Shown: piece after piece, positions 1-64,000 of the stretch
Numbering within the stretch: position 1 is the first letter of the stretch
Layout of the letters: each line of letters starts with the position of its first letter
Source of the DNA: Acidobacteriota bacterium
GTDB taxonomy: Bacteria > Acidobacteriota > Terriglobia > Terriglobales > Acidobacteriaceae
Direction: 5' to 3'
Assembly (NCBI GenBank): GCA_021779935.1
Contig: JAJXZT010000040.1
Span: forward strand, 1 to 64,000
DNA length: 64,000 nucleotides
The notes under the pieces: generated by a model
What the model was told of the DNA's origin: nothing
Database searches by the model: none
What the model saw: only the letters and a program-made list of their open reading frames with translations
Position numbers and translations under genes: made by a program

Positions 1-106
1 ACTGAAATAGCCCCAGTTCCGCTCGTTTCTTGCGAACGAACATTCGCCACCAAGCCTGCTCAGGAAAACCAAGAACCGCCCCGATCACACCCGCACACGC
101 AGTCGG

Positions 107-415
107 TTACTCAGACAGGCTCCTAGTCTCTATCGGCGTAGCAATATCGTCCGATCTATTTGGCAATGACTGCTCGGCTTGGCGCGTGACTCGTTCAATT
201 TCTTCCGGCTGGATCTCTGCCTCAACCCCGCCAACTCTTATTCTGGTGATGGAAGCCGCGAATGGACTGATTAATACTATGCCTAGAAGGATCAGCGACG
301 TCGTATCGACGACGACTCCGCTGACGTTGAAAGCATGACAGACCAGCATAGTCATGCTAGTCAACAATACTAACCACCATAAGTGCTTCACAATGAGTCG
401 CCGAAAGTTATCCAT
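107..415 (-). CDS. Small two-helix membrane protein of unknown function
   Basis: The 102-residue product has two hydrophobic segments (about residues 10-30 and 36-56). A polar C-terminal tail follows, holding the motif IRVGGVEAEIQPEEIE. The topology suggests an inner-membrane protein with a cytoplasmic tail. It lies 51 bp downstream of the HEPN-like gene on the same strand, so the two are probably co-transcribed. I recognise no family. The VGGVEAEI stretch after a TM hairpin resembles membrane parts of some stress or defence proteins, but this is only an impression. Confidence 0.6.
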   Translation of the reverse strand: MDNFRRLIVKHLWWLVLLTSMTMLVCHAFNVSGVVVDTTSLILLGIVLISPFAASITRIRVGGVEAEIQPEEIERVTRQAEQSLPNRSDDIATPIETRSLSE

Positions 416-466
416 GCTGTTGGTCTCGTCATCTAAATTCGTAAGGCGAAGTACCGGGCGAGCACC

Positions 467-1372
467 TTACCAAACGGGTTTGGTCACTTTTCGCACACCG
501 TTGATAAGCTCAGTCATCTCTTCAGCCACGGGTTCTTTGCCGGTGGCGTGCACTGCTCGGTTCCGCAGATCACCAAGGCGCTGGATGAAACGCCAGCCTG
601 CCGTTTCAAGCACTAATGCTTTCTTAAGGGCGTCATTCAAAACACTGATAGTTGGGCTTGATCTCGGTATTGTTATTGAGTGCCTTGCGGCCACAGCGTG
701 CAGATGACGCTCAAGTGTCACTCCAGCAAGAGCGCCGGCAGCGCGCACGTGTCCTTTCTTAAGTAGCTCTTCGGAGGCATCTAGTTCATTGCCGAATAAT
801 TCGGCTTCCATTGTTTCACGTAAGTCAGATAAAACAGAATCCAGTCGATCAAGACAGGATTGCAAAATCCATAGCTGGTTCCGAAATTTAGCGCTAAACG
901 CCGCTCTTGGATTTATTACTTCCTCTGTTATCATCCCGCGAATGCGAGTAACCCGAAGCCCGAGGAGGTAATCACTGATCGTATAGGTCAAGATGTCTAT
1001 CGTTTTGTCATTGCGCTTCTCAATCTTGTACTGCTCCACAAATTCCGCGTATCGGTCCGGCAAGATGAGCTTCACGAGCGGTAGTGCTTGTGTGTACCAA
1101 GATTGATACTGAGCTTCGAATGGCAGGGTACGGATCGGGTTGGTTGGTTTTTTGGCACTTATGGTATCTTTCGCCTTGGAGGTGAGCGCTTTTGCACCGT
1201 CGGGAGCCAGCTCACTTTTGAAAAGTTTGGCCCCTTGTTTCAACAGGTCCATCACGCTCTTCTTAATTTGCTCTCTGGTAACTACCAATTTCACCTCCGG
1301 TTCCGGGCCATTAGACACCGTTTGATCACAGTACACAATACAGCCGACAATCCGATAGATTCGCTCCCGCAT
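467..1372 (-). CDS. Hypothetical protein with C-terminal HEPN-like motif
   Basis: This is a soluble protein of 301 residues with no signal peptide or TM segment. The N-terminal 60 residues are Lys-rich and the middle is helical. The C-terminal third reads like a DUF4145/HEPN-type helical bundle: AGALAGVTLERHL, then a loop, then RNRAVH at residues 270-275. R-N-x3-H fits the R-x4-6-H motif of HEPN domains, many of which are RNases in toxin-antitoxin and defence systems. The family match comes from motif reading only. The start could be the ATG at 1372 or a later codon before the conserved VKLVVTREQIKKS. It is followed by a small membrane protein gene. Confidence 0.7.
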   Translation of the reverse strand: MRERIYRIVGCIVYCDQTVSNGPEPEVKLVVTREQIKKSVMDLLKQGAKLFKSELAPDGAKALTSKAKDTISAKKPTNPIRTLPFEAQYQSWYTQALPLVKLILPDRYAEFVEQYKIEKRNDKTIDILTYTISDYLLGLRVTRIRGMITEEVINPRAAFSAKFRNQLWILQSCLDRLDSVLSDLRETMEAELFGNELDASEELLKKGHVRAAGALAGVTLERHLHAVAARHSITIPRSSPTISVLNDALKKALVLETAGWRFIQRLGDLRNRAVHATGKEPVAEEMTELINGVRKVTKPVW

Positions 1373-1410
1373 AGTACTTAACAGAATATCCGTTATCGGA
1401 CATTACATAT

Positions 1411-2013
1411 ATGATGCGCTCTCACAACATGTTGACCGTCTTAGCCCTCTCGATTCTGTTGATGGCGGGACTTGGCTGCAACTCGAAGCCTGCTCAGCCG
1501 CCCCGCCCTGACGTGGTTCCCACTCAGGCTGTCTGGGTACCCGCCCCCGACCAAGGCGGCAGCTTCCTGCAGTGCGACACCGACACGAAGCACAACGTCA
1601 ACCGTTGCCTTGCCTACAACGAATTTACCGGCGACGTGGAGGCTGGCGGATTCTACCAACTGGAAGGCTTGGCGCGCGCCGCCACTCCGGAGGAACTTCA
1701 TATCCGCTCGTTCGATGGCACACGAATTGGGCTCATCAACGGAACGCTCGCCCCGGTTCCGCCGATACGTCCCGAAGGCGTCCCCCCGACGACCACGTTT
1801 GCCAACGGGCTGTTCTTCTCCTGCGGAGGCGTCCATGCGGGGGCTATCGACTGCGTGATCTACCGTCCCGATGGACATGTGTACTATGCCGGAAGTTTCG
1901 CCTACCGGAACATGGGCGGCGACGCCACTCCCACGGCTACAGCCATCAAATATTTCCACCTGAGCGACAGGACGATCCATCTTGAAGATGGCGACAAGCT
2001 GGTGGCAAAGTAG
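1411..2013 (+). CDS. Putative exported lipoprotein
   Basis: The 200-residue protein has an N-terminal hydrophobic segment (residues 8-20) ending in AGLGCNS. This resembles a lipobox, although the -3 position is Gly rather than Leu, so processing by signal peptidase II is uncertain. The mature part is Pro-rich at first and then contains four spaced cysteines (FLQCDTD, NRCLAYN, FSCGG, IDCVIY) that could form two disulfides. No known domain is recognised. The ATG pair at 1411 is the only start preceding the signal sequence. It is divergent from the HEPN-like gene, 38 bp apart. Confidence 0.65.
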   Translation: MMRSHNMLTVLALSILLMAGLGCNSKPAQPPRPDVVPTQAVWVPAPDQGGSFLQCDTDTKHNVNRCLAYNEFTGDVEAGGFYQLEGLARAATPEELHIRSFDGTRIGLINGTLAPVPPIRPEGVPPTTTFANGLFFSCGGVHAGAIDCVIYRPDGHVYYAGSFAYRNMGGDATPTATAIKYFHLSDRTIHLEDGDKLVAK

Positions 2014-2033
2014 TTCCGTTGGATATCGTACGC

Positions 2034-2558
2034 TTACTTTGGCAGATCAACCGAAGGCGACTGTACCTGCTTGCACGGCACCGAAAGATCCATACGTTTC
2101 TCAAACTCGCTTTTGGAGTTGTACGCACAATACAAGACGGCGCGAACTTTTCCTCGTAGACGTTGAATCCTTCGTGGGCACACTGAACTGGCCCACCCGT
2201 GAGCGATATCACCTATTGGAACAATATCTAGTATTTCCTGTTGCAGAGATAAAGTGCGAGTTCTCGATGGCGGCACATCCAGACACGGGCCGACGGATTC
2301 CCATCCTAGTTTCTGGTCCCACATCTGAATGTCCAGTGATTGCAAGGTGGGTTTCTCGCTACCGCTTAGCGCAAGCGTAATGGGGCGTCTGCTGACGTTC
2401 TTTACCCGCACGGTGACTTCAAAACCGTACGCGGTCGGAGATAGTTTCTCGATAGTGACTGCCACCGTTGGAGACCTCGCTCTTTGGGCAGCCGACACGC
2501 CTGACCCTAACGCAAGCAACACTACCATCGCTATGTATCTCATGTATGTATTAGACAC
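2034..2558 (-). CDS. Exported protein of unknown function
   Basis: The 174-residue product starts with a signal peptide ending near SGVSAAQ (residues 18-25). The remainder is predicted mostly beta: VAVTIEKLSP, YGFEVTVRVKNVSRRPITLAL. The phrase VRVKNVSRRPITL is typical of immunoglobulin-like or DUF-type domains that describe intermolecular contacts in secreted proteins. Four cysteines lie in the C-terminal half. It stands alone and converges with the lipoprotein gene. No specific function can be assigned. Confidence 0.6.
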   Translation of the reverse strand: MSNTYMRYIAMVVLLALGSGVSAAQRARSPTVAVTIEKLSPTAYGFEVTVRVKNVSRRPITLALSGSEKPTLQSLDIQMWDQKLGWESVGPCLDVPPSRTRTLSLQQEILDIVPIGDIAHGWASSVCPRRIQRLRGKVRAVLYCAYNSKSEFEKRMDLSVPCKQVQSPSVDLPK

Positions 2559-2603
2559 CGAGAGGGACGAATTTACGGCGCAGAGGATCAGCCGAAGTCG
2601 CCC

Positions 2604-3032
2604 CTAGTACGGTCTTGAGAACGCCGCAGCCCAATCCTTGCCGGATTTCTGCACGCACACGGTGGTTTCGATTGTCTTCTCGTCGCCGCTTGGATAGGTG
2701 ACCAGGCAGGAGACGTTGACGTCTTCGCAGCTCTCCCAGTGATCGGCGACCCACTCGCGCTTGCGTTCCACCTTGCCGGTGGAGCAGGCGGTGACGCGCG
2801 TTCCCTTCGACGACCAGCGATGTTCCATGAAGCGGGTGGCGGCCGTGCGTCTGGTGGGAGCCAGCGACCATCCCGCGAGCGATGGCTGCGATACCGGCAC
2901 CGGACTCGCGGTCTGACGGGCCTCAACTTGGGAGATAGGGGAGATTGGTTTTCCGCGGCCCAGCCACACGGCTCCCGCCGCCAGCACCACCAATCCGAAA
3001 ACGACAGCCCACCCGACTTTGTCCCGGATCAT
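2604..3032 (-). CDS. Membrane-anchored hypothetical protein downstream of truB
   Basis: One N-terminal TM helix (GWAVVFGLVVLAAGAVWL) is followed by a Pro/Ser-rich linker and a small C-terminal domain with four cysteines (TACSTG, ESCEDVNVSC, TVCVQ). The ATG at 3032 has an AAGGG-type ribosome site just upstream. An alternative GTG at 3044 overlaps the truB stop as GTGA. Either way it is translated from the truB message. I recognise no family. Confidence 0.6.
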   Translation of the reverse strand: MIRDKVGWAVVFGLVVLAAGAVWLGRGKPISPISQVEARQTASPVPVSQPSLAGWSLAPTRRTAATRFMEHRWSSKGTRVTACSTGKVERKREWVADHWESCEDVNVSCLVTYPSGDEKTIETTVCVQKSGKDWAAAFSRPY

Positions 3033-3040
3033 CGTTCCCT

Positions 3041-3952
3041 TCACCTCACCGGCATCGGCTCATTGCTGCCGAACAGCACGACTTTCGGCTGAAACAGCGT
3101 CCCGGCGATCCTCTGGCAGACGGCCAGCAGCAATGACTGATCGGCAAAGACCTTGACCAGCGGAGCTTCCGACATCTCCGGCAGGTTTACGGCGCGCCCG
3201 TTACGCAGCAGCGCAATCGCCTCAGCCGAGGCCGTCACGCCGGGCATCGAGAGGAGGATTCGCCGCGGATGCACCAGCAATTCTGTTGGATGCGACATGG
3301 CGGCTTCCAATTGCTCCAAGGTGTGCGCATCCTCGAGGGCAAACTCCGCCACCTGCGTCCGGCGGAGCGCGATAAGGTGCGCACCCGTGCCAAGCGCCTG
3401 GCCGAGGTCGTGGGCAATGGATCGGACGTACGTCCCGGACGACACCTTGGCGCGGAACGTGGCCCGGTCGCCCTCGTAGCTCAGGATATCGAACTCCGGA
3501 ACCTCGACTTCCACGGCCTGCAGAGGAACGTCCTGCTTCTTGCGCGCCAGCTTGTAGGCTGGCACTCCCTGGATCTTTTTCGCCGAAAAAGGCGGAGGCG
3601 TTTGCAAAATTTTCCCACGAAACTTCCCTGCCGCCTCGCGCAATTCTTCGAGCGTTAACGACGCGGGGTCGCGGGGGTTGTCCGCGGCGATGGGCTCGCT
3701 TTCGGCGTCATAGGTTGAGGTGGCAAAGCCGAAGCGGATTTCGCCCTCGTATGCCTTGTTGGAGCCCGTATAGAACTGAGCCAGCCGCGTCATGCGGCCC
3801 AACACCAGCGGCAGCACGCCCGTCGCCATGGGGTCCAGCGTTCCCAGGTGTCCTACCGAGCGCTCGCCCAGCAGTCGCCGGACCCGCGACACCACGTCAT
3901 GCGAGGTGATGCCGCCGGGCTTATCGATCACGATTACGCCGTTAATGTCCAT
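3041..3952 (-). CDS. truB: tRNA pseudouridine(55) synthase TruB
   Basis: TruB converts U55 of the T-arm of tRNAs to pseudouridine in the cytoplasm. The 303-residue protein starts MDINGVIVIDKPGG, the usual TruB opening. It carries the catalytic motif GHLGTLDPMATGVLP with Asp40, then the family blocks KAYEGEIRFG, PPPFSAKKIQG, SSGTYVRSIAHDLG and LRRTQVAEF. A longer reading frame continues upstream to 4108, but family length and the conserved N-terminus fix the start at 3952. The gene is divergent from the rhomboid protease gene and overlaps or abuts the small membrane-protein gene downstream. Confidence 0.95.
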   Translation of the reverse strand: MDINGVIVIDKPGGITSHDVVSRVRRLLGERSVGHLGTLDPMATGVLPLVLGRMTRLAQFYTGSNKAYEGEIRFGFATSTYDAESEPIAADNPRDPASLTLEELREAAGKFRGKILQTPPPFSAKKIQGVPAYKLARKKQDVPLQAVEVEVPEFDILSYEGDRATFRAKVSSGTYVRSIAHDLGQALGTGAHLIALRRTQVAEFALEDAHTLEQLEAAMSHPTELLVHPRRILLSMPGVTASAEAIALLRNGRAVNLPEMSEAPLVKVFADQSLLLAVCQRIAGTLFQPKVVLFGSNEPMPVR

Positions 3953-4076
3953 TCCATTTGTATCGTGCCTGTTGGCGCGTCTGCGGTCAACACAAGTAGC
4001 GAAAAATCCCGTATCATGAACACTCAAGACCGTGGCCAGGCATACTCCCCCGGTGCCGCCCCGGTCCCACGAGCCT

Positions 4077-4832
4077 ATGATCCCGCTGAAGGATGATGCT
4101 CCGCGCATCTCGACGCCCTACATCAACTACTTCCTGCTGGCGCTCAATATCCTCGTGTTTCTGTTCGAGGTCGCCGTCGGGCACTCCGGGCAGCGCGACC
4201 TGGATCGGCTCATCTACCAGTTCGGAGTGGTGCCGGTCCGCGTCCCCATCATCCTCTTTAACCGAGGCTACGTCCCCTTCGACCTCGTCCAGCAGATGGG
4301 CACGCGATTTGTGCCCGTGATGGAAGGCATTCTGCCGATCTTCACGTCGATGTTCCTGCACGGCTCGTGGCTCCACCTGATCGCCAACATGTGGGCGCTC
4401 TGGATCTTTGGCGACAACGTGGAAGATCACCTGGGACACTTCCTCTACCTCGTGCTCTACCTCACCAGCGGAGTCGCAGGCAACCTGCTGCACACGGCCT
4501 TCAACCTCTATTCGCCGGTACCGGCGGTGGGAGCGAGCGGAGCCATTGCCGGCGTGATGGGAGCATACTTCGTCCTCTATCCGGGCGCGCGCGTGCTGAC
4601 GTGGGTTCCCTTCTTCTTTGTGTTCTTTGTGTGGCTGCCGGCGTGGATCGTGCTGGGCTACTGGTTCATCGCGCAATTCCTCAGCGGAGCCGCAACGGCC
4701 ATCGCCTCCACCAGCCGAACGATGGGAGGCGGCATCGCCTTCTGGGCACACGTCGGCGGATTCATCGCCGGCATCACACTCATCAAACTGCTGCCATCCC
4801 GTCCGCGAAGATACAGGTACTACGGATACTGA
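4077..4832 (+). CDS. Rhomboid family intramembrane serine protease
   Basis: This polytopic membrane protein (251 residues, about six to seven TM helices) cleaves TM segments of other proteins within the membrane. The sequence opens MIPLKDDAPR, a common bacterial rhomboid start. It contains HGSWLHLIANMW at residues 95-106, the nucleophile motif GASGAIAG with Ser154, and the catalytic His225 in AHVGGFIAG. The C-terminus is basic. The frame is open back to a GTG at 4032, but the conserved MIPL start is preferred; no clear Shine-Dalgarno is seen. The substrate is unknown. Confidence 0.92.
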   Translation: MIPLKDDAPRISTPYINYFLLALNILVFLFEVAVGHSGQRDLDRLIYQFGVVPVRVPIILFNRGYVPFDLVQQMGTRFVPVMEGILPIFTSMFLHGSWLHLIANMWALWIFGDNVEDHLGHFLYLVLYLTSGVAGNLLHTAFNLYSPVPAVGASGAIAGVMGAYFVLYPGARVLTWVPFFFVFFVWLPAWIVLGYWFIAQFLSGAATAIASTSRTMGGGIAFWAHVGGFIAGITLIKLLPSRPRRYRYYGY

Positions 4833-4842
4833 GTACTGGCCT

Positions 4843-5235
4843 TCAGTGCTTGCAGGCGCAGAAGCCGGCCCCTGTGCTGTTTCCGCCCTCTTTCAGATAG
4901 CGCGCCAGCGCTTCGTCGGCGGAGGTCACGCCCGGAACGACCACCGGTTGGATGCCCTGTGCCTTGAGTGCCTGTGCGGCGCCTCCGCCCATTCCTCCGC
5001 AGAGCACCACTCCGCAATCCTCCAGCAGTCCGACGATCCCCGTGTGGCTATGCTGGCCGTGTTCATGTTGGCCATCGTGGTTGCACAATCCCTGTGCGTG
5101 CGGCGTGCGATCGTTCGTTCTTACTTCCTGCCGGTTCGCCGACTCGCCTTCGACTTCGTAGATGATGAATCCCGCGCTTTGTCCAAAGTGCTGCGACATG
5201 GAAATCCCATCGACTGTTGCCACTGCTATTTTCAT
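4843..5235 (-). CDS. NifX/NafY-family (dinitrogenase Fe-Mo cofactor-type) protein, His-rich
   Basis: The 130-residue protein matches the small NifX/MTH1175 family that binds Fe-S or Fe-Mo clusters. It starts MKIAVATVDGISMSQHFGQS and has the glycine-rich core LCGGMGGGAAQALKAQGIQPVVV. A loop at about residues 50-65 is rich in His (HDGQHEHGQHSH), and the chain ends in CACKH; both could bind metal. A GGAG ribosome site precedes the ATG. No nif structural genes are in the window, so nitrogen fixation is not implied. It is downstream of a second family member on the same strand. Confidence 0.85.
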   Translation of the reverse strand: MKIAVATVDGISMSQHFGQSAGFIIYEVEGESANRQEVRTNDRTPHAQGLCNHDGQHEHGQHSHTGIVGLLEDCGVVLCGGMGGGAAQALKAQGIQPVVVPGVTSADEALARYLKEGGNSTGAGFCACKH

Positions 5236-5287
5236 AAGTACGCTCCGTGTTCGATATGAATGAATCTAATTTCCTGGGCCGTCATAC

Positions 5288-5668
5288 TCACGCGCCTTGC
5301 CCGGTCTTCCCGTGAATATGAAGCCCGTGCCCGCCGCTTGATGCCTTCCTGTCGTGCCGCAACTCTCCGCGCACATACATCCGGCGAAGTTCCGTTAGCG
5401 GAATGTCCGCGGGCGCCGACCAACCGTAGATGTGAGCATCCTTCAAATGCTGCAAGGCTCCTTCGCCGATGGCCGTAAAGACCACATCCTCGCAGCCGTG
5501 TTTCACAAGCATCTCCACCACGGTCTTGCCGTTCAGTCCCGTATTCTGGAAAAATTCACAAGTGTCCTTCTGCAGGTCAACCACCGCCAGCCACTTTGCC
5601 TTGCCGAAATGCGGTGAGAGTTTCGAATCCTCCCGTTTCAATAGCGTCATAAACCCGATTTTGCCCAT
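5288..5668 (-). CDS. NifX-like Fe-Mo cofactor-binding family protein
   Basis: This second small NifX/MTH1175-type protein (126 residues) has MGKIGFMTLLKREDSKLSPHFGKAKWLAVVDL and later LVKHGCEDVVFTAIGEGALQHLKDAHIYGW. The SPHFGKA block corresponds to SQHFGQS in the neighbour. The C-terminal tail contains HGLHIHGKTG, again His-rich. The start ATG at 5668 has an AGGAG site 9 bases upstream; an in-frame ATG further up is less well placed. It probably forms an operon with the NifX-like gene at 4843-5235 and is transcribed divergently from the PadR operon across a shared palindrome. Confidence 0.8.
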   Translation of the reverse strand: MGKIGFMTLLKREDSKLSPHFGKAKWLAVVDLQKDTCEFFQNTGLNGKTVVEMLVKHGCEDVVFTAIGEGALQHLKDAHIYGWSAPADIPLTELRRMYVRGELRHDRKASSGGHGLHIHGKTGQGA

Positions 5669-5724
5669 CACTGTTTCTCCTGCCATTGCATCGGCTCGCA
5701 CAATGTTGTAGCCGATATTTATCG

Positions 5725-5747
5725 TATAGATGTAATATACACCTATA
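5725..5747. promoter_or_regulatory. Near-perfect palindrome, probable PadR operator
   Basis: The 23-bp element has arms TATAG-x-TGTA and TACA-x-CTATA around a 3-bp centre, with a single mismatched pair. It sits in the divergent region between the NifX-like gene and the padR gene. PadR-family operators are typically AT-rich dyads with TGTA/TACA or ATGT/ACAT arms, so autoregulation and control of both sides are likely. The function is inferred; no binding data exist here. Confidence 0.65.
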
Positions 5748-5783
5748 TGATGGTTACTTCAGTGAACCGGAAGGACGCCTGAG

Positions 5784-6161
5784 ATGCCACGCGGGTTCTG
5801 CGCCCGGCACGGACGCAATCATCCATGCACTTGCGCCATGGGCAATGTCTATCGCTTCATTGAGCCGGTCCTGTTGCTCATGCTCAAGGAGAAAGGGCAC
5901 TCGTACGGCTACGATTTATCCGAGAGCCTGAAGGACTACGCCCTCACGGATGCCCGAATTGAACGCGCTGCCCTGTATCGCACGCTGCGAACGCTTGAAC
6001 AAAATGGATACGTGAAGTCAACATGGGATGTCGAGGGGGGCGGTCCGGCCCGGCGGGTCTATTCCCTTACCCGCAGCGGGCATGGCCATCTTCGCGAGTG
6101 GGCCGAAGTGATGGACCGGTTGTCGAAATCCATGAAGACGTTTGTGAAGAAGGCGATATGA
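5784..6161 (+). CDS. PadR family transcriptional regulator with Cys/His N-terminal extension
   Basis: The 125-residue protein contains a PadR winged-helix domain: YRFIEPVLLLMLKEKGHSYGYDLSE, then ALYRTLRTLEQNGYV, then RRVYSLTRSGHGHLREW. Before the fold comes a short extension with Cys6, His9, His13, Cys15 and Cys17 (CARHGRNHPCTC), which looks like a metal or redox site rather than a random lead. AAGGA lies about 8 bases before the ATG. The stop overlaps the next start (ATGA), so it is coupled to the thioredoxin-VKOR genes. It probably binds the 5725-5747 dyad. Confidence 0.88.
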   Translation: MPRGFCARHGRNHPCTCAMGNVYRFIEPVLLLMLKEKGHSYGYDLSESLKDYALTDARIERAALYRTLRTLEQNGYVKSTWDVEGGGPARRVYSLTRSGHGHLREWAEVMDRLSKSMKTFVKKAI

Positions 6162-6553
6162 ACATGAATTTGGTGTCACGCAAGACATTCATCCGGGCCG
6201 TACACTTCTCGGTGCTTATTGCCTCTGCACTATTCTGTTTCACGGCTTCGGCCGCCGCGCCCAAGTCCCATCGACTCGACGCTTTTGCGCAATGCCTTGC
6301 AACCAAGAAGGCGACCATGTACGGAAGCCTTCGCTGCCCGCATTGCGACGACCAGCGTGCCATCTTCGGCGACTCCTTCCGTTATGTGCCTTACATTGAG
6401 TGTTCCGTTGCGGGCAGTCGTAACATCTCGTTTGCCTGCGATTTGGCGCGCGTTCGCTACACGCCCACCTGGATCTTTGCCGATGGCGAGCGCAAGGTTG
6501 GCATATTGACGCTTCAGCAACTCAGCACAAAAACAGGGTGCCGGCTGCCATGA
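6158..6553 (+). CDS. Exported thioredoxin-fold partner of VKOR
   Basis: A signal peptide (residues 1-34, ending SAAAP) is followed by a small thioredoxin-like domain with the active site C60-P-H-C63 in MYGSLRCPHCDDQ. Further blocks are YVPYIECSVAG and YTPTWIFADGER, and the end is GCRLP. These blocks match the thioredoxin domain that is fused to VKOR in plants and cyanobacteria. Here it is a separate gene that overlaps both padR (ATGA) and the VKOR gene (ATGA). It likely oxidises cysteines of envelope proteins and is reoxidised by VKOR. Confidence 0.85.
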   Translation: MNMNLVSRKTFIRAVHFSVLIASALFCFTASAAAPKSHRLDAFAQCLATKKATMYGSLRCPHCDDQRAIFGDSFRYVPYIECSVAGSRNISFACDLARVRYTPTWIFADGERKVGILTLQQLSTKTGCRLP

Positions 6554-6987
6554 ATCGGATCCTTCTTTATCTCCTGATGGCTTTTTGCCTGATTGGCGCG
6601 GTGCTTTCCGCCTTCTCGCTACGTGCCCACTACTCCACGTCCACCACCGAGTACTGCGCCCTCGACGAGACTTTCAATTGCGACTATGTCAACCGCAGCT
6701 CGTACTCGAAGTTGCTTGGCGTGCCCGTCGCGCTCATTGGATTACTCGGCTACCTGTTGCTCTTCGGCATCTCGTTCCGCCGCGACCGCCTCTTCGCCAC
6801 GTTTCGCTTCGCAGCCTCCATCGTTGGTCTCGGCTTTGCGCTCTACCTCACGTACATCGAGGCTTATGTGCTCCTGACGTGGTGCCTGCTTTGTATCGGA
6901 TCGCTCATCGCGATTGCCACGATCACTATTCTCTCCGGCGTAGGATGGTTCCAACTCCAATCCGCCGGCAGACAGGCGAACTCCTGA
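6550..6987 (+). CDS. Vitamin K epoxide reductase (VKOR) family protein
   Basis: This integral membrane protein has 145 residues and four TM helices. VKOR homologues reoxidise a thioredoxin-like partner and pass electrons to quinone, replacing DsbB. The signature cysteines are Cys36 and Cys44 (YCALDETFNCDYVN) in the loop and the CxxC pair Cys112/Cys115 (WCLLCIG). The YSKLLGVPVALIGLLGY block is typical. The ATG at 6550 overlaps the preceding stop as ATGA; a GTG at 6538 is possible but less likely. It is translationally coupled to the exported thioredoxin. Confidence 0.93.
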   Translation: MNRILLYLLMAFCLIGAVLSAFSLRAHYSTSTTEYCALDETFNCDYVNRSSYSKLLGVPVALIGLLGYLLLFGISFRRDRLFATFRFAASIVGLGFALYLTYIEAYVLLTWCLLCIGSLIAIATITILSGVGWFQLQSAGRQANS

Positions 6988-6988
6988 C

Positions 6989-7444
6989 ATGGATTCTCTT
7001 TCTCAATGCGCGGTGGAAGCGCCACTTCGTCATCAGGCGCGGTTGAACCCATCCTGCATTGTCTGTGGCAGCCAGAATCCAAAAGGGCTCGCCATTCAAT
7101 TTCGCGTCGAAGCCGACGGTGCTCACGCCGAATGGATTCCATCGGGCGATTGGGAAAGTTTCCAGGGAGTCATCCACGGCGGAATCATCAGCACGGTTCT
7201 TGACGAAGCGATGTCGAAGGCAATCGTTGCCTGCGGATGGGAAGCTTTCACCGTCGATTTGCGTGTCCGGTTTCGCGGCCGCGTAACGCCCGGAGAGACT
7301 CTGCTGATTCGCGGCTGGATCGTCGATAAGCGGAAACGCCTTATCCGCGCCGAATCTGCCATAAGCACGCGCGATGGCGAGGAACGGGCGCACGCATGGG
7401 CTACTTTTCTGACGCCGCCGGCTGTGGCCGAGAAAACTCCCTAG
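6989..7444 (+). CDS. PaaI-type hotdog-fold thioesterase
   Basis: The 151-residue protein has a C-terminal hotdog domain of the PaaI/YbaW type, which hydrolyses acyl-CoA thioesters. The helix motif HGGIISTVLDEAM (His63, Gly64-65, Asp72) is the active-site region. An N-terminal CIVCGSQNPKGL block resembles a small metal knuckle found in related proteins. It starts one base after the VKOR stop and is therefore the last gene of the padR operon. Its substrate is unknown, and a link to disulfide chemistry is not obvious. Confidence 0.85.
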   Translation: MDSLSQCAVEAPLRHQARLNPSCIVCGSQNPKGLAIQFRVEADGAHAEWIPSGDWESFQGVIHGGIISTVLDEAMSKAIVACGWEAFTVDLRVRFRGRVTPGETLLIRGWIVDKRKRLIRAESAISTRDGEERAHAWATFLTPPAVAEKTP

Positions 7445-7488
7445 CTCTCCCCTGCCGGCGAATCATCCTCAGGCCGGTTTTTGACTTT

Positions 7489-8298
7489 CTACAAAGCGCC
7501 TGCCGTTGGGGCAATCACGATCTCAGTAACGCTGGTGTTCTCCGGCAGGCACACGGCCATGGCCACGGCCTCGGCGATGCTCTCCCGCGAAATCATTCGT
7601 TCGCGCGGAGCGTCCGGCCAGAACTGTTCCCATATCTCCGTGTCCGTGGCTCCCGGCATCAGCGAAACCACGCGGATTCCCTTCGGCTTCAGTTCTTCCC
7701 GCAGAGTGTCGGTAAAGCCCAGTGCGCCGTGCTTGCTTGCATTGTAGGCGGCCATTCCCGGGAAAGCGGTCTTGGCGGAGATGCTGAGGTTGTTGACGAT
7801 CGTCGCACCGCGTTTCAGCAGCGGCAATGCTGCTTTTGTCACGAGGAAGAGGCCGGTCAGGTTCGTATCGATAATCTCGCGCCACTCGTCGAGAGACAGT
7901 TTTTCGATTGGGCTCGCCGGGCCGGCAATCCCCGCGTTGTTGAGCAGGATATCGAGGCGCTTGAATTGCTTTTTGAGGGCGAGAAAAAGCCCTGCCACCG
8001 ACTCGCTGTTACAGACGTCGCAGTATCGGGCCACGGCAATATTCCCATTTTTGTTCAGCCGGGCTACGGCTTCCGCAAGCGCCCGTTCATCGCGTCCGGT
8101 GATCACGACCGTGGCTCCACGGATAGCAAGCCCATTAGCTATCGCCAAACCAATTCCTCGGCTGCCACCCGTAACCAGCGCAACTTTTCCGCGAAGAGGC
8201 AGGTCGGCCTGGCGTGAGTTTGCACCTGGTTTTGATATGCGACTTCTTGTTCGCCGGTTACTTGAACGTGTCTGCATATACAGAATCCATTCCTTCAT
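7489..8298 (-). CDS. Short-chain dehydrogenase/reductase (SDR)
   Basis: This is a classical SDR of 269 residues. After a basic leader of about 35 residues come the Rossmann motif VTGGSRGIGLAIA, LLNNAGIAGP, the catalytic Ser in NNLSISA, and the YNASK pair. The C-terminal part reads PGATDTEIWEQFWPD and ends VTEIVIAPTAGAL. That ending resembles 3-ketoacyl reductases and also bacterial sepiapterin reductases. It is near folE and two PTPS genes on the same strand, which makes a pterin role conceivable but unproven. A start at 8277 is an alternative. Confidence 0.88.
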   Translation of the reverse strand: MKEWILYMQTRSSNRRTRSRISKPGANSRQADLPLRGKVALVTGGSRGIGLAIANGLAIRGATVVITGRDERALAEAVARLNKNGNIAVARYCDVCNSESVAGLFLALKKQFKRLDILLNNAGIAGPASPIEKLSLDEWREIIDTNLTGLFLVTKAALPLLKRGATIVNNLSISAKTAFPGMAAYNASKHGALGFTDTLREELKPKGIRVVSLMPGATDTEIWEQFWPDAPRERMISRESIAEAVAMAVCLPENTSVTEIVIAPTAGAL

Positions 8299-8407
8299 GC
8301 CCCAGAAGATTTCATTTGTGCCACTTAATGGCTATTGGTGAATAAGTTTATACAAAACATAATACGTACACCGTTTTCTCCCAAAGTTCTGGTTCGGGGT
8401 ACACGTC

Positions 8408-8539
8408 ATGTCTCAGGTTGCAGGAAAGCAAATCGATCCTCGCCCGATTGTCGGTGCGATTCTTACATTAAGCGGTTCCCTGTTAGGGTGGTGGCTTATC
8501 GTGGCCGGAATCACGCGACTGGTCCACCTCTTCCGATAA
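8408..8539 (+). CDS. Possible 43-residue single-pass membrane protein
   Basis: A short reading frame encodes a hydrophilic N-terminus (SQVAGKQIDPRP) followed by one strongly hydrophobic helix (IVGAILTLSGSLLGWWLIVA) and the tail GITRLVHLFR. The composition looks like a genuine small membrane protein rather than noise. The ribosome site is weak (GGGG about 9 bases upstream). It stands alone between the SDR and folE. No family is recognised. Confidence 0.45.
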   Translation: MSQVAGKQIDPRPIVGAILTLSGSLLGWWLIVAGITRLVHLFR

Positions 8540-8578
8540 ACCAGCGTCTAAATTCTGATCGCAATTGTAGCGCGCATT

Positions 8579-8596
8579 AGAATGAGCGCTTATTCT
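8579..8596. repeat. 18-bp near-perfect palindrome
   Basis: AGAATGAGCGCTTATTCT is a dyad around AGCGCT with one mismatched pair. It lies between the small membrane ORF and the folE terminator. It has no loop or T-run, so a protein-binding site is more likely than a terminator. The ligand is unknown. Confidence 0.4.
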
Positions 8597-8635
8597 CATT
8601 GCCATCTCAAGCAGTGAGATTAACCCTTCGCCCAA

Positions 8636-8663
8636 CAAAAAAGCGCGGCAATCGCGCCGCGCT
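8636..8663 (-). terminator. Rho-independent terminator of the folE operon
   Basis: On the minus strand an 8-bp perfect stem (AGCGCGGC / GCCGCGCT) with a 6-base loop is followed directly by a run of six T. It lies 22 bp after the folE stop, in the right orientation. Confidence 0.85.
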
Positions 8664-8684
8664 CGAAAAGTCCCCGATACATTT

Positions 8685-9326
8685 CTAGAATCCGTTTGGC
8701 GCTCGTTGACGGATAAGCGACAGGAACTCGGTTCGCGTGTCGATGTCGCGGAAGACGCCGAGCATCGCCGATGTCACGGCGGCGGAATGCTGCTTCTCCA
8801 CTCCCCGCATCATCATGCACAGGTGACGCGCCTCGATGACGACCCCGACGCCCTGCGGCTGAATCATCTCCTCGATCGCTTCCGCTATCTGCCGCGTCAT
8901 GCGCTCCTGCACCTGCAATCGCCGCGAGAACAACTCCACCAGCCGTGGCAGCTTGCTGAGCCCGATCACTTTGCCATTCGGAATATAGGCAATGTGCACC
9001 TTGCCGAAGAACGGGAGCATGTGGTGCTCGCACATGCTGAACATTTCAATGTCTTTCACAATGACCATCTCGTCATAGTCGACCGTGAATAGAGCATCGT
9101 TCAGGATCTCCCGCGGATCCTCGTGGTATCCCTTCGTCAGGAACTCCATCGCTTTTGCAACGCGTTCCGGGGTACGCACCAGTCCCTCGCGCGCAGGATC
9201 TTCTCCCAGGCGCACCAGCATTTCGCGCACCAGGTCCTCGTATGCCGCACTGCTCAGGGGTGAATTCTCTGTTTTCTGTTTCATCAGCGTTGTCGTCGAA
9301 TCCATGGTCTTCTCGCTCATGTCCAT
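8685..9326 (-). CDS. folE: GTP cyclohydrolase I
   Basis: FolE converts GTP to 7,8-dihydroneopterin triphosphate, the first step to folate, biopterin and queuosine precursors. The family blocks are all present: [61 protein letters not shown] and [11 protein letters not shown]. The zinc ligands (Cys of CEHH, His, Cys of HLCMMM) are conserved. The ATG at 9326 overlaps the upstream PTPS stop as TGATG, so translation is coupled. In-frame GTG at 9329 and ATG at 9320 are alternatives. A terminator follows. Confidence 0.96.
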
Positions 9327-9748
9327 CACGGTCTGAATGGCTCCGCCTCGGAGTATTCGAATGCGTTATTGGCTGTCTCTTCGAGTCGTACTCTTTCAAG
9401 ATGAGCGGAGTGAAAAGAGTGTTTCACAATCTTAAAGATTATTTCCGCAAGGCATTCCGTGGTAGGCACAATTCCGTCGAATTCTTTCATGGAATTCAAA
9501 TTCTGATGGTCAAAGCGCTCGACCACTTCCGCCCGCACACAACCGTCCAGATCGACCAGATTGCAAACCATCCCGGTACGTCCGTCCACCTCGCCGCTCA
9601 CTGTTACCTCCAGCGCGTAGTTGTGGCCGTGTCCATGCGGATTGTTGCACTTCCCATAGATCGCGCGATTTCGTTCCGCATCGAACTCTTCGCTGTGCAG
9701 CCGGTGCGACGACGAAAACCAGTAGCGCCGCGTCAAGTGTGCTTTCAT
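9326..9748 (-). CDS. 6-pyruvoyl-tetrahydropterin synthase family protein (copy 2)
   Basis: The 140-residue PTPS-fold enzyme has zinc ligands His15 (FSSSHRLH), His40 and His42 ([10 protein letters not shown]). The catalytic Cys34 is in GKCNNP, followed by FDHQNLN and PTTECLAE. The Cys-x5-His-Gly-His spacing is the type of animal PTPS and bacterial PTPS-II, not the Cys-x3-HGH of E. coli QueD. The substrate is dihydroneopterin triphosphate, giving 6-pyruvoyl- or 6-carboxy-tetrahydropterin. It sits 4 bp after copy 1 and overlaps folE. The start [15 protein letters not shown] is preferred to an upstream ATG inside copy 1. Confidence 0.9.
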
Positions 9749-9752
9749 CGCG

Positions 9753-10160
9753 CTACTCTCCGTAGTAGTCCACAAAGAGGTCCTGCATTTCGTAGAGCCG
9801 GACCCGGTGCAGTTTCGCCACGCTCAACTTTCCTTCCAGCCGTTGCCAGATCGCGATTGCGATATTTTCGGTGGTTGGAATCGCCCGCGCAAATTCCGGC
9901 ACTTCCTTGTTCAGGTGACGATGATCCATGGCATCCATCACTTCGGCGTTCAGGATGTCTTTCAGCTTCTTCAGGTCCATCACGAACCCGGTCTTGGGAT
10001 CGATCTCCCCCTTCACGGTCACTTCCAGCGTGTAATTGTGCCCGTGCCCGTTGAGGTTGCTGCACTTCCCGAAGACGCGGCTATTCTCCTCCGCCGTAAA
10101 TTCGGGGTTGTGGTAGTAATGCGCGGCGGAAAATTCACACTTGCGGGTCAGGTAGACCAT
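9753..10160 (-). CDS. queD: 6-pyruvoyl-tetrahydropterin / 6-carboxytetrahydropterin synthase family protein (copy 1)
   Basis: The 135-residue PTPS-fold protein has zinc ligands His14, His39 and His41, catalytic Cys33 (GKCSNLNGHGHNY), MDHRHLN and PTTENIA. Like its neighbour it has Cys-x5-HGH. Two adjacent, divergent and apparently intact copies upstream of folE imply separate roles, for example one for queuosine and one for another pterin. No queC, queE or queF is in the window. The symbol reflects the family, not a proven function. Confidence 0.9.
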   Translation of the reverse strand: MVYLTRKCEFSAAHYYHNPEFTAEENSRVFGKCSNLNGHGHNYTLEVTVKGEIDPKTGFVMDLKKLKDILNAEVMDAMDHRHLNKEVPEFARAIPTTENIAIAIWQRLEGKLSVAKLHRVRLYEMQDLFVDYYGE

Positions 10161-10200
10161 TGCGCGTTCTATCCTCTATGCAAGCCAGTATGAATGCTTC

Positions 10201-11295
10201 TTATGGATTGGATTCACCGTTGCCGCTGGAAGTCGCACCGGGATTGTAAGTTCTTCCCTTCCACGCCACATTTCCGCTCTGGTGTGCGGCCTCCGAACGC
10301 AGCAGCAGCCATGCGAAGATCGGCAGTCCCAGCCACGCCCTTAGCGGTGCAAGCACGCCAAAGTGCGCCCTGCGAATCCTCATCACAAAGTTCACCCATG
10401 CCGGAAGTGAAGCCAGCAACGCCACCACCGCCGGTGTCGCGTAACCCAGAACGAATGCCGCCACCGCGAACAGCGGCAGCAACGTCATCCACGCGAACTC
10501 GAACAGTCGCGTCCGCGCCAGCGACTCCGCGTCGTCAAACAGCAGCTTTAGATTTTTTGTCCACCCGTCGCGCAGGTTGGGCCAGGTTCGATACATCCGT
10601 GCGCGGACGCGGTCTTTGCCCAGGCGAAAGCGAATCGCCCCTCCGGCCATTTTCACCTTGCGCGCCAGTGCCACGTCTTCCAGCAGACTCCCGGCGACTG
10701 CCGCGTGTCCGCCGACCTTGTCGTACCAATCGCGCCGGATGAGCAAGTACTGTCCATTTGCCGCCGCCACATCCGACTTCGGATCGCACACTTCCTTCGG
10801 CTTGTAGACGCTCGCCAGCTCCGCGAAGATTACCGGCATCACCACACTTTGGCGAAATCCCGATACTTTCTGTTCCGGCGAATAAGACAGCAGTGCCGCG
10901 CCGTGGCTTTCCGCCTCTTCTATGCTCTTCGCCAGCGAACCCGCTTCGTGTTCCGTGTCGGCGTCGGTAAAAAGGAGCCACTTACCCTTTGCCGCCTGCG
11001 CGCCCGTCCATACCGCGTTGTTCTTGCCCGTCCATCCGGCGCGCAAAGGACTTGCGGCATCGAGAAGTTCTACGTCCGCGCGGTCCTGGTTGTGCCCCAC
11101 GACCGGGCAGTTGCCTACCCTCGTGAAGCTTTCGGCAATCTTGCGCGTTCTGTCCGTCGAGCCGTCGTCCACCACAATGACGTCAAACGGAACGCCCTCC
11201 TGCACCACCAGCGATCGGAGGCACAACTCCAGGTTGGCTTCCTCGTTCCGCGCCGGAATGATAACCGAGACTTTCGGCCCCGCCGATAGGTTCAT
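10201..11295 (-). CDS. Family 2 glycosyltransferase with C-terminal membrane segments
   Basis: The 364-residue GT-A enzyme opens with KVSVIIPARNEEANLELCL and VIVVDDGSTDRTRKIAE. It continues with the nucleotide-sugar region AAKGKWLLFTDADTEH and the acceptor region GSLLEDVALARKVK, and ends with two or three hydrophobic helices (about residues 270-330). The overall plan is that of HpnB- or CrtQ-like enzymes that glycosylate membrane lipids. The frame runs far upstream to 11910, but that part is antisense to the thioredoxin gene. The ATG at 11295 has a GGCGGAGAA ribosome site. It lies 40 bp upstream of the PTPS-folE genes, same strand. The acceptor is unknown. Confidence 0.85.
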   Translation of the reverse strand: MNLSAGPKVSVIIPARNEEANLELCLRSLVVQEGVPFDVIVVDDGSTDRTRKIAESFTRVGNCPVVGHNQDRADVELLDAASPLRAGWTGKNNAVWTGAQAAKGKWLLFTDADTEHEAGSLAKSIEEAESHGAALLSYSPEQKVSGFRQSVVMPVIFAELASVYKPKEVCDPKSDVAAANGQYLLIRRDWYDKVGGHAAVAGSLLEDVALARKVKMAGGAIRFRLGKDRVRARMYRTWPNLRDGWTKNLKLLFDDAESLARTRLFEFAWMTLLPLFAVAAFVLGYATPAVVALLASLPAWVNFVMRIRRAHFGVLAPLRAWLGLPIFAWLLLRSEAAHQSGNVAWKGRTYNPGATSSGNGESNP

Positions 11296-11337
11296 TTCTC
11301 CGCCTGCTTTCCGGACGTTCGCAAAACTGAAGTAACC

Positions 11338-11913
11338 ATGGAATTCGGTCGGAAAATCAATCTTTTCGATTTCCCTGCTCCCGAAGAAGGGGCGCTTTAT
11401 CGTATTATAAAGTCCGTGAAACGCATTGTGCCCATTATCCTCGCCCTGGTTGCCATCGGAGCCTTTTGGCTCATTCTTTCGCGCAACCCAAAGCCTGCAC
11501 AGATTGGTACCCAGGCACCCGATTTCACCATCAAGAACTCCGACAAGACAGTCACCCTTAGTCAGTTTCGCGGCAAAACCGTCGTGCTCAACTTCTGGGC
11601 GACATGGTGTCCGCCGTGTGTCGAGGAAGTCCCCTCGCTGGTTCAGATGCAGAAGACCCTCGACGGCAAGGTTGTCGTGGTGGCTGTCTCCATGGACGTT
11701 GACGCCGGCGCCTATCACCAGTTCGTCGCCAAGAACATGCCGGGCGTTCTCACCCTCCGCGATGGCGATCAGCGCACCAATGCGTTGTTCGGCACCTACG
11801 CATTTCCGGAGACGTACGTGATCGACAAAAACGGGATCATCCGGCGCAAGTTTATCGGCGCAACCGATTGGATGTCGCCCGAGATCCTCGACTACCTGTC
11901 GAAGATCCAATAA
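11338..11913 (+). CDS. Membrane-anchored TlpA/ResA-like thioredoxin
   Basis: One N-terminal TM helix (about residues 31-47) anchors a periplasmic thioredoxin domain. It has APDFTIKN, VVLNFWATWCPPCVEEVPS with Cys91 and Cys94, and the cis-Pro region FPETYVIDKNG. Such proteins reduce disulfides for cytochrome c maturation or other envelope targets. The ATG at 11338 gives 191 residues with an unusual 26-residue leader; a GTG at 11416 would start the protein just before the TM helix and may be the true start. It converges with copA, ending 9 bp from the copA stop. Confidence 0.88.
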   Translation: MEFGRKINLFDFPAPEEGALYRIIKSVKRIVPIILALVAIGAFWLILSRNPKPAQIGTQAPDFTIKNSDKTVTLSQFRGKTVVLNFWATWCPPCVEEVPSLVQMQKTLDGKVVVVAVSMDVDAGAYHQFVAKNMPGVLTLRDGDQRTNALFGTYAFPETYVIDKNGIIRRKFIGATDWMSPEILDYLSKIQ

Positions 11914-11922
11914 CCTGCTTTC

Positions 11923-14646
11923 CTATTGAAGCTTTACACTTCTCAGCCGTAGTGCGTTCGTTATCACGCTTACCGAGCTGAAGCTCATGGCTGCCGCCGC
12001 AAAGATCGGGCTCAGCAGCAATCCAAACACCGGGTACAGCACTCCCGCCGCCAGCGGCACGCCGATCCCGTTGTAGATGACCGCGAAGAACAGGTTCTGC
12101 CGGATGTTCCGCATTGTCGCTTCGCTCAGCTTCCGGGCCCGGACAATTCCCTGCAAGTCTCCGCGAAGCAGAGTGATGCCCGCGGACTGAATCGCCACAT
12201 CCGTTCCCGTGCCCATTGCGATGCCAACATGGGCGCGCGCCAGCGCCGGAGCGTCGTTCACGCCATCTCCGGCCATTGCCACCACGCGGCCCTGCTTTTG
12301 CAGTTTCTCAACGACTGCCGACTTCTGCTCCGGCAGAACTTCCGCCTCGAACTCCGTGATGCCCAACTTCGCCGCTACAGCCTTCGCCGTCGTGCGGTTG
12401 TCGCCCGTCAGCATCACAACGCGCAGATTGTCGTTTTTCAACGCCGCGATTGCGCTCTTTGCCGACTCCTTCACAGGGTCTTCAATTCCCAATAGGCCCG
12501 CCACTTTCCCATCCAGCGCGACGAACACCACGGTCTGCCCGTTGCCGCGCATCATATCGGCCTGCGACTCCAGGTGGTCCCACGCAATACCCAGTTCGTC
12601 CAGCAACCGCGTGTTGCCCACGGCGATCTTCCGTCCTTCTATTTCCGAAACCACGCCGCTACCCGGTATGTATCGGAAGCCATTCGCCGTGCCCAGCACG
12701 ATGTGGTTTTCTTCCGCGGCGCGCACCAATGCTTCGCCTAACGGATGTTCACTGCCGCGCTCCACGGTTGCGGCCAACCGCACAAGTTCTTCCTCGGCAA
12801 TTCCTCCCAGCGGAACCACGATTTCCAGCGAGGGCTTGCCTTCGGTGAGTGTCCCAGTCTTGTCAACCACCAGCGTGTCGACTTTTTCCATGGTTTCCAG
12901 CGCCTCGGCATTTTTAATCAACACGCCCGAGGTTGCTCCGCGGCCCGTACCCACCATGATTGCCATTGGCGTGGCCAGTCCCAGCGCACATGGGCAGGCG
13001 ATGATCAGCACGGCCACGGCGTTTACCAGCGCATTCGCCAACCTCGGCTCCGGTCCCCAAGTCATCCATGCAGCGAACGTAGCCACCGCGACGGCGATCA
13101 CCGCCGGCACGAATATGGCCGACACCTTATCCGCCAGCCGCTGAATTGGTGCGCGGCTGCGTTGCGCTTCGCTCACCATCTTTACAATCTGCGCCAGCAC
13201 CGTGTCACTGCCCACACGCTCGGCGCGCATCAGCAGCGTGCCGTTGCCGTTGACCGTCGCGCCCACGATCTTGCTTCCGCCCGCCTTCTCGACCGGGACG
13301 CTTTCTCCCGTAATCATCGACTCGTCGACCGTGCTGTGGCCGTCGATCACCACACCGTCCGTCGGAATCTTTTCACCCGGACGCACGCGCAGCGTCTGCC
13401 CTACTTGTACGAGTTCAAGCGGAATGTCTTTTTCGTTGCCCGCCTCGTCCACCACGCGCGCCATCTTCGGGGACATATCCAGCAATGCGCGAATCGCGCT
13501 GCTCGTCTGGCTTCGCGCCCGCAGTTCCATCACCTGTCCCACCAGCACAAGGATGATGATGGCCGCCGCCGCTTCAAAGTAAACTGCGGGTTGTCCGTGC
13601 ATGCCGCGCATCGCCGGCGGAAAGATCATCGGAAGAATCGTCGCCACCGCGCTGTAGACATACGCCACGCCGACGCCCATGCCAATTAACGTAAACATAT
13701 TGGTTGAGCGAAACTTCAGCGAGTTCCACGCGCGCACAAAAAACGGCCATCCACACCACCAGACGACCGGAGTCGCCAGCGCGAATTCGATCCATGCCGC
13801 CAGCCGCGCATTGATCGCGTGCTGCATCGGCCCCACCATGTGCGCCATTGCCAGCACCAGCAGTGGAACGCCGAACGCCAGGCTGATCCACAGCCGTGAC
13901 TTCATCTCGCGCAGTTCGGGATTTTGCTCTTGTTCGAGCGTGACGGTTCTCGGCTCCAATGCCATGCCACACTTTGGGCATGGTCCCGGCGCGTCTCTTA
14001 CCACCTCGGGATGCATCGGACACACGTATTCAATTTTTCGCGCCGGTTGAATCGTCTCCGGTTCCAGCGCCATGCCGCACGAGGGACACGGAACCGGACG
14101 CGTCTCCCTCACCTCGGGACACATCGGGCACACATACACAACGCCGCCCGGCGCGCTGGTCTCGGCTTTGTGGGAGTGCGTGGCGACCGGTGCGATGCCG
14201 CCCAATTGCACCATTCCGCCGCCCATCGCGTGCATCCCCGGCTTGTAGCCTGGGGCCAGATATTTTGCGGGTTCCGCGGCAAACTTCTCTCTGCACTTTG
14301 GATTGCAGAAGTAGTACGTCTCGCCCTTGTATTCGTGCGAGCCGCCCTTGGCTGTCGCGGGATCAACTGTCATCCCGCATACGGGGTCTACTGCTCGCTT
14401 TTCCGTTGCAGAGGGCGGCTTTATTCCGCCCAATTGCACCATGCCGCCATTTGTCCTGTGCATGCCTGGATTTTGGCTGGCGGCCAGGTACTTCTCCGGC
14501 TCGGCGCGGAATTTCTCGTTGCACTTCGGATTGCAGAAGTAATACGTCGTGCCCTTGTATTCGTGCGAGCCGCCCTTGGCTGTCGCCGGATCAACCATCA
14601 TTCCGCATACTGGGTCTTTCGTCTGCGCGTGTGTCTCGCCTGGCAT
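11923..14646 (-). CDS. copA: Copper/heavy-metal-exporting P1B-type ATPase with two YHS and two metal-binding repeats
   Basis: This 907-residue P1B ATPase exports copper-type cations. From the N-terminus come two YHS domains (DPVCGM...YYFCNPKC, about 76 residues apart), then two heavy-metal-binding repeats (YVCPMCPEV...CPSCGM and YVCPMHPEV...CPKCGM). The ATPase core follows: TGESVPVEK, the ion motif [30 protein letters not shown], and [22 protein letters not shown]. The classical CxxC HMA domain is absent. AAGGAG lies 7 bases before the ATG at 14646. It is 14 bp behind csoR in one operon, so induction by copper through CsoR is likely. Confidence 0.95.
14185..14616 (-). repeat. Tandem 228-bp duplication inside copA (YHS modules)
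   Basis: Two copies (14413-14616 and 14185-14388) encode nearly the same module, from DPVCGM through [15 protein letters not shown] and YYFCNPKC to [12 protein letters not shown] identity is high over long stretches, which indicates a recent internal duplication. The two CPMxPEV repeats downstream are also duplicated but more diverged. Confidence 0.85.
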
Positions 14647-14660
14647 AGTTGGATTCTCCT

Positions 14661-14993
14661 TCACCGCGAATAACGCATGAACAGCTCAACCAGTTCCTGG
14701 TACATTGCGTCCGCCTTGGGAGGCGAATGATGAATCGCGTGCGTTGCACAATGGCGCAAATGGTTTTCGAGCAACCCGCGCGCCACCTTGCGCAGCGCTT
14801 CCGTCACGGCCGAAACTTGTATCAGGATATCGGCGCAGTATCGGTCCTGCTCCACCATGCGCTGCAACCCTCGAACCTGGCCCTCCACGCGGCGTAAGCG
14901 GTGCAGATTGGCCTGCTTGATTTTTTCGTCCGTAGCTACGGCCTTCCTACCCGGCCCCGATTTTCCATGCGTTGTCACGTTGCTGTCCGTCAC
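14661..14993 (-). CDS. csoR: CsoR-type copper-sensing transcriptional repressor
   Basis: The 110-residue all-helical CsoR/RcnR-family repressor has [24 protein letters not shown] and a later [10 protein letters not shown]. The copper ligands Cys53, His78 and Cys82 have exactly the C-x24-H-x3-C spacing of copper-type CsoR, so Cu(I) is the expected effector. The start is a GTG with GGGAGG 6 bases upstream; the longer open frame to 15365 is spurious. It is followed 14 bp later by copA. Two G/C-tract palindromes just upstream are the expected operators, giving autoregulation. Confidence 0.93.
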
Positions 14994-15012
14994 TTGCAAC
15001 CTCCCGCGCTCG

Positions 15013-15029
15013 ATACCCCACAGGGGTAT
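15013..15029. promoter_or_regulatory. CsoR-type operator 1
   Basis: ATACCCCACAGGGGTAT is a perfect inverted repeat with 7-bp arms and a 3-bp centre, 20 bp upstream of the csoR start. The TACCCC/GGGGTA arms match the usual CsoR site pattern. Confidence 0.8.
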
Positions 15030-15035
15030 TGATAC

Positions 15036-15055
15036 GATACCCAGGGGAGGGTATC
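15036..15055. promoter_or_regulatory. CsoR-type operator 2
   Basis: GATACCC-N6-GGGTATC is a second perfect dyad (7-bp arms, 6-bp centre) 6 bp from operator 1. It lies between csoR and the divergent HMA-like gene. Its position suggests that one repressor could control both directions. Confidence 0.75.
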
Positions 15056-15069
15056 CAGTCAAGCTCGTG

Positions 15070-15098
15070 CTTTTACTCGCCGGGTTGCCGGGTATACT
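15070..15098 (+). promoter_or_regulatory. Probable promoter of the HMA-like gene
   Basis: TATACT at 15093-15098 resembles a -10 element, with a weak -35 (CTTTTA at 15070) 17 bp upstream. A CGGAGGA ribosome site follows before the ATG at 15126. Confidence 0.4.
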
Positions 15099-15125
15099 AG
15101 AAGAGAGTACGGAGGAACTGCATCG

Positions 15126-15353
15126 ATGACTGCCGTCGAAGTTGTATTCACTTATGGCATGAAGCCGCTTGAGCCCGTAATGCGCGCCATTGACTCCCTG
15201 CGCGAGGTCTATGGTATCCGCCGCATCCGCTTCAATGAAGCCGATCGCACGGTTCGCGTCGAGTTCGACGCCACGCGCCTTAATGAAGACACCGTAGCCA
15301 ATCTGCTTCGCCGCACCGGACTCGACCTCACCAGTAAACTCGCACTGGTTTAG
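15126..15353 (+). CDS. Small HMA-like (ferredoxin-fold) protein lacking the CxxC motif
   Basis: The 75 residues can be read as beta-alpha-beta-beta-alpha-beta: VEVVFTYGM, PLEPVMRAIDSLREVYGI, RRIRFNEADRTVRVEF, LNEDTVANLLRRTGL. This is the order of heavy-metal-associated domains. The usual MxCxxC metal site is replaced by GMKPLE, and the protein has no cysteine. It is divergent from csoR-copA and shares the operator region, so a copper-linked role (chaperone relic, partner of CopA, or regulator) is suggested by context only. The ribosome site CGGAGGA is strong. Confidence 0.75.
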   Translation: MTAVEVVFTYGMKPLEPVMRAIDSLREVYGIRRIRFNEADRTVRVEFDATRLNEDTVANLLRRTGLDLTSKLALV

Positions 15354-15544
15354 TTGTAACCGCAATCAGAAAGGGTCCCGCAGGCGACTCTTGCCATGCC
15401 GCCGGCGGAACCCTCTTACGCGCCACTTCGTCTTGTCCTGTACAAGTGCAAGGATCGTGCCAATCGCGCGATCCAGTTTTTTCAATCACTTAGCACTCCG
15501 CAATTTCCGCCTCAGTACGTAGGAATTGCTTCTGCTGGAAGCTT

Positions 15545-18121
15545 TTACTTGCCGCCTTCCCGCTCCCGGTTTTTTGCATGGTCCAGCGTCCGCCGAATTT
15601 CCTGAAGCAGATCCGGACGGGCAAACGGCTTCTGGAGAAATCCGCTGCTCTGGTCGCTGATCGCGAGTTGTACCAGTTCGTTGTCCGTGTGGCCGGACAT
15701 ATACAGCACCTTGAGTCCCTTTCGGCTTGCCTGCGCTTCCGACGCGACGGCTGGTCCGCTCATCTTCGGCATCACCACGTCCGTGAGCAGCAGGTCGATC
15801 CGCCCGGAATAAGTCTTCGCAATCCGTACCGCATCCATTGAATCCTGGGCTTCCAGCACTGCATAGCCTGAATCGCGCAGCGTCTCGGCCGTGAGCTTTC
15901 GCAGCATCGTCTCGTCTTCCACCAGCAGGATCGTTTCCGTTCCCAGGCCATTTCCCGACGGCTGGCGGAGCGCTTCTTCCGCATCCTCCACGCGGCTGGC
16001 CAGCGGCAGGTAGATGATGAACATCGTGCCTCGGCCCACTTCGCTCTTTACCTGTATGAACCCGTTGCTTTGCTCCACCGCGCCGTAGACCGTGGAGAGC
16101 CCCAACCCGGTTCCCTTGCCCATTTCCTTGGTTGTGAAGAAGGGTTCAAATATCTGCGCCTGCGTGGAAGGGTCCATTCCCGCCCCGGTGTCGCTCACCG
16201 ACACGGTCACGTAAGGGCCGCTCCCCACTGGAAGAATCGTCACCAGCGCCGGGTCTGGCCCATCCGCGTTCCCGGTTTCAATCGTCAGCGATCCGCCCTC
16301 TGGCATTGCATCCCGTGCATTCACCGAAAGGTTCATCAGGAGTTGCACGATCTGTCCAGGGTCCGCCATCACTCTCCCCGGATTTGCGCCCATCACGATT
16401 TTGAATTCGATGTCCTCGCCGATCAGGCGGCGAAGCATTTTTTCCGTGTCGGACAGCACATCATTGACTTCGACGATCTTCAGTTGCATCACGCTTTGGC
16501 GGCTGAACGCCAGCAGTTGCCTGGTCAATCCCGCGGCACGTTCGCCGGCGTCATAAATCATCTGCAGCCTTGCGTGGCTTGGATCGTGCGCCGGACACTT
16601 CTCCAGCAGAATCTCTCCATAGCCGAGAATGATGGCCAGCAGGTTGTTGAAATCGTGTGCGATTCCTCCCGCCAGCCGCCCCACGGCTTCCATCTTCTGC
16701 GCCTGCCTCAGCCGCGTCTCCAGCTTCCGCTGCTCCGTCACGTCTCTTACCAGCGATAGCAACCGCTGCCGTCCCTGGACCTGGATCACCTCCGCAGAGA
16801 CTTCGCACATGATCATCCGCCCCGATTTGGTGCACAATTCAATCGATTCTTCTCGGATGGATTCGCCTCGGCGGAGCCGTTCGGCCAGCGTAGTCCGCAC
16901 CGTTTCGTCCGGCAGGATTCCGGCATCCATCGCGGTCTTCCCAATCATCTCCTCGCGCTCGCGCCCGATCATGCGCACGAATGCATCGTTTATTTCCACG
17001 TACTTCCCGTCGGCCAGATCGGTGATCGTCATTCCCAAGGGGTTGGAGCGGAACGCCTTTACAAACCGTTCTTCCGACTGGCGCAGCTCTTCTTCATTTC
17101 GACGTTGCTTTTCCAGGTCCTCCCGCAGGAAGTTGACCTGATCGTGACGCCAGATCGCATACGCAATGCTCATCAGGAGCGCCAGGGTGGTCAGCAGGAT
17201 TGCGGTTGCCGACAGTGCGACCGTCCGAAAACCAGCCAGCGCTTCCTTTCGATCCACCTTCGTCACCATTCCCCAGCCGACGATCGGAACTTGTCGCGTC
17301 ACGGCAAAGACGCGACGCCCTCTATAGTCCGTGAATGCTCCGAACCGCCTCACTCCCTGCACCGCAAGCTGTTCCGCAATATCCGGCACGGGAACCGCCC
17401 CGTCTTCTCGAAGATCTCTCAGGGGCGAAACGAATACCACTCGATCGCCCAATTTCTCGGCCAGCAACGTCTCTCCGCTCTTGCTCGCAGCGGCGTCGCT
17501 GAGGAAGATGAAGCGCATGGCGGCCGCGCGTGTCACCAGCACCAGAGTCCCCAGCCTTCGGTCTTTTTGCCGTACCGGGACAAAGACTGCCAGTCTGGCA
17601 AACGCCGGTGCGGGAGCGGATCGCAATACGGTCAGCACCGCTGCGCTCGATCTTTGCGTACGCGCCATCTCTGTAATTGCCGCATCCGGCGGTGGCGCCC
17701 CCGTTGAGCTTGTCGCCACTTCTCCACGCGAATCCAGCAGGTAGATGTGGGCATAATCGTTGTCGTTGCGGAAGACATCCAGCACGCTCGTCACGTGCTC
17801 GCGCACCGTCCGGGCAGTCCGTGAGGAGGACGACAACGCCGCGATGCTCGCTGGGAAAGACGCGACCGTGTGGCCGTCGGCGATTCGCTCGTTGATCCAG
17901 GCGACGAATAACCGCTCGTTCGAATCCGCCACGCGCGTCAGCGTATCCTTCGTGTCGCCCAGCAGACTGTTGTATTCGCTGCGAACAATGAGCGCCGTAA
18001 TCGCAATGCCGAGCAGCATCGCGGCAATCAGCATAATCGCGTAGGAGCGCGGAAACCTTCCGAGTGTAGTAGAGGTGGAACGACTGCTTATTGCCGGCGC
18101 TTGCTGGGTACTTGGATCCAT
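15545..18121 (-). CDS. Hybrid sensor histidine kinase (periplasmic sensor, PAS, HisKA, HATPase, receiver)
   Basis: The 858-residue inner-membrane kinase has TM1 at about 28-47, a Cache-like extracytoplasmic sensor to about 300 and TM2 at 301-325. A PAS domain follows (355-470), then HisKA with the phospho-His489 in GGIAHDFNNLL. The HATPase domain (about 590-710) has SDTGAGMDP and GKGTGLGLSTVYG. A C-terminal receiver (735-850) has phospho-acceptor Asp781. The DFNNLL box marks the NtrB-like hybrid group common in Acidobacteriota. A GGGAGG site precedes the ATG. No transcription factor partner is adjacent. Confidence 0.93.
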   Translation of the reverse strand: MDPSTQQAPAISSRSTSTTLGRFPRSYAIMLIAAMLLGIAITALIVRSEYNSLLGDTKDTLTRVADSNERLFVAWINERIADGHTVASFPASIAALSSSSRTARTVREHVTSVLDVFRNDNDYAHIYLLDSRGEVATSSTGAPPPDAAITEMARTQRSSAAVLTVLRSAPAPAFARLAVFVPVRQKDRRLGTLVLVTRAAAMRFIFLSDAAASKSGETLLAEKLGDRVVFVSPLRDLREDGAVPVPDIAEQLAVQGVRRFGAFTDYRGRRVFAVTRQVPIVGWGMVTKVDRKEALAGFRTVALSATAILLTTLALLMSIAYAIWRHDQVNFLREDLEKQRRNEEELRQSEERFVKAFRSNPLGMTITDLADGKYVEINDAFVRMIGREREEMIGKTAMDAGILPDETVRTTLAERLRRGESIREESIELCTKSGRMIMCEVSAEVIQVQGRQRLLSLVRDVTEQRKLETRLRQAQKMEAVGRLAGGIAHDFNNLLAIILGYGEILLEKCPAHDPSHARLQMIYDAGERAAGLTRQLLAFSRQSVMQLKIVEVNDVLSDTEKMLRRLIGEDIEFKIVMGANPGRVMADPGQIVQLLMNLSVNARDAMPEGGSLTIETGNADGPDPALVTILPVGSGPYVTVSVSDTGAGMDPSTQAQIFEPFFTTKEMGKGTGLGLSTVYGAVEQSNGFIQVKSEVGRGTMFIIYLPLASRVEDAEEALRQPSGNGLGTETILLVEDETMLRKLTAETLRDSGYAVLEAQDSMDAVRIAKTYSGRIDLLLTDVVMPKMSGPAVASEAQASRKGLKVLYMSGHTDNELVQLAISDQSSGFLQKPFARPDLLQEIRRTLDHAKNREREGGK

Positions 18122-18329
18122 GGTTCGCCTCCCTCGCTTACAAGGGTTACTTCGCGACGCGGATTCCCAGTCCCGCGGTTTCCATCAGGGTGCAATCACA
18201 ACAGGCGGTCACTCCCGGAAGTATAAATGGCGCCCCATGCACTAGCCCGTGATCTCAATCATATTAGCGCACGCAACTGATCATAACCGTGAAGCCGTCC
18301 TCCCCAAATGTGCCATCTGGCGTGCCTTT

Positions 18330-18797
18330 TCAGTCAGTCCTTACTGGAGGAACGTCTCCGGAAATGCGGCTTATCTGCTGTGAGCATATCTTCCATCGAC
18401 CATGCTGCCTGACATACATTCTCATATATCGATACAGTCCGCCATACCCATTCGTGTCGTTGGCAAATTCCACAATCGACCGGCCCACTACCACCGCCGC
18501 ATCCCCGTAGACCCGCACCCGGCGATCCGTTACCTCCAACCGCTTATAGATGAGTCGCCGTGGTTGCATCCGTGCAATCAGCGCGCTCTTCGACACAACC
18601 GTTCCGTTCGCCCCAACCGCTACAAAGTCGTCCGTCAGCATGTTCGCCAAGCCTGCGGCGTCTCCCCGGTAGCTGAATTCCGTGGCCGCCTCGTCGAGCT
18701 TCGTGATCTTATTCGGAACGGAGTTTTCCGTCTCCTGGCCGCGACACACTCCCGCAACCAGTCCCACAGCAAGTAGACTAAGCAAGAGATATCGCAC
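18330..18797 (-). CDS. Exported NTF2-like (SnoaL/DUF4440) protein
   Basis: The protein has 155 residues with a signal peptide (YLLLSLLAVGLVAGVCRGQ). It then has an NTF2-like cone domain: DEAATEFSYRGDAAGLANMLTDDFVAVGANG, VYGDAAVVVGRSIVEF, MRMYVRQHGRWKICSQQIS. This DUF4440 pattern is widespread in Acidobacteriota, and most members have no known substrate. The start is a GTG with AGGAGA 9 bases upstream; the open frame continues to 18860 but lacks a site there. It is divergent from the PAS gene by about 40 bp. Confidence 0.8.
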   Translation of the reverse strand: MRYLLLSLLAVGLVAGVCRGQETENSVPNKITKLDEAATEFSYRGDAAGLANMLTDDFVAVGANGTVVSKSALIARMQPRRLIYKRLEVTDRRVRVYGDAAVVVGRSIVEFANDTNGYGGLYRYMRMYVRQHGRWKICSQQISRISGDVPPVRTD

Positions 18798-18839
18798 GGA
18801 GACAATCTCCTGGTGAATTGGTGATGGACAAGGGGGAGG

Positions 18840-19504
18840 ATGGAAACCCGCGAACGTCATTTCGGTCCATTCGTCGCATCCTATCTTCGTGATTCCGCAG
18901 CCATTGTTTCGCTGCTGCTGGACCGTTCGGGCCTCATCATCGAATGCAATACCGGGCTATTGCAAGAACTGAATCTTGCCTCCACGGACCTGGTGGGACA
19001 GCCATGTTCCCGCCTGCTCACCGCACCCGATGCCGGCGCTCTCGTCGATTGCAATCTTACTGGCGGGGCGGCGCCGCGTCTGCTCAACTTCGTTGTTCGT
19101 AACGATCACACGGTCGTTACATTTCGGTGCCGTGCGGAATTCGATAAGGATTACATTCTTGTCCTTGGCGAACGGCTGGGGAGGAAGGCGGCAGGCTTGA
19201 GGATTCTCTGCTCCATCTGAACAACGAGTTAGCAGTACTCGCGCGCGAGAACGCACGCCTGCGCAGTGAGGCCGAGCACGCCAATTCCGCGCTGCAGGTT
19301 GCACTCCGCGATCTCCAGACCTCTTACTGGCACATCCAGAAGATCCAGGATGTTCTGCCCATCTGCATGCGATGCAATCGGGTGCGCAACGCCGACGCAA
19401 TCTGGCAGGACCTGGCCGACTACCTCAAAAGCAACGCGCTCTTCCTCAGTCATGGATATTGTCCGGAATGTCTCGAAGAATGGAAGAAGGAGCAGGGACT
19501 GTGA
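18840..19504 (+). pseudogene. PAS domain plus coiled-coil zinc-ribbon sensor, frameshifted
   Basis: The first frame (18840 to about 19181) encodes a PAS domain: FVASYLRDSAAIVSLLLDRSGLIIECN, then FDKDYILVLGERLG. It then ends early at 19220. The next frame continues sensibly to 19504 with EDSLLHLNNELAVLARENARLRSE, a coiled coil. After that comes LPICMRCNRVRNAD...YCPECLEEW, a CxxC/CxxC module seen at the end of PAS signalling proteins. One extra G in the GGGG run at 19178-19181 would join them. The cause could be a real inactivating deletion, a sequence error, or slippage. The end overlaps the next gene as GTGA. Confidence 0.8.
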
Positions 19505-20312
19505 CCGGCGAACAACGGATGCATCTCGCTGACCTGTTGCGCACACGACGTGACGATCTCGCGGATCGCGCCACGCAGATGTTCTATGTTCGCCATCCCG
19601 AGTGGTGGGAGCGCTTTGGCCCCCGAGGCCGCGAACTCACGCGCCAGGACTCCGCGCACAACATCGATTTTCTCGCCGGAGCCGCCGATGCCGGAAACGC
19701 CGAGAGCTTCGCGGCGTATTGCCTCTGGTCCGCCCGCTTGCTTGAGTCCCGGGGCATCGCCCTCGACTATCGCGCACAAGGCATTCCCTCCTCGATGTCT
19801 ACAGCGATTTATTGGAACCGTCGCTGTATCGCATCGGGTGGCTCTGGGAATCGAACCGAATCAGCGTAGCCAGCGAACACATTGCCACGGCCATCGTCCA
19901 ATATGTCATGATCCGCCTCTTCGAATACGCGGGCTCTCCGCACCCGGACCAGCGTGCTCTCGTAACCGGAGTCCGTGGCGAGCAACACCAGGTCGGGGGC
20001 ATGATGATCGCAGACATGTTCGCTCTGCATCACTGGGACGTCCGCTTCCTCGGCACCGACATCCCCGAGAACGCTATCCTCGACTCCGTTCAGGAGTTTC
20101 TTCCGAATCTCGTCGCGATCTCCACCACCATGCTGTTCAACGTCCGCCAGGTTCGCGATCTCATCGCCAAGTGCCGGAACATCGTCCCTGCGGCGAGAGT
20201 CATCGTCGGAGGAGCCATCTTTCGCGCAGATCCTTCTCTCTACCAGGAGGTTTGCGCGGACGGTTTTGCCCCCAACGTTAAAACCGCGGCGTCGCTCTTC
20301 GCAAAAAGTTGA
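19501..20312 (+). pseudogene. Cobalamin (B12)-binding domain protein, frameshifted
   Basis: The protein starts at a GTG with AAGGAG 8 bases upstream, overlapping the PAS gene stop. The first frame runs through ADRATQMFYVRHPEWWERFGPRG to about 19788. The second frame carries LLDVYSDLLEPSLYRIGWLWE, SVASEHIATAIVQ, and the B12-binding Rossmann part GEQHQVGGMMIADMFALHHW. The last has the E-x-H-x-x-G lower-ligand motif seen in MtbC/CarH-type domains. One extra C in the CCC at 19786-19788 would restore a single frame of about 270 residues. With the preceding gene it looks like a light, redox or corrinoid sensing cassette. Confidence 0.8.
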
Positions 20313-20370
20313 GTTTTCCCGGTCGGCTGTTGATTTTGCTTGTGGCTTGCGGCTTGTAACTTGGAAAGTA

Positions 20371-20447
20371 TGGCGCGCCCTGAGAGATTCGAACTCCCGG
20401 CCTTCTGATTCGTAGTCAGACGCTCTATCCAGCTGAGCTAAGGGCGC
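20371..20447 (-). tRNA. tRNA-Arg (anticodon ACG)
   Basis: The 77-nt cloverleaf on the minus strand has acceptor arms GCGCCCT/AGGGCGC and D-arm TAGCTCAGCTGGATAGAGC. The anticodon loop is CTACGAA (ACG), the T-arm contains GTTCGAATC, and CCA is encoded. A34 must be deaminated to inosine to read CGU/CGC/CGA; the deaminase gene tadA is at 53888-54346. Confidence 0.97.
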
Positions 20448-20554
20448 TTAGGCAAGTGTGTATCGCACACTCACGCAGACGTTCTGGCGAACATCTGCAT
20501 GTAAATATAACACAAGGCCGTGCCCCTTCTGCAACTCGCAGTGGTTTCGATTCT

Positions 20555-20941
20555 TCAGACTTCCCTGTTATCGCATTCCAGCAGTTCGTGCAGCGCCTCC
20601 AATAATTCCTTGGGACGCGCCCCCTTCAGTAGCACGCGGTCAAATAACCCTTTTGGTATCCTCAGGTCTTCCGCCACCGTACCCGAAAGCAGTATCAGCG
20701 GAACGGTGGGCCAAATAGTTTTGAATTGCCGCGCCAGTTCCACGCCCGTAGTGTCCGGCAGGTTGTAGTCCATCACGGCCAGCGACACATTTTCTTTCTG
20801 CATCCTCATCAACGCCATTTCTCCCGTCGTTGCTGTCAGCACTTCGTATCCATGAATACCAAGGTATGCTCCACGGCTGGCCAGGATAGGTTCGCAGTCA
20901 TCCACATATAGGATTATCGCTACGCCTGTTCGCTTGGACAC
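20555..20941 (-). CDS. Single-domain response regulator (receiver)
   Basis: The 128-residue receiver has the acidic pair Asp14-Asp15 (ILYVDDCE), phospho-acceptor Asp58 (AVMDYNLPD), Ser86 (LLSGT) and the conserved Lys106 (RVLLKGA). It has no output domain, so it acts by phosphotransfer or protein contact. The start is a GTG with GGAGG 8 bases upstream. The histidine kinase at 15545-18121 is the nearest candidate partner, but other genes lie between them. Confidence 0.87.
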   Translation of the reverse strand: MSKRTGVAIILYVDDCEPILASRGAYLGIHGYEVLTATTGEMALMRMQKENVSLAVMDYNLPDTTGVELARQFKTIWPTVPLILLSGTVAEDLRIPKGLFDRVLLKGARPKELLEALHELLECDNREV

Positions 20942-21181
20942 AGCTGACCCTCCACATCCTTGAACCGGCCACGGTAGCATGTCGTATCACGATCTGTGTA
21001 GATTTATACTACCTGCAGGGACACGTCCCATCGGACATCTATTCATCGATCTTCTGTAACCATGTAGCTGTTACCATGGAATTCTTTTCCACATCATTGA
21101 GGCGTACGATCATCATTTTATTGCTTGCTGCAATTTTCCTCGAACAATATCAAAGAAAAGCAACGTTGAGGATTCTGATTA

Positions 21182-21355
21182 ATGCATGGTAAGACTCAAG
21201 GACGAACCTGTCCGAGGTGTGGCCGTCCGCGAGCTTTTCGCGAACGAAGGGATTGGCTCGACCGCCTGAGAACAAAACTCACGGGAAAGGTTCCCTTTCG
21301 CTGCAAGGAATGTACGTACCGTATATTCATGTGGATCGATCCCCGCGATATTTAG
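21182..21355 (+). CDS. 57-residue zinc-ribbon protein
   Basis: This short frame encodes MHGKTQGRTCPRCG, then a basic helix RERRDWLDRLRTKLTGK, then VPFRCKECTYRIFMW. The two CxxC knuckles (TCPRCG and RCKECT) separated by a cationic segment fit a small zinc ribbon, perhaps nucleic-acid binding. A GAGG lies about 10 bases upstream. It ends 25 bp before a strong hairpin. It is too short for routine gene calling; no family name is known to me. Confidence 0.7.
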   Translation: MHGKTQGRTCPRCGRPRAFRERRDWLDRLRTKLTGKVPFRCKECTYRIFMWIDPRDI

Positions 21356-21380
21356 CTGCTCTCAAATCTTTTGCAGAAAA

Positions 21381-21412
21381 CAACTCAGGCGGCCTTTCGG
21401 CCGCCTGAGTTG
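21381..21412 (-). terminator. Strong bidirectional-type terminator hairpin
   Basis: A perfect 14-bp stem (CAACTCAGGCGGCC / GGCCGCCTGAGTTG) has a TTTC loop. Read on the minus strand it is followed by TTTTC, so it terminates the aldehyde dehydrogenase gene. It may also stop the zinc-ribbon transcript. Confidence 0.8.
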
Positions 21413-21433
21413 TTCTCGCTACTCGCGGTTGTA

Positions 21434-22942
21434 TCACGCGTACCGTGCGCACACAGCCTTTGTTTCAGTGTAGAGCTCCAGCGCTTCGTGTCCCATCTCG
21501 CGCCCCCAACCGCTCTGCTTGTATCCGCCAAACGGCAGCGCCGCGTCGAAGATGTTGTAGCAGTTGATCCACACGGTTCCGGCGCGAAGTTCCGCCGCAA
21601 GCGAGTGCGCCTTGTTGATGTTCGTCGTCCAGATGCCGGCCGCCAGGCCGTACACGGTATCGTTCGCCGCCGGCAGCAGTTCTTCCACGTTCTTGTACGG
21701 AATCGCCGTCACCACTGGTCCAAAGATTTCTTCCTGCACAATCTTCATGTTCTGTTTCGTGTTCACCATCACAGTCGGTTCCACAAAGTAACCCTTGTCG
21801 CCAACCTTGTGTCCGCCCGCCGCCGCTTTCGCGCCTTCGGAGAACCCTGACTCCAGGTACCCGCATACGCGGCGCAACTGTTCGTCGGAAACCAGTGGGC
21901 CGAGCTGTGTCGCGGGATCGAGTCCCGGACCTACCTTGATCTTCTTCGCCTGCTCGGACACGCCTTCGACCACCTTGTCGTAGATCGCCGCATCGACATA
22001 GAGGCGCGAACCCGCGCAGCAGCACTGTCCGTGATTGAAGAAGATCGCGCTCGCCGCTCCGGGAATTGCGATTTCGAGATCCGCGTCCTTCATAATCACG
22101 TTCGGCGATTTGCCGCCGAGTTCCAGCGTGACTTTCTTCAGGTTCCCTGCCGCAGCTTTCACGATCATCTTGCCAACTTCGGTCGATCCGGTGAACGCGA
22201 TCTTGTCGACATCGGGATGCGCCGCCAGCGCCGCGCCCGCCGTTTCGCCATACCCCGGAACCACGTTCACCACGCCGTCCGGGAACCCAGCTTCCATGAT
22301 CAACTCGGCCAGACGCAGCGCGGAAAGCGGCGTCTGCTCCGCTGGTTTCAGGACAATGGTGCAACCCGCAGCCAGCGCCGGTCCCAGCTTCCACGCCGCC
22401 ATGAGCAACGGGAAATTCCAGGGAATGATTTGTCCGACCACGCCAACCGGCTCGCGCAACGTATAGGCGTGATACCGCGCGCCTGGCGTATAAGGCACGG
22501 AGAGCGGAATCGTGTTGCCCTCCAACTTTGTCGTCCATCCCGCCATGTAGCGGAACAACTCCGCCGCCAGGGGAACGTCTGCCGCGCGCGCCACCGTCAG
22601 CGGCTTGCCGTTGTCCAGCGATTCCAGCGTAGCCAACTCTTCCGTGTGCTTGTCGATCAGGTCGCCAAGCTTCCAAATCAGCCGTCCGCGCTCGGAGGCG
22701 GTCATGCGCCGCCATGGAGAATCGTTTTCAAATGCCTTGCGCGCCGCAGCCACCGCGCGGTCGATGTCTTCCTTGTCGCCCTCGGCGACCATCGCAAGGA
22801 CTTCTCCTGTCGCCGGATTGTAGGTCGGAAACGTTTTGCCCGACGCTGCCGCCATCCACTTGCCATTGATCAGCATCTTGCGGGTCTGCGCGACAAATTG
22901 GGCCGCGTTTGCATCGATATTTGTAGATACAGTCGTCGCCAT
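21434..22942 (-). CDS. NAD(P)+-dependent aldehyde dehydrogenase
   Basis: The 502-residue ALDH oxidises an aldehyde to the acid. The family blocks are PWNFPLLMAAWKLGPALAAG (cofactor binding), FTGSTEVGK, the general base in LELGGKSPN, and the nucleophile region FNHGQCCCAGSRLYV. EEIFGPVV and LPFGGYKQSGWGRE are also present. The block pattern is closest to class 1/2 or betaine-aldehyde-type enzymes, but the substrate cannot be fixed. The ATG at 22942 with AAGGAG upstream is preferred; the frame is open to 23014. It is monocistronic. Confidence 0.94.
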   Translation of the reverse strand: MATTVSTNIDANAAQFVAQTRKMLINGKWMAAASGKTFPTYNPATGEVLAMVAEGDKEDIDRAVAAARKAFENDSPWRRMTASERGRLIWKLGDLIDKHTEELATLESLDNGKPLTVARAADVPLAAELFRYMAGWTTKLEGNTIPLSVPYTPGARYHAYTLREPVGVVGQIIPWNFPLLMAAWKLGPALAAGCTIVLKPAEQTPLSALRLAELIMEAGFPDGVVNVVPGYGETAGAALAAHPDVDKIAFTGSTEVGKMIVKAAAGNLKKVTLELGGKSPNVIMKDADLEIAIPGAASAIFFNHGQCCCAGSRLYVDAAIYDKVVEGVSEQAKKIKVGPGLDPATQLGPLVSDEQLRRVCGYLESGFSEGAKAAAGGHKVGDKGYFVEPTVMVNTKQNMKIVQEEIFGPVVTAIPYKNVEELLPAANDTVYGLAAGIWTTNINKAHSLAAELRAGTVWINCYNIFDAALPFGGYKQSGWGREMGHEALELYTETKAVCARYA

Positions 22943-23373
22943 AATTCTCTCCTTGGGGGAGCGTCCATGTGCATGGCTCCCTCGCGTGCGTTTGAGAAAT
23001 AGAATTCCGTGCATCTGCCGGGTTCTCTTTATCCGGCACTCGCACTCATCTGTCTTTCGTTCTTGCCGGGAGCCTGGACGGAATACGGCAAAGCCCCCTC
23101 AAGTTGCCATCCTCGACAAGGTCGCAGTTTTACCACGCGGAAAGGTGGGTGACAAGCCTTCGAAACCGGAGCGTGACTTCCCTTAAGCGATGTGTTTACT
23201 CATCAGTACCGTCGGCAGTACCTCCTGGTAAACACATTCAGTAACCAGCAAGTACCCGCGCAATCTGAGCGCTTCGCGCCGTCTTCTCCTGATGTGGAAC
23301 TGAAACATCGAACGTTTCCGAAGTTTCATTGCCACGATTGCCGCCCGCATATATCGTTCGCCCTCGAGGATAT
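22943..23373. other. 431-bp intergenic region with one inverted repeat
   Basis: This lies between the divergent aldehyde dehydrogenase and DUF2157 genes. It holds the promoters of both and the dyad at 23190-23237. Short open frames here are not supported by codon pattern or ribosome sites. Confidence 0.6.
23190..23237. repeat. Inverted repeat with 10-bp arms
   Basis: Arms ATGTGTTTAC (23190-23199) and GTAAACACAT (23228-23237) are perfectly complementary. Two GTAC tetramers inside could pair as an inner stem. It has no T-run, so a terminator is unlikely. It may be an operator pair or RNA structure. Confidence 0.45.
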
Positions 23374-24516
23374 ATGCCGATATCACCGCAACGGTTGGAG
23401 GAATTACTCAATCGCTGGACTGGCGCAACTGTCATCGACGTCGCGACCGCCGATCGCATCCGCAGCTATGAAACTCAGCAACAAAGCGGGTTGCGCCTGC
23501 GTTGGCCGGTCCTGCTCGCCATCGCATTCGGCGCACTGATGGTCGCCTCCGGAATCCTTCTCTTCATCGCCTCCCATTGGAACGACCTCTCGCCAGCGCA
23601 GCAATTCACGCTCGTGCTCGTCATGGTCGCCGGTTTCCACATCGCCGCGGGATTTGCGCACCAGCGCTTCCAGGCTCTCGCGCTCGCTCTTCATGCGGTG
23701 GGGACGATTGCTCTCGGCGGCGGAATATTCCTTGCTGGCCAGATATTCAATCTACAGGAACACTGGCCCGGCGGAATATTGCTGTGGGCTATTGGAAGTG
23801 TGCTGGCGTGGGCGTTGCTGCGCGACAACGCCCAGGCACCGCTCTCGGCGCTGCTCGTCCCCGGCTGGATTGCCTCCGAGTGGTCCGTACGCTACCAGCA
23901 CTTCCAATGGACGGAACGAACTGTTGCCGAGTTTGTTTTGGCGGTTGCAATCACGTACCTCACGGCTCGCACTGCGCGCGACGGCAGCGCATTTCGCCAG
24001 GCGCTCGGATGGATCGGCGGCATTGTTCTGCTACCTGCGGTCGGAGCCGCCATTGCATGCGCCGGAGAGAGCTATGGGGAGCACAATCACCCCCTTCCGA
24101 CAATGGCAATGCGCGTGGCGGCATTGCTATTCGTGATTGTGTTGCCGCTGCTGGTGTCATGGAGGTTGCGTGGACGGGCCGCGGTGTGGAACGCCGCCGC
24201 GCTCGCATGGGTGGTCATACTCGTCTCGTTGAACCACAGGCAGTGGTTGCAGGAACTGGCGATCTATGGCTGGTGCATTCTGGGGGCAATTGGATTGGTT
24301 TTCTGGGGATTGCACGAAGACCGTCGTGAGCGCATCGACCTTGGTATCGCCGGATTTGCCATAACTCTTCTGTTCTTTTACTTTTCCGCCATCATCGACA
24401 AACTCGGGCGCTCAGCGACCCTTATCAGTTTCGGGTTGATCTTCCTGCTCGGTGGATGGCAGCTTGAGAAGCTGCGTCGGAGACTGGTAGCCCGAACCTC
24501 GGGAGGTGTGCGATGA
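23374..24516 (+). CDS. DUF2157 multi-pass membrane protein
   Basis: The 380-residue protein has a soluble N-terminal domain (LEELLNRWTGATVIDVATADRI) followed by about ten TM helices. The block ASGILLFIASHWNDLSPAQQFTLVLVMVAGFHIAAGF is the DUF2157 signature. The ATG at 23374 with GAGGA upstream is preferred to one at 23329. The stop overlaps the next start as ATGA. DUF2157 and GDYXXLXY proteins are usually encoded together; their function is not known. Confidence 0.85.
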   Translation: MPISPQRLEELLNRWTGATVIDVATADRIRSYETQQQSGLRLRWPVLLAIAFGALMVASGILLFIASHWNDLSPAQQFTLVLVMVAGFHIAAGFAHQRFQALALALHAVGTIALGGGIFLAGQIFNLQEHWPGGILLWAIGSVLAWALLRDNAQAPLSALLVPGWIASEWSVRYQHFQWTERTVAEFVLAVAITYLTARTARDGSAFRQALGWIGGIVLLPAVGAAIACAGESYGEHNHPLPTMAMRVAALLFVIVLPLLVSWRLRGRAAVWNAAALAWVVILVSLNHRQWLQELAIYGWCILGAIGLVFWGLHEDRRERIDLGIAGFAITLLFFYFSAIIDKLGRSATLISFGLIFLLGGWQLEKLRRRLVARTSGGVR

Positions 24517-25025
24517 GGCCATTAACCAAGGCAGTCGCCGTCGCGGTGATACACGTTCTGCTCGTTTGCAGTCTTGGCGCAAAGCTGCTTTACGACCGCT
24601 CGACTCGTCCGCACGTTTGGCTGGAGGCTCGGAATTACGCTCCGAATCTGCCGATTCGAGACAGGTACATCCGTCTGCAATTTTTGTTTGCCGATCCCAC
24701 GCCAAGAAAGCTAAATCCGAAACTTCCGTCTGCCTCGGTATTTGGGCGAATTGAAGTGCGCGATGGCGGCGCTCTTGTTCAGATCACGGGCAATTACGAC
24801 GACCTGCGATTCATGCGTATTTCCGATGGAGACTCCTCAAGGCTGGCGCTCGCCGACCCCCTGGCTTATTTCATATCCGACACCGCACAGGATCTCTCGC
24901 ACCTGAAGCCGGGAGAAACGTTGTGGGTCGACGCCACCATACCGAAGAAGGGGCCGCCGCGCCCGATAAGGCTGGGCGTGAAACAGGCCGGCTCAACGGA
25001 GATCGTGCCACTCGCTGTTCATTGA
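24513..25025 (+). CDS. GDYXXLXY-domain-like protein, partner of DUF2157
   Basis: One N-terminal TM helix (AVAVAVIHVLLVCSLGAKLL) is followed by an extracytoplasmic domain of about 140 residues. The block LPIRDRYIRLQFLFADP occupies the position of the GDYxxLxY motif, with RDRYIRLQ replacing GDYVxLxY. Assignment rests on this block and on translational coupling (ATGA) to the DUF2157 gene. The family function is unknown. Confidence 0.7.
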   Translation: MRPLTKAVAVAVIHVLLVCSLGAKLLYDRSTRPHVWLEARNYAPNLPIRDRYIRLQFLFADPTPRKLNPKLPSASVFGRIEVRDGGALVQITGNYDDLRFMRISDGDSSRLALADPLAYFISDTAQDLSHLKPGETLWVDATIPKKGPPRPIRLGVKQAGSTEIVPLAVH

Positions 25026-25082
25026 CGGAAGATTGACCTACAGGCTGGTCAGGCATGCACAAAGTGTGCGAAGTTTAATACC

Positions 25083-25697
25083 ATGCGTGTCCTGATCGCC
25101 TCGTCCAACAAAGGAAAGCTTCGCGATTTTTCCGCCGCCGCCAACGTGCACGGAGTGGAAGTCGAACTCCTGCCTGATTTCTCATCTATTGCCACGGTGA
25201 TCGAAGACGGCGCTACCTTCGAGGTGAATGCGCGGAAGAAGTCGGAGCACTACAGTCGATTCGCCGCTGGCGAGTTGGTTGTCGCGGACGACTCGGGGCT
25301 GGAAGTGGACGCGATCGGAGGTGCGCCGGGTGTGCGTTCCGCGCGCTACGCCGCCGAAGGTGACAACGGCCACGAGAACAGCGCCGATCGCGCCAACAAC
25401 GAGAAACTGTTGCGAGAACTGAGTGAAGTGCCCGACGATAAGCGAACGGGAAGATTTGTCTGTGTAATTTCCGTGGCACGTGATGGCCGGGAAGTGGCCT
25501 CGTTCCGCGGTTCGGCAGAAGGTGTAATTTTGCGCGAAACCCGTGGCAGCGGCGGATTCGGCTACGATCCTCTGTTCTACTTCCCTGCCCTCGACAAGAC
25601 CTTTGCAGAACTTACGCCGGAAGAAAAATCAAAGGTGAGCCATCGCGGTGCGGCATTCCGCAAATTCCTCAACTGGTGCGATATGCGAGAAAGGTGA
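25083..25697 (+). CDS. rdgB: Non-canonical purine NTP pyrophosphatase (RdgB/HAM1 family)
   Basis: The enzyme hydrolyses ITP, dITP and XTP to monophosphates and pyrophosphate, cleaning the nucleotide pool. The sequence has the N-terminal substrate motif IASSNKGKLRDF, the catalytic block VVADDSGLEVDAIGGAPGVRSARYA (Asp69, Asp70), and GSGGFGYDPLFYFP. It ends in SHRGAAFRKF. At 204 residues it is of normal family length. It is preceded by about 55 bp after the GDYXXLXY gene and converges with a thioesterase gene. Confidence 0.95.
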   Translation: MRVLIASSNKGKLRDFSAAANVHGVEVELLPDFSSIATVIEDGATFEVNARKKSEHYSRFAAGELVVADDSGLEVDAIGGAPGVRSARYAAEGDNGHENSADRANNEKLLRELSEVPDDKRTGRFVCVISVARDGREVASFRGSAEGVILRETRGSGGFGYDPLFYFPALDKTFAELTPEEKSKVSHRGAAFRKFLNWCDMRER

Positions 25698-25709
25698 TTG
25701 TCCAGACTC

Positions 25710-26240
25710 TCACTTTTCTTTTACTTCGCGCACAAAGCGCCACTGCCCGCCGGTGTTTTTCTTGCCAAGGTATTTTTCAAACATCTTCACCGGATCGATG
25801 GCGATAAACGTCCCGCGACTGCGCGCCAGGACTTCACCCTTTGCGTTTCGAATTTCTGCGACGTTGACGTGAGCGCGTCCGCGGACGCGTTTGTTCCTTC
25901 CCTCCGCAATGAGCGGTTTCCCCAGCGGAACCGGACGCAGATATTCGACTGTCATCTCTTTTGTCAGGGCAATGACGTGGCGAAGTTTGTTCGCCTTCCC
26001 CATCGCTTCGTCGAGTACGGTGGCAATGATTCCTCCGTGGGCATGTCCCGGGGGGCCGACGTATCGCGACGAAAGTTTGAAATGACAAACGAAAGACTGG
26101 TTCGCTTCGTCGAGGACAAAGTTCAATCGAAGACCTTCCGGGTTATCGGGGCCACAGCCGAAGCAGTGGTTTGTGGTGGTACGAAGGTGCCTGGTGTCGT
26201 GACCTGTTTCGGATGGGAGATTGTTCCTGGGCTTTGGCAT
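25710..26240 (-). CDS. PaaI-type hotdog thioesterase (second in window)
   Basis: The 176-residue hotdog protein has a CFGCGPDNPEGLRL knuckle and the active-site helix HAHGGIIATVLDEAM (His68, Gly69-70, Asp77). Then come EYLRPVPLGKPL and a C-terminal VREVKEK. It is clearly related to the thioesterase at 6989-7444 (CIVCG, HGGIISTVLDEAM), so the window holds two paralogues. The ATG at 26240 is chosen over a TTG at 26279; no good ribosome site is seen for either. Confidence 0.82.
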   Translation of the reverse strand: MPKPRNNLPSETGHDTRHLRTTTNHCFGCGPDNPEGLRLNFVLDEANQSFVCHFKLSSRYVGPPGHAHGGIIATVLDEAMGKANKLRHVIALTKEMTVEYLRPVPLGKPLIAEGRNKRVRGRAHVNVAEIRNAKGEVLARSRGTFIAIDPVKMFEKYLGKKNTGGQWRFVREVKEK

Positions 26241-26571
26241 GGACACAACATTGATGCCACAACCGAAGCGAAGATTCAAATGGTACCGGACAAGCCGACG
26301 TAAAAAATGGGAGACCCGAAGGCCTCCCCGAGCGTCACCGGATCAGGGAGGTGACATTGTGTTAACACTTACAAACGCCGCAAAACTCGTGAATCCGCGA
26401 AGAACTCGATACGCGGGCTGGATCACGGAGAGTTGCCCAGAGGTTCATTGTGCCTAGTCAGGATTAAGCGAAGATGAATGCGATTGAAAACTCTGCGAAG
26501 TTCTTTTTCCTCTTGTGCCCCGCAAGGTGTATAAACCTGTTTTCATCTCAACACCATCCTGCGAGGACAAC
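26241..26571. other. 331-bp intergenic region with leftward terminator and palindromes
   Basis: It contains a leftward terminator (26302-26328), the dyad GTCACC-N10-GGTGAC and the palindrome GTGTTAACAC at about 26360-26369. A 28-codon minus-strand frame (26362-26448) ends in CGVCKC. No protein gene is supported. Confidence 0.5.
26302..26328 (-). terminator. Orphan leftward Rho-independent terminator
   Basis: On the minus strand a GGGAGGCC / GGTCTCCC hairpin with a TTCG tetraloop and one mismatch is followed by ATTTTTT. No recognised minus-strand gene ends here, so it may close a small RNA or insulate the thioesterase gene. Confidence 0.65.
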
Positions 26572-29500
26572 TTGTTTCGAACACGCTTAGTTTTCAGCAC
26601 AGCACTCCTGCTTGCTCTTGCCGGTACGCCTCTCCTGGCGCAACCCTCGGGAGCGGCATCCGCAAAAGCGAAACCCGAGGCCGAGCAAAAGAAGGAATCG
26701 AAAGTAAAGCGCTCGAAGGAAGCGGCCAAGGACACGAAGGAGGCCAAGTCCGAAGCGCCGGCGGCAAAGGAAGAGAAGCCGCACGACCCGATGTCTGCCG
26801 GCACGTTCGCGGGCCTCGAATTCCGGAACATTGGCCCAGCGACCACCTCTGGGCGAGTACTCGATATCGCCGTGAATCCCAACAACCGGGCGCAATGGTA
26901 TGTGGCGACAGTGGGCGGTGTGTGGAAGACGAACAACGCCGGTACTACGTGGACTCCGATATTCGACCACGAGGGCGCGTACTCGATCGCCACGGTCGTC
27001 ATCGATCCCGAGGATACGAACGTCATCTGGGTGGGCACAGGCGAGAACAATTCACAGCGTTCGGTGAGCTACGGTGACGGCGTCTACCGCTCGGACGATG
27101 GCGGAAAGACGTGGAAAAACATGGGTCTGAAGAGTTCCGAACACATCGGAAAAATCCTCATCGACCCGCGCAAGCCCGACACCGTTTTTGTTGCGGCGCA
27201 GGGACCGCTGTGGGGACCGGGTGGCGATCGCGGCCTCTACAAGACGACCGACGGTGGCAAAACATGGAAGCCCGTGCTGCAGATCAGCAAATACACGGGT
27301 GTCACCGACGTTGCCATGGATCCTTCAGACCCGGACACCATGTACGCCGCGTCGTATCAGCGCGAGCGCAAGCAGTACACAATCATCGACGGTGGGCCGG
27401 AATCGGCGATCTATAAATCCACCGATGCCGGAGAGACGTGGCACAAACTGACGAACGGATTGCCGGGCGGAGACCTTGGCAGAATCGGACTAGCCGTCTC
27501 GCCCTCCGATCCAAATGTTGTCTATGCGGTCATTGAAGCGTCGGGCAAGAAGGGTGGAATTTTCCGCTCCAACGACAAGGGCGCCAGTTGGGAAAAGCGC
27601 AACGACTCCGACCCGACCGCGCAGTACTACTCGGAGATCTGGGTCGATCCGAAGAATCCCGACCGCCTCTATTACCCGAACACCATGATGTTGGTCAGTG
27701 ACGATGGCGGGAAAACGTTCCATATGCAAAACACGCGCTCCAAGCACGTGGATAATCATGCGCTATGGATTGATCCGAACGACACGGACTACATGCTGGT
27801 GGGCTGCGATGGCGGAGTCTACGAGACCTATGATCGCGGCGATACGTGGAATTTCAAATCGAACCTGCCGATCACACAGTTCTACGACGTGGACGCGGAC
27901 AACTCGAAGCCGTTCTACTACGTATACGGTGGAACCCAGGACAACTACTCGCTGGGCGGACCTTCGCAGACGCGCAACGTTAACGGCATTGTGAATGCCG
28001 ACTGGTTCGTCACGCAGGGTGGCGACGGCTTCCACTCCCGCGTCGATCCGGAAGATCCCAATACCGTGTACGCGGAAGCGCAATACGGTGCGCTGGTTCG
28101 CTTCGATCGCAGCACCGGGCAGGCCCTCGGCATTCAACCGGTGGAGGCGAAGGGAGAAGCACCGAATCGCTGGAACTGGGATTCGCCAATCCTCGTCAGC
28201 CCGTTCAACCACACGCACATCTACTTCGCTTCGCAGCGGCTCTATCGATCCGAAGATCGGGGTAATAGCTGGAAAGAAATCAGCGGCGACCTGACACGCA
28301 ACCTGGATCGCAACACCCTGCCCGTGATGGGCAAGATATGGGGTCCCGATGCGGTTGCAAAGGACGCCTCAACCTCGTTCTTTGGAAACATCGTCGCCCT
28401 CGACGAGTCTCCGCTAAAACAGGGACTCATCTACGTCGGCACGGACGACGGCCTGATCCAAGTGACCGAAGACGGCGGTGCGCACTGGACGAAGTACGAT
28501 AAGTTCCCCGGCTTGCCGGAAATAACCTACGTCAGCCGGATTTTCGCCTCGCGCTTCGACGTCAACACCGTCTATGCCTCGTTCGACAATCACAAGAACG
28601 AAGACTTTAAGCCTTACCTCTTCAAGTCGACCGATACAGGCAAGACCTGGACATCAATCTCCAGCAACCTGCCGGAGAATGGAGCCGTGCTGGCTTTCGC
28701 GGAAGACACCGTCAACCCGAACCTGCTGTTCGCGGGAACAGAGTTTGGCGTGTACTTCACGATTGACGGCGGCAAGAAGTGGATTCAGCTCAAGGGCGGA
28801 ATGCCGACGATCTCCATCCACGACCTCACGATCCAGAAGCGCGAAAGCGACCTGGTGGCGGCTTCGTTCGGGCGCGGGTTCTTTATCCTCGACAACATCA
28901 CGCCGCTGCGCGTGCTGAAACCGGAGGACCTGCAGAAGGAAGCCGACTTGTTCCCGGTGAAAGATACGATGATGTATGTCCAAGCCTCGCCACTGGGCGG
29001 ACGCGGCAAGGGCTTCCATGGAGACCAGTACTTTACAGCTCCAAATCCTCCATATGGAGCCACTTTCACTTATTATCTAAAGAATAGCTTTAAGACCAAA
29101 AAGCAGCTCCGAGAAGAAGCTGAAAAGAAGGCGGAAAAGGAAGGTAAGCCGTTCCCCTATCCCACGAACGCCGAACTGACAGCAGAGGCCCAGGAGCAAG
29201 ATCCCCAGGTGTTCTTTACCGTGGTCGACGCCGATGGCAAGCCATTGCGCAGGGTTCCAGCCATGAACGCGCCGGGAATTCACCGCGTGGCATGGGATCT
29301 CCGCTACCCGAATCCAATCCTCATGGGCCCCCGTCGTCCGGGCGGTGAGGAAGACTATGGGCGCGACCGTTCGATTGGGCCGCTTGTACTCCCGGGCAAG
29401 TACGGCGTGGTTCTGAATAAGGAGCAGGGCGGCGTGGTGACGACATTGACCGGGCCGGTCTGGTTCAACGTCTACGCGGAAGGTACGCCGGCAATGAGTC

Positions 29501-29982
29501 CTGCGGACCTGCAATCGTTGCTTACGTTCCAGCAGAAGGTATCGCGCCTGTATCGGGCGGTGACCGGAGCGGTTCGGACGGTTGGCGACGCCAGTTCGCG
29601 TCTGAAGGACATTCAACGCGCACTGAATGACGCTCCGAGCGCAGATCCGAACCTGCTGGTGCGGACGGTAGCGCTGGAGAAACAACTGGACGCGCTGCAA
29701 ATCGAGTTGTCTGGCAACCAAGTGCTGGCAGCGCGCAACATCAACATTCCTCCGTCCATTGCGGGCCGAGTAGAGGGGATACTGGAAGACACGCGGATGT
29801 CGATCCAGCCTCCGACGAAGACGCACATGGACTCCTACTCCATTGCATCCGAAGAATTTACGGATGTAATGACGAAACTGCGGGTCCTGGTGGATCAGGA
29901 TCTGTCGCAATTGCAGAAGGACGTGCAGGCTGCCGGAGCGCCCTGGGTTCCGGGACAACTGCCCGACTGGAAGCCGGAGTAG
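26572..29982 (+). CDS. Giant secreted sortilin/VPS10-like Asp-box protein (paralogue 1)
   Basis: A signal peptide (LFRTRLVFSTALLLALAGTPLLAQ) is followed by a Lys/Ala/Glu-rich linker of about 60 residues and then a beta-propeller region. The region has about nine Asp-box repeats of the form S/T-x-D-x-G-x-T-W (SDDGGKTWKN, TTDGGKTWKP, STDAGETWHK, TEDGGAHWTK and others). The C-terminal 350 residues contain a fibronectin-like part and a helical segment. Such proteins are annotated as glycosyl hydrolase or VPS10-domain and are abundant in Acidobacteriota; the activity is unproven. The TTG at 26572 with GAGGA upstream fits the signal peptide better than the GTG at 26515. Confidence 0.9.
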   Translation: MFRTRLVFSTALLLALAGTPLLAQPSGAASAKAKPEAEQKKESKVKRSKEAAKDTKEAKSEAPAAKEEKPHDPMSAGTFAGLEFRNIGPATTSGRVLDIAVNPNNRAQWYVATVGGVWKTNNAGTTWTPIFDHEGAYSIATVVIDPEDTNVIWVGTGENNSQRSVSYGDGVYRSDDGGKTWKNMGLKSSEHIGKILIDPRKPDTVFVAAQGPLWGPGGDRGLYKTTDGGKTWKPVLQISKYTGVTDVAMDPSDPDTMYAASYQRERKQYTIIDGGPESAIYKSTDAGETWHKLTNGLPGGDLGRIGLAVSPSDPNVVYAVIEASGKKGGIFRSNDKGASWEKRNDSDPTAQYYSEIWVDPKNPDRLYYPNTMMLVSDDGGKTFHMQNTRSKHVDNHALWIDPNDTDYMLVGCDGGVYETYDRGDTWNFKSNLPITQFYDVDADNSKPFYYVYGGTQDNYSLGGPSQTRNVNGIVNADWFVTQGGDGFHSRVDPEDPNTVYAEAQYGALVRFDRSTGQALGIQPVEAKGEAPNRWNWDSPILVSPFNHTHIYFASQRLYRSEDRGNSWKEISGDLTRNLDRNTLPVMGKIWGPDAVAKDASTSFFGNIVALDESPLKQGLIYVGTDDGLIQVTEDGGAHWTKYDKFPGLPEITYVSRIFASRFDVNTVYASFDNHKNEDFKPYLFKSTDTGKTWTSISSNLPENGAVLAFAEDTVNPNLLFAGTEFGVYFTIDGGKKWIQLKGGMPTISIHDLTIQKRESDLVAASFGRGFFILDNITPLRVLKPEDLQKEADLFPVKDTMMYVQASPLGGRGKGFHGDQYFTAPNPPYGATFTYYLKNSFKTKKQLREEAEKKAEKEGKPFPYPTNAELTAEAQEQDPQVFFTVVDADGKPLRRVPAMNAPGIHRVAWDLRYPNPILMGPRRPGGEEDYGRDRSIGPLVLPGKYGVVLNKEQGGVVTTLTGPVWFNVYAEGTPAMSPADLQSLLTFQQKVSRLYRAVTGAVRTVGDASSRLKDIQRALNDAPSADPNLLVRTVALEKQLDALQIELSGNQVLAARNINIPPSIAGRVEGILEDTRMSIQPPTKTHMDSYSIASEEFTDVMTKLRVLVDQDLSQLQKDVQAAGAPWVPGQLPDWKPE

Positions 29983-30000
29983 GTAAAAAGTAGTTGATTG

Positions 30001-30032
30001 GCCCGGCGGGTGTCCCCTGCCGGGCATTTTTT
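30001..30032 (+). terminator. Rho-independent terminator after paralogue 1
   Basis: A GC-rich stem (GCCCGGCGGG paired with CCCTGCCGGGC, one bulge) has a short loop and is followed by ATTTTTTG. It lies 19 bp after the stop codon. Confidence 0.85.
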
Positions 30033-30144
30033 GTGAATTTTTCCGTCCGAATTGCGGTATGCGGTAGGAATATAAGCATCAAGCATTCTTGATGCGGCAT
30101 CCAAGCGCTAACATCCACTCGCCTATTGGCTGTTGGGAAATCGT

Positions 30145-30912
30145 ATGGCGCAGATTTCCAGTCACCGGAGTACCACCGACAAGCCGCGTACCGGCAACGG
30201 CGGACGCGGGCCGCATCCGCCCAAAGTGTTTGGCGGCGGGGGAGGCAGCGGTGGGAACCGCGGCGAACCAGATCATTTTCCCGACTACACTGCACAGTTG
30301 CATCGCTACCGGGTTGGCCTGATCTTTGCGGTCGTGTCGGTCGTGATGCTGTTCACTTCGTTTACCGTCCTTTTCATGGCAAGGCGCAGCACGGGCCGGT
30401 GGGACGCCTCGACCAGGACGCTGGTGACGGACTGGGTGCCGGTTCATCTGCCAATCCAACTACTGCTGCTAAATACCGGCGTGCTTTTGCTGAGCAGCCT
30501 GACGGCGGAACATGCCCGGCGGCTGGCGGCGCTGGAATCGGTCATTATTCCGGCAAGCAACATTCCAGGAGTGGCGCGGATCTCTCCACATTCGCAGCGA
30601 TGGCTGGAGGCAACCGCCGTGCTCGGCGTAGCATTCGTGACCGGGCAATGGCACGCATGGCGGCTGCTGCAACAGTCTGGAGCCGTGTTCAGCAATGGCG
30701 GTCCGGCGAGTGCGTTTGTCTATCTGCTGACGGGGGCTCATGCGGTGCATCTGTGCGTTGGGCTGGGCGCGATTTTCTACGTCGCGCTAATTGGCTCGAA
30801 CCGGAAGTCGCTGGAATGGCGGCGGATCACGTCGGATGTGTGCGTGTGGTACTGGCACTTCATGGCCCTGATGTGGCTCTACGTGTTGACCACGTTGTGG
30901 TTCCTCCACTGA
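30145..30912 (+). CDS. Heme-copper oxidase subunit III-like membrane protein
   Basis: The 255-residue protein has a Gly-rich soluble N-terminus ([13 protein letters not shown]) and five or more TM helices. The blocks [28 protein letters not shown] and [20 protein letters not shown] are typical of cytochrome c oxidase subunit III. Subunits I and II are not in the window, so this copy is orphaned here. The ATG at 30145 follows GGGAA; a TTG at 30133 is also in frame. It is separated from uvrA by about 140 bp. Confidence 0.85.
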
Positions 30913-31053
30913 GCGAAATACTGGGCGCACTTGCTCCCTTCTCCCGGCGATTTATAATCGAAAGATTCAGTAGCCTCGACGAGGCCACCTGTAGGACCGT
31001 CGCTCAGTGTTGCGCCGGTCTGGTAGGAAGGCCGTCCGGCTGCATGATTCATC

Positions 31054-33960
31054 ATGTCCACGGAATCCATAGTTGTTCGCGGTGCGCGGGTCCACAATCT
31101 GAAGAACATCGATTGCGAGATCCCGCACAATTCGCTGACGGTGGTTACAGGGGTCTCTGGGTCAGGCAAGTCTTCCCTTGCGTTCGACACGATTTACGCC
31201 GAGGGACAGCGCCGTTACGTAGAGTCGCTCTCTGCCTACGCGCGGCAGTTCTTAGAGCGCATCGAAAAACCCGACGTCGACCTGATCGATGGAATTGCGC
31301 CAGCAGTGGCGATCCGGCAGAAGAACCAGACACGCAATCCACGGTCCACGGTTGCGACGGCAACGGAGATTTACGACTACCTGCGGCTTCTCTTCGCCCG
31401 CATCGGCAGGACGTTTTGCGCGCGGTGCGGAAATGAAGTCAAGAAAGACACGATCGATGAAGTCGCCGACCGGATACTGAGCGTTGGCGATGGAACGCGG
31501 CTGAACGTGCTCTTTCCTTTGTTGCCTCCGCCGGTACCGCCGGAAACAGAGAAACGCCCAAAGGGGCGAAAGAAAAAAGCGGATGTCCCGGATGTGACGG
31601 AGTTGCTGAAAGCGCGGCTGTTTGAACTTCGCAAGCGCGGATTCAACCGGCTCTTCCAGAACGGAAGCTTGTATGAATTTTCCACGCCGGAATCACTTCT
31701 CGACGTGGATTTCACGAAGCCCGTCTTCCTTCTTCTCGACCGCATCGTGGTGGACAGCGACTCCCGCTCCCGCATTGTGGATGCGGTGGAGAGCGCGTAT
31801 CGAGAGGCCGGAGAGGTCCTCATCGAGACGGCCCCGCGCGAGGGTGGCGAACCGGAACGGATGCGCTTTGCACAACGATTCGAGTGCAAGGCTTGTGATC
31901 TACGATACGAGGAACCAGAGCCACGGCTGTTTTCGTTTAACAATCCTTACGGGGCTTGTCCGCGCTGCCAGGGGTTTGGAAACACGATCGATTTCGACAT
32001 GGACCTGGTAGTCCCGGATAAATCCCTCTCTCTAACGCAAGGCGCAATCGATCCGTGGACCAAGCCGAAGTATCGTCCGCTGGCAACAGAGATGAAGCGC
32101 TACGCACGACAGGCAGGGATACCACTGGACGTCCCGTGGGCCGAGCTGCAAGCGGAAGATCAGCGGCAAATCATCGAAGGCGACGGCAAATGGTGGGGCG
32201 TGCGCGGATTCTTTGCCCACCTGGAGCGCAAGAAGTACAAGTTGCACGTGCGCGTGTTTCTCAGCCGTTACCGGGGGTATTCGGTTTGTTCAACGTGCGG
32301 TGGCGCGCGGTTGCGTCCAGAGGCGCGACTGATTCGAGTGACAGGCCGCGACATTTGCCAGGTGTCCGCGCTGACGGTGGAACAGGCAGTGGAGTTCTTT
32401 CGAGAATTGCAGCTTACGGAGCAGGAGAGCGGCATTGCGGGAAAGCTGCTGGAAGAGATTCGCGAACGGCTACAGTTTCTCTACAACGTAGGGTTGGAAT
32501 ACCTGACGCTGGACCGGCTGGCTTCAACGCTCTCGGGTGGCGAGGCACAGCGGATTCAACTGGCAACATCGCTGGGGTCGCGCCTGGTGGGGACACTCTA
32601 CGTGCTCGACGAGCCTTCGATTGGGCTGCATAGCCGCGACACGGAACGTCTCGTCGCCATCCTGAAGGACCTGCGGGATCTGGGTAACACGATTCTTGTG
32701 GTGGAGCACGACCCAGACATCATGTCGTCCGCCGACCGCATACTCGACCTCGGTCCGGGTGCGGGAGAACACGGCGGGCGTGTCATCGCCGTTGGATCGA
32801 TTGATGAAATCCGGGCGAATCCAGCCTCACTCACCGGGCGCTATTTGAACGGCGACCTGCATATTCACATTCCAGAAACCCGTCGCAAGCCGGGTCGGCA
32901 GGTTCTCAAGATTAAGGGCGCGCGCGGCCACAATCTAAAAGCAATCGACGTCAATATTCCGCTTGGCATGATTGTGGCAGTCACGGGCGTATCAGGCTCC
33001 GGCAAGTCGACGCTGATGCATGACGTGATCTACCAGGGACTGGCGGCGGCCAAGAAACAAACGACTGGGATGACGTCGGAAGGTTCGTTTGTAGAGATGG
33101 AAGGAGATGAGTTCATCGACGAAGTTGTGCTGGTGGACCAGTCTCCCATTGGACGAACGCCGCGCTCGAATCCGGTGACTTACATCAAGGCCTTCGATCC
33201 CATTCGAGAACTCTTCGCTTCCCTGCCGGAGTCGCAAAAACACGGCTTCACTGCCGGACATTTTTCGTTCAATATACCGGGCGGACGCTGCGAAACCTGT
33301 CAGGGGGACGGAACGGTAACGGTCGAAATGCAATTCCTGGCGGATGTCGAACTGATCTGCGAGGACTGCAAGGGCACTCGATACAAACCAGAGGTGCTCG
33401 CGGTCCGTTATCACGGAAAGAACATTCATGATGTTCTCGACCTGACGATCAAAGAAGCGCTACAGTTCTTTTCCGGCGTGCCCAAGGTGGTGGATAAGCT
33501 AAAAGTGCTGGACGAAGTGGGACTTGGGTACCTGCGGCTGGGGCAGTCGGCAACAACCTTGAGCGGAGGCGAGGCGCAGCGCATGAAGCTGGCGGCGCAC
33601 CTGCAACCACACTCAAAGTCGGTTGCGGCAAAGAGTACAAACGGCGCACCGAAGAGACTCTCACGGGTGCTTTACATCTTTGACGAACCGACGACGGGGC
33701 TGCACTTCGACGACGTCAGCAAGTTGCTTGCGGCCTTCCGGCGGTTGATTGATGCCGGTGGGTCGATCCTGGTGATTGAACACAATATGGATGTCATCAA
33801 GGTGGCAGATTGGGTGATTGACCTGGGGCCAGAGGGGGGCGAGCGCGGTGGAACAGTGGTCTGTGCTGGACCTCCCGAAACAATTGCGAAGAACAAGAAC
33901 TCATATACCGGTAAGTGGTTGGCGCGCATCTTACCCGACATGGCGCCCTGCATCGAATGA
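31054..33960 (+). CDS. uvrA: Excinuclease ABC subunit A (UvrA)
   Basis: UvrA finds DNA damage for nucleotide excision repair with UvrB/C. The 968-residue protein has two ABC ATPase halves. Walker A motifs are GVSGSGKSS (about residue 33) and GVSGSGKST (about 645), and ABC signatures are [12 protein letters not shown] and [12 protein letters not shown]. Zinc modules are CKACDLRY...CPRCQG and CETCQGDG...CEDCKG. A 30-residue Pro/Lys-rich insertion ([15 protein letters not shown]) occurs in the first half. The stop overlaps the TPR gene start as ATGA, linking repair to an envelope gene in one message. Confidence 0.97.
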
Positions 33961-35276
33961 AGATGAAAAATAGCAGTGTAATCGTAATCGCCGTTGTGCT
34001 TGCGCTGGGCCTGGCAGGCCATGCGCAGAATACGGGCACAACGATTCGGCATGTACGCGTGGCGGAGCGCGATGAGGCGCTCATCAAGGCCGAGGCTGAC
34101 ATGCAAAAGCAGGACTATGCGACGGCGGAAACCGAGCTCGACGCGATCGTAAAGCAGCATCCGCAGCACTATCGTGCGTGGTTCGACCTCGGATACATCT
34201 ACAACGTGACGAACCGCAAGCCGCAAGCCATTGAGGCGTACCGGAAGTCCGTTGCCGCACAGCCAAACGTACTCGAGTCCAATCTGAATCTCGGGTTACT
34301 ACTGGTTTCGGCCGGCAATCCAGAGGCGGGTAAATATCTGCGTGCCGCCGCCAAGTTGAAGCCCAATGCCACTGAATCGCAAACCATGGCAAAAGCGTGG
34401 CTCTTCCTGGCCCAGAAGCTCTCGCAGACCGACCGCGCAAACGCAGTGGATGCTTATCAGCAGGCGGCAGCGCTGATGCCAACGGATCCCACGCCACACC
34501 TGCAACTCGGCACGTTATACCAGCAGACCAAAGATGACGCCGACGCAGAGAAAGAATTCAAGAAGGCGGCGGAGATCAGTCCCACGAACAGCGATGCACT
34601 TGCCGCGCTCAGCAACCTCTACATGCGCGACAAGCGGTTTCCCGAGGCGGAAGGCGTATTGCGGCAATTTCTCCAGGCCAACCCGCAAAGCGTCAATGCG
34701 CATCTTCAGTTGGGTCGTGTATTGGTTGTAGAGGAGAAGTATCCGGATGCCGTGGCGGAGTTTGAGAAGGCATTGCAGATTTCTCCCGGCGACCTGGACA
34801 CGCTGCGCGAGATGGCCTCGCTGCAACTCAGGCTGAAGAAGTACGGAGACGCCATTGGGACAGCGCAGACGTTGCTGGCGAAGTCGCCGAACGATCCAGA
34901 GTTACATTACATACTCGGGGTCGCATTGCTTCACACGCAGAAGTTTCCCGAGGCGCAGAACGAATTTCTGACCGCAGTGAAGTTGAAACCGAACTTCGGC
35001 GATGCTTACGGGCAACTGGCGCTGGCGGCCTCGGAGAACAAGCAGTATTCATTGACGATCCAGGCCCTTGATGCTCGCGGTAAGCTTGAGCCGGAGAATG
35101 CGGGAACGTATTTTCTGCGTGCGACCAGCTACGATCATCTGGGTGCATTCAAGGAAGCAAGCGAGAATTACAAGCAATTCCTTACGGTTTCGAATGGGAA
35201 GTTCCCTGACGAAGAATGGAAGGCAAAGCATCGGCTGATTGCGATCGATCCGGAGAGTCGCAAGAAAGCTAAGTGA
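33957..35276 (+). CDS. Exported TPR-repeat protein
   Basis: The 439-residue product has a signal peptide (VIVIAVVLALGLAGHAQ) and then about ten tetratricopeptide repeats. Examples are AETELDAIVKQHPQHYRAWFDLGYIY, PHLQLGTLYQQTKDDADAEKEFKKAAEISP and AVAEFEKALQISPGDLDTL. It is a likely periplasmic scaffold. It is coupled to uvrA by ATGA and followed 3 bp later by another exported protein gene. No catalytic domain is present. Confidence 0.9.
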   Translation: MKMKNSSVIVIAVVLALGLAGHAQNTGTTIRHVRVAERDEALIKAEADMQKQDYATAETELDAIVKQHPQHYRAWFDLGYIYNVTNRKPQAIEAYRKSVAAQPNVLESNLNLGLLLVSAGNPEAGKYLRAAAKLKPNATESQTMAKAWLFLAQKLSQTDRANAVDAYQQAAALMPTDPTPHLQLGTLYQQTKDDADAEKEFKKAAEISPTNSDALAALSNLYMRDKRFPEAEGVLRQFLQANPQSVNAHLQLGRVLVVEEKYPDAVAEFEKALQISPGDLDTLREMASLQLRLKKYGDAIGTAQTLLAKSPNDPELHYILGVALLHTQKFPEAQNEFLTAVKLKPNFGDAYGQLALAASENKQYSLTIQALDARGKLEPENAGTYFLRATSYDHLGAFKEASENYKQFLTVSNGKFPDEEWKAKHRLIAIDPESRKKAK

Positions 35277-35279
35277 ACC

Positions 35280-35750
35280 ATGCGATACGTAGCGATCATC
35301 CTTCTGGTCACGCTCCTGAGCGTAAATATGCTCGCCAAGGAATCGCTCCAGGAGATGCAAGCCCGCGCCGACAAGGCCAACCCGGCGGAGTGCGCCAAGC
35401 TGTGCGTCAAGGTGGCCCGTGCCTTTGCCGAACAATCGAACGACCTCTTTAACGCCGGGAAAAACGAGCAGGGACACGCCGCGATGCAGTTGGCGTTCAA
35501 CTATGCGCTGCGCGCCGCGCATGGCGCCATTCAGTCCAGGAAGCACGAGAAGCAAACGGAGATCAAGGTGCGCGAGTTGATTACTCGCATTCACGATATT
35601 CGCGACACGCTCAATTTCGAAGACCATGCGCCGATTGATGCCGGACTGAAGCAACTGGAATCCGCGCGAACTGACCTGCTGGTTGCCATGTTCGGAGTCC
35701 CCAAGAAACACATGATCAACGTTTTGAAGCAGGAGGAGAAGAAGAAATGA
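35280..35750 (+). CDS. Exported helical protein of unknown function
   Basis: The 156-residue protein has a signal peptide (YVAIILLVTLLSVNMLA) and a charged, predicted all-helical mature part. The latter includes NPAECAKLCVKVARAFAEQSNDLFNAG and IKVRELITRIHDIRDTLNFEDHAPID. It is coupled to its neighbours: 3 bp after the TPR gene and overlapping the next gene by ATGA. It is probably a component of the same envelope assembly, but no family is recognised. Confidence 0.75.
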   Translation: MRYVAIILLVTLLSVNMLAKESLQEMQARADKANPAECAKLCVKVARAFAEQSNDLFNAGKNEQGHAAMQLAFNYALRAAHGAIQSRKHEKQTEIKVRELITRIHDIRDTLNFEDHAPIDAGLKQLESARTDLLVAMFGVPKKHMINVLKQEEKKK

Positions 35751-36388
35751 ATCGCCTGTCCCGCTTCGCTGTGGCGGCAACACTCTCATTGTCGATGGCG
35801 ACTCCGCTGTTTGCCCAGTTCAATCGCGATCCGCTTAATGACAAAGAGGTCAACGAACTGCGCGAGACCGCGCAGGAACCGCATGCCCGGATGAAGTTGC
35901 TCATCAACTTTACGCAGCGGCGAATGGACAAGATCAACGTCCTGCGGGCAGACCCAAAGATGGCGACGGCAAACGCTCCCGAGATCGGACAACTGTTGAG
36001 TGACGTGGCGAATCTGCTCGATGAAGTCGACGACAATCTTTCGATGTACGACCGCCAGGGCGAAGACATGAGAAAGTCGCTGCGCGCCGTCATTGAAATG
36101 GATACCGATATCCGGGCAAAGTTGAAGGCTCTGAAAGAAAACTCGACGTCCGCGCAGATGGAGCAGTACAAATTTGCCATCGAAGATGCGGACGAATCGG
36201 CCAGCGCGAGCGTCGATAACGCTCATGCCCTATTGGCTGACGAAATGGCTAAGAAGGGCAAGGAAAAGCCCGACAAGGAAGAATCCGCAAAAGACAAGAA
36301 GAAAAAAGATGATGAGGCAAAATCCAAGGGACCCAAGCAGCGTCCTGACTACACGGGCATGGGCGGCCTCGGTAAGCCGCAACGGTAG
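35747..36388 (+). CDS. Exported coiled-coil protein with Lys-rich C-terminus
   Basis: The 213-residue protein has a signal peptide ending TPLFAQ and a helical core (DVANLLDEVDDNLSMYDRQGEDMRKSL). The charged tail is KPDKEESAKDKKKKDDE and the end is RPDYTGMGGLGKPQR. It is the fourth gene of the uvrA message (ATGA overlap). The Lys/Asp/Glu tail may bind nucleic acid, peptidoglycan or partner proteins. Function unknown. Confidence 0.75.
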   Translation: MNRLSRFAVAATLSLSMATPLFAQFNRDPLNDKEVNELRETAQEPHARMKLLINFTQRRMDKINVLRADPKMATANAPEIGQLLSDVANLLDEVDDNLSMYDRQGEDMRKSLRAVIEMDTDIRAKLKALKENSTSAQMEQYKFAIEDADESASASVDNAHALLADEMAKKGKEKPDKEESAKDKKKKDDEAKSKGPKQRPDYTGMGGLGKPQR

Positions 36389-36413
36389 CGAGACGTGATA
36401 ATCTGGTTTCGCC

Positions 36414-37097
36414 TTGTTACCCGTGCAGCAGATTCTGGAAGAGACCTACCGCGAACTGCGACCGCGGGCGCCGCTGCCCGTATTTCAATTTCAGTTCTAT
36501 CCTTTTGCAAACGTCAACAATACGATTCGTCTGCGAGAAGGCGTGCTGAAGGTGCGGCTGTCCGACCTGCTGGAAGGCGCCCCGGAGCCTGTTCTGCGCT
36601 CCATCATTCACATCCTGATGGCGAAGATCTACCGCAAGCCGGTTGAGTCACACCATGCATCGCGTTATCGGCGGCATGTTGGCAGCCCGGAGATGATCAA
36701 GAAGGCGCACCTGGTTCGCCAGATGCGCGGAAGAAAGCGCATCGCGTCGGCGCAGGGGCATGTTTACGATTTGGACGAAATCTTTGACGACCTGAACGTG
36801 CGCTTCTTCGACGGACTGCTGGGACGGCCACGGATGACCTGGAGCGTGGAGCACGCACGCAACAGCCTGGGCCACTATGATCCCGCGCACAATGCCATCG
36901 TGGTGAGCCGTGTCTTCGACCGTCCCCACGTTCCGCGCTACGCCATCGAGTACCTTGTCTACCACGAAATGCTCCACCTGAAGCATCCGGTAAAAATGCG
37001 CGGGAGCCGGCGGTGCGTGCACTCGCGGGAGTTCATGGCTGAAGAAAAACTCTTCCCTCACTTCGAGCAAGCGAAGCTCTTCCTGAAACAACTATAG
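36414..37097 (+). CDS. SprT-like zinc metallopeptidase-fold protein
   Basis: The 227-residue protein has a C-terminal zincin motif HEMLHLKHP (His183 region) followed by REFMAEEKLFPHF. Earlier come FDDLNVRFFDGLLGRPRMTWS and HYDPAHNAIVVSRVFD, the typical SprT/Wss1-like layout. SprT-type proteins act in proteolysis of DNA-protein crosslinks in eukaryotes; the bacterial role is unclear. Proximity to uvrA is suggestive. The start is uncertain (TTG 36414 or GTG 36423). It is about 25 bp after the preceding gene. Confidence 0.82.
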   Translation: MLPVQQILEETYRELRPRAPLPVFQFQFYPFANVNNTIRLREGVLKVRLSDLLEGAPEPVLRSIIHILMAKIYRKPVESHHASRYRRHVGSPEMIKKAHLVRQMRGRKRIASAQGHVYDLDEIFDDLNVRFFDGLLGRPRMTWSVEHARNSLGHYDPAHNAIVVSRVFDRPHVPRYAIEYLVYHEMLHLKHPVKMRGSRRCVHSREFMAEEKLFPHFEQAKLFLKQL

Positions 37098-37136
37098 ATA
37101 CTTCCGGGCGCGAAGCTTTTGCGCGAGAGAGTGCGG

Positions 37137-38903
37137 CTATTCCTCGACCGTGTGGGTGCCTTGGTCGTGATAGGCCGCGATGATGTCCTTGAGTGAAATA
37201 ACTCCAACAAGGCGCCGCAGGTCGGCACGATGAATAACGGGTAGAAGCGGCCAGTCTTTTATCTGACGCAGCGCGGTATCCAAAGGCTGGTCAGGGTAAA
37301 GCAGTGGCAGATGAATCCGTACGTGATCGCTGAGTGGAGTTGTTTCATCCGCACTCAGTCCCATGAGCGTTTCCGCAGCAATCGCTCCCCATCGCCCGTC
37401 GGGAAATGAGACGAGCAGCAATTCAGTATCCGGCGCATTCCTTACCACTGCCCGCGCGGAATAGAGAGGCTCCTCGCTTCGCAAGGCTCGTATTGAAGCG
37501 GGGCGCATAGCGTCCTCTACGCGTAGGATTCCAACCTCGCGTTCTTCTTCCAGCGACGGCAGGTCGAGCCCGTCTTGCCTTGAAAGAATGTCGAAGATCG
37601 GAACTGGCTGAAATGAGCGCGAGATCAAATAAGCAATCGTGTTGGAAATGATGACCGGAAGAATGATCGAATAATTTCCGCTGACTTCCATAATCATGAA
37701 CACGGAAGTCATTGGGGCTCGGAGAATTCCAGCAAATAGCGTCCCCATGCCGACCAGGGCGTAAGCGCCGGCTGGAATGGTGAGGTGCGGGAGAAATGTC
37801 TGTGCGCCCATGCCGATGGAGCCGCCGATCATGGCTCCAATAAAGAGCACAGGAGCGAAAAGGCCGCCTGGAGTTCCGCTGGCGAACGATAACGCAGTCG
37901 AAAGAATTTTCAGTCCGGCAAGAATTGCGAGGAACTGCCATGTGAACCGGCCATGCATCGCCTGGTCCATGTATTCGTAGCCAGCGCCCATTACCTGCGG
38001 AAAGCGAACGCCGATGAGGCCAATGATGAGTCCAGCAGCGGCGGGCTGGAAGTATTGCGTCCAGTGCGGCAATGTACGGAGCTTGGGGCGGAGATAACTG
38101 ACAACCTTGACGAAGACGAGCGACGCAAAGCCGCCAACAACGCCCATGGCCGCATAGGCCAGCAGTTCGGCCGGATGGACGAGGTGATAACTCGGTATCC
38201 GAAAAAGAGGCGTATCGCCGAGGAACCAGCGTTCGACAACCACGCTCGAAATTGCGGACAGAACAATTGCGCCGAGGATTCCGGCCGACCAGCGGCCAAT
38301 GACCTCTTCGATAACGAAAAGCACTGCGGTGATCGGCGCGTTGAAGGCTGCGGCTAAACCAGCGGCTGCGCCCACCGGGGCGATGAGGCGCAGACGTTCA
38401 CGCGTCAACTTCAGTTTGCGTCCAAGGAACGATGCAACGCCGGCGCCAATCTGCAAGGACGGATCTTCAGGTCCCAGGGATTGTCCGCTGCCGATCGCGA
38501 GTGCGCTGACGAAAAATTTTCCAATGACGGTCGAACTGGCGATGTAGCCGTCGTAGATGTAGAGAGCGCCCTTTGTCTGGTTGACGCCGCTGCCACGGAT
38601 CTTAGGGAAGACCTTGATAACGAGAAACGCAATCACAAGCCCAACAACCGCCGGCACAATCACTACGCGCGGAAAAGATGGGCGCAATGCGCTGCCGAGA
38701 AGCACGATGCGCAGCGTTTCGATAAGCAGACGGAAGAGTACGACCAACAGACCCGAAAACACACCGATGACGATGGCAAGCAGCAGGAAAACCTGCTCCT
38801 CACGAATGGATAGTTCTCCCGCCGTGGCGATGACGCTGCGAACTCTGCCGTAATATTTTCGCCAGAATGAGATTGGGAACTGTCCCTCGGGAGTGGCGGT
38901 CAT
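37137..38903 (-). CDS. CLC-family chloride channel/transporter with C-terminal CBS domains
   Basis: The 588-residue polytopic protein is followed by two CBS domains. The CLC signatures are KIRGSGVN, GSGQSLGPEDPSLQIGAG, PVGAAAGLAAAFNAPITAVLFVIEE and GTPGGLFAPVL. The second motif reads GPEDP where GxEGP is usual; the gating Glu is kept. The CBS pair (about residues 450-580) includes VEDAMRP and LVGVISLKDIIAAYHD. The ATG at 38903 overlaps the upstream TPR stop, so translation is coupled. Confidence 0.92.
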   Translation of the reverse strand: MTATPEGQFPISFWRKYYGRVRSVIATAGELSIREEQVFLLLAIVIGVFSGLLVVLFRLLIETLRIVLLGSALRPSFPRVVIVPAVVGLVIAFLVIKVFPKIRGSGVNQTKGALYIYDGYIASSTVIGKFFVSALAIGSGQSLGPEDPSLQIGAGVASFLGRKLKLTRERLRLIAPVGAAAGLAAAFNAPITAVLFVIEEVIGRWSAGILGAIVLSAISSVVVERWFLGDTPLFRIPSYHLVHPAELLAYAAMGVVGGFASLVFVKVVSYLRPKLRTLPHWTQYFQPAAAGLIIGLIGVRFPQVMGAGYEYMDQAMHGRFTWQFLAILAGLKILSTALSFASGTPGGLFAPVLFIGAMIGGSIGMGAQTFLPHLTIPAGAYALVGMGTLFAGILRAPMTSVFMIMEVSGNYSIILPVIISNTIAYLISRSFQPVPIFDILSRQDGLDLPSLEEEREVGILRVEDAMRPASIRALRSEEPLYSARAVVRNAPDTELLLVSFPDGRWGAIAAETLMGLSADETTPLSDHVRIHLPLLYPDQPLDTALRQIKDWPLLPVIHRADLRRLVGVISLKDIIAAYHDQGTHTVEE

Positions 38904-40171
38904 TCGTTCGTCCACCTTTCACGGGCGAGCAACTGAATCGTCTGATCGATGGGACGAGACGGAAGCGAGCAATATTGCTGTGCAGTCTGCTCCGCCTGAA
39001 ACACAAAACGCATTGCATTCTCCTGGACATCGGTCTGGCCCCGTAGTCTTGGTTCCGTCATCCGCGGCTTCAACTGATTCGACCAGTCTCGCATTCCGGA
39101 GACAGCCTGAAGAACGAAAGGGTTCGCAATGCCTGGCGGCGCCGGCGGCTGGCTCGGAGCCGTTGCGGGAGGATTGAAGCTGGCGAAACACTGGTCGAGG
39201 CGCTCAAATGCAGCTCTGTACAGCTTGATCACACGCAAGGCGCGATCACGTGAATTCAGTCCTGTCCTGAAAGGGTCAACGGCTTCCACTTCATTCAACT
39301 GTTTGAGCAACTGCGCGGCTTGCTTATCATCCGGAACCGCGAGGACTCCGTCATATAACCAACGGCTTGCCAAATCAAACTTGTTCATCTGGAAGGCAGC
39401 TTCGCCCAGCGCTATATCCACGCGGTGATCACGAGGATTAAGTCTGCGGGCATGCAACAAGGTTGTATATGAGCGCTGCGGATCGCCAGCCTGAAGAAAC
39501 ATCTGTCCCAACTGCTGCCAGATATCGAACTCCTGGGGAGCTTCCGCGACGGCGGCAATCAATTGGGATTGCGCCTGTTGGCTGCGATGGTTTTCAAGCA
39601 AGAGCGTCGCAACTTCAATACGGGTACTGAGTCTTGCCTTGGATGGCACTTCGCCGGAGGGCCAGACTCCGTAAATTGCGCCTTCGTAGTAGCGGACCGC
39701 AACGTCAATTTCGCCGCGCTGGACTGAGAGCCGCGCAAGTTCAAGATTTACGAGAGAATCACCGGGCCTCTGGTCCCAAAGACTCAACAGGTGAGCACGC
39801 GCTTCCGTGAGCCTGCCTGCCTGGATCAATGCTTCACTCAGGCGCAGTCGATACTCATTGTTTTCGAGTTGGTGCGCCAGTGCGTTTTCGAAATCGTCAA
39901 CCGCCTTGGAGGCAGATTGCTTGTCCTGCATTTGCTTCATGCCGCGCTGATACCACATCGCCGCGAGCGAACGCTGTTTGGATTGGTATGCAGAAACGGC
40001 CAGTCGCGTGATGCTGAAACCCGCAATAAGGATGACAACCAGGATCACGAAAATGTAGGGGGCGCCGCGCAATGTCCATTCATTGCTCAATGGTCCGCAT
40101 GTTGGACAAGGTTCCCCGGCTCTCAGCGCCTGCCCACACCGAGGACAAGAGATATCCTCCTCAGCTCTCAT
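38900..40171 (-). CDS. Membrane-anchored zinc-ribbon TPR protein
   Basis: The 423-residue protein opens with a zinc ribbon, ISCPRCGQALRAGEPCPTCG, and a TM helix (APYIFVILVVILIAGFSI). About seven TPR units follow (DDFENALAHQLENNEYRLRLSEALIQAG and others). A Pro-rich linker and a C-terminal helical region end the chain. It is the first gene of a two-gene operon with the CLC channel, overlapping by ATGA. A structural or assembly role is inferred. Confidence 0.85.
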   Translation of the reverse strand: MRAEEDISCPRCGQALRAGEPCPTCGPLSNEWTLRGAPYIFVILVVILIAGFSITRLAVSAYQSKQRSLAAMWYQRGMKQMQDKQSASKAVDDFENALAHQLENNEYRLRLSEALIQAGRLTEARAHLLSLWDQRPGDSLVNLELARLSVQRGEIDVAVRYYEGAIYGVWPSGEVPSKARLSTRIEVATLLLENHRSQQAQSQLIAAVAEAPQEFDIWQQLGQMFLQAGDPQRSYTTLLHARRLNPRDHRVDIALGEAAFQMNKFDLASRWLYDGVLAVPDDKQAAQLLKQLNEVEAVDPFRTGLNSRDRALRVIKLYRAAFERLDQCFASFNPPATAPSQPPAPPGIANPFVLQAVSGMRDWSNQLKPRMTEPRLRGQTDVQENAMRFVFQAEQTAQQYCSLPSRPIDQTIQLLARERWTNE

Positions 40172-40281
40172 ATATCTCTACCCTACCAGAATCAACGGGC
40201 GGAGAAAATTGAACGAATGGGTACCCAGGTATCAAGACTTCATGCACCGGGAGCATAATTCACAGACAGGCGCAGGCTGTA

Positions 40282-40312
40282 TTGGACGCCAATTGCATGC
40301 TGTCCCTATAAT
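40282..40312 (+). promoter_or_regulatory. Probable sigma-70-type promoter of ileS
   Basis: TTGGAC (40282-40287) and TATAAT (40307-40312) are separated by 19 bp, and the ileS start is 69 bp downstream. The spacing is long but both hexamers are good. The leader shows no T-box. Confidence 0.5.
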
Positions 40313-40380
40313 AAAAACTTGGCGAGGAGTCGATCCTTCCCGTCCGAAATCCCTTTAGCGCATAGAGATAGGAACCCCGA

Positions 40381-43227
40381 GTGGAGCTAAAAGACAGCCT
40401 GAACCTGCCTAAGACCGATTTCCCGATGAAGGCAAATCTGCCGCAGAATGAGCCGAAGGCGCTCGAACGCTGGGCGGAGATCAAGATTTACGAGCAGATT
40501 CGCGGATCGCGCAAAGGTTCGCCGACGTATGTCCTGCATGACGGACCGCCCTATTCGAATGGCGCGATTCACCTCGGCCACGCGCTGAACAAGTGCCTGA
40601 AAGATTTCGTGGTGAAGTCGAAGACGATGAGCGGCTTTGATTCCCCGTATGTGCCCGGATGGGACTGCCACGGGCTGCCGATCGAAATTAAAGTTGACGA
40701 ATCTCTTGGCCGCAAAAAGTTGCAGATGCAGCCGCTCGAGGTACGCGGCGCCTGCAGGCAATACGCCGACAAATATCTCAACATCCAGCGCGACCAGTTC
40801 AAGCGGTTGGGGGTTTTTGGTGATTTTGAAAATCCTTATTCGACGATGACGCCGCAATATGAATCGAGCGTCATTGAGAACTTCTATGCATTCCTCGAAA
40901 AGGGCATGATTTACAAGGGGCTGAAGCCGGTTTATTGGTGCATCTACGACAAAACCGCGCTCGCCGAAGCCGAAGTCGAATATGAAAACCATACGAGTCC
41001 AAGCATCTGGGTACGGTATGCGCTCACCAGCGATGCGTCGGCACTCGATCCTGCGTTATCTGGCAAGCAGGTTGCGACAATCATTTGGACGACCACTCCC
41101 TGGACGCTTCCCGCATCAATGGCGGTTGCGTTCAATCCGACGGAAGAATACGTAGCAATCGAAAGTCACGACTGGGTTTACATCGTGGCCGAAAGATTGG
41201 CCGTCGAGACTGTTAAGAATTGTCATCTTGGCGAAGACTTCAAGGAACTTGCGCGTTTCCCCGGCGCAAAGCTTGAACATGCCACGTTCGCCCATCCATT
41301 TCTCCCGCGGACCATTCTTGGCGTGGTCGCGGATTACGTGACGATGGACCAGGGCACGGGCGCGGTGCACACCGCTCCTTCGCATGGCGCAGACGACTTC
41401 TACACGGGCGTGAAGTACGGCATCGACCAGAGTTGCAATGTGGATGAAGGCGGCGTGCTGCGTAACGGACTGCCGGAATACGAGGGCAAGCGCGTTTTCG
41501 ACGCCAACGAGCCGATCGTCGAGATGCTGAAGTCGCGCGGAGTGCTGATGGGGCGCTCCGACATCGAGCATTCCTATCCGCATTGCTGGCGATGCCATCA
41601 CCCCGTCATCTTCCGCGCCACCGAACAGTGGTTCATCTCCATGGAGGGCAAGCTTGACCACGGAACACTGCGTAGCGTGGCCCTCGACGAAATCAAGACA
41701 GTGAAGTGGGATCCGGCCTGGGGTGAGGAACGCATCTCGAACATGGTCGCGACGCGTCCCGACTGGTGCATCTCCCGCCAACGCATCTGGGGCGTCCCGA
41801 TCGCGGTCTTCTTCTGCGAAGGCTGCAACCACGTACTCGAATCCCCAAAAGCAAACCGCGCGGTCATCGATCTGTTCGCTCGCGAAGGTTCGGATTCCTG
41901 GTACAAGTATGATGCCGCAAAGATCCTGCCTGCTGGGACGAAATGCGGCGCATGCGGCGGAACCGCATTCCGCAAGGAGATGGACATTATCGATGTCTGG
42001 TTCGAATCGGGTTCGAGCCAGGCCGCGGTGCTTCCAGGACTGGTTTCAAAGGAGTGGAAGGCGTCCGATTTGTATCTCGAAGGCGGAGACCAGTATCGCG
42101 GATGGTTCCATTCGTCTCTGCTCTGCGCGATCGGACTGCACGGCAAGAGCCCTTATCGCGCCGTCTCCACCAATGGCTGGACGCTGGACGACAAGGGACG
42201 CGCGCAATCGAAGTCGCTGGGAAACGTGGTGGACCCCGTCGACATCTGCAAGCGCCTCGGTGCCGAAGTGGTTCGCCTGTGGGTCGCATCAGTCGATTTC
42301 CGTGAAGACGTGGTAGGGACGGAATCGCTCATGCAGCGCGTGGCGGAGAATTACCGCAAGATCCGCAACACGTTTCGCTACATCCTTGGAAATCTGCACG
42401 AGTTCAATCCGGCAAGCGACAGCGTTCCGTTCGACAACATGGAACCGCTGGATCAGTACATGCTGTTGCGCGTCGCCGATTTCGCCGAAGAGATTCGCGG
42501 ATACTACGATCAGATGATGTTCCATCGCATCTATCAGCGGCTGAACGAATTCTTCGTCGTCGATCTCAGCGCACAATATTTTGACATCCTTAAGGATCGT
42601 CTCTATACGTTCCCGCGCACTTCGCGCGAGCGGAGATCGGGACAGACGGCGTTGTGGAGAATCGGTGAGGCCATGATCCGCCTGGTCGCGCCCATCATGA
42701 GCTTTACCGCCGATGAAGTGTGGCAGTTTATGCCGAAGATGATGTCGCGCCCGGAGAGCGTCCACCTTGCGCTCTTCCCCAACATAAACGATGTCACTGG
42801 TGAGATCCGCGACCGCGAGCAGGCTGCAAACATTAGGGACGATTGGGAAAAACTCTTCGCTGTCCGCGAAGAAACGCTACGCGCGCTGGAGGGCTTGCGC
42901 CAGAGCAAAACCATTGCGGCAAACCTGGAGGCGAAAGTTGCCTTGACCGCGGATGGCGACGTGTACTCAGTGCTCTCGCAATACGCGCGGCAACTACCGG
43001 CGTTCTTCGTGGTGTCGAAAGTATCGATTGCACGGGGAAACGCGGGAGACAATCCGGCCGGTGTTGCAGTCCAGGCCGGCAAAGCGGATGGCGTGAAATG
43101 CGAGCGTTGCTGGAACTATTCCACGCATGTTGGGGAAGACGCCAAATATCCCACGGTATGCGAGCGGTGCAGCGCCGCCTTGGCCGCCATTGAGAGCGAG
43201 CGGGCCACTGGAGCTTCGCAAGCGTGA
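40381..43227 (+). CDS. ileS: Isoleucine-tRNA ligase
   Basis: IleRS charges tRNA-Ile with isoleucine and edits valine. The 948-residue class I enzyme has the HIGH-type motif HLGH (YSNGAIHLGHALNKCL) and the editing-domain block TTPWTLPASMAVAF. The KMSKS-type loop reads RAQSKSLGNVV rather than RKMSKS. The C-terminal zinc site is CERCWNYSTHVG...CERC. The start is a GTG; an ATG further in would delete conserved N-terminal residues. The stop overlaps the lspA start as GTGA. Confidence 0.97.
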   Translation: MELKDSLNLPKTDFPMKANLPQNEPKALERWAEIKIYEQIRGSRKGSPTYVLHDGPPYSNGAIHLGHALNKCLKDFVVKSKTMSGFDSPYVPGWDCHGLPIEIKVDESLGRKKLQMQPLEVRGACRQYADKYLNIQRDQFKRLGVFGDFENPYSTMTPQYESSVIENFYAFLEKGMIYKGLKPVYWCIYDKTALAEAEVEYENHTSPSIWVRYALTSDASALDPALSGKQVATIIWTTTPWTLPASMAVAFNPTEEYVAIESHDWVYIVAERLAVETVKNCHLGEDFKELARFPGAKLEHATFAHPFLPRTILGVVADYVTMDQGTGAVHTAPSHGADDFYTGVKYGIDQSCNVDEGGVLRNGLPEYEGKRVFDANEPIVEMLKSRGVLMGRSDIEHSYPHCWRCHHPVIFRATEQWFISMEGKLDHGTLRSVALDEIKTVKWDPAWGEERISNMVATRPDWCISRQRIWGVPIAVFFCEGCNHVLESPKANRAVIDLFAREGSDSWYKYDAAKILPAGTKCGACGGTAFRKEMDIIDVWFESGSSQAAVLPGLVSKEWKASDLYLEGGDQYRGWFHSSLLCAIGLHGKSPYRAVSTNGWTLDDKGRAQSKSLGNVVDPVDICKRLGAEVVRLWVASVDFREDVVGTESLMQRVAENYRKIRNTFRYILGNLHEFNPASDSVPFDNMEPLDQYMLLRVADFAEEIRGYYDQMMFHRIYQRLNEFFVVDLSAQYFDILKDRLYTFPRTSRERRSGQTALWRIGEAMIRLVAPIMSFTADEVWQFMPKMMSRPESVHLALFPNINDVTGEIRDREQAANIRDDWEKLFAVREETLRALEGLRQSKTIAANLEAKVALTADGDVYSVLSQYARQLPAFFVVSKVSIARGNAGDNPAGVAVQAGKADGVKCERCWNYSTHVGEDAKYPTVCERCSAALAAIESERATGASQA

Positions 43228-43748
43228 GTACAGGGCGCGATTTCCGTTTCCACCATTTCCTGATCGCCGGATTGATTGTGCTGGCAGACCAGGTGACCAA
43301 GTACATCGTGGCCCGCAGAGTTCCGCTGAACGACGGCTGGATACAGGTGATCCCAGGCTTCTTCCAGATCACGCACGTTCAGAACCGCGGCGCAGCATTC
43401 AGCATATTTTCCAGTGGCACCTCGGAATTGCGCACGATTCTGCTGGTGTTGTTCTCGTCAGTTGCAGCCATGGTTGTGGCGTATTTTCTGCTGCGGCTCG
43501 GTCGCAAGTTCAGCACGATGAGCGTTGCCCTGTCGCTCGTGCTGGGTGGAGCGGTTGGCAACCTCTGGGACAGGATAGTGCACGGTCGCGTGACGGACTT
43601 TCTGCATTTTTATATCGGACAATATTCGTGGCCCGATTTCAATGTTGCCGACAGCGCGATTGTGATCGGAGCAATTCTGCTGATGATTGAAATTATCTGG
43701 CCGCCGAAAGAAGCCATGGCAAACCAATCCGACCAGAAGCAGCCCTGA
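43224..43748 (+). CDS. lspA: Lipoprotein signal peptidase (SPase II)
   Basis: LspA cleaves signal peptides of prolipoproteins at the lipobox in the inner membrane. The 174-residue protein has four TM helices. Conserved blocks are ADQVTKYIV, HVQNRGAAFSIF, GGAVGNLWDRIVHGRVTDF and FNVADSAIVIG. The catalytic aspartates are Asp116 and Asp143. The start is a GTG overlapping ileS (GTGA); ileS-lspA is a common gene pair. Confidence 0.96.
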   Translation: MSTGRDFRFHHFLIAGLIVLADQVTKYIVARRVPLNDGWIQVIPGFFQITHVQNRGAAFSIFSSGTSELRTILLVLFSSVAAMVVAYFLLRLGRKFSTMSVALSLVLGGAVGNLWDRIVHGRVTDFLHFYIGQYSWPDFNVADSAIVIGAILLMIEIIWPPKEAMANQSDQKQP

Positions 43749-43828
43749 TAGCAACAGTCAGCGCAGTTTTCATCTGCTTTTTTCGGTTCACGCCGGAACT
43801 TTCTCGCCTCTATTGCATCCATTACTGC

Positions 43829-44371
43829 ATGTCGAATCAGGAAACTGCAACTTTCGCCGGTGGCTGCTTCTGGTGCCTTGAGGCGGTTTACGACTCGATG
43901 GAAGGCGTAGTCTCCGTCGAGTCCGGGTATATGGGTGGAAAAATCGCTAACCCGACATATCAACAGGTATGCAGCGGAACAACGGGTCATGCGGAAGTCG
44001 TGCAGATCACATTCCTCCCCGAAGTTACGCCGTATCGTGACCTGCTTGCGGTGTTCTTCTCCATTCACGACCCGACTACGCTCAACCGCCAGGGAAACGA
44101 CATTGGAACACAATATCGTTCTGCGATCTTTTATCACTCAGACGAGCAACATGCGATCGCCGAAGCCGTGATTGCGAAATTGAATGCCCGGAGCGAGTGG
44201 GACAGCCCGATTGTCACCAGGCTCGAACCAGCCGGAGCCTTCTACAAGGCGGAAGATTATCACCAGGAATATTTCGCGCATAACGGCACGCAGCCCTACT
44301 GCCAGTTCGTGGTGGCGCCAAAGGTTCGGAAGTTCCGCAAGATGTTTGGCTCGAAGATGAAGCGGGGTTGA
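43829..44371 (+). CDS. msrA: Peptide-methionine (S)-S-oxide reductase MsrA
   Basis: MsrA reduces methionine-S-sulfoxide in proteins. The 180-residue enzyme has the active-site motif GGCFWCLEAV with nucleophile Cys13. Further blocks are GYMGG, GTTGHAEVVQITF, FFSIHDPTTLNRQGNDIGTQYRSAIF and AEDYHQEYF. There is no signal peptide, so it acts in the cytoplasm. It lies 80 bp after lspA and converges with the lytic transglycosylase gene. Confidence 0.96.
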   Translation: MSNQETATFAGGCFWCLEAVYDSMEGVVSVESGYMGGKIANPTYQQVCSGTTGHAEVVQITFLPEVTPYRDLLAVFFSIHDPTTLNRQGNDIGTQYRSAIFYHSDEQHAIAEAVIAKLNARSEWDSPIVTRLEPAGAFYKAEDYHQEYFAHNGTQPYCQFVVAPKVRKFRKMFGSKMKRG

Positions 44372-44387
44372 CCTTGTCCGAACTCTC

Positions 44388-46706
44388 TTATTTGGCGGCC
44401 TTCGGTGAATAGAGCTGCCGGTAGATGTCCGCATTCCGCATAATCGCTTGCACGTATTCCCGGGTCTCCGTGAACGGGATCGACTCGACGAACTCCGCGT
44501 CATCGCTGTAGTTTCCCGACGCGAGCCAATCGTCAACGCGAATTGTACCCGCGTTATAAGCGGTCAGCGCATACTCCACGCGGCCGTTGTACTGATCGAT
44601 CATCTTCCGAAAATAACGGGTGCCGAGCCGTAAATTTATTGCCGGAGTCAGCAGTGATTCGGTGGAATACCTCCACAGATGCAGTTCACGAGCCTCGCCT
44701 CTGCCCACCCTGGGCAACAGTTGCATCAGCCCCAACGCGTCTGCGCGAGAGACCGCGCCTGGATTGAATTCCGATTCCTGCCGGATAAGAGCCGCAACAA
44801 GATATGGATCAAGCCTGTTCGCCGCCGCGTAGCGACGAAGCTCCATCCAGAAAGGACGCGGGAACAGGACATCCCAGTAAGGTCGCGGTAATTGCGAAAC
44901 CTCCAGCGAATAATATCCGGGCACAGCTCGCTTGACGAATTGCAGTGCGCGATAATCCTGCCCTGCAAGACCGAAAATCTTCGCAATCTGAAGAGTAGCC
45001 CAGTTCGCTCCTCCGCCGCCGTTCTCCATCTGCAACTCTTTCACGGCAAAATCGGTGAGACCAGCGTTGGCAAGTAGCTCGGCCTTCTCAAAGCGAAGAT
45101 CGTCAGGTGGAGGCTCGGTTATCCGAACGTCCGGTCCAAGAGGTCTCTCCGAAGGAATTGCATCCAGCACCTGGTCGCGTTCGGCGACTGCTTGCGGCGA
45201 GCGCGGCAACTTTGTCAGACGGGCGCGTGCGAGATCTCCATAGTAGTAATTGCGGAATCGCCGCGACAGCTCGCTGTACCACGCGCGAGCCATTGCTACA
45301 TTTCCATCCTGCTCGGCTATGCGGGCCCGCCAGTAGAGTGCTGCCGGCACTTCCTGGCTCGACGGATACAGCGATACCTGGCGCTCAAACTCACTCTTCG
45401 CCTCGTCCCTGCGATCCAGCCGATAGAGCAGCCACGTCGCTTTCCAGTGCGCATACGCAGCGCGGGAGCCACGAGGAAATTGCCGGTAAAGTTCCTGGTA
45501 CTCAGCGATGGCGTTTTCGTAATCCTTCTTCAGAAGGTACATGTTCCCGGCGGAGAGAAGGGCGGCCTCGAACCACGGACTGGATGGGGTCTGTTGCCGC
45601 ATGAGAGCCAGATTTGCCATCACTGCATCGGCGTTATCGTCCGAGCGGGCAAGCTCGCCGAGATTGTATAGCCGGAGCGCGTTCATTTCGCCCGACACCT
45701 GGGCATTCTGCAACAACTGCTTCGCCTCGTTTTCGTTGCCCGTTCGCCGCAATGCGGCGCCGAGCCACACCTGAACGTTGCCCAGCTCATCGGGAGGAGC
45801 CTCACTGAGCAGGCTGCGATATTCGCTGACAGCATCGCTCCAACGATTTGCCCTCTGTAGGAGTTCAGCGCGCATCCTCTCTTCGGCAAAAGTTCCGGTC
45901 AGCGAGCCACCCTGGGCCTGCAATTGGGTAGCAGCCGTTCCAGCCGCGGGACTCGTGGGCATGGCGAAGTAAATGCGGCGCAAAATCTCCATTCCAGTTT
46001 GAGGCTGATTTGATTTGAGATAAGCGGTTCCAAGCGCCAGTTCAATGTCCGAACGCACAGGCAGCCGGTGCGCTTCAAGAAACTGAATGGCATCCTGAAC
46101 GCTTCCCTGCGCAACAAGAGCGTTTCCATAGAGGCTCACGACATTGCGCGTAAAGATGGAATCGGGCATGTTCTGCTGGAAGTCTTTGAGTACGGACGCC
46201 ACTTCATCCTGCCGCCCCATTCCTGCGTAGGACAGGGCCTCGAAGTAACGAACGTAATCAGCCAACTCTCCGGCATTCTTCTTCGCTTTTTCCAGAGCCG
46301 CAATAGACTGCGCGTAGTCCTGATCGAGCAGGCGGGCGTACCCGATGGCGAGCCATGCCATCGCCCCCGTATCCGTGCCGTCATGCTTTCTGGCGTAGGC
46401 CTCAACTCCGGCATACGCTGCGCGAGTGCGATTCTGAATAAGCTGCTGCGCCATCGGCCGCAAACTGGCCGAAGCGACAAAGGCCCTGCGCATGCGCCGG
46501 CGAGCCGCGTAGTTGATTTTTGCCCGGCGACGGGAGGTTCTTTTTGTGAGGAGTTTCTTCTTCGATTTCGCGGCTGGTTTCTTTTTTGCTGCGTGGGACG
46601 CAGCCTTAGCGGGCGCCTTGGAGTGTTGACCAGATTCGGCCCACAGAACCATGTCTGGAGAGACAATGAGGGCGATAAGAAAAATGCTCAGGACCTTTTT
46701 GACCAT
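44388..46706 (-). CDS. slt: TPR-containing soluble lytic murein transglycosylase (SLT family)
   Basis: The 772-residue exported protein cleaves peptidoglycan between MurNAc and GlcNAc. A signal peptide (ending VLWAES) is followed by a very basic Lys/Arg/Ala stretch of 50 residues, a long superhelical TPR region, and a C-terminal SLT domain. The catalytic Glu lies in ALIRQESEFNPGAVSRADALGLMQLLP, about residue 644-646, and YNAGTIRVDDWL follows. After the LMQLLP block the chain reads RVGRGEAREL instead of the usual TGxxVAxxLG. The start may be ATG 46706 or GTG 46712. It is 14 bp downstream of the GAF-like gene. Confidence 0.92.
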   Translation of the reverse strand: MVKKVLSIFLIALIVSPDMVLWAESGQHSKAPAKAASHAAKKKPAAKSKKKLLTKRTSRRRAKINYAARRRMRRAFVASASLRPMAQQLIQNRTRAAYAGVEAYARKHDGTDTGAMAWLAIGYARLLDQDYAQSIAALEKAKKNAGELADYVRYFEALSYAGMGRQDEVASVLKDFQQNMPDSIFTRNVVSLYGNALVAQGSVQDAIQFLEAHRLPVRSDIELALGTAYLKSNQPQTGMEILRRIYFAMPTSPAAGTAATQLQAQGGSLTGTFAEERMRAELLQRANRWSDAVSEYRSLLSEAPPDELGNVQVWLGAALRRTGNENEAKQLLQNAQVSGEMNALRLYNLGELARSDDNADAVMANLALMRQQTPSSPWFEAALLSAGNMYLLKKDYENAIAEYQELYRQFPRGSRAAYAHWKATWLLYRLDRRDEAKSEFERQVSLYPSSQEVPAALYWRARIAEQDGNVAMARAWYSELSRRFRNYYYGDLARARLTKLPRSPQAVAERDQVLDAIPSERPLGPDVRITEPPPDDLRFEKAELLANAGLTDFAVKELQMENGGGGANWATLQIAKIFGLAGQDYRALQFVKRAVPGYYSLEVSQLPRPYWDVLFPRPFWMELRRYAAANRLDPYLVAALIRQESEFNPGAVSRADALGLMQLLPRVGRGEARELHLWRYSTESLLTPAINLRLGTRYFRKMIDQYNGRVEYALTAYNAGTIRVDDWLASGNYSDDAEFVESIPFTETREYVQAIMRNADIYRQLYSPKAAK

Positions 46707-46720
46707 TGCCACTTCCCATC

Positions 46721-47785
46721 TTACCGCGGAAAGTTGGCGCCCAGCAGCGAGGGATCATTGTCAGCCAAGATACGTACGAGCTCTTGCGTAAAGTAGTCCG
46801 CGTTGGGAAGTGCGGTTCCAAACCGCTTCTGGTAAGCGGCGCGGCTCTTTTCGATATCCTCCTGGAGCCGGTTGTAGAGATCGCGATTGCTACGTCCCTG
46901 TTCCACCTTCGACTGGTTATACAGGCGGATTTCTTCCACCAGAAGCTTGGCGAACCGGCGAGCCCGGCTGTGCAGCTCGTCTTCTGGCGTTGGCGCCGCT
47001 GGCGGTGCGATGACGGGCGCGGGAGGAGGCGCCACCTCTACCGGCGGAGCCGGTGGTGGGGGTAGCGGTGCTGGTTCTGGTAGTGGAGGTGGTGGTTCAA
47101 GTGCCGACGTCGGCAAGTTCTCTGGCGGTGCAGTGACAAACCTTGGGGCAGGAGCGGGAATCGTGTCGGGCTGTGCCTGTTTGCGATTCGACAGGGCCTC
47201 CAGCCACAGCCCGGTGAGCCTTGTCAGTACCGAGAGTGCCTCGACATCCAGCGTACCCGAGGGCGAATCGCCAGAGGCCAGCAACATCGCGGGAATTCTC
47301 TCTCGGACGACCATCGGAAGAAGGACAACGCGCGCCGAATCGGCGAGGCCCAGTATCTGAGGGAGGTTCCCGCCCAGTTCAGCGATGGTAGACACTACGT
47401 GGGTTCGCAATTGAAGGGCCTGGGCTGGCAGACCAGTTGAGCAGTCGATAGTGGCTCGCTGCATCGCGTTCAGAGGGTATCCCCTTGATTGCCATCCACT
47501 GGCGGAGTTCCCCCGAAGCACGAAGAGGCCGCAGTCGCCGCAGAACTGCTGCGCTCCATCGAGCAGCGCTCCGAGCACATCCGCCTGCTCCGTGACTGCC
47601 TGGATGGCGTCGAAACAGAGCCCGAGCGCCTCGGACGGCTTTGCAAGAGTAGCGGCCACCAGGACGGGCTCCAGTTCGCTCATTACCCGCTCTACGAGTT
47701 CCCTTCGCAGGTCAGAGGAATGGCGGCGAATAACTTCATCGGCGGCAGCTTCAATGAGGATGGCGAGTTGTTGTGAGTCGAGCAT
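46721..47785 (-). CDS. GAF-like domain protein with proline-rich linker
   Basis: The 354-residue protein begins MLDSQQLAILIEAAADEVIRRH and has a coiled segment. A GAF-like domain follows (FCGDCGLFVLRGNSASGWQSRGY to PAMLLASGD), then a 60-residue Pro-rich linker. The conserved helical tail is RFAKLLVEEIRLYNQSKVEQGR...AAYQKRFGTALPNADYFTQELVRILA. The ligand is unknown. It precedes the SLT gene by 14 bp on the same strand. The frame opens to 47938, but the ATG at 47785 fits the protein better. Confidence 0.75.
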   Translation of the reverse strand: MLDSQQLAILIEAAADEVIRRHSSDLRRELVERVMSELEPVLVAATLAKPSEALGLCFDAIQAVTEQADVLGALLDGAQQFCGDCGLFVLRGNSASGWQSRGYPLNAMQRATIDCSTGLPAQALQLRTHVVSTIAELGGNLPQILGLADSARVVLLPMVVRERIPAMLLASGDSPSGTLDVEALSVLTRLTGLWLEALSNRKQAQPDTIPAPAPRFVTAPPENLPTSALEPPPPLPEPAPLPPPPAPPVEVAPPPAPVIAPPAAPTPEDELHSRARRFAKLLVEEIRLYNQSKVEQGRSNRDLYNRLQEDIEKSRAAYQKRFGTALPNADYFTQELVRILADNDPSLLGANFPR

Positions 47786-48055
47786 TCCGTGGTTTAGTGC
47801 AATTCCCGGGTCAAGCCGGATTATATGGGTGAATTTGGTCCTGTCAATAAAAGCAATTCTCAACTCCCTGGCATCGGGCTCTGTCCCATGGGATTCCATC
47901 CCTGAATGGGCAAAAGACAAGACACGACAGCGGCACACCTATTACAATAAAAATGGAACGGGTGGTCGTATGTTTTGTGCCCGGGCGATGGGAGAGATTT
48001 TTTACTTCCGGTACCGGCCCGACGATCAACCCTAAATTCCTGAATCGACGAGATC

Positions 48056-48682
48056 ATGGAAGCCATCGAATCTAAGGTAGACGAGCCCGTAAATGGTGAA
48101 ACCGTTCTGGTGGATGCCGCCAGAAAAGGTGACATAGGGGCTTTCGAGGAGCTGGTTCGCCGGTACGACCGAAACGTCTTCCGCATCGCGCAGCACATCA
48201 CGCAGAATCGTGAGGATGCCGAAGATGTAGTGCAGGATGCGTTCCTGAAGGCGTATCAGAACCTCGGACAGTTCCAAGGGCAATCGAAGTTTTATACGTG
48301 GTTGGTCCGGATTGCGGTCAATGAAGCCCTCATGCGCCTGCGGCGGCGGCGCCCCGAGCGGATGGTTTCCATTGACGAAGACGTGAAAACCGAAGAGGAT
48401 TCCATGCCGCGCGAAATCGCGGACTGGTCTCCCAATCCGGAGCAGTTGTATAAGCAGGCGGAACTGAGAGACATTCTCAGCAAGACCATTCAGGGCTTGC
48501 CGGCGAGTTTTCGCACGGTATTCGTCCTGCGTGACGTGGAAGGTCTTTCGACTGAAGAAACCGCTGCGGCGCTGGATCTCAGCGTCCCGGCTGTGAAGTC
48601 CAGGCTGCTGCGAGCTCGCTTGCAGTTGCGTGACAGGCTGAATAAGTACTTCAAACGACGTGATGGAGACGGCAGACCGTGA
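48056..48682 (+). CDS. ECF-type sigma-70 factor (RpoE/SigW-like)
   Basis: The 208-residue alternative sigma factor has a sigma2 region AFEELVRRYDRNVFRIAQHITQNREDAEDVVQDAFLKAYQNL...FYTWLVRIAVNEALMRLRRRR. Its sigma4 region is LPASFRTVFVLRDVEGLSTEETAAALDLSVPAVKSRLLRARLQLRDRL. The stop overlaps the start of a zinc-finger anti-sigma gene (GTGA), the usual pairing. It probably directs an envelope-stress regulon. Confidence 0.95.
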   Translation: MEAIESKVDEPVNGETVLVDAARKGDIGAFEELVRRYDRNVFRIAQHITQNREDAEDVVQDAFLKAYQNLGQFQGQSKFYTWLVRIAVNEALMRLRRRRPERMVSIDEDVKTEEDSMPREIADWSPNPEQLYKQAELRDILSKTIQGLPASFRTVFVLRDVEGLSTEETAAALDLSVPAVKSRLLRARLQLRDRLNKYFKRRDGDGRP

Positions 48683-48933
48683 AATGCTCTGAGTTTTTGA
48701 AAGAGCTCACCGATTACCTCGACGGGGAAATCGACGAACGAACCAAAGCGGAGCTCGAAGAACATCTACAGTGGTGTCATAACTGTTACGTCGTCTGTAA
48801 CACCACACAGCGCACCATCGAGATCTATCGCGACTCCAAGCTTTACGAACTGCCGGACGATCTCCGCACACGTCTTCGATCCGCCATCATCACCAAGTGC
48901 CAGGGCCACAAAAACGCCACCCCCGAACGCTAA
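48679..48933 (+). CDS. Zinc-finger anti-sigma factor
   Basis: The 84-residue protein has the ZAS motif EEHLQWCHNCYVVC (His-x3-Cys-x2-Cys with an N-terminal Cys in MKCSEFLKELTDYLDGE). The tail is short and has no TM helix, so it is a soluble anti-sigma, perhaps redox or zinc responsive. It starts with a GTG overlapping the sigma gene. A terminator follows. Confidence 0.92.
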   Translation: MKCSEFLKELTDYLDGEIDERTKAELEEHLQWCHNCYVVCNTTQRTIEIYRDSKLYELPDDLRTRLRSAIITKCQGHKNATPER

Positions 48934-48955
48934 GGGGAACCAGCCCGAAAACATT

Positions 48956-48990
48956 AACTCCCGGCACCGTTTGCCGGGAGTTTGCTTTTT
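48956..48990 (+). terminator. Rho-independent terminator of the sigma/anti-sigma operon
   Basis: An 11-bp stem (AACTCCCGGCA / TGCCGGGAGTT) with a 5-base loop is followed by TGCTTTTT. It begins 22 bp after the anti-sigma stop. Confidence 0.85.
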
Positions 48991-49017
48991 CGCTTCAATT
49001 CACTCCGCCAATCGTGC

Positions 49018-50019
49018 TTATTCCTTCACGTCTGCCGCATCAGCCTGCTCGTGATGCTCTCGCGAATAGGCCCGCAATTCCTCGACTATCTCTGCCGCTC
49101 CGTTACGGGCGCGCTCCCACTCTCCCGGCGGAAACGAGATTGCACCCACGCGGGCGTGCCCGCCGCCACCGTACCGTTCGCAAATCTTGGCGAGGTTGAT
49201 CAGGTTGGTCGCCTTTGTCCAAGGGTTCGAACCTACGCTCACCTTCACCCGGAAGCTGCTCTTGCTCAGGCCCACGGTGTAGATGCATTCCGGATAGAGA
49301 TAGTACGGAATGAATTTGTTGTAGCCCTCCATGTCGTAATCCGTGACATCGAAGAAGAGCGTCTTGTCCTTGCATTCCGTATGCCGGCCAAGGATGTCGA
49401 TCGATTTCTTATGGCGCTCAAGCAATGGCGGGATGAGCTTGGAGACAAATGGCTCATCAAGGATTTCAGCCAGCGGACGCGTGGCCAGTAAGGGTATCAG
49501 GCGCGGTGTAAACGTGGAATCCTGAGTTGCCTCGATCGCCAGCGTGAGTTTCATTGCGGGTTCGCGCATGGAAACCGCTTCTTCGGCGCTGGTGTAGGAA
49601 GCTCCGTCAATCGTGTCCGCCCAGTACACCATGTCACGTACCGGTCCAATGTCGAAACCGAAGCGAGTTTCTCCAACCGTGGCAATCAACTTCGTACACG
49701 ACTTGAAGTCAGGATCGTAAAACTTCGTATTGCTCTGCTGCTGTTCGAAGTGTTCCGCGTCGCCTGGAGTCAGGAAAGCGCTCTCGTGATGGTCAAACCA
49801 CCAGGTGATGGCCGGGGACGCCGAATATTTGAAATCGACGATGGCATTCTCGTCGCCGGTGAAATCAGCCTCGTTGAACAGGGCTCCGGCCCGATGGACG
49901 AGCCCGGTGAACTGAAATTCCGCGTTCGAACGAATGCGTTCGCGATAGAACCGCGAAAACAATGAAGCAGAACAACATCCATCGAAGCACTTATCGTGAT
50001 AAAAGACCCGTACGATCAC
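49018..50019 (-). CDS. DHH-family phosphoesterase
   Basis: The 333-residue protein has the DHH metal-site series: FYHDKCFDGCCSA, IVDFKYSA, WWFDHHES, YWADTIDGA. Its C-terminal DHHA1-type motif is ERYGGGGHARVGAISFP. DHH enzymes hydrolyse cyclic dinucleotides, short oligonucleotides (nanoRNase) or polyphosphates; this member lacks TM or CBS domains, so it is a soluble enzyme. The precise substrate is unknown. It stands alone and converges with the anti-sigma gene. Confidence 0.88.
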   Translation of the reverse strand: MIVRVFYHDKCFDGCCSASLFSRFYRERIRSNAEFQFTGLVHRAGALFNEADFTGDENAIVDFKYSASPAITWWFDHHESAFLTPGDAEHFEQQQSNTKFYDPDFKSCTKLIATVGETRFGFDIGPVRDMVYWADTIDGASYTSAEEAVSMREPAMKLTLAIEATQDSTFTPRLIPLLATRPLAEILDEPFVSKLIPPLLERHKKSIDILGRHTECKDKTLFFDVTDYDMEGYNKFIPYYLYPECIYTVGLSKSSFRVKVSVGSNPWTKATNLINLAKICERYGGGGHARVGAISFPPGEWERARNGAAEIVEELRAYSREHHEQADAADVKE

Positions 50020-50159
50020 CGGCTGCCTTTCTGAAGCAGTGCACGCCCTCTATGACGAGCGGCGCAAAAGAGTGAAAAAGCTACTAGGAATAAATTCTCA
50101 GGCAAACAAAGTCAAGCGTTGAAGGTACGGGGCGCGCAATTCAGAAGTCAAGCGTCACT

Positions 50160-50567
50160 TTAGATGGAACAGTAACGCTCCAGCCAATCCCCAATGAAGG
50201 GAATCCTCCACATTTCCTGCTGGTAAGCCTTTACCAGAAGCACCAGCCACAGAATCAACAGGCCAATCGCGAGAACCGGACCGATCACAATGGCGAAGAA
50301 CCCCAGGAAAGCTACCAATCCCATCAGAATGTTGCTCCCAACGAAAAACACAATCGCCTGGAGCGAGTGAAATCGAACGAACCGATTTTTCCTATATGGT
50401 TCCAACACGAGGAAGACGATCGCCGGAAAAAACAGGTAGGCCAGAGGTCCGGCAAGCATGTCGGGAATCGGAGACGAGCGCTCTAATCTGCGCGCCGCCC
50501 TTCCGCACCTTGGACATGCCACTGCGGCTTCAGGCATTACACTGCCGCAACCTGCGCAAAAAGCCAT
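50160..50567 (-). CDS. Zinc-ribbon DUF4870-like membrane protein
   Basis: The 135-residue protein has an N-terminal zinc ribbon (MAFCAGCGSVMPEAAVACPRCG) and three TM helices of DUF4870 type: PDMLAGPLAYLFFPAIVFLVLEPYRKN, RFHSLQAIVFFVGSNILMGL, FIGDWLERY. Function unknown. Its ATG is 56 bp downstream of the Fur stop codon. Confidence 0.82.
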   Translation of the reverse strand: MAFCAGCGSVMPEAAVACPRCGRAARRLERSSPIPDMLAGPLAYLFFPAIVFLVLEPYRKNRFVRFHSLQAIVFFVGSNILMGLVAFLGFFAIVIGPVLAIGLLILWLVLLVKAYQQEMWRIPFIGDWLERYCSI

Positions 50568-50622
50568 TCCACTCTCCTTCGACGGATCGCCACTTCAGTA
50601 TCGATGGCGATGCTCGCCGTCC

Positions 50623-51120
50623 TCATAAGAAGCGTCGAGGAGCCTTCTTGCGGCAATCCTCGCAAACTCCGTAAATCTGGAAGGTGTGCCGCGTCGTGTG
50701 GTAGTGATACTTCTTCCCGATTTCCTGCTCCAATCTTTCGATCTCCGGAGAAAAGAACTCGACGGAGACTCCGCATTCCGTGCAAACCATGTGATGATGA
50801 TTTCGGCGGTTGTACTGATGCTCGTATCGAGCCACGCCATCCTGGAACGCCACTTCACTTGCCAGTCCACACTCGGCCAGCAGCTTGAGCGTGCGGTACA
50901 CCGTGGTGAATCCGATTTTTGCGTCCTTCTTCTTGACCAGCCGATGAAGCTCGTCGGTCGAGAGATGATCGCGAGTTTCCAGAAACGCGCGCAGGATAGT
51001 ATCGCGCTGTTCGGTGTGCTTGAGGCCGACGCGCTTCAAGTGCGTAAAAAAAATACCTTCGGCCTCGCGCACCATTTCGCGCGAGATTGTCGAGTGATCG
51101 TCTACGCGTTTCGGAAGCAT
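50623..51120 (-). CDS. Fur-family metalloregulator
   Basis: The 165-residue Fur-like protein has a winged helix GLKHTEQRDTILRAFLETRDHLSTDELHRLV, KIGFTTVYRTLKLLAECGLASEV, then the metal/dimer region HEHQYNRRNHHHMVCTECG, with a C-terminal CEDCRKK. The HHHMVCTECG site and the second CxxC are typical of Fur/Zur/PerR; the metal (iron, zinc or peroxide sensing) cannot be set from sequence alone. The start (51120 or 51075) is uncertain. It is divergent from aguB by about 170 bp. Confidence 0.93.
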   Translation of the reverse strand: MLPKRVDDHSTISREMVREAEGIFFTHLKRVGLKHTEQRDTILRAFLETRDHLSTDELHRLVKKKDAKIGFTTVYRTLKLLAECGLASEVAFQDGVARYEHQYNRRNHHHMVCTECGVSVEFFSPEIERLEQEIGKKYHYHTTRHTFQIYGVCEDCRKKAPRRFL

Positions 51121-51287
51121 AGATATGTCTGGTGCCGTTCCCTCTCGGGCGCCTTCGGAAGCGCTACAGCGCTCCTGTCTTCCACCAGCATAACACCGCT
51201 TGTACTACTACAGTTCCACTTCCCGGGCCCCCGTAAGGACTGCTCTTTGTTATCCTTATGGGCGACGTTCCTTATGGAGGATCCTCG

Positions 51288-52190
51288 TTGGCGGTCGATA
51301 ACTACACGATCGGTGTGATTCAGATGTCGTGCACAGCCGAACCAGATGACAACCTGGATCGCGCCGTGCTGCATGTGCGCGAGGCAGCCAGGCGCGGAGC
51401 ACAAGTAATCTGTCTACCCGAGCTCTTCAAAACGCAATACTTCTGCCAGCGTGAAGACGCTTCCCTGTTCGACCTCGCGGAGCCGATCCCCGGCCCGTCG
51501 ACAAAACGATTCGCGGAACTTGCGCGTGAATTGCACGTCACCATTGTGGTTTCGCTGTTCGAGCGCCGGGCGCCCGGCGTTTATCACAATACAGCCGTGG
51601 TAGTCGGCGCAGATGGGGCGCTGTGCGGGCTTTACCGCAAGATGCATATTCCAGACGACCCTCTCTATTACGAGAAGTATTACTTCACGCCAGGCGATCT
51701 CGGGTACAAAGTGTTCGACACAGAGTCCGGCAAAATCGGAACCCTGGTGTGCTGGGACCAGTGGTATCCGGAAGGCGCGCGATTGACGGCGTTGCAAGGC
51801 GCCAGCGTGCTCTTCTACCCGACGGCCATCGGATGGCATCCGGCAGAGAAGGAAGAGTGGGGCGCGGCGCAATACGACGCCTGGCGTACAATCCAGCGCT
51901 CACACGCCATTGCCAACGGCATTTACGTGGCGGCCGTAAATCGCGTCGGCCACGAAACAGGCAACATTCGCGGCAGGCAGGCAGAAGGCCAAGGCCTTGA
52001 ATTCTGGGGCGGTTCGTTTATCGCCGATCCCTTCGGGCGGATTATCGCCGAGGCAGGACACGAAAAAGAAGAAATCCTCATCGGCGAAGTCGACTTGAAA
52101 TTGATGGAAGAGGTTCGCAGAAACTGGCCGTTCCTGCGCGACCGCCGCATCGACAGTTACGCTCCGATTACGCAACGATTCATCGACTGA
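51288..52190 (+). CDS. aguB: N-carbamoylputrescine amidohydrolase
   Basis: AguB hydrolyses N-carbamoylputrescine to putrescine, CO2 and ammonia. This nitrilase-superfamily enzyme has the catalytic triad Glu45 (CLPELFKTQYFC), Lys118 (YRKMHIPDDP) and Cys155 (VCWDQWYPEGAR), plus PTAIGWHPAEKEEWG and GGSFIADPFG. The TTG at 51288 with GGAGGA 6 bases upstream is preferred to the ATG at 51258. It lies 7 bp before aguA; together they turn agmatine into putrescine. Confidence 0.93.
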   Translation: MAVDNYTIGVIQMSCTAEPDDNLDRAVLHVREAARRGAQVICLPELFKTQYFCQREDASLFDLAEPIPGPSTKRFAELARELHVTIVVSLFERRAPGVYHNTAVVVGADGALCGLYRKMHIPDDPLYYEKYYFTPGDLGYKVFDTESGKIGTLVCWDQWYPEGARLTALQGASVLFYPTAIGWHPAEKEEWGAAQYDAWRTIQRSHAIANGIYVAAVNRVGHETGNIRGRQAEGQGLEFWGGSFIADPFGRIIAEAGHEKEEILIGEVDLKLMEEVRRNWPFLRDRRIDSYAPITQRFID

Positions 52191-52197
52191 TAAGAAA

Positions 52198-53298
52198 TTG
52201 GCAAAGATCCTTAGATCCTCTCAACCATCGTCCTTCCCCGCCGAGCTCGGCTTCCACATGCCGGCCGAGTGGGAGCCGCAGACCGCTACATGGCTTGCAT
52301 GGCCTCACAACCGCACGGACTGGCCCGGAAAGTTCGAGCCGATCCCGCACGTCTACGCCGAGATCATCCGGCACCTGTCGCGCGTGGGCCGCGTCGAGGT
52401 CATCGTCAACGACGAAGTATCTGAATCAAGGGCACGAAAGACACTGGCGTTTGCCAACGTGCTTCCAACGGCGAGCGAAAACATTCGCTTCCATCGATGG
52501 ACGACAAACCGCGGATGGCTCCGGGATTCCGGACCGATCTTTGTACGCCGCTCCGACGGCGAAGTTGCCATCACCAATTGGCGCTTCAATGCCTGGGCAA
52601 AGTATCGCAACTGGCAGCTCGACGACCAGCTTCCGGAACATGCTGCAAAGCTGCTGAAGATGCGCCGCTTCGACCCGGAGTTCCCTGTCAACGGGAAGCC
52701 GCGCCGCCTTGTGCTTGAAGGCGGAAGCATCGACGTCAACGGTCAGGGACTGTTGCTTACGACCGAAGAGTGCCTGCTCAGCGAGACCCAGCAGCGCAAT
52801 CCCGGGATGTCCCGCGCGGACATCGAGCTGGCGTTCGCTCGCTATCTTGGCATTCGCAAGGTGCTCTGGCTGGAGCGCGGCATCGTGGGCGACGATACTC
52901 ACGGTCACGTGGACGACATCGCGCGCTTCGCCGGACCGCGCACGGTGATTGCCGCCAGCGAACCCGACAAGAGCGACCCGAACCACGAACCACTGCGCGA
53001 GAACCTGAAACGGCTGCGGCGCATGACCGACGTGAAAGGCCGTCCGTTGCAGGTCGTCGAACTTCCAATGCCTTCACCGGTGGTTTACAACGGGCAGCGC
53101 GTTCCGGCGAGCTACGCGAACTTCTACATCTCGAACGGGATTGTGCTGGTGCCGACGTTCAACGATCCCAACGATCGCAAGGCTCTCAACACGCTGGCGA
53201 CGGCGATGCCGAAGCACACGATTATTCCGATCTACTGTGGCGACCTGATCTGGGGACTCGGCGCGATTCACTGCATGACGCAGCAGCAGCCGAGATAA
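52198..53298 (+). CDS. aguA: Agmatine deiminase
   Basis: AguA converts agmatine to N-carbamoylputrescine. The 366-residue peptidyl-arginine-deiminase-fold enzyme has GFHMPAEWEPQTATWLAWPHN, NRGWLRDSGPIF, LEGGSIDVNGQG, DDTHGHVDDIARF, and the nucleophile Cys359 in WGLGAIHCMTQQ. The start is a TTG at 52198; an ATG at 52258 would cut off the PAELGF lead common in the family. It overlaps or abuts aguB in one operon. Confidence 0.94.
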   Translation: MAKILRSSQPSSFPAELGFHMPAEWEPQTATWLAWPHNRTDWPGKFEPIPHVYAEIIRHLSRVGRVEVIVNDEVSESRARKTLAFANVLPTASENIRFHRWTTNRGWLRDSGPIFVRRSDGEVAITNWRFNAWAKYRNWQLDDQLPEHAAKLLKMRRFDPEFPVNGKPRRLVLEGGSIDVNGQGLLLTTEECLLSETQQRNPGMSRADIELAFARYLGIRKVLWLERGIVGDDTHGHVDDIARFAGPRTVIAASEPDKSDPNHEPLRENLKRLRRMTDVKGRPLQVVELPMPSPVVYNGQRVPASYANFYISNGIVLVPTFNDPNDRKALNTLATAMPKHTIIPIYCGDLIWGLGAIHCMTQQQPR

Positions 53299-53306
53299 GG
53301 CTCCAT

Positions 53307-53780
53307 CTACTTTGCGTAGTGTGCTGGTTCGGGACCTTGCTCGAGCATCTCGCGCGTAAGGACCGCTCCTTCGCGGGCGTAGAGCGCCAGTTCGAAGTCC
53401 TGCGTGAGCTCGAGCGCGTCGGTCGGGCAAGCATCTTCACACAATCCACAATACATGCAGCGGCTGAGGTCGTATGTAAAGTGCGTCAGCTCCTTGCGCC
53501 GCGTTGCGGGATTGCGCTCGCTGCCGACGACGATCAACTGCTCGGGACAAGCCAGAGCGCAGAGATCGCAGGCGATGCACAAAGTCTCGTTCGTCTCGGG
53601 ATTGACGTTGAGACGAGGAGCGCCGCGAAAGCGCTCGGCGATTTGCGGTCGCTGAAGCGGATATTGCTCGGTGTAAGTCTGCCGAGGAGACTGCGCGCGA
53701 AAGGTTACGCTGAGTCCCTTCAGAAGATCCAGGAACGCGAGGCGGTGAAGCAACCCGGAAAACTTTCTTGTCGTTTGCAC
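53307..53780 (-). CDS. NuoI-like 2x[4Fe-4S] ferredoxin protein
   Basis: The 157-residue protein matches NADH-quinone oxidoreductase subunit I. An amphipathic N-terminus (LLKGLSVTFR) is followed by RFRGAPRLNVNPETNETLCIACDLCALACPEQLI and YDLSRCMYCGLCEDACPTDALEL. Both [4Fe-4S] motifs are complete. No other nuo genes flank it, so it may serve a separate complex or be dispersed. The GTG at 53780 has GGTGAT upstream; a GTG at 53789 is an alternative. It converges with aguA. Confidence 0.9.
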   Translation of the reverse strand: MQTTRKFSGLLHRLAFLDLLKGLSVTFRAQSPRQTYTEQYPLQRPQIAERFRGAPRLNVNPETNETLCIACDLCALACPEQLIVVGSERNPATRRKELTHFTYDLSRCMYCGLCEDACPTDALELTQDFELALYAREGAVLTREMLEQGPEPAHYAK

Positions 53781-53887
53781 CCTTATCACCCCACTCTGTG
53801 ACAAGGATAGCACTGGCGGGGGCTGAAGCAAGCAAAAGCGGCGGCCGCGACCGTGCCCCCACCCCCATCCTGCGGTAGGATGGTGCG

Positions 53888-54346
53888 ATGGGCACGGACC
53901 GCAACGACGAGCTCTGGATGGAAGAAGCCCTGCGCATGGCCGCCCGGGCGGAAGCCGCGGGAGAGGTCCCGATCGGCGCCGTGGTGGTGCAGGACGGCCA
54001 CATTCTCGGGCGCGGGTGGAACCAGGTCATTACGGCTTGCGATCCCTGCGCGCACGCGGAGATCATGGCGCTGCGCGAAGCCTCAAAGGCACTCGGCAAC
54101 TACAGGCTGACGGGCTGCGAGCTTTACGTGACGCTGGAACCGTGCGCGATGTGCGCCGGAGCGCTGACCCATGCGCGGCTCAAACGGCTCGTCTACGGCG
54201 CTCGCGATGCCAAAGCCGGCGCGGTGGAATCGGTGATGCAAGTCCTCAATCATCCAGCGCTGAACCACACGATGGAAGTCCACGAAGGCGTGCTCGCAGG
54301 ACGCTGCCAGGAGATGCTGCAAGCGTTCTTTCGGCAGCGGCGATAG
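53888..54346 (+). CDS. tadA: tRNA-specific adenosine deaminase
   Basis: TadA deaminates A34 of tRNA-Arg(ACG) to inosine. The 152-residue enzyme has HAE (His56, Glu58) in CDPCAHAEIMALREA and PCAMC (Cys86, Cys89), the zinc site. Its substrate gene, tRNA-Arg-ACG, is at 20371-20447 in the same window. It is monocistronic. The ATG at 53888 is the only start of normal family length. Confidence 0.95.
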   Translation: MGTDRNDELWMEEALRMAARAEAAGEVPIGAVVVQDGHILGRGWNQVITACDPCAHAEIMALREASKALGNYRLTGCELYVTLEPCAMCAGALTHARLKRLVYGARDAKAGAVESVMQVLNHPALNHTMEVHEGVLAGRCQEMLQAFFRQRR

Positions 54347-55003
54347 AAACAAGCGTCTAAGCTGCTGAGCTACTGAGCTGCTGAGCCGAAGCCACGGCAA
54401 AGGCAAGATCCATGTTCGGGTACCCCCACCCCCCATATTTTTAGATACTTTGTTTTCAATGGATTACGGACATTTCCTCGTAAAAATCAAAAAACAAAGG
54501 GGTTAGAGGTCAAATATTTCAAAAGAAAGCACTTAGCAAAGGTACTAGGTGCCAGGTATTAGGTCCTAGAAAGAGCAAAGCCCGCGCGGGGCGGGCTCGT
54601 GTGTTTTGTCGCTATATCTAGTGTGACATAGCGGAGGGGGAAAAGGTGACATCGAATTGAGAACTCTATTTCCTTGCGAATGAGATCAGTGCGCGGAATG
54701 TGTGACCAGGAACATCTTGACGTGTGACAAAGACAGTCGGCAAGTCGGAAGGTTTGAAGGAAAAGGCAAAGACGAATTTCGGAGGTTTCGAAAGGCGGGT
54801 CAAACATGGTTGATTGAGGATTGGCGATTGGAAGGGCCGTCGAGGAAAGTACGAAGGACGAAGTACGAATGACGAATAAACCACAAAGAACCAGTTTAGG
54901 GGCAGCGGTACGGAGAAATTGCTCATACGCGGGACGGTAAGCGGAGGGGCACACAGGTCGGAAGTGTTCTGATATTATGGGTTTGCGACCACGGTTTCCT
55001 CGC
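54347..55003. other. 657-bp non-coding region with short repeats
   Basis: No gene is supported. There are imperfect direct repeats (CTGAGCTGCTGAGC near 54370; GTACGAA/GACGAA units near 54845; AGGTGCCAGGTATTAGG near 54548). A weak hairpin at 54579-54597 (AGCCCGC/GCGGGCT) could terminate tadA. The long minus-strand frame here is a shadow of the tRNA gene. Confidence 0.6.
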
Positions 55004-55093
55004 GGAGAGGTGGCAGAGTGGTTGAATGCACCTGACTCGAAATCAGACGTGGGGGTAACTCCACCGGGGGTTCGAATCCCTCCCTCTCCGCCA
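55004..55093 (+). tRNA. tRNA-Ser (anticodon CGA)
   Basis: The 90-nt class II tRNA has acceptor arms GGAGAGG/CCTCTCC and anticodon loop CTCGAAA (CGA). The long variable arm is CGTGGGGGTAACTCCACC, the T-arm has GGTTCGAATCC, and CCA is encoded. Confidence 0.97.
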
Positions 55094-55137
55094 TTCCTTC
55101 CTAAACAGACCTTTCTCCCTTCTCCTTTTTTCATGAG

Positions 55138-55842
55138 CTAATACGTTTCCGACCTGCTGATTGCCAGGTAGTTGAGCTTTCCGTGAACAAAGCGGGCCTC
55201 TATGTACGCCGTTACATCACCAAATTCGAGGAACTTCTTGACTTCCGCGTCGCTCATGTCCGGAGTACTTTTTCGAAGAGCGACCAGTTCCTTGGCTGAT
55301 GTCTTGTGCCTGTATTCAAACAAATAGAAGGTTCTGTCTCCGACCACGGTGCTCGGCGGCCCAAGAATTCTCCGAACGTCCGCCGGGCTGACACCGAGTT
55401 TTAGACCACTTGCGGTCAAAAGGCGGTTAGTGATCCGGGCAGACTTAGTACATAGGTGGCTTCCCGTCCAGTCATGGCCATCTTTGAATAGGTACGCCAC
55501 ATTCTCGATTTCGCCGACCTCAAAAATGAGGTGGACATTGCCAGAGAGTGATGCATAGCAAAGTTGGCTGCGATAGGTGGACGCATCGCCGCGTTGAACC
55601 ACGGTGGCTTTGCCATACTTAGATTGAATCTTCGAAAAATCAGTGTTAACGAACAGGCCGTCAATTTCGAAGTTGGTTGTTGCCGGCGCCCTGTTCCACG
55701 ACTTGATTCCTACGGGCCATTCGCCGGTCCGTAACTGCGACCACCAATCCGAATTGTCGAGGCGCACGGGAGTTGCCTGCGACGCAGCGGAGCCGATCAA
55801 CGCGAGCAGTATCAAGGCGGACTTGCAAAAGGTAGGACGCAT
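55138..55842 (-). CDS. Exported protein of unknown function
   Basis: The 234-residue protein has a signal peptide (KSALILLALIGSAASQA) and a mature region with SDWWSQLRTGEWP. A beta-rich core follows (FDKDG-type VHLIFEVGEIENVAYLFKDGHDW), with four cysteines. The segment LGVSPADVRRILGPPS resembles the small SmpA/OmlA-like recurrence used in outer-membrane-associated proteins, but this is weak. The ATG at 55842 precedes the signal peptide. Function unknown. Confidence 0.7.
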   Translation of the reverse strand: MRPTFCKSALILLALIGSAASQATPVRLDNSDWWSQLRTGEWPVGIKSWNRAPATTNFEIDGLFVNTDFSKIQSKYGKATVVQRGDASTYRSQLCYASLSGNVHLIFEVGEIENVAYLFKDGHDWTGSHLCTKSARITNRLLTASGLKLGVSPADVRRILGPPSTVVGDRTFYLFEYRHKTSAKELVALRKSTPDMSDAEVKKFLEFGDVTAYIEARFVHGKLNYLAISRSETY

Positions 55843-55985
55843 CAAAACCTCACGCGACAGAGTCACGTCTACTCTACGAGTAGCGGTCAGATGCACCATA
55901 CATTACGTGTAACTCGTGGGACAAGCCGGTCCGCCTGCGCCGTTGAGGACAGGGCGCAGGCGGACCGGTGAGTGGAAGCAACTAA

Positions 55986-56744
55986 TTACTTGTAGACCGC
56001 GTAAGCCGAGCCGAGTTCGCTGCGGTGGTCTTTGAGGTGCACCATGGATTCGAAGGTGGGGCCAATGAGCGGGTTAGCCTTGAAGGCGGCGTCCATGGCA
56101 GCCCGGGTCTTATCGAGCCCGCTAGCGTTCGGGAGGACCCAGACAATAACAAACGTCGCGGGGTTGTTCGTGGCGATGGCTTGCGCATCGAGCTCCCACT
56201 CGGAGACGATGCCCTCTTCGAAGAGTTTGTGCATGAGAGGCCCAACCACACCCTTGCCGAGGATGTCCATCGCGTTGTCCGGCGCGTTCTTGCGCAGCGT
56301 ATAAACGCTAACGTAGAGGTATCCACTGTTCACGGTTCCAGGTTTCACGTCGTAATAGCGACTCTCCAGGACATTATCCCAGTGCTTGGTGGCGCTCTCG
56401 AGGAGAGAATTTTCCGCGCCGTTCCCTTTTTCCAATGCGCTCAGGCAGTCGAACAGGCCCGCCATGGAGGTGGAACTCCACCAGTTATCGTGCGTCCAAC
56501 CATCGGGGGTGTGAACGGCGTTTGCGTCGTAGCCATATCCGTTAATCGTTCCATTGGCGATCAATGCGTCGAATTGTTTCGAATCGCCGGGTACTGCCTT
56601 GGGCCATTGCGAACGCGGGAAAACCCAGTTGCTAACGTAGACATACCTCGGCGGCTTTTCCTGTACCTGCGCCGAAGCCGGCGCGGTCATACACATGACA
56701 AACGCAGAACAAATTCCCAGAACCAACCACAGTTTTCTGAACAT
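55986..56744 (-). CDS. Exported protein of unknown function (APA-rich mature domain)
   Basis: The 252-residue protein has a signal peptide (KLWLVLGICSAFVMCMTAPASAQ). A globular part follows, with YVYVSNWVFPRSQWPKAVPGD, HWDNVLESRYYDVKPG, LYVSVYTLRKNAPDN and TFVIVWVLPNASGLDKTRAAMD. The last two blocks look like a dimeric alpha/beta-barrel (EthD/NIPSNAP-like) repeat. An AGGAG site precedes the ATG at 56744. Role unknown. Confidence 0.72.
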   Translation of the reverse strand: MFRKLWLVLGICSAFVMCMTAPASAQVQEKPPRYVYVSNWVFPRSQWPKAVPGDSKQFDALIANGTINGYGYDANAVHTPDGWTHDNWWSSTSMAGLFDCLSALEKGNGAENSLLESATKHWDNVLESRYYDVKPGTVNSGYLYVSVYTLRKNAPDNAMDILGKGVVGPLMHKLFEEGIVSEWELDAQAIATNNPATFVIVWVLPNASGLDKTRAAMDAAFKANPLIGPTFESMVHLKDHRSELGSAYAVYK

Positions 56745-57224
56745 GCTGTTGAGTCTCCTGAATAAGGTAGTTGAAGCCGCAATAACCCGCAGCAATGGCG
56801 CACGCGGGGCGTAAAAGGCCCACTCGTTGATTTGTGTATCTGTTCAATTGGCTGAAACAAAGGCCCAGCAAGGCTTTCCACCCGAACGAGCCTTACTGCG
56901 AATTCCTGGGACAACGATTAGTGGGACGGACTATACAGGCAATGATACAGAGAAGCAAGCACCCTATTGCGGAAAGAAGCAACAAGGACATGACGGTGAC
57001 ATTACAAACGATGATGGCCGAGACAAAGGCTTTCTACTCGCTGTAATTTTGTCGTCCTTTGGCCGTTAAGTGGTGGCATCCTGTTCTTCGTTGGCAAGCA
57101 TCCCATCACGAGCGTAACCTGTTTCAGGTCTGGGGGAGAGGGTGGATGTTTCCGCGCCTGAAGATCGGCCGCTTCCCTTCCGCATGTCTGTTCCACAATC
57201 CAGCGAGCTAAGGATTTCTACACG
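56745..57224. other. 480-bp intergenic region, no supported gene
   Basis: This divergent region lies between the exported protein and the second giant Asp-box gene. It holds an AAGGA ribosome site about 10 bases before the ATG at 57225. Overlapping plus-strand frames of about 70-80 codons lack ribosome sites and sensible composition. Confidence 0.5.
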
Positions 57225-60200
57225 ATGCGAATCACATTGCGCCCATTCTTTGTCGCAAGTCTGCTAACTGCTTTGGCATTTTCTGTTGTGGTTTTTGCCC
57301 AACAATCAACCGATACGCACTCCAACATCGTGACGGCGCGTCCGGCAGGGCCGCAGCAGGCGGACCAGGAGGGACGCACGCTGCTGCCGATGAAGGTAGC
57401 GAAGAGCATCTCGTTCCGGCAGATTGGGCCGGCCATCAGCGGCGGACGCGTTTCGGCGGTGGCGGGCGTGCCGGGCGCGAACAACACGTATTACGTGGGC
57501 ACGGCCGATGGCGGCGTCTTCCGCACGACAAACGGCGGGATGACATGGACGGCGGAGTTCCAGCATGAGCCGGTACTGTCGATTGGCGCGCTGGCAGTGG
57601 ACCCGGTGAATCCGGAGACGGTGTGGGCGGGAACGGGCGAAGCGAATGTCCGCAACGACGTTTCCTTCGGCGACGGGATCTACAAGTCGACCGATGGCGG
57701 GGCGCACTGGAAGAACATGGGATTGCAGGCGTCGATGCAGATTTCGCGCATCGTAATCGATCCGCACAACTCGAATACGGTGCTGGTGGCGGCGATGGGA
57801 AGCCCGTGGAAGGACAGCACGGAGCGCGGCGTGTTCCGCACGACGGACGGCGGAAAGACGTGGGAGAAAGTCCTGTACATCGCGCCGGGCGTGGGCGTGT
57901 CAGACATGGCGATGGACCCGGTGAATCCGCAGGTGATTTACGCGGCGACCTATAAGTTCCGCCGCACGCCGTGGAGTTACGCGGATGGCGGGCCGGAAGA
58001 CGCGATCTACAAATCGGTGGATGAAGGTTCGACTTGGATGCGGCTGAGCGGCCACGGATTGCCGGAGAAGCCGGTGAGCAGGATTGGACTGGCGGTGGCG
58101 CAGAGCGCGCACAACACGGTGTACGCGGTGATGGGGTCGAAAGAGGGCGTGATGTGGCGCTCGAACGACGCCGGCGAGCACTGGACGCTGGTGAGCAAAG
58201 ACGAGGAAGCGGACGTACGCTCTTTCTATTTCTCGCACGTCGCGGTGGACCCGAAGAACGCCGATCACGTATTCGCGCTGTCGATGTTCCTGATGTCGTC
58301 GAGCGACGGGGGAACGCACTTCACGCCGATCGCGAAGAAGGTGCACGTGGACAATCACGCAATATGGATCGATCCTTCCGGCTCGGGACGCATCATTGAA
58401 GGCAACGATGGCGGCGTCATACTCTCGCAGGACAACGGCGCGCACTGGGCGTTCGTACATAACCTGGCGATTGGCCAGTTCTACCACGTGACGGCGGACA
58501 ACGAATTTCCCTACATGGTGTGTGGTGGATTGCAGGACAACAGCTCATGGTGCGGGCCGGGCTGGAGCCAGGACCCGAAGGGCATTCTGGATCGCCAGTG
58601 GTTCGACACCAACGGCGGAGACGGTATTTACGCGGTTCCGGCGCCGGATAACAACGACCTGATTTACAACAGCACGCAGAATGGCGTGCTGATGATTTTC
58701 GACCGGAAGACGCAACAGGTGCATGACATTGAACCCTATCCGCGCGATTTCGTGGGCGAGGGCGTGGCGAAGCTAAAGTATCGCTGGGATTGGGAGTCGG
58801 GCTTTGCGGTGTCTCCGGAGAACCCGAGCGTGCTCTATGCGGGCGCGAACGTGGTGTTCCGCAGCGAAGATCACGGGCGGACGTGGAAGGTGATCAGTCC
58901 AGACCTGACGATGAATGACAAGAGCAAGCAGGGATCGTCTGGCGGAGACGTGATGAAAGACAACTCGGGTGCGGAGGTTTACGACGCGATCCTGATTGTG
59001 ACTCCGTCGCCGAAAGACGCGAACGTGCTGTGGGTGGGTACGGACGATGGGCTGGTGCAAGTGACACGCGATGGCGGCGCACACTGGACGAACGTGACGA
59101 GCCATATCCCGGACCTGCCGGCGTGGGGACGCGTGGAGTCAATCAACGTCTCGGCGTCGAACGCGGGTGAAGCGACGATTGCGGTGGACAGGCACTTCAG
59201 CGGCGACATGAAGCCGTATCTCTACACGACAAGCGACTACGGTCAGACGTGGCACTCGATCACAGGGAACTTGCCGACGAACGTGTATGCGCGCTCGGCG
59301 ATGCAGGACCCGAAGAATCCGCAGATGTACTACGCGGGACTGGAGAACGGCCTGTACACGACGTGGGACGGCGGCGCGCACTGGTACCTGATGGGACTGG
59401 GGCTGCCGAATGTATCGGTCTACGACATGTACATGCAGCCGAAAGAAGACGACCTGATCCTCGCCACTCACGGGCGGTCGGTGTGGGTGTTCGACGACAT
59501 GACGCCGTTCCAGCAGTTCACGCCGGAGATTGCCAAGGCTCCGCTGCACCTCTTCCCTGTCCGGAATGCGGATCGATTCTGGCAGTGGTCGCAGGTGGAA
59601 TGGCTTGGCGATGGGGCGTTCTACGGTCAGAACCCGGGCTATGGCGCGATGATGACGTATTACCTGGGCGATGCAGCGAAAGAGCCAGGGAAACTGGTGA
59701 TCACGGATGCCAAGGGACAGGTGGTCCGGACAATGGAAGGAATGCGCAAGCTCGGTCCGGGAGAAAGCGCGCCGGATGAAAGCGCGCCGACGGGTGGCGT
59801 CGCGGCGCCAAAACCGGCGGAGAAGACCGCCGAAAAGAAGAATGAAGCTCCGTGGGTTCCGATGCAGGCGGGAATGCACCGCATCTATTGGGACCTGCGC
59901 TCGCAGGGGCCAGTGCGCTGGAAGAGCGCAAAGGACTTCAACAAGGGACCGCAGAGCGGCGCGCTGCTGCCTCCGGGCGCGTACACGGCAACGCTGACGG
60001 TGGACGGACACACGCAGTCGCAGAAGTTCGAAGTGGTCAACGATCCGCGCTCGCATGTTCCGCTGGCTGACTTGCAGGCGGAATATGCGTTTACGGCTGG
60101 GTTGATGCACGACGTATCGCAGCTCGACGTGGCGCTGAATCGTCTGGACGGAATGCGCGCGCAGGCGAAGGCGCTGGAAGTGGCGGTGAAGGACACTCCG

Positions 60201-60536
60201 AACGAGAAGCCGGTGGCCGACGCGGTGAAGGAACTGGACAAGGAAATAAAGGCGGTAGAGGCGACCATCACCAGCAACCCACAGGCGATTGAATCGACGA
60301 TCCGCATCCCGGACAAAATCCGCGAAAACCTGTTTGCGCTGGAGGGTTCCGCGGAGGGCAGTGACCAAGCTCCGACGGAAGCGCAACTGGTGCAGAAGAA
60401 ACGGCTTGATCCGCTATACGACGCGGCGCTACAGGGATTCAACGAATTCCTGAAGACGGGCGTTGCGACGTTCAACAAGACGATGCAACAACTGAAGCTC
60501 ACCGGACTGGTGGGCGGAGAGCCGTTGCAGCCGTAG
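57225..60536 (+). CDS. Giant secreted sortilin/VPS10-like Asp-box protein (paralogue 2)
   Basis: A signal peptide (PFFVASLLTALAFSVVVFAQ) is followed by a region of about 11 Asp-box repeats (TTNGGMTWTA, STDGGAHWKN, TTDGGKTWEK, SEDHGRTWKV, TRDGGAHWTN, TSDYGQTWHS and others) over about 700 residues. A C-terminal part has a beta domain (LVITDAKGQVVRTME) and a helical end. It shares the SIGPAxSGGRVxxVA start and VDNHAIWIDP block with paralogue 1. At 1103 residues it lacks the Lys-rich linker. Sortilin-fold proteins often bind or cleave peptides and glycans; this is not proven here. Confidence 0.9.
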   Translation: MRITLRPFFVASLLTALAFSVVVFAQQSTDTHSNIVTARPAGPQQADQEGRTLLPMKVAKSISFRQIGPAISGGRVSAVAGVPGANNTYYVGTADGGVFRTTNGGMTWTAEFQHEPVLSIGALAVDPVNPETVWAGTGEANVRNDVSFGDGIYKSTDGGAHWKNMGLQASMQISRIVIDPHNSNTVLVAAMGSPWKDSTERGVFRTTDGGKTWEKVLYIAPGVGVSDMAMDPVNPQVIYAATYKFRRTPWSYADGGPEDAIYKSVDEGSTWMRLSGHGLPEKPVSRIGLAVAQSAHNTVYAVMGSKEGVMWRSNDAGEHWTLVSKDEEADVRSFYFSHVAVDPKNADHVFALSMFLMSSSDGGTHFTPIAKKVHVDNHAIWIDPSGSGRIIEGNDGGVILSQDNGAHWAFVHNLAIGQFYHVTADNEFPYMVCGGLQDNSSWCGPGWSQDPKGILDRQWFDTNGGDGIYAVPAPDNNDLIYNSTQNGVLMIFDRKTQQVHDIEPYPRDFVGEGVAKLKYRWDWESGFAVSPENPSVLYAGANVVFRSEDHGRTWKVISPDLTMNDKSKQGSSGGDVMKDNSGAEVYDAILIVTPSPKDANVLWVGTDDGLVQVTRDGGAHWTNVTSHIPDLPAWGRVESINVSASNAGEATIAVDRHFSGDMKPYLYTTSDYGQTWHSITGNLPTNVYARSAMQDPKNPQMYYAGLENGLYTTWDGGAHWYLMGLGLPNVSVYDMYMQPKEDDLILATHGRSVWVFDDMTPFQQFTPEIAKAPLHLFPVRNADRFWQWSQVEWLGDGAFYGQNPGYGAMMTYYLGDAAKEPGKLVITDAKGQVVRTMEGMRKLGPGESAPDESAPTGGVAAPKPAEKTAEKKNEAPWVPMQAGMHRIYWDLRSQGPVRWKSAKDFNKGPQSGALLPPGAYTATLTVDGHTQSQKFEVVNDPRSHVPLADLQAEYAFTAGLMHDVSQLDVALNRLDGMRAQAKALEVAVKDTPNEKPVADAVKELDKEIKAVEATITSNPQAIESTIRIPDKIRENLFALEGSAEGSDQAPTEAQLVQKKRLDPLYDAALQGFNEFLKTGVATFNKTMQQLKLTGLVGGEPLQP

Positions 60537-60556
60537 CTACGATTCAAACAAGAAAC

Positions 60557-60599
60557 ATGCGCCAGCGGAGAGTGCGAATTCCGCTGGCGCATTTGTTTT
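60557..60599. terminator. Strong convergent terminator between paralogue 2 and metH
   Basis: A perfect 12-bp stem (ATGCGCCAGCGG / CCGCTGGCGCAT) with a 12-base loop is followed by TTGTTTTG on the plus strand. It lies 20 bp after the plus-strand stop and may serve both directions. Confidence 0.8.
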
Positions 60600-60607
60600 G
60601 CGCGAAA

Positions 60608-63600
60608 CTAAACGACGAAGTATTTGGCGTTGGGATGGTGAACGACGATGGCCGAGGTGCTCTGCTCGGGTTCAAGCAGGAAGCCGGTCGTCAAACGCAC
60701 GCCGATGTTTTCCTCGGGCTTGAGGAGCGCGAAGAGCTTGGTCTGGTCTTCCAAGTTAGGACACGCGGGGTAGCCGAAGGAATAGCGCGAGCCGCGATAC
60801 TTCTGGTGGAAGAGATCGTTGATGCGCGTGGAGTCGTCGCCGGCGATGCCGAGTTCTTCGCGAACGCGCTTGTGCATGTACTCGGCGAGGGCTTCGGCGG
60901 ACTCGACACTGAGGCCGTGGAGGTAGAGATACTTGGTGTACTCGCCGCCCTCGAAGAGCTTCTGAGTTTCAACCGACGCATGGCTTCCGATGGTGACGAC
61001 GGACAAGCCAATGACATCGATGCGGCCGGATGTGCGCGAGAGGAAGAAATCGGAGATGGACAGCAAGCGGCCCTCACGCTGACGCGGGAAGGTGAAGCGC
61101 TGGATCTCACGCAAAGACGAAGGCGCAACGTCACCGGCACGGAGGCCATCGACAGCGTCATAGATGATGAGGTCGTTGCCATCGCTCTGGCAGGGGAAGA
61201 ATCCGTAGACGACTTTGGGTTCGAACCAGCCGGCAGCGATCACTTCCTCCTGGAGCGAGTGGAGGATGGGACGGAACTTCTGCTCGACCAGGCGGAGATA
61301 GTCTTCCTGCGAGGCGGTCTTGAGCTGCCACTGATTCTTGAAGAGCGCAGTGTGGTTGATGTACTGGAAGATGGTGCGCAGATCAAAGTCCGACGGGCGG
61401 AGCACGCGCACGCCCCAGAAGGCTGGCTGCGGAATCGCAGCTTCCGGCATGGGATCGCGGGGCGCGGTGGCGACCTCGACGGTGGCCGTTGCAGAGGCGG
61501 GACGAACAAATTCCTTCACGGTGCGGCCGTCGGCAATCGCTGTATCGCGGTCACCGCCCATGAGACTCTCCATGTGATGAAGACCGGCGAAGGCGTCTTC
61601 GGCGTAGAAGACGGCTGACTGGTATTCGCGGCGAAGATCGTCTTCAACATACTTGCGGGTGAGCGCGGCGCCTCCGCAGATGACGGGAAACTTGAGGCCC
61701 TTGAGCTCGAGGTCCTGAATGACGTACTTCATCTCAAGCGTGGATTTCACGAGCAGGCCGCTAAGCCCGATGGCGTCGGCGCGATGTTCCTGCGCGGCGT
61801 GGATGATGGTGTCCGCAGGCTGCTTGATGCCGAGATTGACGACCTTGTAGCCGTTGTTGGTGAGGATGATGTCGACGAGGTTCTTGCCGATGTCATGGAC
61901 GTCGCCCTTGACGGTGGCAAGGACCATGGTTCCCTTCTGCGAGCCCTCCACCTTCTCCATCTTTGGTTCGAGGTAGGCGACGGCAGCCTTCATAACCGAG
62001 GCGGAGTCGAGCACGGAGGGGAGCTGCATTTTGCGCGCACCGAAGAGATCGCCGACCGTCCTCATGCCGTCAAGCAGGACGTTGTTGATGAGCTCGAGCG
62101 GAGTGTAGTTGACGAGCGCTTCTTCGAGAAGCTCATCGAGCAGGCGCTTGTGGTCGCCGACGCCAATTGTCTTTTCGCCCTGAATGATGCAGAACTTCAA
62201 CTTATCTTCAATCGAAAGCGAATCGACGTGAGCGGTGGTGACGACATCCTTCTGACCCTTCATGGCATCGAAGTGCGCCATGTATGTCTGAAGGGGATCG
62301 CCGTTGGAGCGGTCGGCAAAGATGAGCTTGCGGGCAAGCGCGACTTCGGCTTCGGGGATTTTGTACAGCGGATAAATCTTGCTGTAGTTGACGATGGCAA
62401 GATCCAGGCCGCGCTCGACAGCTTCATGCATGAAGACCGAGTTCAAGACACGACGCGCATAGGCGTTCAGACCGAAAGAGATGTTGCTGACGCCGAGCAA
62501 CGTTTTGACCTCGGGGAGTTCCTTCTTGATTCCGGCGATGGCGTTGAGCGTCTCAATGCCTGCGCTGCGATAGTCCTCCTGTCCGGTGGAGATGGGCAGC
62601 GTCAGGGCGTCAAAAATCAGCTCCTGCGGGCGCATGCCGTATTTGTTGACGGCGAGGTCGTAGATGCGCTTGGCGATGGCGACTTTCTTTTCCGCGGTAA
62701 GCGCCATGCCATCTTCATCGATGGTGAGGGCGATGACCGCGGCTCCGTAACGCTTGGCCATGGGAAGGACGCGGCTGGTGCGCTTTTCGCCGTCTTCCAA
62801 GTTGATGGAGTTGATGATCGCCTTGCCGGGAATGCGCTTGAGCGCTTCTTCAATAACGTCGGCTTCGGTGGAGTCGACGAGGATGGGCGCGGGAACGCGA
62901 GTGGCGATCTTTTCCAGCACGGAGCTCATGTAGCCCTTCTCGTCTTCGCCGACGACGGCGCAGCAGAGGTCGAGCATGTGTGAGCCTTCGTTCACGAGGC
63001 GCTTGGCGAGAGTGAGGATCTCGTCGTAATTGCGCGAGCGAACGAGATTGCGGAAATGCTCCATGCGCGTCGTCGTGTTCATCTCTTCGGCGACGATGAG
63101 CGGCTTGGGTTCGAGATCGAGCGGAACGGCGCTGTAGGCGCTGGCGGCCATGCCCACGGGCTTCACATCGCGGCGGGCAGGCTCGAGGTTAGCCACGGCT
63201 TCAACGACGGCCTTGAGGTGCTCGGGCGTGGTGCCGCAGCATCCGCCGACGACACGAACGCCGTAGTCCTGCACGAAATGCTTGTGATACTGCGCGAGGT
63301 CCGCGGGTTGAAGCAGATAAACGGCGCGGCCACCAACATTCTGCGGGAGCCCGGCATTGGGCAGCACGGAGATGTGCTTGGTGGAGTTGAGTCCGAGGTA
63401 ACGGACAGCATCGTTCATCTCCACCGGGCCGGTGGCGCAATTGAGGCCGATGATATCAACGTCGAAAACTTCGAGAGACGTGAGCGCGGCGCCGATCTCG
63501 GTGCCGAGCAGCATGGTGCCAGTGGCTTCCAGCGTGACCTGTACCTGGACGGGCACACGCTTGCCGGCCTTGCGCATGGAGTCAAAAGCCGCGACCACGG

Positions 63601-64000
63601 CGGCTTTGGCCTGGAGGATGTCCTGGCAGGTTTCAATGAGCAGGACATCCACGCCGCCTTCCAGCAGCGCATCCATCTGCTCCACGTAGCCAGCTACCAT
63701 GTCGTCGAACGAGATGTGCCCAAGCGAGGGCAACTTGGTGGTGGGGCCGACGGAGCCAGCGACAAAGCGCGGCTTGTCGGGGGTGCTGAAGCTGTCGGCG
63801 GCCTCGCGCGCGACCTTGACGGCAGCCAGGTTCAACTCGGCGACACGATCCTGAAGGTCGTATTCGGCAAGCACGATGCGACTGGCGCCGAAGGTGTCAG
63901 TTTCCACGACATCACAGCCCACGCGAAAGAAGTCCGCATGAATGTCTCGAATGATGTCCGGGCGGCTGAGCACAAGCAGTTCGTTGCAGCCTTCCTTGCC
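60608..64000 (-). CDS. metH: Cobalamin-dependent methionine synthase, 5' end beyond the window
   Basis: MetH transfers the methyl group of methyl-tetrahydrofolate through B12 to homocysteine. About 1130 residues are visible. The Hcy domain has GLNCATGP and [11 protein letters not shown], the zinc cysteines. Then come the pterin domain ([12 protein letters not shown]), a cap, the B12 domain with [14 protein letters not shown] (the D-x-H-x-x-G base-off motif), and the AdoMet activation domain ([26 protein letters not shown]). The start lies past the right edge; the reading frame is open up to base 64000. Confidence 0.97.
   Translation of the reverse strand, partial: [1130 protein letters not shown]

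Follow-up and report, generated by a model that had tools for sequence, protein, structure and literature searches.

A candidate PadR operator recurs before NifX-like and thiol-oxidase genes of soil bacteria

Results

Gene organization around a 23-bp dyad

The window, meaning the whole 64,000-nucleotide stretch of acidobacterial DNA that was analysed, carries two divergent gene units on either side of an intergenic region containing a 23-bp dyad (Table 1). The first-pass annotation had described a leftward pair of NifX-like proteins and a rightward set of PadR, exported thioredoxin, VKOR and thioesterase, and profile searches confirmed this description for all but the thioredoxin. The NifX-like pair matched PF02579 with 70.2 and 47.9 bits (gathering score 26.3), PadR matched PF03551 with 60.3 bits (gathering score 27) and VKOR matched PF07884 with 80 bits (against 27.5), the last having both the Cys loop CALDETFNC and the CLLC motif; the thioesterase was recognized by PF03061. 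The thioredoxin-like protein gave no match in a Pfam/NCBIfam search and is assigned by its CPHC motif and signal-like N-terminus; its homologue in one relative (L182, 2.7e-47) is encoded beside VKOR and a thioesterase. The start of nifX1 was placed behind an AGGAG sequence. The nifX2 protein has a His-rich loop and a C-terminal CACKH, and these two are the only PF02579 proteins of the home genome.

Table 1. Positions of the dyad and the genes around it in the window
Feature	Position	Strand	Evidence or remark
nifX2, NifX-like protein 2	4843-5235	-	PF02579 1.9e-19
nifX1, NifX-like protein 1 (DiNase domain)	5288-5668	-	PF02579 1.7e-12; first gene leftward
Divergent intergenic region holding the dyad	about 5669-5783		
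Candidate PadR operator dyad	5725-5747	.	TATAGATGTAATATACACCTATA; unique in genome; consensus conserved, spacing fixed
19-bp core of the dyad	5727-5745		TAGATGTAATATACACCTA
padR, small PadR regulator	5784-6161	+	PF03551 1.8e-16
trx, exported thioredoxin-like protein, CPHC motif	6158-6553	+	sequence; L182 homologue
vkor, 4-TM thiol oxidase	6550-6987	+	PF07884 2.3e-22
4HBT (hot-dog) thioesterase	6989-7444	+	PF03061 1.4e-9

The rightward genes are tightly packed. Translation of trx would begin at an ATG at 6158 or 6164, overlapping the padR stop or lying directly after it; the vkor start overlaps the trx stop, and the thioesterase gene begins 1 bp past vkor. Because these stops and starts overlap (as ATGA at trx/vkor and at padR/trx, the latter perhaps abutting instead) or abut, the arrangement indicates that padR, trx, vkor and the thioesterase gene are probably read as one transcript. 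At their outer ends the two units meet convergent genes, one for a rhomboid protein and one for an SDR, and both units are therefore cleanly bounded. No sigma-70-like promoter was recognized around the dyad.

The dyad lies exactly where it had first been reported and consists of an ATGT-N5-ACAC core plus extended TAG/CTA flanks. Complementary bases occupy nine of its 11 paired positions, which is not exceptional: the window contains 18 palindromes of 23 bp with at least 9/11 pairs, compared with about ten per composition-preserving shuffle. Symmetry alone was therefore dropped as evidence, and the weight of the dyad, unremarkable as a bare palindrome, comes from sequence conservation among relatives. 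The dyad was the sole match in the window at up to three mismatches and the sole match in a scan of the 4.49-Mb home genome. Additional weaker sites in that genome, at up to three mismatches, were as frequent for the forward motif (11) as for its reverse (12); therefore no further regulon sites can be claimed there, and the regulon in the home genome appears to be this single locus.

Conservation of the dyad upstream of padR

The comparison covered 79 relatives of PadR, all with the motif C-x2-H...P-C-x-C near the N-terminus. In 48 of them a 19-bp core, TAGRTGYA-N3-TRCAYCTA, was found within 250 bp upstream of padR at a threshold of at least 13/16 positions, which 0.3% of shuffled controls also reached, as did about 1% of the remaining segments from these loci, some of which are candidate sites themselves. 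The motif is visible by eye upstream of padR in close relatives, its consensus is TAGRTGYAANTTRCAYCTA, and the spacing of its halves is fixed, with TAGRTG and CAYCTA 7 bp apart in 34 of 34 cases. The other 31 relatives, those from Geobacteraceae included, lack a good site ahead of padR, and so in these the operator differs or sits elsewhere. Conservation among close relatives partly reflects shared ancestry; sites unlinked to padR provide evidence that is independent of it.

Sites across genomes

Across the 28 genomes encoding this PadR, 34 sites were found with at most one mismatch, while the reversed motif gave none in the same genomes. When 396 genomes of the phylum were scanned, a site was present in five of the six with a close PadR orthologue versus seven of the 390 others (Fisher 6e-8). 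The motif thus tracks the regulator across genomes.

Eleven of the sites lie apart from padR. Six of these precede NifX, VKOR, Mrp or metallo-beta-lactamase-fold/thioesterase genes, a seventh lies before a DUF5320-type gene, and four (in G403, G414, contig C415 of G417, and G401) have no recognizable regulon gene. In G345 the two best padR-unlinked sites lie before a NifX2-like gene and before a VKOR gene; an unlinked perfect site in G408 precedes a NifX-VKOR operon; G405 has one site before Mrp-NifX and another ahead of genes for a metallo-beta-lactamase-fold protein and then a thioesterase; and the G422 site is followed by a Gly-rich gene and, farther downstream, NifX. About 9/28 VKOR loci in PadR-bearing genomes carry a site, most VKOR genes having none.

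Two further perfect sites occur 2.5 kb apart at one locus (L143, 4346-4364 and 6908-6926) of genome G282, where the search turned up no close orthologue of PadR. Close to them are a DUF89-like gene and one for a SAM methyltransferase.

Gene arrangements in relatives

In GC-rich loci, antisense ORFs swelled the clusters obtained from mechanically called ORFs, and profile searches were therefore used for partner genes; gene calls in the relatives are mechanical ORFs checked by profile, with approximate starts. The layout of the window is repeated in genome G407 (L182), where NifX and PadR are encoded leftward of the dyad and an OB-fold-type protein, Trx, VKOR and thioesterase rightward. Elsewhere the same genes are rearranged: thioesterase-Trx-VKOR is divergent from padR in L121, with a second dyad before NifX; NifX-CoADR-thioesterase-Trx-VKOR is divergent from padR in L052, as is NifX-VKOR from padR-thioesterase in L125; and a separate site precedes NifX in L079. 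A relative of nifX2 (58% identical) adjoins padR in L003 and L032. NifX is the commonest partner of padR, thioesterase relatives lie within 2.5 kb of it in 18 loci, and VKOR is near it in only a handful. Conservation in related genomes, which the first-pass annotation had proposed as a check, was thus seen for the dyad before padR (48 of 79) and for the whole layout in G407, but strict synteny is not general.

Other candidate members near or behind sites are CoA-disulfide reductase (CoADR)-rhodanese, MauE, a VKOR-DsbA-rhodanese fusion and Mrp, as well as TrmO, a peroxiredoxin fragment and DUF5320; DsrE and IscU-like genes lie near padR in relatives. The names TrmO, DsrE, IscU and OB-fold were given by sequence resemblance, without a database match.

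The fusion protein (L123:8454-10136, 560 aa) joins thiol oxidation and sulfane-sulfur chemistry in one chain, and a perfect dyad, TAGATGTAAAGTACATCTA, lies about 60 bp upstream of its gene. The OB-fold-type protein of L182 (4552-4995), encoded between the dyad and Trx-VKOR-thioesterase, looks secreted, has a Cys/His-rich tail and gave no match in a Pfam search; similar proteins are encoded near sites in L050, L077 and L107. Two PadR paralogues of this subfamily, each with the Cys motif, lie within about 6 kb of each other on contig C230 of G407 (L077/L182).

A small PadR with a cysteine-bearing extension

By profile and predicted fold, the window regulator is a small PadR. Its AlphaFold model (pLDDT 88) predicts a winged helix followed by a C-terminal helix (97-124) and matches the fold of LmrR/PadR structures, with a Foldseek hit to the PadR structure 9qbc (E 3.7e-7, TM 0.73). 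The first 24 residues carry the C-x2-H...P-C-x-C motif within an N-terminal extension, CARHGRNHPCTC, that contains C6, H9, C15 and C17. The three cysteines are invariant and H9 is nearly invariant across 47 PadR sequences. By pattern the cysteines are present in 79 of 79 relatives, a figure that is partly by construction, the relatives having been collected with two seed patterns of which PC[TS]C includes cysteines and RF[IV]EPV is cysteine-independent.

Like the window protein, other small PadR regulators (PadR-s2, e.g. LmrR; Brachyspira PadR 9qbc; Thermotoga TM0937, 2esh) combine a winged helix with one C-terminal helix, and their palindromic operators share an ATGT/ACAT-like core with the dyad. 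The window PadR differs from the matched solved structures in its Cys3-His extension: the matches start at residue 25 or later, leaving residues 1-24 outside their coverage. Published PadR operators are ATGT-N8-10-ACAT inverted repeats in the members studied (PMC3506622). The half-sites of the dyad are closer (ATGT-N5-ACAY) and so depart from this 8-10 bp spacer, which is not family-defining. The candidate targets here are cluster and thiol genes rather than a drug pump.

The NifX-like proteins and nitrogenase

The NifX-like proteins had been annotated as metal-cofactor proteins. They share the PF02579 domain with the nitrogenase cofactor carriers NifX, NafY and the C-terminus of NifB, but a nitrogenase-cofactor sense does not hold. 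The pair stayed well under the cut-off of the NifX profile TIGR02663 (40.4 bits against 112), the NifB cut-off was likewise far from reached, and no nifH over cut-off was found in the home genome. A FeMo-cofactor reading was rejected on these grounds.

DiNase proteins also occur in the orange protein (ORP)/MrpORP system of Desulfovibrio together with Mrp/ParA ATPases, as among the regulon genes of several relatives; to our knowledge VKOR, thioredoxin and thioesterase are not part of that system. At the window locus no Mrp/ParA ATPase is fused to or beside the DiNase pair, and one occurs with DiNase in relatives such as L062, L089 and L177. The orp operons of Desulfovibrio are described as sigma54-dependent (PMC3897727), in contrast to the candidate PadR control here. 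Because both domains of MrpORP, the DiNase domain included, bind Fe-S clusters (PMC6345978), it is reasonable that the window NifX-like proteins may carry clusters.

The rightward unit resembles bacterial VKOR-thioredoxin (DsbB-DsbA-like) disulfide formation in pairing a VKOR that has a Cys loop and CxxC with an exported CPHC thioredoxin-like protein. It differs from such systems in lying under a candidate PadR operator together with NifX-like genes, and in ending with a thioesterase gene.

Discussion

The operator motif is conserved, is tied to one PadR subfamily and recurs before NifX, VKOR and other thiol or sulfur genes. Computationally, the operator and its regulon are well supported. It seems likely that the dyad serves as the operator of the neighbouring PadR, which would repress both units and use its cysteines as a sensor. 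That one regulator governs NifX-like and disulfide-formation genes together, as first suggested from the window, is largely upheld by comparison (48 of 79 relatives; sites in G345, G408 and G407), and both divergent sides of the window locus are probably under its control.

The following is inferred: that PadR binds the dyad, that it represses and does not activate, how it senses its signal, and what the system does for the cell. A PadR dimer, with one subunit per TAGRTGYA half-site, would bind within the intergenic region and repress nifX1-nifX2 as well as its own padR-trx-vkor-thioesterase operon. The sensor would be the conserved C6, C15 and C17, with H9 in most members; a change at the cysteines (persulfide or disulfide formation, or the binding or loss of a metal or Fe-S cluster) would cause the dimer to leave the DNA, allowing expression of both units. 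The cytoplasmic NifX-like proteins may then hold or ferry a metal-sulfur cluster, while the VKOR/thioredoxin pair would handle thiols in the envelope. We propose, in short, that this PadR represses its own gene and responds to thiol, persulfide or metal status.

The signal itself may be of two kinds. Tentatively, PadR could sense a metal or Fe-S cluster through its Cys3-His group, with a regulon for metal-sulfur cluster handling in which VKOR and Trx mature or protect exported proteins. The NifX-like proteins, Mrp/ParA ATPases and IscU-like genes near padR are consistent with this, as are the His/Cys-rich tails of NifX2 and of the L182 OB-fold-type protein and the Fe-S binding of DiNase in MrpORP (PMC6345978); however, no metal transporter was recognized among site-adjacent genes, and CoA-disulfide reductase-rhodanese, VKOR-DsbA-rhodanese, MauE and DsrE point equally to thiols or sulfane sulfur. 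These latter genes would suit a regulator of the second kind, also held tentatively, in which reactive sulfur or thiol redox change persulfidates or disulfide-bonds the cysteines and lifts repression so that sulfide or persulfide is detoxified or used. Site-adjacent genes for CoADR-rhodanese, the L123 fusion, MauE and a peroxiredoxin fragment argue for it, together with DsrE near padR and a site-adjacent FAD oxidoreductase (L076) resembling sulfide:quinone reductase, although the name of this last protein is a guess from weak Pfam matches and the most frequent partners, the NifX-like genes, are not known to encode persulfide enzymes.

PadR regulators often autoregulate, and most sites lie just upstream of padR. 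The dyad might on this basis be an autoregulatory site merely, with the nifX side outside its control and the divergent placement incidental; the padR-distant sites in front of NifX and VKOR genes, and the separate sites before NifX in L121 and L079, make this improbable. A chance palindrome or promoter remnant without regulatory role, to which the ordinary symmetry of the dyad would be suited, is already contradicted by sequence-specific conservation, fixed spacing and genome-wide enrichment with zero control matches, and is very improbable indeed.

Returning to a PadR operator serving both units, we lean towards the view that the PadR subfamily whose N-terminus bears the Cys3-His sensor stands at the head of a regulon conserved in Acidobacteriota and in some other phyla. 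Under its joint control would be the DiNase carriers of metal clusters and the thiol oxidases of the envelope (VKOR, MauE, VKOR-DsbA-rhodanese). Such a regulon would link the state of metal-sulfur clusters or persulfides in the cytoplasm to disulfide chemistry outside it. That many soil bacteria have the dyad before genes of these same kinds points to an undescribed circuit joining metal-cluster proteins and disulfide-bond machinery; in agreement with the first-pass annotation, which knew of no system with this combination, a literature search for PadR combined with NifX, VKOR, persulfide or Fe-S returned nothing relevant and no published description. Organisms without nitrogenase also have stand-alone NifX-like (DiNase) proteins, whose role is poorly understood. 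An operator and a regulon in which they repeatedly accompany thiol oxidases, rhodaneses and persulfide-type reductases offer a concrete, testable lead on DiNase function, and also suggest thiol or metal-cluster sensing by a PadR protein.

Several other genes of the home genome may be recorded here. A second VKOR gene (G000:C20:133029-133403, L202) has no dyad nearby. In the window, two adjacent ORFs resembling 6-pyruvoyl-tetrahydropterin synthase/QueD (9326-10160) lie by a folE-like ORF (8685-9329), all by sequence resemblance only. A large P-type ATPase ORF (11923-14664), unlinked to the dyad, begins with a series of YHS-like and metal-binding motifs in its N-terminal part and adjoins a TlpA-like thioredoxin (11338-11913).
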